A stretch of 14,783 nt of DNA, from contig DENA01000016.1 of assembly GCA_002359465.1 (NCBI GenBank), positions 28,875 to 43,657 of the forward strand, written 5' to 3'. The notes beneath the pieces are model-generated. The model had not been told where the DNA came from, did no database searches, and was given only the letters and a program-made list of their open reading frames with translations. Both the position numbers and the translations under genes were made by a program. How positions within the stretch are numbered: position 1 is the stretch's first letter; the number at the start of each line of letters is the position of its first letter. Source of the stretch: Ruminococcaceae bacterium UBA2656. GTDB taxonomy: Bacteria; Bacillota; Clostridia; Oscillospirales; Acutalibacteraceae. Positions 1-14,783 of this stretch are shown here, piece by piece.

Positions 1-2
1 CC

Positions 3-461
3 ATTGCGGAAACAGTCATTGGCCGCGGCGACCAGGCTTTCTCCGTCTACAGAAAAACCTGCCCGGCCTATACCGAAGAAATCAGCGAGATACACCGCAC
101 CGAGCCTTATGTTTATGCGCAGATGATTGCCGGGTGCGACGCGACAAGGCACGGCGAGGCCAAGAACTCCTGGCTGACCGGCACGGCGGCATGGAGCTTC
201 TACAATGTTTCCCAGTTTATTCTGGGAATCCGCCCGCAGTTTGACGGTCTTGAGATCGACCCGTGTATTCCGGCAGCTTTCGGAAGCTTTACAGTGGAAC
301 GCAGATTCCGCGGCTCAACCTATGTGATTGAAGTTGAGAATCCGTCGGGCAGGCAAAAAGGCGTCAGGAGCATCACGCTTGACGGCACGCCGGTAGCGGG
401 GAATATTCTTCCTGTCTGCGGCGACGGGCAAAGGCACGCTGTCCATGTCTGCATGGGCTGA
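3..461 (+). CDS. GH94 disaccharide phosphorylase (cellobiose/chitobiose phosphorylase type), C-terminal fragment
   Basis: The reading frame is open from base 3 and the true start lies outside the window. The 152 visible residues match the C-terminal end of GH94 phosphorylases, which split beta-linked disaccharides with phosphate into a sugar-1-phosphate and a free sugar in the cytoplasm. The diagnostic stretch is [15 protein letters not shown] (bases about 150-195); the Thr-Gly in this motif contributes to phosphate binding in characterised members. It is followed by the typical [19 protein letters not shown] segment and a C-terminal beta-sandwich ending in a short Gly/Asp-rich tail. The catalytic acid is upstream and not visible, so cellobiose, laminaribiose and N,N'-diacetylchitobiose phosphorylase cannot be told apart. 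A strong hairpin follows the stop, so this is the last gene of its unit and not part of the downstream sugar operon. Confidence 0.9.
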
Positions 462-506
462 TAAACAGACATACCACTCTCCTCCATCCCCCTTACCGGG
501 GATATA

Positions 507-540
507 TCAACAGCGCCGGTCCAAGGACCGGCGCTGTTGA
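507..540 (+). terminator. Strong hairpin, probable terminator of the GH94 gene
   Basis: Bases 507-522 and 525-540 are perfect reverse complements (16 bp, GC-rich core GCGCCGGTCC), centred on AA. The following sequence, CTTATTATG, is only weakly T-rich, so this is a less classical intrinsic terminator, but it lies 45 nt after the GH94 stop and before an independent gene. Confidence 0.7.
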
Positions 541-618
541 CTTATTATGTGGCAATAAAGCAATCGGGTTCATATGATGTGATAGTTGCTCCGCAATAAA
601 TTGACTGGGGGAAACAGA

Positions 619-1092
619 GTGCAAAATCAAGCAAATGCAAATGAAGGTGCATTAATAAACCGCCCTATGGCCAATCCTTCAATGAATATGCAGCCTGTGA
701 ACGCGGCCTATCCGCCGCAAGTTATGCCAATGATGGTAAATCAAATGGTATATCCTGAAATTTTTTATAAGCTACAGCCATATATTCTGCTGGCATGCGA
801 TCAGATGGATACATTCAGCCCGCTGATGCCCACTCAGGAAATGGTGGATCAAATGACTGACGGCATTTATGACGATGTATGCCGGATGCATCCTGACATC
901 GCGGAGTATGCACGCGATTATGACAGGAAAGCGAAAGACGATCCGCCCGACCCTCCCATGGGATTTGGCCGCGGGTTTGGGATGTTTGGACGCGGACCGT
1001 TTGGATTGGGTTTCAGAAGAAGGGGATTACTCCCGGATTTAATTACTATTTTATTACTTTCTGAATTGTCACGCAGGAGAAGAAGATTTTAA
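619..1092 (+). CDS. Small Met/Pro-rich, Arg-tailed protein, spore-coat-like, function unknown
   Basis: I chose the GTG at 619 because GGGGGAAA (607-614) precedes it at good spacing. The longer TTG start at 586 has no ribosome binding site and lies about where transcription would begin from the CATATGATG -10-like box (571-579). The 157-residue product has three parts. The first is an Asn/Met/Pro/Gln-rich N-terminus. The second is a compact middle (about residues 45-108, with YPEIFYKLQPYILLACDQMD) that resembles short coat-associated domains of clostridial spores. The third is a Gly/Phe/Arg-rich tail with a hydrophobic LLPDLITILLLSEL segment and a terminal run of five arginines and Phe. There is no signal peptide. 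The gene stands alone between two terminators. The assignment rests on composition and general resemblance, so the spore-coat role is inference. Confidence 0.7.
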   Translation: MQNQANANEGALINRPMANPSMNMQPVNAAYPPQVMPMMVNQMVYPEIFYKLQPYILLACDQMDTFSPLMPTQEMVDQMTDGIYDDVCRMHPDIAEYARDYDRKAKDDPPDPPMGFGRGFGMFGRGPFGLGFRRRGLLPDLITILLLSELSRRRRRF

Positions 1093-1124
1093 TATTCCGA
1101 ATATTTTCTTCTCTTATCGTTCGT

Positions 1125-1154
1125 AAAAAAGCCATCCGCGGGGATGACTTTTTT
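1125..1154 (+). terminator. Intrinsic terminator after the coat-like gene
   Basis: AAAAAAGCCATCC (1125-1137) pairs with GGATGACTTTTTT (1142-1154) with one C-A mismatch and a 4-nt loop. The A-tract/T-tract flanks make it potentially bidirectional. It sits 33 nt after the stop at 1092. Confidence 0.85.
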
Positions 1155-1191
1155 GCATAATACATAATATTGGCGCCTAAAACCATTATGA

Positions 1192-1219
1192 ACAAAAATT
1201 TTTATCCATTCATATTATA
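1192..1219 (+). promoter_or_regulatory. Sigma-K-like promoter for the DUF2935 gene
   Basis: AC at 1192-1193, a 17-nt spacer and CATATTATA at 1211-1219 match the late mother-cell consensus AC-N16/17-CATANNNTA exactly. It would start a transcript near 1226, about 38 nt before the ATG. The region is AT-rich, so a chance match is possible. Confidence 0.4.
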
Positions 1220-1263
1220 TTGTACTGTAAGAAAAATCCAATTATGTAAGAAGGGTACGCACA

Positions 1264-2187
1264 ATGTTAACATCTGATGAATTTATAAAGCAATCCCTCG
1301 CTTTGCATTTGTTTTTCGCACGAATAATGAAAGAGCACTCCTTTTTTCTCCAGATAGGGTTCACTGCCAAAGACTACAATCTAACGAATCAGGCGGACGC
1401 TTTCCGGAAATCCTTTGACGCTTTACTCGCCACTGCCGTAGAACTCTCCAACGGGGTTATTAATCCTGATATTCTTCAGTCCGGAGAAGTGATCACGCCC
1501 TATACCTTAAAGGCGGAAAGGGCATCGGCATACTATACGGGCGTCCCGATACAAACTGACATCACTCAGGCTGAGGCAGGGCTGGCCGGCGACGGCATGA
1601 CAAACAACGCAATCCTTGAGCAGAGGGTGCATTATCTTAACAACAGTGCAATCCAGTTAATCAATTCATTAATCCAGTTTAAATCCGTCATCTTATCCAA
1701 CATGCTGTCCTGCAATCTGTTTACCGTCAACTATCCGCTGCTGATCGATCATATTTTAAGAGAAGCAAGATTCTATCTTTCGCTGTTGCAAAAAATACAG
1801 AATCGGGAAGATGTCAATATAAAGAAGGAAGCATATGAACAGGAGACTTTTTGGAACAGAATCATGGCGGAACACTCCAAATTTATCCGCGGGCTGCTTG
1901 ACCCCACGGAAAATGATTTGATTGTCACCGCGAATAACTTCGGCAATGAATTCGATCAGCTCACCATGCAGGCCAAACAGGCGATGGATCAAACTTTGCC
2001 GCTGAATGAGGTGACGGCCAAGAGTTTAAGCGCAACCAAGAGAATCCGTGATTTCAAAACGGCAGGCACGCAGGGAATCCTTGAATGTAAAATAAAATCT
2101 ATTATTATTCCGTTGCTGGGCGACCACGTACTGCGCGAGTCAAACCACTATTTACGCCTGCTTGACATGTTTGCAAGAACAGTTTAG
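1264..2187 (+). CDS. Tandem DUF2935 protein (ferritin-like four-helix bundle)
   Basis: The ATG at 1264 follows AAGAAGGG (1248-1255). The 307-residue product has two copies of the DUF2935 helical domain. Copy one has HLFFARIMKEHSFF at residues 15-28 and HILREARFYL at 163-172. Copy two has FWNRIMAEHSKF at 196-207 and HVLRESNHYL at 288-297. The repeated E-H pairs (E24/H25, E203/H204) and H..E pairs (H163/E167, H288/E292) are laid out like ligands of a metal site inside a four-helix bundle, as known for this family. No enzymatic role is established. There are no signal peptide or membrane segments, so it should be soluble. DUF2935 proteins are largely confined to sporulating Firmicutes, and the sigma-K-like promoter fits late sporulation expression, though that is inference. 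Confidence 0.9.
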   Translation: MLTSDEFIKQSLALHLFFARIMKEHSFFLQIGFTAKDYNLTNQADAFRKSFDALLATAVELSNGVINPDILQSGEVITPYTLKAERASAYYTGVPIQTDITQAEAGLAGDGMTNNAILEQRVHYLNNSAIQLINSLIQFKSVILSNMLSCNLFTVNYPLLIDHILREARFYLSLLQKIQNREDVNIKKEAYEQETFWNRIMAEHSKFIRGLLDPTENDLIVTANNFGNEFDQLTMQAKQAMDQTLPLNEVTAKSLSATKRIRDFKTAGTQGILECKIKSIIIPLLGDHVLRESNHYLRLLDMFARTV

Positions 2188-2232
2188 AAAAAAACCTTCT
2201 CCCCGTTGTCGCCCGCTTCCGGGTGCACAGCA

Positions 2233-2263
2233 AAAAAAGTCCGGCTTTTCGCCGGACTTTTTT
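2233..2263 (+). terminator. Intrinsic terminator after the DUF2935 gene
   Basis: AAAAAAGTCCGGC (2233-2245) and GCCGGACTTTTTT (2251-2263) form a perfect 13-bp stem with a 5-nt TTTTC loop and a T-tract. It isolates the retron from upstream transcription. Confidence 0.93.
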
Positions 2264-2304
2264 CTGCAGATCACTTTGTAAGGAAATTGAAAACAGGAAT
2301 AAAC

Positions 2305-2333
2305 TGGTAAATTGGAGGAAAATGTGCTACATT
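2305..2333 (+). promoter_or_regulatory. Candidate extended -10 promoter for the retron transcript
   Basis: TGCTACATT (2325-2333) is an extended -10 (TG-N-TACATT) with a poor -35 (TGGTAA, 2305-2310) at 17 nt. It would start transcription near 2340, directly before the a1 repeat of the ncRNA. That position is its main support; the boxes are weak. Confidence 0.3.
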
Positions 2334-2341
2334 ACTTAATA

Positions 2342-2524
2342 AGCGGAAACGGCAGCTGATTTTGCAGATTCCTGCAAAGGGGCGGCGAGTCGCTGTCCCT
2401 GAAAGAGTAACAGGCACCGCGCGGCGCGCGTAGAAAACAAGCCTCGCCGTGTAACCATACATTTTATGTATTCAAAACACGGCTGCGTTTGTATTCTAAA
2501 GGAAATTTTTGTGCCGTTTCCGCT
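2342..2524 (+). ncRNA. Retron msr-msd non-coding RNA
   Basis: This RNA is the primer and template for the adjacent retron reverse transcriptase. Its ends are a perfect 13-bp inverted repeat: a1 at 2342-2354 (AGCGGAAACGGCA) and a2 at 2512-2524 (TGCCGTTTCCGCT). The G at 2355, inside AGC (2354-2356) right after a1, is the expected branch guanosine. The msr part has hairpin 1, TTTGCAG/CTGCAAA (2361-2367/2372-2378), with a 4-nt loop. Hairpin 2 (2379-2387/2391-2399) is nine pairs, two of them G-T, with a 3-nt loop. A short GC-only hairpin (2418-2422/2426-2430) follows. The msd part is a long hairpin, 2431-2452 with 2477-2498, broken by a 1x1 mismatch and a 3x3 internal loop and capped by ATACAT/ATGTAT (2457-2462/2466-2471). 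The cDNA would be templated roughly from 2510 back to about 2405. Exact msr/msd ends are inferred. Confidence 0.85.
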
Positions 2525-2526
2525 CA

Positions 2527-2614
2527 TTATAGCAATTCCAGTGGGATGAATTTCGTTATCTCCCCCGCCTTGGGCGGGGGAGATAACACCAGTTCACATT
2601 TGAAATTGCTGTAA
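2527..2614 (+). repeat. 88-nt palindromic stem-loop between retron ncRNA and RT
   Basis: The core is a perfect 15-bp stem, GTTATCTCCCCCGCC (2555-2569) with GGCGGGGGAGATAAC (2573-2587), and a 3-nt loop. Outer arms TTATAGCAATTCCA (2527-2540) and TGAAATTGCTGTAA (2601-2614) pair over 14 positions with one wobble and one mismatch. There are about 13-14 unpaired bases on each side between arms and core. No T-tract follows, so it is not a canonical intrinsic terminator. It could be a REP/MITE-like insertion, an attenuator that sets the ncRNA-to-RT ratio, or a barrier protecting the 3' end of the ncRNA, which ends 2 nt upstream. Confidence 0.8.
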
Positions 2615-2641
2615 ACAACGTATATTGCAAGAGGAAATGAT

Positions 2642-3661
2642 ATGATTCATACCCTTGAGGATTTTTGTACGTACCTGTACCGTAATAAAGACGAACGGAG
2701 ACGCAACCGGTGTTACTATCAGCTGGTGCGCTTTTCCCGGAACCAATACCGCAAAAGCTGTTACACCCTGCGGAGCCTGCCCAAAAAGGGCGGCGGCGTC
2801 CGGTTGATCTGCGAGCCGATTCAGCCGCTGAAACGCATCCAGCGCGGTATTCTCCCGTTGCTTTCCGGTGGGGAGTCTGTGTATGCCACCGCCTACGCCG
2901 AGGGCAGATCTGTGCTGGATAACGCATTGCCCCATGTGAGACATCCCCTCGTCGTGAAACTGGATATCCGCGATTTTTTCGGCAGCGTTACTTTCCCGCA
3001 GGTATTCCGCGCGATTGATAAAGCGTTGGAAGCCTCGCCGCTGACGGGCCGCCATTATCTGAATGCGGACGACCGCGCCTGTGTGGAAAATAAAAATTAT
3101 AACAGCGTCCTCAGCTTTTACTTTGCAAGGTTCTGCACGCTTGGCGGAACGCTGCCCCAGGGAGCGCCGACAAGCCCCTTGCTTTCCAATCTGGTCTTTG
3201 CCCCCATCGATGCAATCATCGGGGAATACTGCAAAAAGCGGCGTGTCGCTTATACGCGCTACAGCGACGACATGACCTTTTCCGGTTCATTCAATCCCCT
3301 GTCCCTCATCGATTTTGTGCGGCACATCCTGTTCATCAACGGTTTCGAGCTCAATGATGAAAAAACAAAGATTCTTGGGCGCGGCGTCCGGCAGACGGTC
3401 ACCGGCGCGGCGGTAAACGAAACCCTTCAGGCGACCCGGGAATACCGCGGAAAAATTCGGCAGGAGATGCACTACATCCGGAAATACGGTCTGGCCGGAC
3501 ATCTTGAGCGAGTGAAAACAAGGACAGAACCGGAGAAATATCGAAACCAGCTTCTCGGGCGTATTGGTTTTGTCCTGCAGCTTTCCCCCGGGAATACGGA
3601 ATTTCAGCGATATAAAAAGTGGCTCTCCGAAAACGGGCAGGAGGGCTCGCATGACAAATAA
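2642..3661 (+). CDS. Retron-type reverse transcriptase
   Basis: The ATG at 2642 follows AAGAGG (2629-2634). The 339-residue enzyme should convert the upstream msr-msd RNA into branched RNA-linked DNA. Visible motifs in order are: the retron NAxxH signature (N94-A-L-P-H98), motif A VKLDIRDFFGSV with catalytic D108, LPQGAPTSPLLSNL (171-184), motif C YSDD (207-210, catalytic D209/D210) where most retrons have YADD, and the retron VTG signature at 253-255. The C-terminal thumb region holds YRNQLLGRIGFVLQLSPGN (300-318). Length matches stand-alone retron RTs, and there is no fused effector domain or maturase/endonuclease, which argues against a group II intron. The next gene runs in the opposite direction and its stop lies 13 nt away. 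No accessory effector is recognised, so function (phage defence is known for many retrons) is inferred from the family only. Confidence 0.95.
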   Translation: MIHTLEDFCTYLYRNKDERRRNRCYYQLVRFSRNQYRKSCYTLRSLPKKGGGVRLICEPIQPLKRIQRGILPLLSGGESVYATAYAEGRSVLDNALPHVRHPLVVKLDIRDFFGSVTFPQVFRAIDKALEASPLTGRHYLNADDRACVENKNYNSVLSFYFARFCTLGGTLPQGAPTSPLLSNLVFAPIDAIIGEYCKKRRVAYTRYSDDMTFSGSFNPLSLIDFVRHILFINGFELNDEKTKILGRGVRQTVTGAAVNETLQATREYRGKIRQEMHYIRKYGLAGHLERVKTRTEPEKYRNQLLGRIGFVLQLSPGNTEFQRYKKWLSENGQEGSHDK

Positions 3662-3674
3662 ATCCGCCGGTTTC

Positions 3675-4550
3675 CTATATTTTTCTGGGTATCGCAATCG
3701 GCTCCCTGTCAACATAAACCGTTCGGTCCTCCCTGGTTTTAATGTCCCATTTTACCAGTGTAATTTCTGAATTTACAATCTCAATGCAGGTAATGCAATT
3801 GGGATGCACACAGCTGCCGACATTAAAATACGGCTGTGCTTCTTCCGGCGGGCATGTCGGCCGGTGCGTGTGTCCGGCAATGACGATCTGCTGATTGGCC
3901 GATACCCATTCCAGAATTTTCCGTTCCACCTTTCTTCTTTCCTGATAGTTTTTCGCAGCGCTTGTAGGGTCCTTATGACCAAAGAATTCCAGCCTGCGCC
4001 AGACATACCGGGTCAGAAACCGGCCGAGCCTCCAAAGCATATCGCTCAGCAAGTCGCCCTGATGGCCATGAACCAGAAATATTTTTGTCTGCGACTCCTT
4101 CTGCTTCAGTATCAAGCCCTCGTGGACCTTGACATTTTCAAACAAAGGCTCATAGCTGTCGGTGTGGCTGTTATAATATCTCTGTAAATTTTTTCTGACA
4201 AAAGCAGGATATTTTTTAACAATATCATGATTACCGAATAGCATGTAATACCGGCCTTCCCTGTAAAAATCATGCAGCAGCCGGAAGGTATCGGTATAAA
4301 TATTGCTGATGTCTGAAAATTTTTTATTTTTCCAAAGTTCATCGCTGTCGCCAAGATCAATATAGGTAAATCCATTGTCATAATATTGCTTAACGGCGGA
4401 ATAATATATGTTCTGATTGTGGCTGAAATCATCAACCCAGCTTCCGTCCCCTCTGTGGCAGTCGCTGATCAATACGATTTTTGATGAATCGTCAAAGGGG
4501 ATTTCCATAGAGGATTGAAATATTTCGCTCAAACGTTTAAAAGTTGACAT
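3675..4550 (-). CDS. Calcineurin-like metallophosphoesterase
   Basis: The minus-strand ATG is at 4550-4548, preceded by AAAGGAAA. The 291-residue protein carries the ordered dimetal-site motifs of the calcineurin-like phosphoesterase fold: D30-C-H32, G67-D-S-D70, G106-N-H-D109, H161-G-H163 and G226-H-T-H229. There is no signal peptide or membrane anchor, so it is probably cytosolic. Overall it resembles the UDP-2,3-diacylglucosamine hydrolase (LpxH)-like branch, but this lineage should have no lipid A, so the natural substrate (a phosphoester or nucleotide) is unknown. Residues 164-200, with Trp/Arg-rich MLWRLGRFLTRYVWRRLEFF, form an insert before the last metal motif. The gene converges on the retron RT with a 13-nt gap and diverges from the cad operon. 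No clear promoter was found on its strand. It looks like an ordinary chromosomal gene, not a retron partner. Confidence 0.88.
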   Translation of the reverse strand: MSTFKRLSEIFQSSMEIPFDDSSKIVLISDCHRGDGSWVDDFSHNQNIYYSAVKQYYDNGFTYIDLGDSDELWKNKKFSDISNIYTDTFRLLHDFYREGRYYMLFGNHDIVKKYPAFVRKNLQRYYNSHTDSYEPLFENVKVHEGLILKQKESQTKIFLVHGHQGDLLSDMLWRLGRFLTRYVWRRLEFFGHKDPTSAAKNYQERRKVERKILEWVSANQQIVIAGHTHRPTCPPEEAQPYFNVGSCVHPNCITCIEIVNSEITLVKWDIKTREDRTVYVDREPIAIPRKI

Positions 4551-4669
4551 ATCCCGTTTCCTTTGCAGACTTTTCGCAGATTTGCACGGCGTTCAAAATA
4601 TTATTTTGCGCCAAAGTCTACGGGTTATGCCATATTTGACTTCGTGTCGTTATTTTGCCGATATTTATA

Positions 4670-4697
4670 TTGACATTTTACGGGAAAGATGTATAAT
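4670..4697 (+). promoter_or_regulatory. Consensus sigma-A promoter of the cad operon
   Basis: TTGACA at 4670-4675, a 16-nt spacer and TATAAT at 4692-4697 are both perfect hexamers. The expected start (near 4703-4705) lies inside the palindromic operator, as in repressor-controlled metal resistance operons. Confidence 0.9.
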
Positions 4698-4698
4698 A

Positions 4699-4728
4699 CA
4701 GTTGAATGAACGAGCAATCGTTCAACTG
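4699..4728 (+). promoter_or_regulatory. CadC/ArsR-family operator O1
   Basis: CAGTTGA (4699-4705) and TCAACTG (4722-4728) are perfect inverted repeats. Nested inside is TGAACGA (4707-4713) with TCGTTCA (4718-4724). The TGAA-N10-TTCA core is the usual ArsR/SmtB operator layout. It begins just after the -10 box and ends at the ribosome binding site, so a bound repressor would block transcription. Confidence 0.8.
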
Positions 4729-4744
4729 AAAGGAGGCAATTTCG

Positions 4745-5110
4745 ATGAATCCATATACACCGGATATTGATAAATGCGACTGTACCGTCATCCATGAAGA
4801 TATTGTCAGTGATGTCCGCCAGCATATGCCTGATGAAGAAAACCTTCTGGATCTTGCGGATTTGTTCAAGGTTTTCGGCGATTCCACCAGAGTAAAAATT
4901 CTGTGCGCTTTATTTAAATCAGAGATGTGCGTCTGCGATATTGCCGCTCTTCTTGGGATGACAAAATCAGCTATTTCCCACCAGCTTCGTGTATTAAAAC
5001 AGGCAAAGCTGATAAAAAACCGCAGGGACGGTAAAGTGGTCTACTATTCCCTTGACGACGAACATGTAAAAAACATATTTGATCAGGGTCTGGCACATGT
5101 ATCCGAATAA
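4745..5110 (+). CDS. cadC: CadC-type ArsR-family metal sensor/repressor
   Basis: The ATG at 4745 follows AAAGGAGG (4729-4736). The 121-residue winged-helix repressor controls its own operon and releases DNA on binding Cd, Pb or Zn. The alpha3N metal site is visible as C62-V-C64 in the EMCVCD box, together with N-terminal C11 and C13. The alpha5 site is D105-x-H107 ... H118-x-x-E121. The positions of C62, C64, D105, H107, H118 and E121 are each offset by four from staphylococcal CadC C58, C60, D101, H103, H114 and E117, as recalled from the literature. The only shift is the second N-terminal Cys (C13 where C15 would be expected). The recognition helix is MTKSAISHQLRVLKQ (72-86). Palindromes lie both upstream and downstream of the gene, and the target pump follows 65 nt later. 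Confidence 0.92.
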   Translation: MNPYTPDIDKCDCTVIHEDIVSDVRQHMPDEENLLDLADLFKVFGDSTRVKILCALFKSEMCVCDIAALLGMTKSAISHQLRVLKQAKLIKNRRDGKVVYYSLDDEHVKNIFDQGLAHVSE

Positions 5111-5123
5111 TTTTTTTGCTCTA

Positions 5124-5147
5124 TTAGTTGATTGATTGTTCAACTAA
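5124..5147 (+). promoter_or_regulatory. Second CadC-like operator O2, upstream of cadA
   Basis: TTAGTTGA (5124-5131) and TCAACTAA (5140-5147) are perfect 8-bp inverted repeats around an 8-nt centre. They share AGTTGA/TCAACT half-sites with O1, but the centre is 8 nt instead of 16. The site lies in the 65-nt gap between sensor and pump, just before the pump's ribosome binding site. No clear separate promoter was seen here. Confidence 0.6.
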
Positions 5148-5175
5148 TCACTTCTGAATAAGGAAAGGCCGGGAT

Positions 5176-7524
5176 ATGATGGCAACTATTAGAAAGCAGT
5201 ATGAACTGGAGGGCCTATGCTGCGGCAACTGTGCGGCAAAAATAGAAAAGGAAGTCGGCGGTTTAAACGGTGTATTGGGTGCAAACGTCGATTTCGCTTC
5301 AAAATTGTTAACCGTGGAACTGGCTGAGCAGGCCATACCGGAAAATATAGCCGATCAGGCGAGGAAAATTTCGAAAAGGCATGATTCCGATATCGAGTTA
5401 AAAGAAAAGGAACTGCCGCAGGCGGGTAAAAGGGTAATGTATCTGCTGGGGCTTGACTGTGCCGACTGCGCAAAAAGGATTGAAACAGCGGTAAGCCGCA
5501 TGGACGGCATCCAGTCGGCAAGCATTGATTTTGCGACACAGAAGCTTACGATCGAAGTCTCTGACAAAGGAAGCCTTGCGGTCCTTGCGAGGCAGGCTGC
5601 CCAGATGATTAAGGAAATGGAACCGGACGTCGAAATCTCCTATACCGGTAAAGCTGCCCAAGAAACGCCGGACGCCATAAAAAAGCACAGACTGCGGCAA
5701 ATCGGGTTGATAACCGGCGCCGTTCTCTTTGTCATCGGCATGGTGTCTCCATTTTCTCAACCGGTAGAATTTGTTCTGTTTTTGATCAGCTATTTGCTGG
5801 TTGGCGGCGAAGTGGTGCTGAGGGCGGTGAAAAACATTGCAAAAGGGCAGGTTTTTGACGAGAATTTTCTGATGAGCGTCGCCACAGTGGGCGCGTTTGC
5901 AATCGGAGATTTTGCCGAGGGCGTCGCGGTCATGCTGTTTTATCAGGTGGGCGAATTTTTTCAGAATCGCGCGGTCAACCGTTCCCGTAAATCCATCTCC
6001 GCGCTGATGGACATCCGTCCGGATTATGCGAATTTAAAAATCGGCGGCGAGGTTAAAAAAGTATCTCCGGAAGAAGTCGGAATCGGCGATTTGATTCTCA
6101 TCCGCCCCGGCGAGAGGGTACCGCTGGACGGCAGGGTTATCGAGGGAACCTCTTCCGTCGATACCGCCGCTCTGACCGGGGAATCCCTTCCGCGCGATGC
6201 AGAACCGGGAACAGAGCTTTTGTCCGGTTCCGTCAACAAAAACGGACTTTTAACAGTGGAAGTAACCAGGGAATTCGGCGAGTCAACCGTTACGAAAATA
6301 CTGGATCTGGTCCAGAACGCGAGCAGCCAGAAAGCGCCCACTGAAAATTTCATTACCAAATTTGCAAGATATTACACCCCTGTCGTCGTATTTGCGGCGC
6401 TTGCTCTTGCCGTAATTCCGCCTCTGGTTATTCCCGGCGCATCCTTTACCCAATGGATTAACCGCGCGCTGACATTTTTGGTTGTTTCCTGCCCCTGTGC
6501 GCTGGTCATCTCCATTCCGCTCAGCTTTTTCGGCGGGATTGGGGGCGCTTCCAAAAAGGGGATTCTGGTCAAGGGAAGCAACTATCTGGAAGCACTCAAC
6601 AATGTGGACACTGTCGTTTTCGACAAAACCGGCACGCTTACCAAGGGCAGTTTCAAGGTCACGCAAATCAACGCCTCGAAGGGATGGACACAGGACGAGA
6701 TTCTGAGTTACGCCGCGCATGCCGAATTATATTCCAGCCACCCCATTGCCGCTTCCATCCGCGAAGCCTACGGCAGAGAACCGGACGCGGCGCAGGTTGC
6801 CGACTATGAAGAAATCTCAGGAAAAGGCGTACGGGTAAAGGTGAACGGCAAAACCGTACTTGCAGGAAACGGAAAGCTCATGGAAGCCGAAAAAATCGAA
6901 TGGCAGGCTCCCTCCAAAACCGGAACCGTTGTTTACCTTGCCGTTGACGGAGCCTTTGCCGGATCGGTTGTTATTTCGGATGAAATAAAACCGGACAGCA
7001 AACTGGCAATCCAAAGCCTGAAAGCCATCGGAGTCCGAAACACCGTAATGCTGACCGGCGACAGCAGGGCAGCCGGTGAAGGCGTGGCAAAAGAGCTTGG
7101 ACTTGACGCCGTCTACACCGAACTTCTTCCACAGCAGAAGGTGGAACAAATGGAAGCTCTGAGCAATCAGGTCGCCAAGGGCGGAAAGCTGGTCTTTATC
7201 GGTGACGGCATTAACGACGCGCCGGTTCTGGCTCGCGCTGACGTCGGTGTAGCCATGGGCGGGCTTGGCTCCGACGCGGCGATTGAAGCTGCCGACGTTG
7301 TTCTGATGACGGATGAACCCTCCAAACTCGTGGCGGCAATCCGCATAGCAAAAAAGACCAGGTCCATTGTCTGGCAGAATATTCTCTTCGCGCTTGGCGT
7401 AAAAATCGTCATACTGGTTCTGGCGGCTTTCGGAATTGCCACCATGTGGGCGGCGGTTTTCGGAGACGTCGGCGTTACGATTATCGCAGTTTTAAACGCC
7501 ATAAGGGCAACCCGCACAAAATAA
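5176..7524 (+). CDS. cadA: P1B-type Cd/Zn/Pb-translocating ATPase
   Basis: ATG at 5176 (a second ATG follows at 5179) lies behind AAGGAAAGG (5160-5168). The 782-residue membrane pump exports divalent soft metals using ATP. It has two N-terminal heavy-metal-associated domains, with metal Cys pairs C16-G-N-C19 and C95-A-D-C98. These are followed by an actuator T334-G-E-S337, the membrane motif C439-P-C441, the phosphorylated D483 in DKTGT, H522-P523 of the nucleotide domain and GDGINDAP at 676-683. In the last membrane helices K743 and D764 (GDVGVT) match the conserved Lys and Asp of the ZntA/CadA (P1B-2) group, which separates it from copper pumps. The gene directly follows cadC and its palindrome, so it should be induced by the same metals. 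The exact preference among Zn, Cd and Pb cannot be read from sequence. Confidence 0.95.
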   Translation: MMATIRKQYELEGLCCGNCAAKIEKEVGGLNGVLGANVDFASKLLTVELAEQAIPENIADQARKISKRHDSDIELKEKELPQAGKRVMYLLGLDCADCAKRIETAVSRMDGIQSASIDFATQKLTIEVSDKGSLAVLARQAAQMIKEMEPDVEISYTGKAAQETPDAIKKHRLRQIGLITGAVLFVIGMVSPFSQPVEFVLFLISYLLVGGEVVLRAVKNIAKGQVFDENFLMSVATVGAFAIGDFAEGVAVMLFYQVGEFFQNRAVNRSRKSISALMDIRPDYANLKIGGEVKKVSPEEVGIGDLILIRPGERVPLDGRVIEGTSSVDTAALTGESLPRDAEPGTELLSGSVNKNGLLTVEVTREFGESTVTKILDLVQNASSQKAPTENFITKFARYYTPVVVFAALALAVIPPLVIPGASFTQWINRALTFLVVSCPCALVISIPLSFFGGIGGASKKGILVKGSNYLEALNNVDTVVFDKTGTLTKGSFKVTQINASKGWTQDEILSYAAHAELYSSHPIAASIREAYGREPDAAQVADYEEISGKGVRVKVNGKTVLAGNGKLMEAEKIEWQAPSKTGTVVYLAVDGAFAGSVVISDEIKPDSKLAIQSLKAIGVRNTVMLTGDSRAAGEGVAKELGLDAVYTELLPQQKVEQMEALSNQVAKGGKLVFIGDGINDAPVLARADVGVAMGGLGSDAAIEAADVVLMTDEPSKLVAAIRIAKKTRSIVWQNILFALGVKIVILVLAAFGIATMWAAVFGDVGVTIIAVLNAIRATRTK

Positions 7525-7566
7525 GTGAAAAGATCTGCAGTCTTAACAGTTTCATAATCTGTCTTG

Positions 7567-7604
7567 GTGTACGCGGCAATGAATTGATTCATTGCCGCGT
7601 ACAC
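7567..7604 (+). other. Perfect 18-bp inverted repeat between cadA and the sugar operon
   Basis: Bases 7567-7584 and 7587-7604 are exact reverse complements around TG. The stem begins GTGTACGCGGCAATG. No T-tract directly follows; the nearest, at about 7623-7629, is 18 nt away. It lies 42 nt after the cadA stop, so termination is the likeliest role, but an insertion-derived repeat or protein-binding palindrome is possible. Confidence 0.6.
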
Positions 7605-7646
7605 ACTGTTATATACATAATATTTTTTTAAATCTTCTTAAATATA

Positions 7647-7674
7647 TTGACTTTGTAAAAAAACCGGCTATAAT
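7647..7674 (+). promoter_or_regulatory. Sigma-A promoter of the sugar operon
   Basis: TTGACT at 7647-7652, a 16-nt spacer and TATAAT at 7669-7674 form a strong promoter 44 nt before the ROK regulator start. No other promoter of this quality was seen within the operon. Confidence 0.8.
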
Positions 7675-7676
7675 AG

Positions 7677-7693
7677 TTTATATAGTTAATAAA
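7677..7693 (+). promoter_or_regulatory. Candidate ROK-repressor operator
   Basis: TTTAT (7677-7681) and ATAAA (7689-7693) form an AT-rich inverted repeat with a 7-nt centre, overlapping the expected transcription start. The arms are short and the region is AT-rich, so support is weak. Autoregulation by the adjacent ROK gene is inferred. Confidence 0.3.
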
Positions 7694-7717
7694 GTAAGTG
7701 TCGTGGGAAGGATTGTC

Positions 7718-8752
7718 ATGGAAAAAATCAGCGGGAACCCGGCGATCATAAAAAAAGTCAATAAAGATCTGATCAAGGAAACACTTAAAAAATTTCCGAA
7801 GAGCACCAAGCCACAGCTTGCGCAAAAGGTGGGACTCAGCCTTGCTACGGTAAACAAGGCGGTGGAAGAACTGGAGGAAAGCGGCGAAGCGCGCTGTCTG
7901 GGTTACATCGATTCGACCGGAGGACGCCGCGCCAAGTGTTACAAGCTCAATGAAAATTTCGAGCTGATTCTCACAGTATTCATACAGGCCGGGCATTATT
8001 ACTGCGCCGTATTAAATATGGATGGGAAAATTATATCCAGTAAGGTGCATCAGCATCAGGAGGGAAGCTGGACGCAGGAGCTTTACGGCGTGATCGATGA
8101 AGGGCTTGCCGGCTGCGACGGCGAGAAGGTCGCTTCGATCGGCGTGGCGGTACCCAGCTCGGTGAACGGCGATGAAATCAGCAATATTCCTACCATTCCC
8201 CAATGGGAGGGTTTTGCGCTGAAAGCGGATCTGGAAAATCGCTATGGGATGACGGTCGTGGTGGAAAATGATATCAACGCCGCGACATTGGGAGTACATA
8301 ATAAATACACGGCGACCGGCGCCAGAAACATGCTTTTCCTCCATATTAAGCAGGGCATCGGCGCAGGGGTGATTATCAACAGCAGGCTGCATAAGGGACG
8401 GCACAATTTCGCGGGTGAACTTGCCTATATGAGTCTGGCTTCCGGCGCAAACGGAGAAACGCTGGAGGATACCCTTCACAGACTGCATCATGACCGGGGG
8501 GCCGTCATCAAACTGGTGGCGGAACTTATCGCAAATGTTGTCTGTGTCATTGAACCGGATTTAGTCGCAATCGATACCTGCTATCTTTCCGAAGAGGATG
8601 CCGGAATGCTGAAGCAAGTCCTTTCAGGGTATATTTCATCTGAATATCTTCCTCAAATTTTTATTCGTCCGGTACAGGATTTGATTTACATCCGCGGCCT
8701 TTTCGTGCTTTGCATGCATAAAACACAAAATTCGGTTGAACTATATCAGTAA
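7718..8752 (+). CDS. ROK-family transcriptional repressor (NagC/XylR type)
   Basis: The ATG at 7718 follows GGGAAGGA (7705-7712); the open frame extends upstream but lacks any other signal. The 344-residue protein has an N-terminal winged helix (about residues 10-75, recognition segment SLATVNKAVEELEESG, wing STGGRRAK) and a C-terminal ROK sugar-binding domain. The latter shows GVAVPSSVNG (142-151), VVENDINAA (181-189), GIGAG (213-217) and GELAYM (233-238). The CxCGxxGC zinc motif of most ROK proteins is absent, and the usual GExGH His is Tyr. It is first in the sugar operon, 15 nt before the next gene, and probably represses the operon until the imported sugar or its derivative binds. The inducer cannot be named. 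Confidence 0.88.
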   Translation: MEKISGNPAIIKKVNKDLIKETLKKFPKSTKPQLAQKVGLSLATVNKAVEELEESGEARCLGYIDSTGGRRAKCYKLNENFELILTVFIQAGHYYCAVLNMDGKIISSKVHQHQEGSWTQELYGVIDEGLAGCDGEKVASIGVAVPSSVNGDEISNIPTIPQWEGFALKADLENRYGMTVVVENDINAATLGVHNKYTATGARNMLFLHIKQGIGAGVIINSRLHKGRHNFAGELAYMSLASGANGETLEDTLHRLHHDRGAVIKLVAELIANVVCVIEPDLVAIDTCYLSEEDAGMLKQVLSGYISSEYLPQIFIRPVQDLIYIRGLFVLCMHKTQNSVELYQ

Positions 8753-8767
8753 TAAGGTGGGATATAC

Positions 8768-9904
8768 ATGAAATACCTTGTGCAGGCATTTACCGGCGGG
8801 TTTCATGCGCGGTGCGTAACGGCAGATCAGTTGATGGAGCGTACCCGATATGTGGATGACCTGCTGGACGTGGAAGGCGTGATTCTCGGCTGGAGCGGCG
8901 ACCGGAATCTGTATCGACCGGTGCTGAACGAGCTTCACCGCCGCGGAAAGCAAGGCTACCTGTGGCTGCCCGTGTTTTCGGAGGTTTCCGGTGTGGCGGA
9001 CAGCGCGCCGGCCGTTGATTACAATGGAAAACCCCATGCCTCCGCCGAGATCATGAAAGGGGAAGATTTTACCTTTGTCTGTCCGTCCAATCCCGTTAAC
9101 ATAGAGAACATTTTTAAAATCTATCAGGAAAAGTTTGACGGGTTGGGTTTTGACGGTGTTTTCCTTGATAAAATCCGATATTCCTCCTTTGGAAACGGTT
9201 TTGCGCCGGCCATAGGCTGCTTCTGTGAAAGCTGCCGCGCCCGGTATGAAAGGGCGGGTGTCGATTTGTCTGAATTAAGAGAGCGGATGACCCGTCCGGA
9301 TAAATCTTTTCTGCTTCCCTATGAAACGCAAAACGGAAGGTATTTTTTTGCGGATATCTTTATAAATAAATTATATAAAGTAAGAACTGAAATTATTTCC
9401 GACGCGGTGGCAAAGCTGGCGGGGTATTTTCACAAACAGGGTATGCGGGTCGGTCTGGACGTCTACGCGCCGCTGTTCAGTTACTTTGTGGGTCAGGACA
9501 TTGAGTCGCTTTCCCGCAGCGCTGATTTCATCAAGCCGATGATTTATCGGGTTACCGACGCCCCGGCGGGTATCCCTTACGAAGCGGCAAGCATGGAACA
9601 GCAGCTCCGTCTTAATGGCTGCGAGTCATCGGGTGTTTTGGAGCGGCTTTGGGGCACGAACGACTTGTGCTCCGCCGAGTCTCTGATACATCAGCTCAAA
9701 ACGCTGGCCGGCGTACACTGCCCGATTTACACGGGATTTGAAGTCAATTCGAAACCGGATATCTGCCGTACCAATCCGGATTATATCCGCCAAACGGTGG
9801 TAGCGCTGCATTCGGCGGGCGCCGGTCAGGCGGTGCTTTCATGGGATATCCTTTCGGATACGCGTGACCATCTTGAATTGCTGGCGGAACAAGGAGGACA
9901 ATGA
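8768..9904 (+). CDS. TIM-barrel glycoside-hydrolase-like protein, specificity unknown
   Basis: The ATG at 8768 follows AAGGTGG (8754-8760). The 378-residue protein has no signal peptide, so it should be cytosolic. The spacing of short hydrophobic strands suggests a (beta/alpha)8 barrel of the glycosidase kind: GFDGVFLDKIRY (127-138), VGLDVYAP (228-235), FIKPMIYR (254-261), IYTGFEVN (320-327) and AVLSWD (355-360). Acidic residues at strand ends (D134, D231, E325, D360) are candidate catalytic or sugar-binding groups. A Cys cluster, C151-F-C153-E-S-C156, follows strand four and could hold a metal. I do not recognise a numbered GH family. It overlaps the ABC ATPase start by 4 nt (ATGA), so the two are translationally coupled, which points to action on the sugar imported by that transporter. 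Confidence 0.7.
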   Translation: MKYLVQAFTGGFHARCVTADQLMERTRYVDDLLDVEGVILGWSGDRNLYRPVLNELHRRGKQGYLWLPVFSEVSGVADSAPAVDYNGKPHASAEIMKGEDFTFVCPSNPVNIENIFKIYQEKFDGLGFDGVFLDKIRYSSFGNGFAPAIGCFCESCRARYERAGVDLSELRERMTRPDKSFLLPYETQNGRYFFADIFINKLYKVRTEIISDAVAKLAGYFHKQGMRVGLDVYAPLFSYFVGQDIESLSRSADFIKPMIYRVTDAPAGIPYEAASMEQQLRLNGCESSGVLERLWGTNDLCSAESLIHQLKTLAGVHCPIYTGFEVNSKPDICRTNPDYIRQTVVALHSAGAGQAVLSWDILSDTRDHLELLAEQGGQ

Positions 9905-11424
9905 ATGTGAATAAGCTTCTATCTCTTAAACAGATCTGCAAAAGCTTCGGCCCGGTAGAGGTCCTTAAAAACGTTGATTTCTCGTTGGAACGCGGAGAGG
10001 TCCGCGCTTTGCTGGGGGCGAACGGCGCCGGAAAATCCACGCTGATCAAAATTATCGGCGGCGTCATTTCACAAAGCTCCGGTGAAATCGAGCTGAACGG
10101 ACAGCCGGCCGCCATCGTCTCCCCCATCGACGCCCGGCGAAAGGGCATCAGCATTATTCATCAGGAGCTGAGCGTTATTCCTCAGCTTACCGTCCTGGAA
10201 AATTTCTTTCTCGGGCGGGAAATGACCAAAAACGGCGTGCTTGATAAGAAGGGCATGATTCGGCGCTATAACGAAATTTGCACCGAAATGGGCTTTGACA
10301 TCCCGTGGCGCAAAAGAGTGCGCGAGCTGAGCATTGCCAAACGGCAGATGGTTGAAATCATGAAGGCGGTCTCCTGCGATTCCGAACTGATTATTATGGA
10401 TGAACCGACCACATCCCTTACGGAACATGAAAAACACAACCTGTTTAAAATTATCCGCGATTTGAAGACAAAAAATAAAACGGTCGTATATATCTCCCAT
10501 ATGCTGGAGGAAGTCTTTGAGGTGTGCGACAACGTGACGGTCATGCTCGGCGGCGAGATTGTTGGGAATTACCCGATCGGAGAACTGAATGAACACCGGA
10601 TCGCCGAGCTGATGGCGGGTGAAACACTTGCCGTGGGGCACGAAAAACGCGTCAGTCACGCGGATTACAGCAAAGGGCCTGTACTGGAAGTAAGGAGCCT
10701 TACGCATGAAGGAAAATTCAAGGATGTGAGTTTTGACCTTTATCCGGGTGAGATACTGGGGTTTGCAGGTCTGGTCGGCGCCGGACGCAGTGAGATTGTC
10801 CGCTCGATATTCGGGGCCGACCCGTACACAGGAGGCGAGATTTTGCTGGACGGCAAACCGCGTGCCGTCCACTCGCCCGCCGACGCCATCAAAAACGGAA
10901 TCGGCCTGATTCCGGAGGACCGCAAAACACAGGGTCTGGTTTTAAAGCAGGAAATTTATAAGAATGCGACGATTCTCAGCCTGGACGCCATGAAGAAAAA
11001 ACATATGCTGAATAAAAAGAAGGAGCTGGACTACACCGCAAGGGCTGTGGACCAGCTGACGATTAAGGTTTCGGACCTGCAGAACCGTGTACAGAGTCTT
11101 TCCGGCGGCAATCAGCAAAAAATTGTTGTGGCCAAATGGCTCGGCAAGAAGTTACGCGTCCTGATTTTTGATGAACCGACAAAGGGCATTGATGTGCGCG
11201 CAAAAGAAGACATCTTTGCCACCGCGGAGCAGTTTGCCGACAAAGGGGTCGCGGTAATCTTTATCTCTTCCGATTTGGAAGAGGTGCTGCGGGTTTCCGA
11301 CCGGATTGTGATGATACACAACGGCAAGCTCGTAAAAATCCGCAATAACGAAGAGCTTACGGTGGCCGACCTGATGAACGATATTCTGGTAAAGCAGCCT
11401 TTAAAAGATGGAGGGGCAAAATAA
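9901..11424 (+). CDS. CUT2-type sugar ABC importer, double ATPase subunit (RbsA/MglA family)
   Basis: The ATG at 9901 overlaps the preceding stop; AAGGAGG lies just upstream. The 507-residue protein carries two fused nucleotide-binding domains that power sugar import from the cytoplasmic face. Domain one has Walker A GANGAGKST (39-47), Q88, a non-canonical signature LSIAKRQ (143-149), Walker B with D167-E168 and switch H200. Domain two has a degenerate Walker A, GAGRSE (293-298, Arg for Lys), the canonical signature LSGGNQQ (400-406) and D424-E425. This one-good-one-degenerate arrangement is normal for RbsA/MglA proteins. The stop overlaps the permease ATG by 1 nt (TAATG). Substrate is not readable from this subunit. 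Confidence 0.95.
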   Translation: MNVNKLLSLKQICKSFGPVEVLKNVDFSLERGEVRALLGANGAGKSTLIKIIGGVISQSSGEIELNGQPAAIVSPIDARRKGISIIHQELSVIPQLTVLENFFLGREMTKNGVLDKKGMIRRYNEICTEMGFDIPWRKRVRELSIAKRQMVEIMKAVSCDSELIIMDEPTTSLTEHEKHNLFKIIRDLKTKNKTVVYISHMLEEVFEVCDNVTVMLGGEIVGNYPIGELNEHRIAELMAGETLAVGHEKRVSHADYSKGPVLEVRSLTHEGKFKDVSFDLYPGEILGFAGLVGAGRSEIVRSIFGADPYTGGEILLDGKPRAVHSPADAIKNGIGLIPEDRKTQGLVLKQEIYKNATILSLDAMKKKHMLNKKKELDYTARAVDQLTIKVSDLQNRVQSLSGGNQQKIVVAKWLGKKLRVLIFDEPTKGIDVRAKEDIFATAEQFADKGVAVIFISSDLEEVLRVSDRIVMIHNGKLVKIRNNEELTVADLMNDILVKQPLKDGGAK

Positions 11425-12377
11425 TGGGTAAACTGGGTATAAAACATTTGAAATTAAGCGAATACGGTGTGCTGATTGGCTTTGCGGTGCTCTGTATCGC
11501 GGTAGGAATCGCAGCGCCTACCTTTTTGGGCACACGCAATATATTGAATCTGCTCAGGCAGTCATCCATCATCGGAATCATCGCCGTAGGCATGACCAGC
11601 GTCATTATCTCGGGAAATTTCGATATTTCCGTGGGCGCAATCGCCGCCATATCCGGCGCGGTTGTGATGAAGCTTCTGGGGAATTCCGTGCCTCTGCCGG
11701 CCGTACTGCTTGCCGGAATCGCACTGGGTCTGGTTATCGGCACCTGCAACGGCGTTGTCGTCGCCAAGTTCGGCGTTCCTTCCCTGATTGCGACCATGGG
11801 CATGACCACCATACTCAACGGCGCGGTCCTGATGGTCACCGGGGGTTATCCCATTTCAGGCAAATACGATTTGTTTGATTACATAGGCAACGGATACATT
11901 TTAAAAATCCCCATTCCGGTTATTATTTTTGCGTTCGCTGTTGCCGTCATGTTTTTCATACTGCGCAGTACAAAGTTCGGCAGGTACATCTATTCGGTGG
12001 GCGGCAATGAGGAGTCCAGCCGCCTCTCCGGCATCAAGCCCGACCGCATCAAAATCATGGTGTTTGCGGTCAGCGGCATGCTTTCGGCACTGGCGGGAAT
12101 CGTCCTTACCTCCCGTCTTGGCACCGCAACGCCGGTCGCCGGCAGCGGTTACGATATGGACGCCATCGCCTCGGTAGTAATCGGCGGCACCAGCGTCCTC
12201 GGGGGTGAAGGCAGCGTCCTGAAAACAGTCATCGGTGTACTGTTCATGAGCGTAATCAACAATGCGTTCAACCTGTTGGGCGTAGACGTTTATTTCCAGT
12301 ACATCGTCAAGGGGCTGATTATTATCGTCGCGGTCGGCGCGGACAGTTACAGCCGAAAAAAAGCGATGCGCGCCTGA
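11424..12377 (+). CDS. CUT2-type sugar ABC importer, permease subunit (RbsC family)
   Basis: The ATG at 11424 shares one base with the ATPase stop, and GGAGG lies at 11410-11414. The 317-residue protein is almost wholly hydrophobic, with about eight to ten membrane spans. It shows the family hallmarks FDISVGAIAAISGAVVM (about 68-84) and VVIGGTSVLGGEGS (251-264), the latter forming the coupling loop region of RbsC-like permeases. One permease gene implies a homodimer. Close sequence resemblance is to ribose/xylose/galactose transporters as a group; no single sugar can be assigned. The substrate-binding protein follows after 53 nt. Confidence 0.94.
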   Translation: MGKLGIKHLKLSEYGVLIGFAVLCIAVGIAAPTFLGTRNILNLLRQSSIIGIIAVGMTSVIISGNFDISVGAIAAISGAVVMKLLGNSVPLPAVLLAGIALGLVIGTCNGVVVAKFGVPSLIATMGMTTILNGAVLMVTGGYPISGKYDLFDYIGNGYILKIPIPVIIFAFAVAVMFFILRSTKFGRYIYSVGGNEESSRLSGIKPDRIKIMVFAVSGMLSALAGIVLTSRLGTATPVAGSGYDMDAIASVVIGGTSVLGGEGSVLKTVIGVLFMSVINNAFNLLGVDVYFQYIVKGLIIIVAVGADSYSRKKAMRA

Positions 12378-12386
12378 TTTGTAACT

Positions 12387-12400
12387 ACAGCAAAAGCTGT
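12387..12400 (+). other. Small hairpin between permease and binding-protein genes
   Basis: ACAGC (12387-12391) and GCTGT (12396-12400) pair around AAAA, 10 nt after the permease stop. It may stabilise the downstream mRNA so that the binding protein is made in excess, as is common in such operons. It is short and could be chance. Confidence 0.3.
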
Positions 12401-12430
12401 TGCAAATAAAAAATTAATGGAGGAATTGAA

Positions 12431-13456
12431 ATGAAAAAGCTAACCAGATTAACCAGTCTCGCGCTTGCCCTGATAATGGCCTGTTCCATGGCCGCATGCT
12501 CAAAGGATGAATCAGGGGTCCAGTCCAAAGCCAAGGAGTCCGCGCCTGCCGCATCCGCCGAAGCGGCGTCGGTAAAGGCGGACGGCAAACAGAAAACAAT
12601 TGCGGTTCTTCTGCCCGGTTCCACCGGATACTTTGTGGCAACCAAGGCCGGTATGGACAAAGCCGCCAAGGAGAACAATCTGAAACTGGAATATTCTGAC
12701 GCCCAGTGGGATGCGACCAAGCAGCTTTCCCAGGTGGAGGACGCCATAACCAAGGGTGTTGATTTAATCGCTGTCTGTGCCGCCGACGCCGACGCAATTA
12801 AACCGGCAATTAAATCCGCAAACAACGCGGGCATCCCGATTCTCGCGTTCACCAACGCCATCGGCGACGACCCGACCGGCAAATATGAAGGACTTGTTTC
12901 CTACGTCGGGCAGAGCGAAGTGACCACCGGCGCTCTGTGCGCGAAGATTGCGAAAGGCCTGCTGGGTTCCAAAGGCGGCAACATTGTTTTGATTGAAGGC
13001 AGACCGGGCACCTATCCTCAGCGGTATCGCCGCAAGGGCTTCACGGATGCCATCAAGGACACCCCGAACATGAAGGTCGTTTATACCCAGACAAGCAACT
13101 GGGAAAAGGAAGAAGCCCTGAAAATCACGGAAGACCTCATTCAGAAGGGCACCAAGTTTGACCTGATCTTCGCGCAGGACGACAACTCAGCGATCGGCGC
13201 CGGCAAAGCCCTTCAGGAGGCGGGCATGAAGGACAAAGTAAAAGTGATCGGTTTAGGCGGCAGCATCGACGGTTTGCAGGCTCTTAAAGACGGCGTGATC
13301 GACGCAACGACCTTCATGTCGGCAGAGGAAGAAGGCAAGCTGGCAATCGAGACCGCAAGCAAATCCCTGAACGGTGAAAAGGTAGAGGCCGTAACAGAAT
13401 TAAAGCAGGTGGAAGTAAATGGTGAAAACGTTGGCACCTTCAAAGGCGAATGGTGA
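12431..13456 (+). CDS. Sugar-binding lipoprotein of the ABC importer (RbsB-like)
   Basis: The ATG at 12431 follows GGAGGAA (12419-12425). The 341-residue protein starts with a lipoprotein signal (KK, hydrophobic core, lipobox MAAC with C23) and a flexible Ser/Ala/Lys linker to about residue 55. It then has a type I periplasmic-binding fold (Peripla_BP_4), beginning IAVLLPGSTGYFVATKAGMD and including IEGRPGTYPQRYRRKGF and AQDDNSAIGAGKALQEAG. It captures the sugar outside the cell and delivers it to the permease. The lipid anchor fits a Gram-positive host. Aromatic and charged residues typical of pyranose pockets are present (F64, W118-like positions not certain), so the ligand is left open. 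The 3' end overlaps the kinase gene if the upstream kinase start is used. Confidence 0.93.
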   Translation: MKKLTRLTSLALALIMACSMAACSKDESGVQSKAKESAPAASAEAASVKADGKQKTIAVLLPGSTGYFVATKAGMDKAAKENNLKLEYSDAQWDATKQLSQVEDAITKGVDLIAVCAADADAIKPAIKSANNAGIPILAFTNAIGDDPTGKYEGLVSYVGQSEVTTGALCAKIAKGLLGSKGGNIVLIEGRPGTYPQRYRRKGFTDAIKDTPNMKVVYTQTSNWEKEEALKITEDLIQKGTKFDLIFAQDDNSAIGAGKALQEAGMKDKVKVIGLGGSIDGLQALKDGVIDATTFMSAEEEGKLAIETASKSLNGEKVEAVTELKQVEVNGENVGTFKGEW

Positions 13457-14333
13457 TTTGAAAGTTTATTTAGGAATCGATATCGGCGGCAGTATGGTCA
13501 AATGGGGATTGATCCGTTCGGACGGCGTCATCCTTGAAAGCGGGCTCACAGCCACAGAACCGGAACGCGGACAGCAGTGCTTTCTGCAGAAGCTGCTGGA
13601 ACTGATTACACAGGCAATGGGTCGCGGCATCACGGGTGTCGGCATCAGCACAGCGGGCATTGTTGATTCGAACAGCGGCACAATCATAGACGGTATTCAA
13701 AACATCCCGTTTTTAAAAAATCTCAATTTAAAAACATTTCTGGAACAAAAGACCGGCTTACCGGTTCGTGTCCTTAACGATGTGCGCGCGGCGGCTCTGG
13801 GAGAAAAATGGATAGGCGCCGGGCAGGACTGCGATACTTTTTTCTGTATGACCATAGGCACCGGTATTGGCGGATGCCTGATGATAAACTCTAAAATCTT
13901 CGAAGGTACACATTTTCGCGCAGGTGAAATCGGGTATTTGGACTATAAGAATGAAAATCAGTTTTTTGAAAAACGTTCGTCCGCCAGAGGGCTGCTTGAA
14001 GCTGCAAAAGAAGACCTTGGAGAAGAAATTTCAAGCGGAGCGTTTTTTGAACGGGTGCGGCAGAACGATCAGCAGGTTTGCAGCATATTCAGCCATTGGG
14101 TCGGACAAATCGGCAGGGCGCTTGCAACAGTGGTCATTTTATTCGACCCGCAGATGATCATTGTTGGCGGCGGCATCACGGAGCAGGGAAGCTTACTGCT
14201 GAACGCCATCCGCGAAAAGACCGCACAATGCCTGCCCGCCGGATTTGCCGTTCAGTGCCCGATTGAGCTTGCGGCCTGTAAAAACGACGCCGGTATGGTG
14301 GGCGCCGTAAAGTTTTTAATGGATTCCATATAA
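13419..14333 (+). CDS. ROK-family sugar kinase
   Basis: Two starts are possible. ATG 13419 has AGGTGG upstream but lies 38 nt inside the binding-protein gene. TTG 13458, 1 nt after that gene's stop, gives an N-terminus MKVYLGIDIGGS typical of ROK kinases, with a weak AAAGG. In 13419 numbering the 304-residue protein shows the phosphate loop DIGGS (21-25), GVGISTAGIVDS (73-84), the catalytic base D111 in LNDVRAA, GTGIGG (137-142) and GE at 159-160. The zinc motif CxCGxxGC is absent and the usual sugar-binding His of ExGH is Tyr (E160-I-G-Y163), so this is not a standard glucokinase. Zinc-less ROK kinases include some acting on beta-glucosides. It is the last operon gene and would trap the imported sugar as a phosphate. 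Confidence 0.88.
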   Translation: MVKTLAPSKANGDLKVYLGIDIGGSMVKWGLIRSDGVILESGLTATEPERGQQCFLQKLLELITQAMGRGITGVGISTAGIVDSNSGTIIDGIQNIPFLKNLNLKTFLEQKTGLPVRVLNDVRAAALGEKWIGAGQDCDTFFCMTIGTGIGGCLMINSKIFEGTHFRAGEIGYLDYKNENQFFEKRSSARGLLEAAKEDLGEEISSGAFFERVRQNDQQVCSIFSHWVGQIGRALATVVILFDPQMIIVGGGITEQGSLLLNAIREKTAQCLPAGFAVQCPIELAACKNDAGMVGAVKFLMDSI

Positions 14334-14364
14334 TACATAGCAAAATGGGTTGATGAACCGCGAA

Positions 14365-14403
14365 GCCCCTGCCTCTATGGTATAAAACCGTAGGGGCAGG
14401 GGC
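14365..14403 (+). terminator. Terminator of the sugar operon
   Basis: GCCCCTGCCTCTA (14365-14377) pairs with TAGGGGCAGGGGC (14391-14403) over 13 positions with one T-G wobble. The loop can extend by GGT/ACC. A short T-rich stretch (TTGTTC) follows. It lies 31 nt after the kinase stop. Confidence 0.8.
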
Positions 14404-14513
14404 CTTGTTCGCTACGTTTCTGTTGTATAACAGCAACATAACTGGTAAGATAGCAATGATAAGATACAGAAAATGGAATCAGCATTAGGATGCAACGGAC
14501 AAAAGGAGAAACT

Positions 14514-14783
14514 GTGAGAAAAGTACAACGAACAGTCAGCCCGAAAAAAGCGGCCTCAAAACCCGACATGGACTTTTTAGTAACTGAGCCGGGTGGCTTA
14601 TTGGATTTTTTATTGCTTAAGCTGTCAGACCAATCCAGAAACCACGTGAAGTCGCTGCTGACACACAGAGATGTTTCCGTGGACGATGTTGTCGTTACGC
14701 AGTACGATACATTACTGCACGAAGGACAAAAGATACGGATTAACCGGACACACAGCCACAAGCCAAAGCAAAAAAATGTGCCG
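14514..14783 (+). CDS. RluA-type pseudouridine synthase, N-terminal S4 domain (cut by window end)
   Basis: The GTG at 14514 follows AAAAGGAG (14501-14508) at good spacing, and the frame stays open to the window edge (90 codons). Residues about 30-80, with LLDFLLLKLSDQSRNHVKSL and VSVDDVVVTQYDTLLHEGQKIRI, form an S4 RNA-binding domain. This layout, a short basic leader followed by an S4 domain, is that of clostridial RluA-family enzymes that isomerise uridines in ribosomal RNA. The catalytic domain with its essential Asp is outside the window, so another S4 protein cannot be excluded. The stretch 14404-14513 before it holds a small CTGTT/AACAG hairpin but no convincing promoter. Confidence 0.78.
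   Translation, partial: MRKVQRTVSPKKAASKPDMDFLVTEPGGLLDFLLLKLSDQSRNHVKSLLTHRDVSVDDVVVTQYDTLLHEGQKIRINRTHSHKPKQKNVP

Follow-up and report, generated by a model that had tools for sequence, protein, structure and literature searches.

A solitary, most likely functional retron in a clostridial chromosome, with probable kinship to Ec107-like and type III-A retrons

Retrons that have been studied are mostly taken to guard an adjacent toxin. They usually combine a reverse transcriptase (RT) with an ncRNA and an effector (extracts of PMC12548924 and PMC8989520). Some retrons without a clear proximal effector are mentioned in the consulted part of a review (PMC8867640), and two retrons of this kind were isolated in 2025 (extracts of PMC12548924). 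Retron-Eco5, an Ec107-like retron, has the non-YADD catalytic motif YCDD and is located between genes, no mobile element being evident there according to extracts of PMC6868368. Type III-A retrons are defined by a PRTase and a winged helix (extracts of PMC12548924; PADLOC model names). A literature search retrieved no paper on clostridial solitary retrons; the Mestre 2020 classification and the Khan 2024 census lay outside its scope and may well include the clade described here.

We analysed a window of 14,783 nucleotides, the whole stretch of DNA considered here, from the genome of Ruminococcaceae bacterium UBA2656. The best span for a retron is 2337–3661 on the forward strand (ncRNA 2337–2529, RT 2642–3661), with a likely −10 element ahead of it. 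That this is a real retron is close to certain. We interpret it, with good confidence, as a functional, effector-less (solitary) chromosomal retron, and the most likely reading is a solitary retron related to those of the Ec107-like and type III-A kinds. Of the PADLOC RT models, RT_III-A scores best (327.8 bits) and RT_Ec107-like second (306.2 bits); the latter is the best model (423.7 bits) for a more distant solitary relative, L053. From this RT profile kinship with the Ec107-like retrons is likely, E. coli Eco5 and Ec107 standing outside our tree. The clade of the window RT differs from Eco5 in carrying YSDD instead of the YCDD that most wider clostridial relatives also carry, and from Ec107-like retrons in its own N-terminus and its separate position. 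A type III-A locus of the same family (L062, on contig C56 of genome G285) consists of a PRTase, a winged helix, an ncRNA with a1/a2 arms of 24–26 nt and a YADD RT, and shares a GAGTCG hairpin with the window retron. The latter, in contrast, has YSDD instead of YADD, and since PRTase and winged-helix genes were searched for and not found, we do not file it as type III-A. Two further retrons are comparable, according to extracts of PMC12548924: Retron-Sda1 likewise has a III-A1-like RT without PRTase and winged helix but carries HipA-like and DUF3037 genes instead and resides in Sphingobacterium, and Retron-Bth1 likewise has no apparent effector but lies on an extrachromosomal element of Bacillus and has two RT genes.

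The ncRNA is bounded by the arms a1 (2337–2354) and a2 (2512–2529), which pair over 18 nt at 94% (one mismatch) and contain a perfect 13-bp core (2342–2354 with 2512–2524); both arms covary. The first-pass annotation had placed the start at 2342, which is where the core begins, but the paired arm starts 5 nt earlier. Flush with a1 lies AGC (2354–2356), with G2355 as the predicted branch guanosine providing the 2'-OH primer. It is followed by msr hairpin 1 (2361–2378, TTTGCAG/CTGCAAA, helix 2 of the covariation analysis below), msr hairpin 2 (2378–2400, with a core GCGAGTCGC conserved across loci and an AGT loop), a GC-only hairpin 3 (2418–2430) and the long msd hairpin (2431–2498), which has a 3x3 internal loop and an ATACAT/ATGTAT cap (2457–2471). 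The repeat, the branch site, both msr hairpins and the msd hairpin with its loop and cap had all been named before and are present at these positions. TTTTG at 2507–2511, just inside a2 and with bases conserved at the a2 junction, is the predicted template start, and the msd, as template of the DNA strand, would extend from about 2405 to 2511. Immediately 5' of a1 lies an extended −10 promoter-like element, TGCTACATT (2325–2333, forward strand), which a generic promoter scan did not report. The corresponding pattern TGnTAnAnT begins 14–17 nt 5' of the a1 core in all 8 close loci, and among 30 loci it occurs within 40 nt 5' of a1 in 16, as against 2.5% of mononucleotide shuffles.

The predicted structure is supported by folding and by covariation. 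The ncRNA reaches −86.2 kcal/mol compared with a shuffled mean of −57.8 (sd 4.3; z −6.65), and none of 200 shuffles is as low. In an alignment of 8 homologous ncRNAs 87% of the cells pair, a value that falls to 32–49% when the partner is slid along the alignment. Both sides have changed in 20 of the 48 pairs, compared with 12.4 (sd 2.0) in column shuffles, none of which (0 of 500) is as high. Four of five covariation measures lie above every one of the 500 shuffles; the fifth, the number of further pair types, is unremarkable, being reached by 103 of them. The GC-only hairpin, which had been described as stacked on the msd hairpin, exists but is conserved less than any other helix, with 75% of its cells paired. 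For a1/a2, a set of 32 loci shows three or four Watson-Crick pair types at each of positions 5 to 9; only this variety counts, since the arms were chosen for complementarity and the pairing percentage is therefore circular. The set omits near-duplicates (L047, L049), loci with ambiguous or interrupted arms (L054, L056, L065, L091, L128, L141), the type III-A locus L062, and L002, L132 and L133, and the automatic search for the arms chose wrong ones in several loci, L046, L047, L050 and L053 among them. A cross-pairing control (19 loci, then 16) gives a mean Watson-Crick helix of 9.75 bp for a locus' own arms versus 5.0 for foreign pairs (16 loci), and 11.1 versus 7.6 if G-U is admitted, with foreign arms equalling or exceeding the own length in 25 of 240 and 36 of 240 combinations, respectively. 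Compensatory changes in the a1/a2 and msd stems, to which the first-pass annotation had pointed as a check, are found in the 8-sequence, cross-pairing and 32-locus analyses.

The same RNA with its own a1/a2 precedes the RT in 7 close relatives. In a pattern search of 44 homologous loci, which include 29 of the 30 RT-bearing genomes of the family and leave out a fragment (G215), L003 and the weak relatives L012–L014, the GAGTCG core of msr hairpin 2 is present in 41 loci and the exact GCGAGTCGC in 35, as compared to none of 5 plasmid outgroup loci. The three misses comprise L133 and L002, which carry variants, and L132, which is cut by a contig end (156 nt upstream). In a 19-sequence alignment no sequence departs from GAGTCG or from G2511 and T2512 (the G-T step at the a2 junction), and at least 90% keep T2510. 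A G follows directly after the a1 helix in 27 of the 32 loci, a count that in part reflects the method, the automatic search for the arms having required AG near the arm end. We dropped the branch G as an invariant, as MAFFT alignments place that of the window and those of distant loci in different columns. At E values up to 1, an Rfam search gave no match within the ncRNA.

The RT (339 aa) has the signatures noted earlier, namely NALPH, a region X motif of the NAxxH type, YSDD, and VTG in region Y. Its structural model aligns to retron RTs over nearly the full length with no extra domain, and the 14 best structural matches are retron RTs. A tree with 27 of the 120 listed protein matches (5446 passed the threshold) places it in a supported clade (100/99), most close members of which share the N-terminus MxHTLEDFC. 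The tree omits L033, which shares a genome with L064, the weak L012 and L013, and L052, whose frame is broken. It had also been proposed that YSDD might mark a retron group, and the motif is indeed found in 58 of the 60 best protein matches and in all 29 rows of the clade; yet 5 of the 39 rows outside (P0094, P0075, P0083, L061, L113) share it, so that YSDD alone does not mark the group and was rejected as a clean clade marker. We note two related RTs with additional sequence: P0110 (480 aa), in a neighbouring subclade, has a C-terminal GNAT acetyltransferase domain, possibly a fused effector, and L061 (genome G031, contig C26) has two RT matches separated by a few kb, the first short and with an inner stop, the second an ORF of 532 aa whose C-terminal extension has no match in Pfam.

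The window RT is present in one copy in its own genome, on a 204-kb contig. Among 10 other genomes of the genus, two encode an RT with 65% identity and a third encodes a distant one (25%). The RT of G002 lies very close to a public protein of Caproiciproducens sp. R2, which makes a Caproiciproducens species the probable host. Counting the own genome each time, relatives occur in 30 of 398 genomes of the family (E up to 1e-20), in 7 of 394 of the order (E up to 1e-45) and, with clade member P0065 as query, in 12 of 391 of the class. A scan of genome contigs yielded two loci, 40% and 41% identical. Viral contigs gave no match with the window RT as query, and a viral origin was rejected, the best 80 of 122 viral relatives all being at most 37% identical. 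Phage and plasmid matches reach about 34% at best among the best 20 of 54 and the best 20 of 148 records, respectively, and all stay under 60%.

The missing effector, on which the first-pass annotation was silent, is the main point of interest. Among known or shared families within 3–3.5 kb, none is found beside the window RT or fused to it, and it is highly probable that no dedicated neighbouring effector exists. We clustered 352 ORFs of at least 50 aa from within 3.5 kb of 49 loci by blastp. A PRTase cluster appears exactly in L062, L109, L110 and L111, showing that the clustering recovers a PRTase where one is present, and no other family among the 14 clusters listed is broadly common to the 49 loci. 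The largest cluster (7 loci) consists of big repeat-rich proteins, four of its loci being from species of one genus with one shared site; it is followed by an ABC-ATPase-like cluster (4 loci, judged by membership) and by clusters of 3 or 2 loci. In PADLOC scans of 122 + 134 neighbour ORFs, PRTase_III-A and WH_III-A are matched only in L062 (best 25 of 35 and best 25 of 29 families listed). Two retron-accessory models, HTH_VI (type VI) and ATPase-Toprim_I-B, each weakly match one of the 134 ORFs (1.4e-9 and 9.1e-7). These scans cover ORFs below 1200 aa, with some loci cut by contig ends; PADLOC detects described effectors only, and the clustering overlooks partners that vary between loci. The model PDLC02931, the sole PADLOC PRTase_III-A model run against genomes, matches one of the 398 family genomes, that of L062, none of 14 control genomes, and nothing in the window's own genome (about 86% complete).

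Three candidate effectors were considered and rejected. A fused RT domain is at odds with the nearly end-to-end alignment to retron RTs. A small ORF between ncRNA and RT would not fit in the close relatives, where the gap from a2 to the RT is 26–36 nt in six of the seven loci and 81 nt in the seventh, L051. As to the flanking DUF2935 and metallophosphoesterase genes, relatives possess them without the retron, and they are absent from other retron loci. The description as a retron holds by sequence and structure, but completeness in the tripartite defence sense is not established: no effector gene was found next to the window RT or to those of its relatives, and for the same reason phage defence should not be assumed by analogy.

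The sequence shows an ncRNA in which a1-a2 pairing places G2355 beside TTTTG, with a conserved msr hairpin, and an intact retron RT after it. In the mechanism that we propose, transcription would start near a1, from the extended −10 element. By established retron biochemistry, the RT would bind the msr hairpins, prime from the 2'-OH of G2355 and copy the msd, starting near 2511 and ending near 2405; RNase H1 would then remove the template, and the branched RNA-DNA would stay bound to the RT. We predict that the retron very probably makes msDNA. The least certain step is what follows: with no toxin encoded alongside it, the particle may act in trans on a chromosomal partner or alone as sensor or decoy, the two being about evenly matched, and may possibly serve phage defence. 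In a clade of RT and ncRNA without a neighbouring toxin gene, any phenotype must come from the particle or from a trans partner, which makes the purpose of msDNA directly testable. Clostridial RTs of this kind could also supply msDNA for editing in anaerobes. More tentatively, Clostridia may harbour a widespread effector-less retron lineage, represented here under 13 family labels, with the GAGTCG msr hairpin in common and with indications of purifying selection. Its particle would have a function by itself or together with a core chromosomal protein and would not be the antitoxin of a co-encoded toxin.

The strongest competing explanation is an ordinary retron whose effector lies elsewhere in the chromosome, the particle restraining a toxin in trans as in described retrons. 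It agrees with the composition usual in studied retrons and with the conservation of the RT without a shared neighbour. However, no candidate emerged, PDLC02931 being unmatched in the own genome, and to our knowledge trans effectors are unusual among defence systems; we give this explanation a substantial chance, somewhat short of even.

Much less probable is a type III-A retron in decay after the loss of its PRTase and winged-helix genes. The top score of RT_III-A would fit, as would the relatedness of the type III-A loci L062 and L109–L111, with the hairpin that L062 shares, but the absence is clade-wide, with the RT in 30 and the PRTase model in one of the 398 family genomes. The four PRTase-bearing RTs are all YADD and fall outside the solitary groups, though support at the separating fork is weak (41/87, midpoint root). 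Further, the RT is intact, and in relatives the RT is under purifying selection and the ncRNA is well preserved. In two close species pairs the dN/dS of the RT is 0.136 and 0.209, compared with 0.11 for a neighbour gene in the first pair and 0.046, a much stronger constraint, in the second. The ncRNA is 95% and 94% identical versus 88% and 87% for the upstream flank; in the second pair (L048/L049), however, the downstream flank at 91% comes close to the 94% of the ncRNA. Judged from the RT dN/dS and from an ncRNA conserved above its upstream flank, the retron looks maintained rather than decaying in these two pairs of relatives.

A selfish element spreading by itself between intergenic sites is slightly less probable still. 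The site does differ between species: the upstream DUF2935 gene is found in three relatives and the downstream phosphoesterase gene in two, each time without the retron, and in G002 the retron lies between genes that appear DeoR-like and HPr-like, a site at which G003 has a diguanylate-cyclase-like gene. The GC content of the RT (54%) also departs from that of the two flanking genes (43–45%). Against this stand the single copy in the genome, the lack of a clean empty site among the relatives searched, and a site common to four species of one genus (L048, L049, L050, L052). No integrase-like gene was noticed adjoining the retron, a terminal-repeat search covered 2300–2700, and no close relative is among the viral, phage and plasmid matches listed. 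In G010 (L046, near 8000), about 21.6 kb are inserted directly after the RT stop relative to G002.

That RT and ncRNA belong to some other kind of RT system, for instance a DRT, and that the hairpins arose by chance, is scarcely credible: some DRTs likewise consist of a solitary RT with an ncRNA and the profiles Drt2 (43.1 bits) and Drt3a (35.6 bits) match weakly, but the retron St85 RT model reaches 164.8 bits (all three being below curated cut-offs), retron entries lead the structural ranking, and a1/a2, AGC, NAxxH and VTG are present with helices that covary.

Some observations concern the surroundings of the retron. Between ncRNA and RT lies a copy of a dispersed palindromic repeat (2539–2614, forward strand; core GTTATCTCCCCCGCC/GGCGGGGGAGATAAC), which is not part of the retron. 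It has 68 matches in the own genome, many of them both readings of one palindrome, and weaker matches in 5 relatives of the genus. A strong hairpin at 2555–2587, not mentioned earlier, belongs to this repeat and was rejected as a retron part. Further downstream the window encodes a regulator of the ArsR/SmtB type and, after it, a heavy-metal P-type ATPase that has two HMA domains (4745–7524), a ROK-family gene (7592–8752), and sugar ABC transporter genes (ATPase, permease and binding protein by appearance) followed by another, ROK-like gene (9901–14333).
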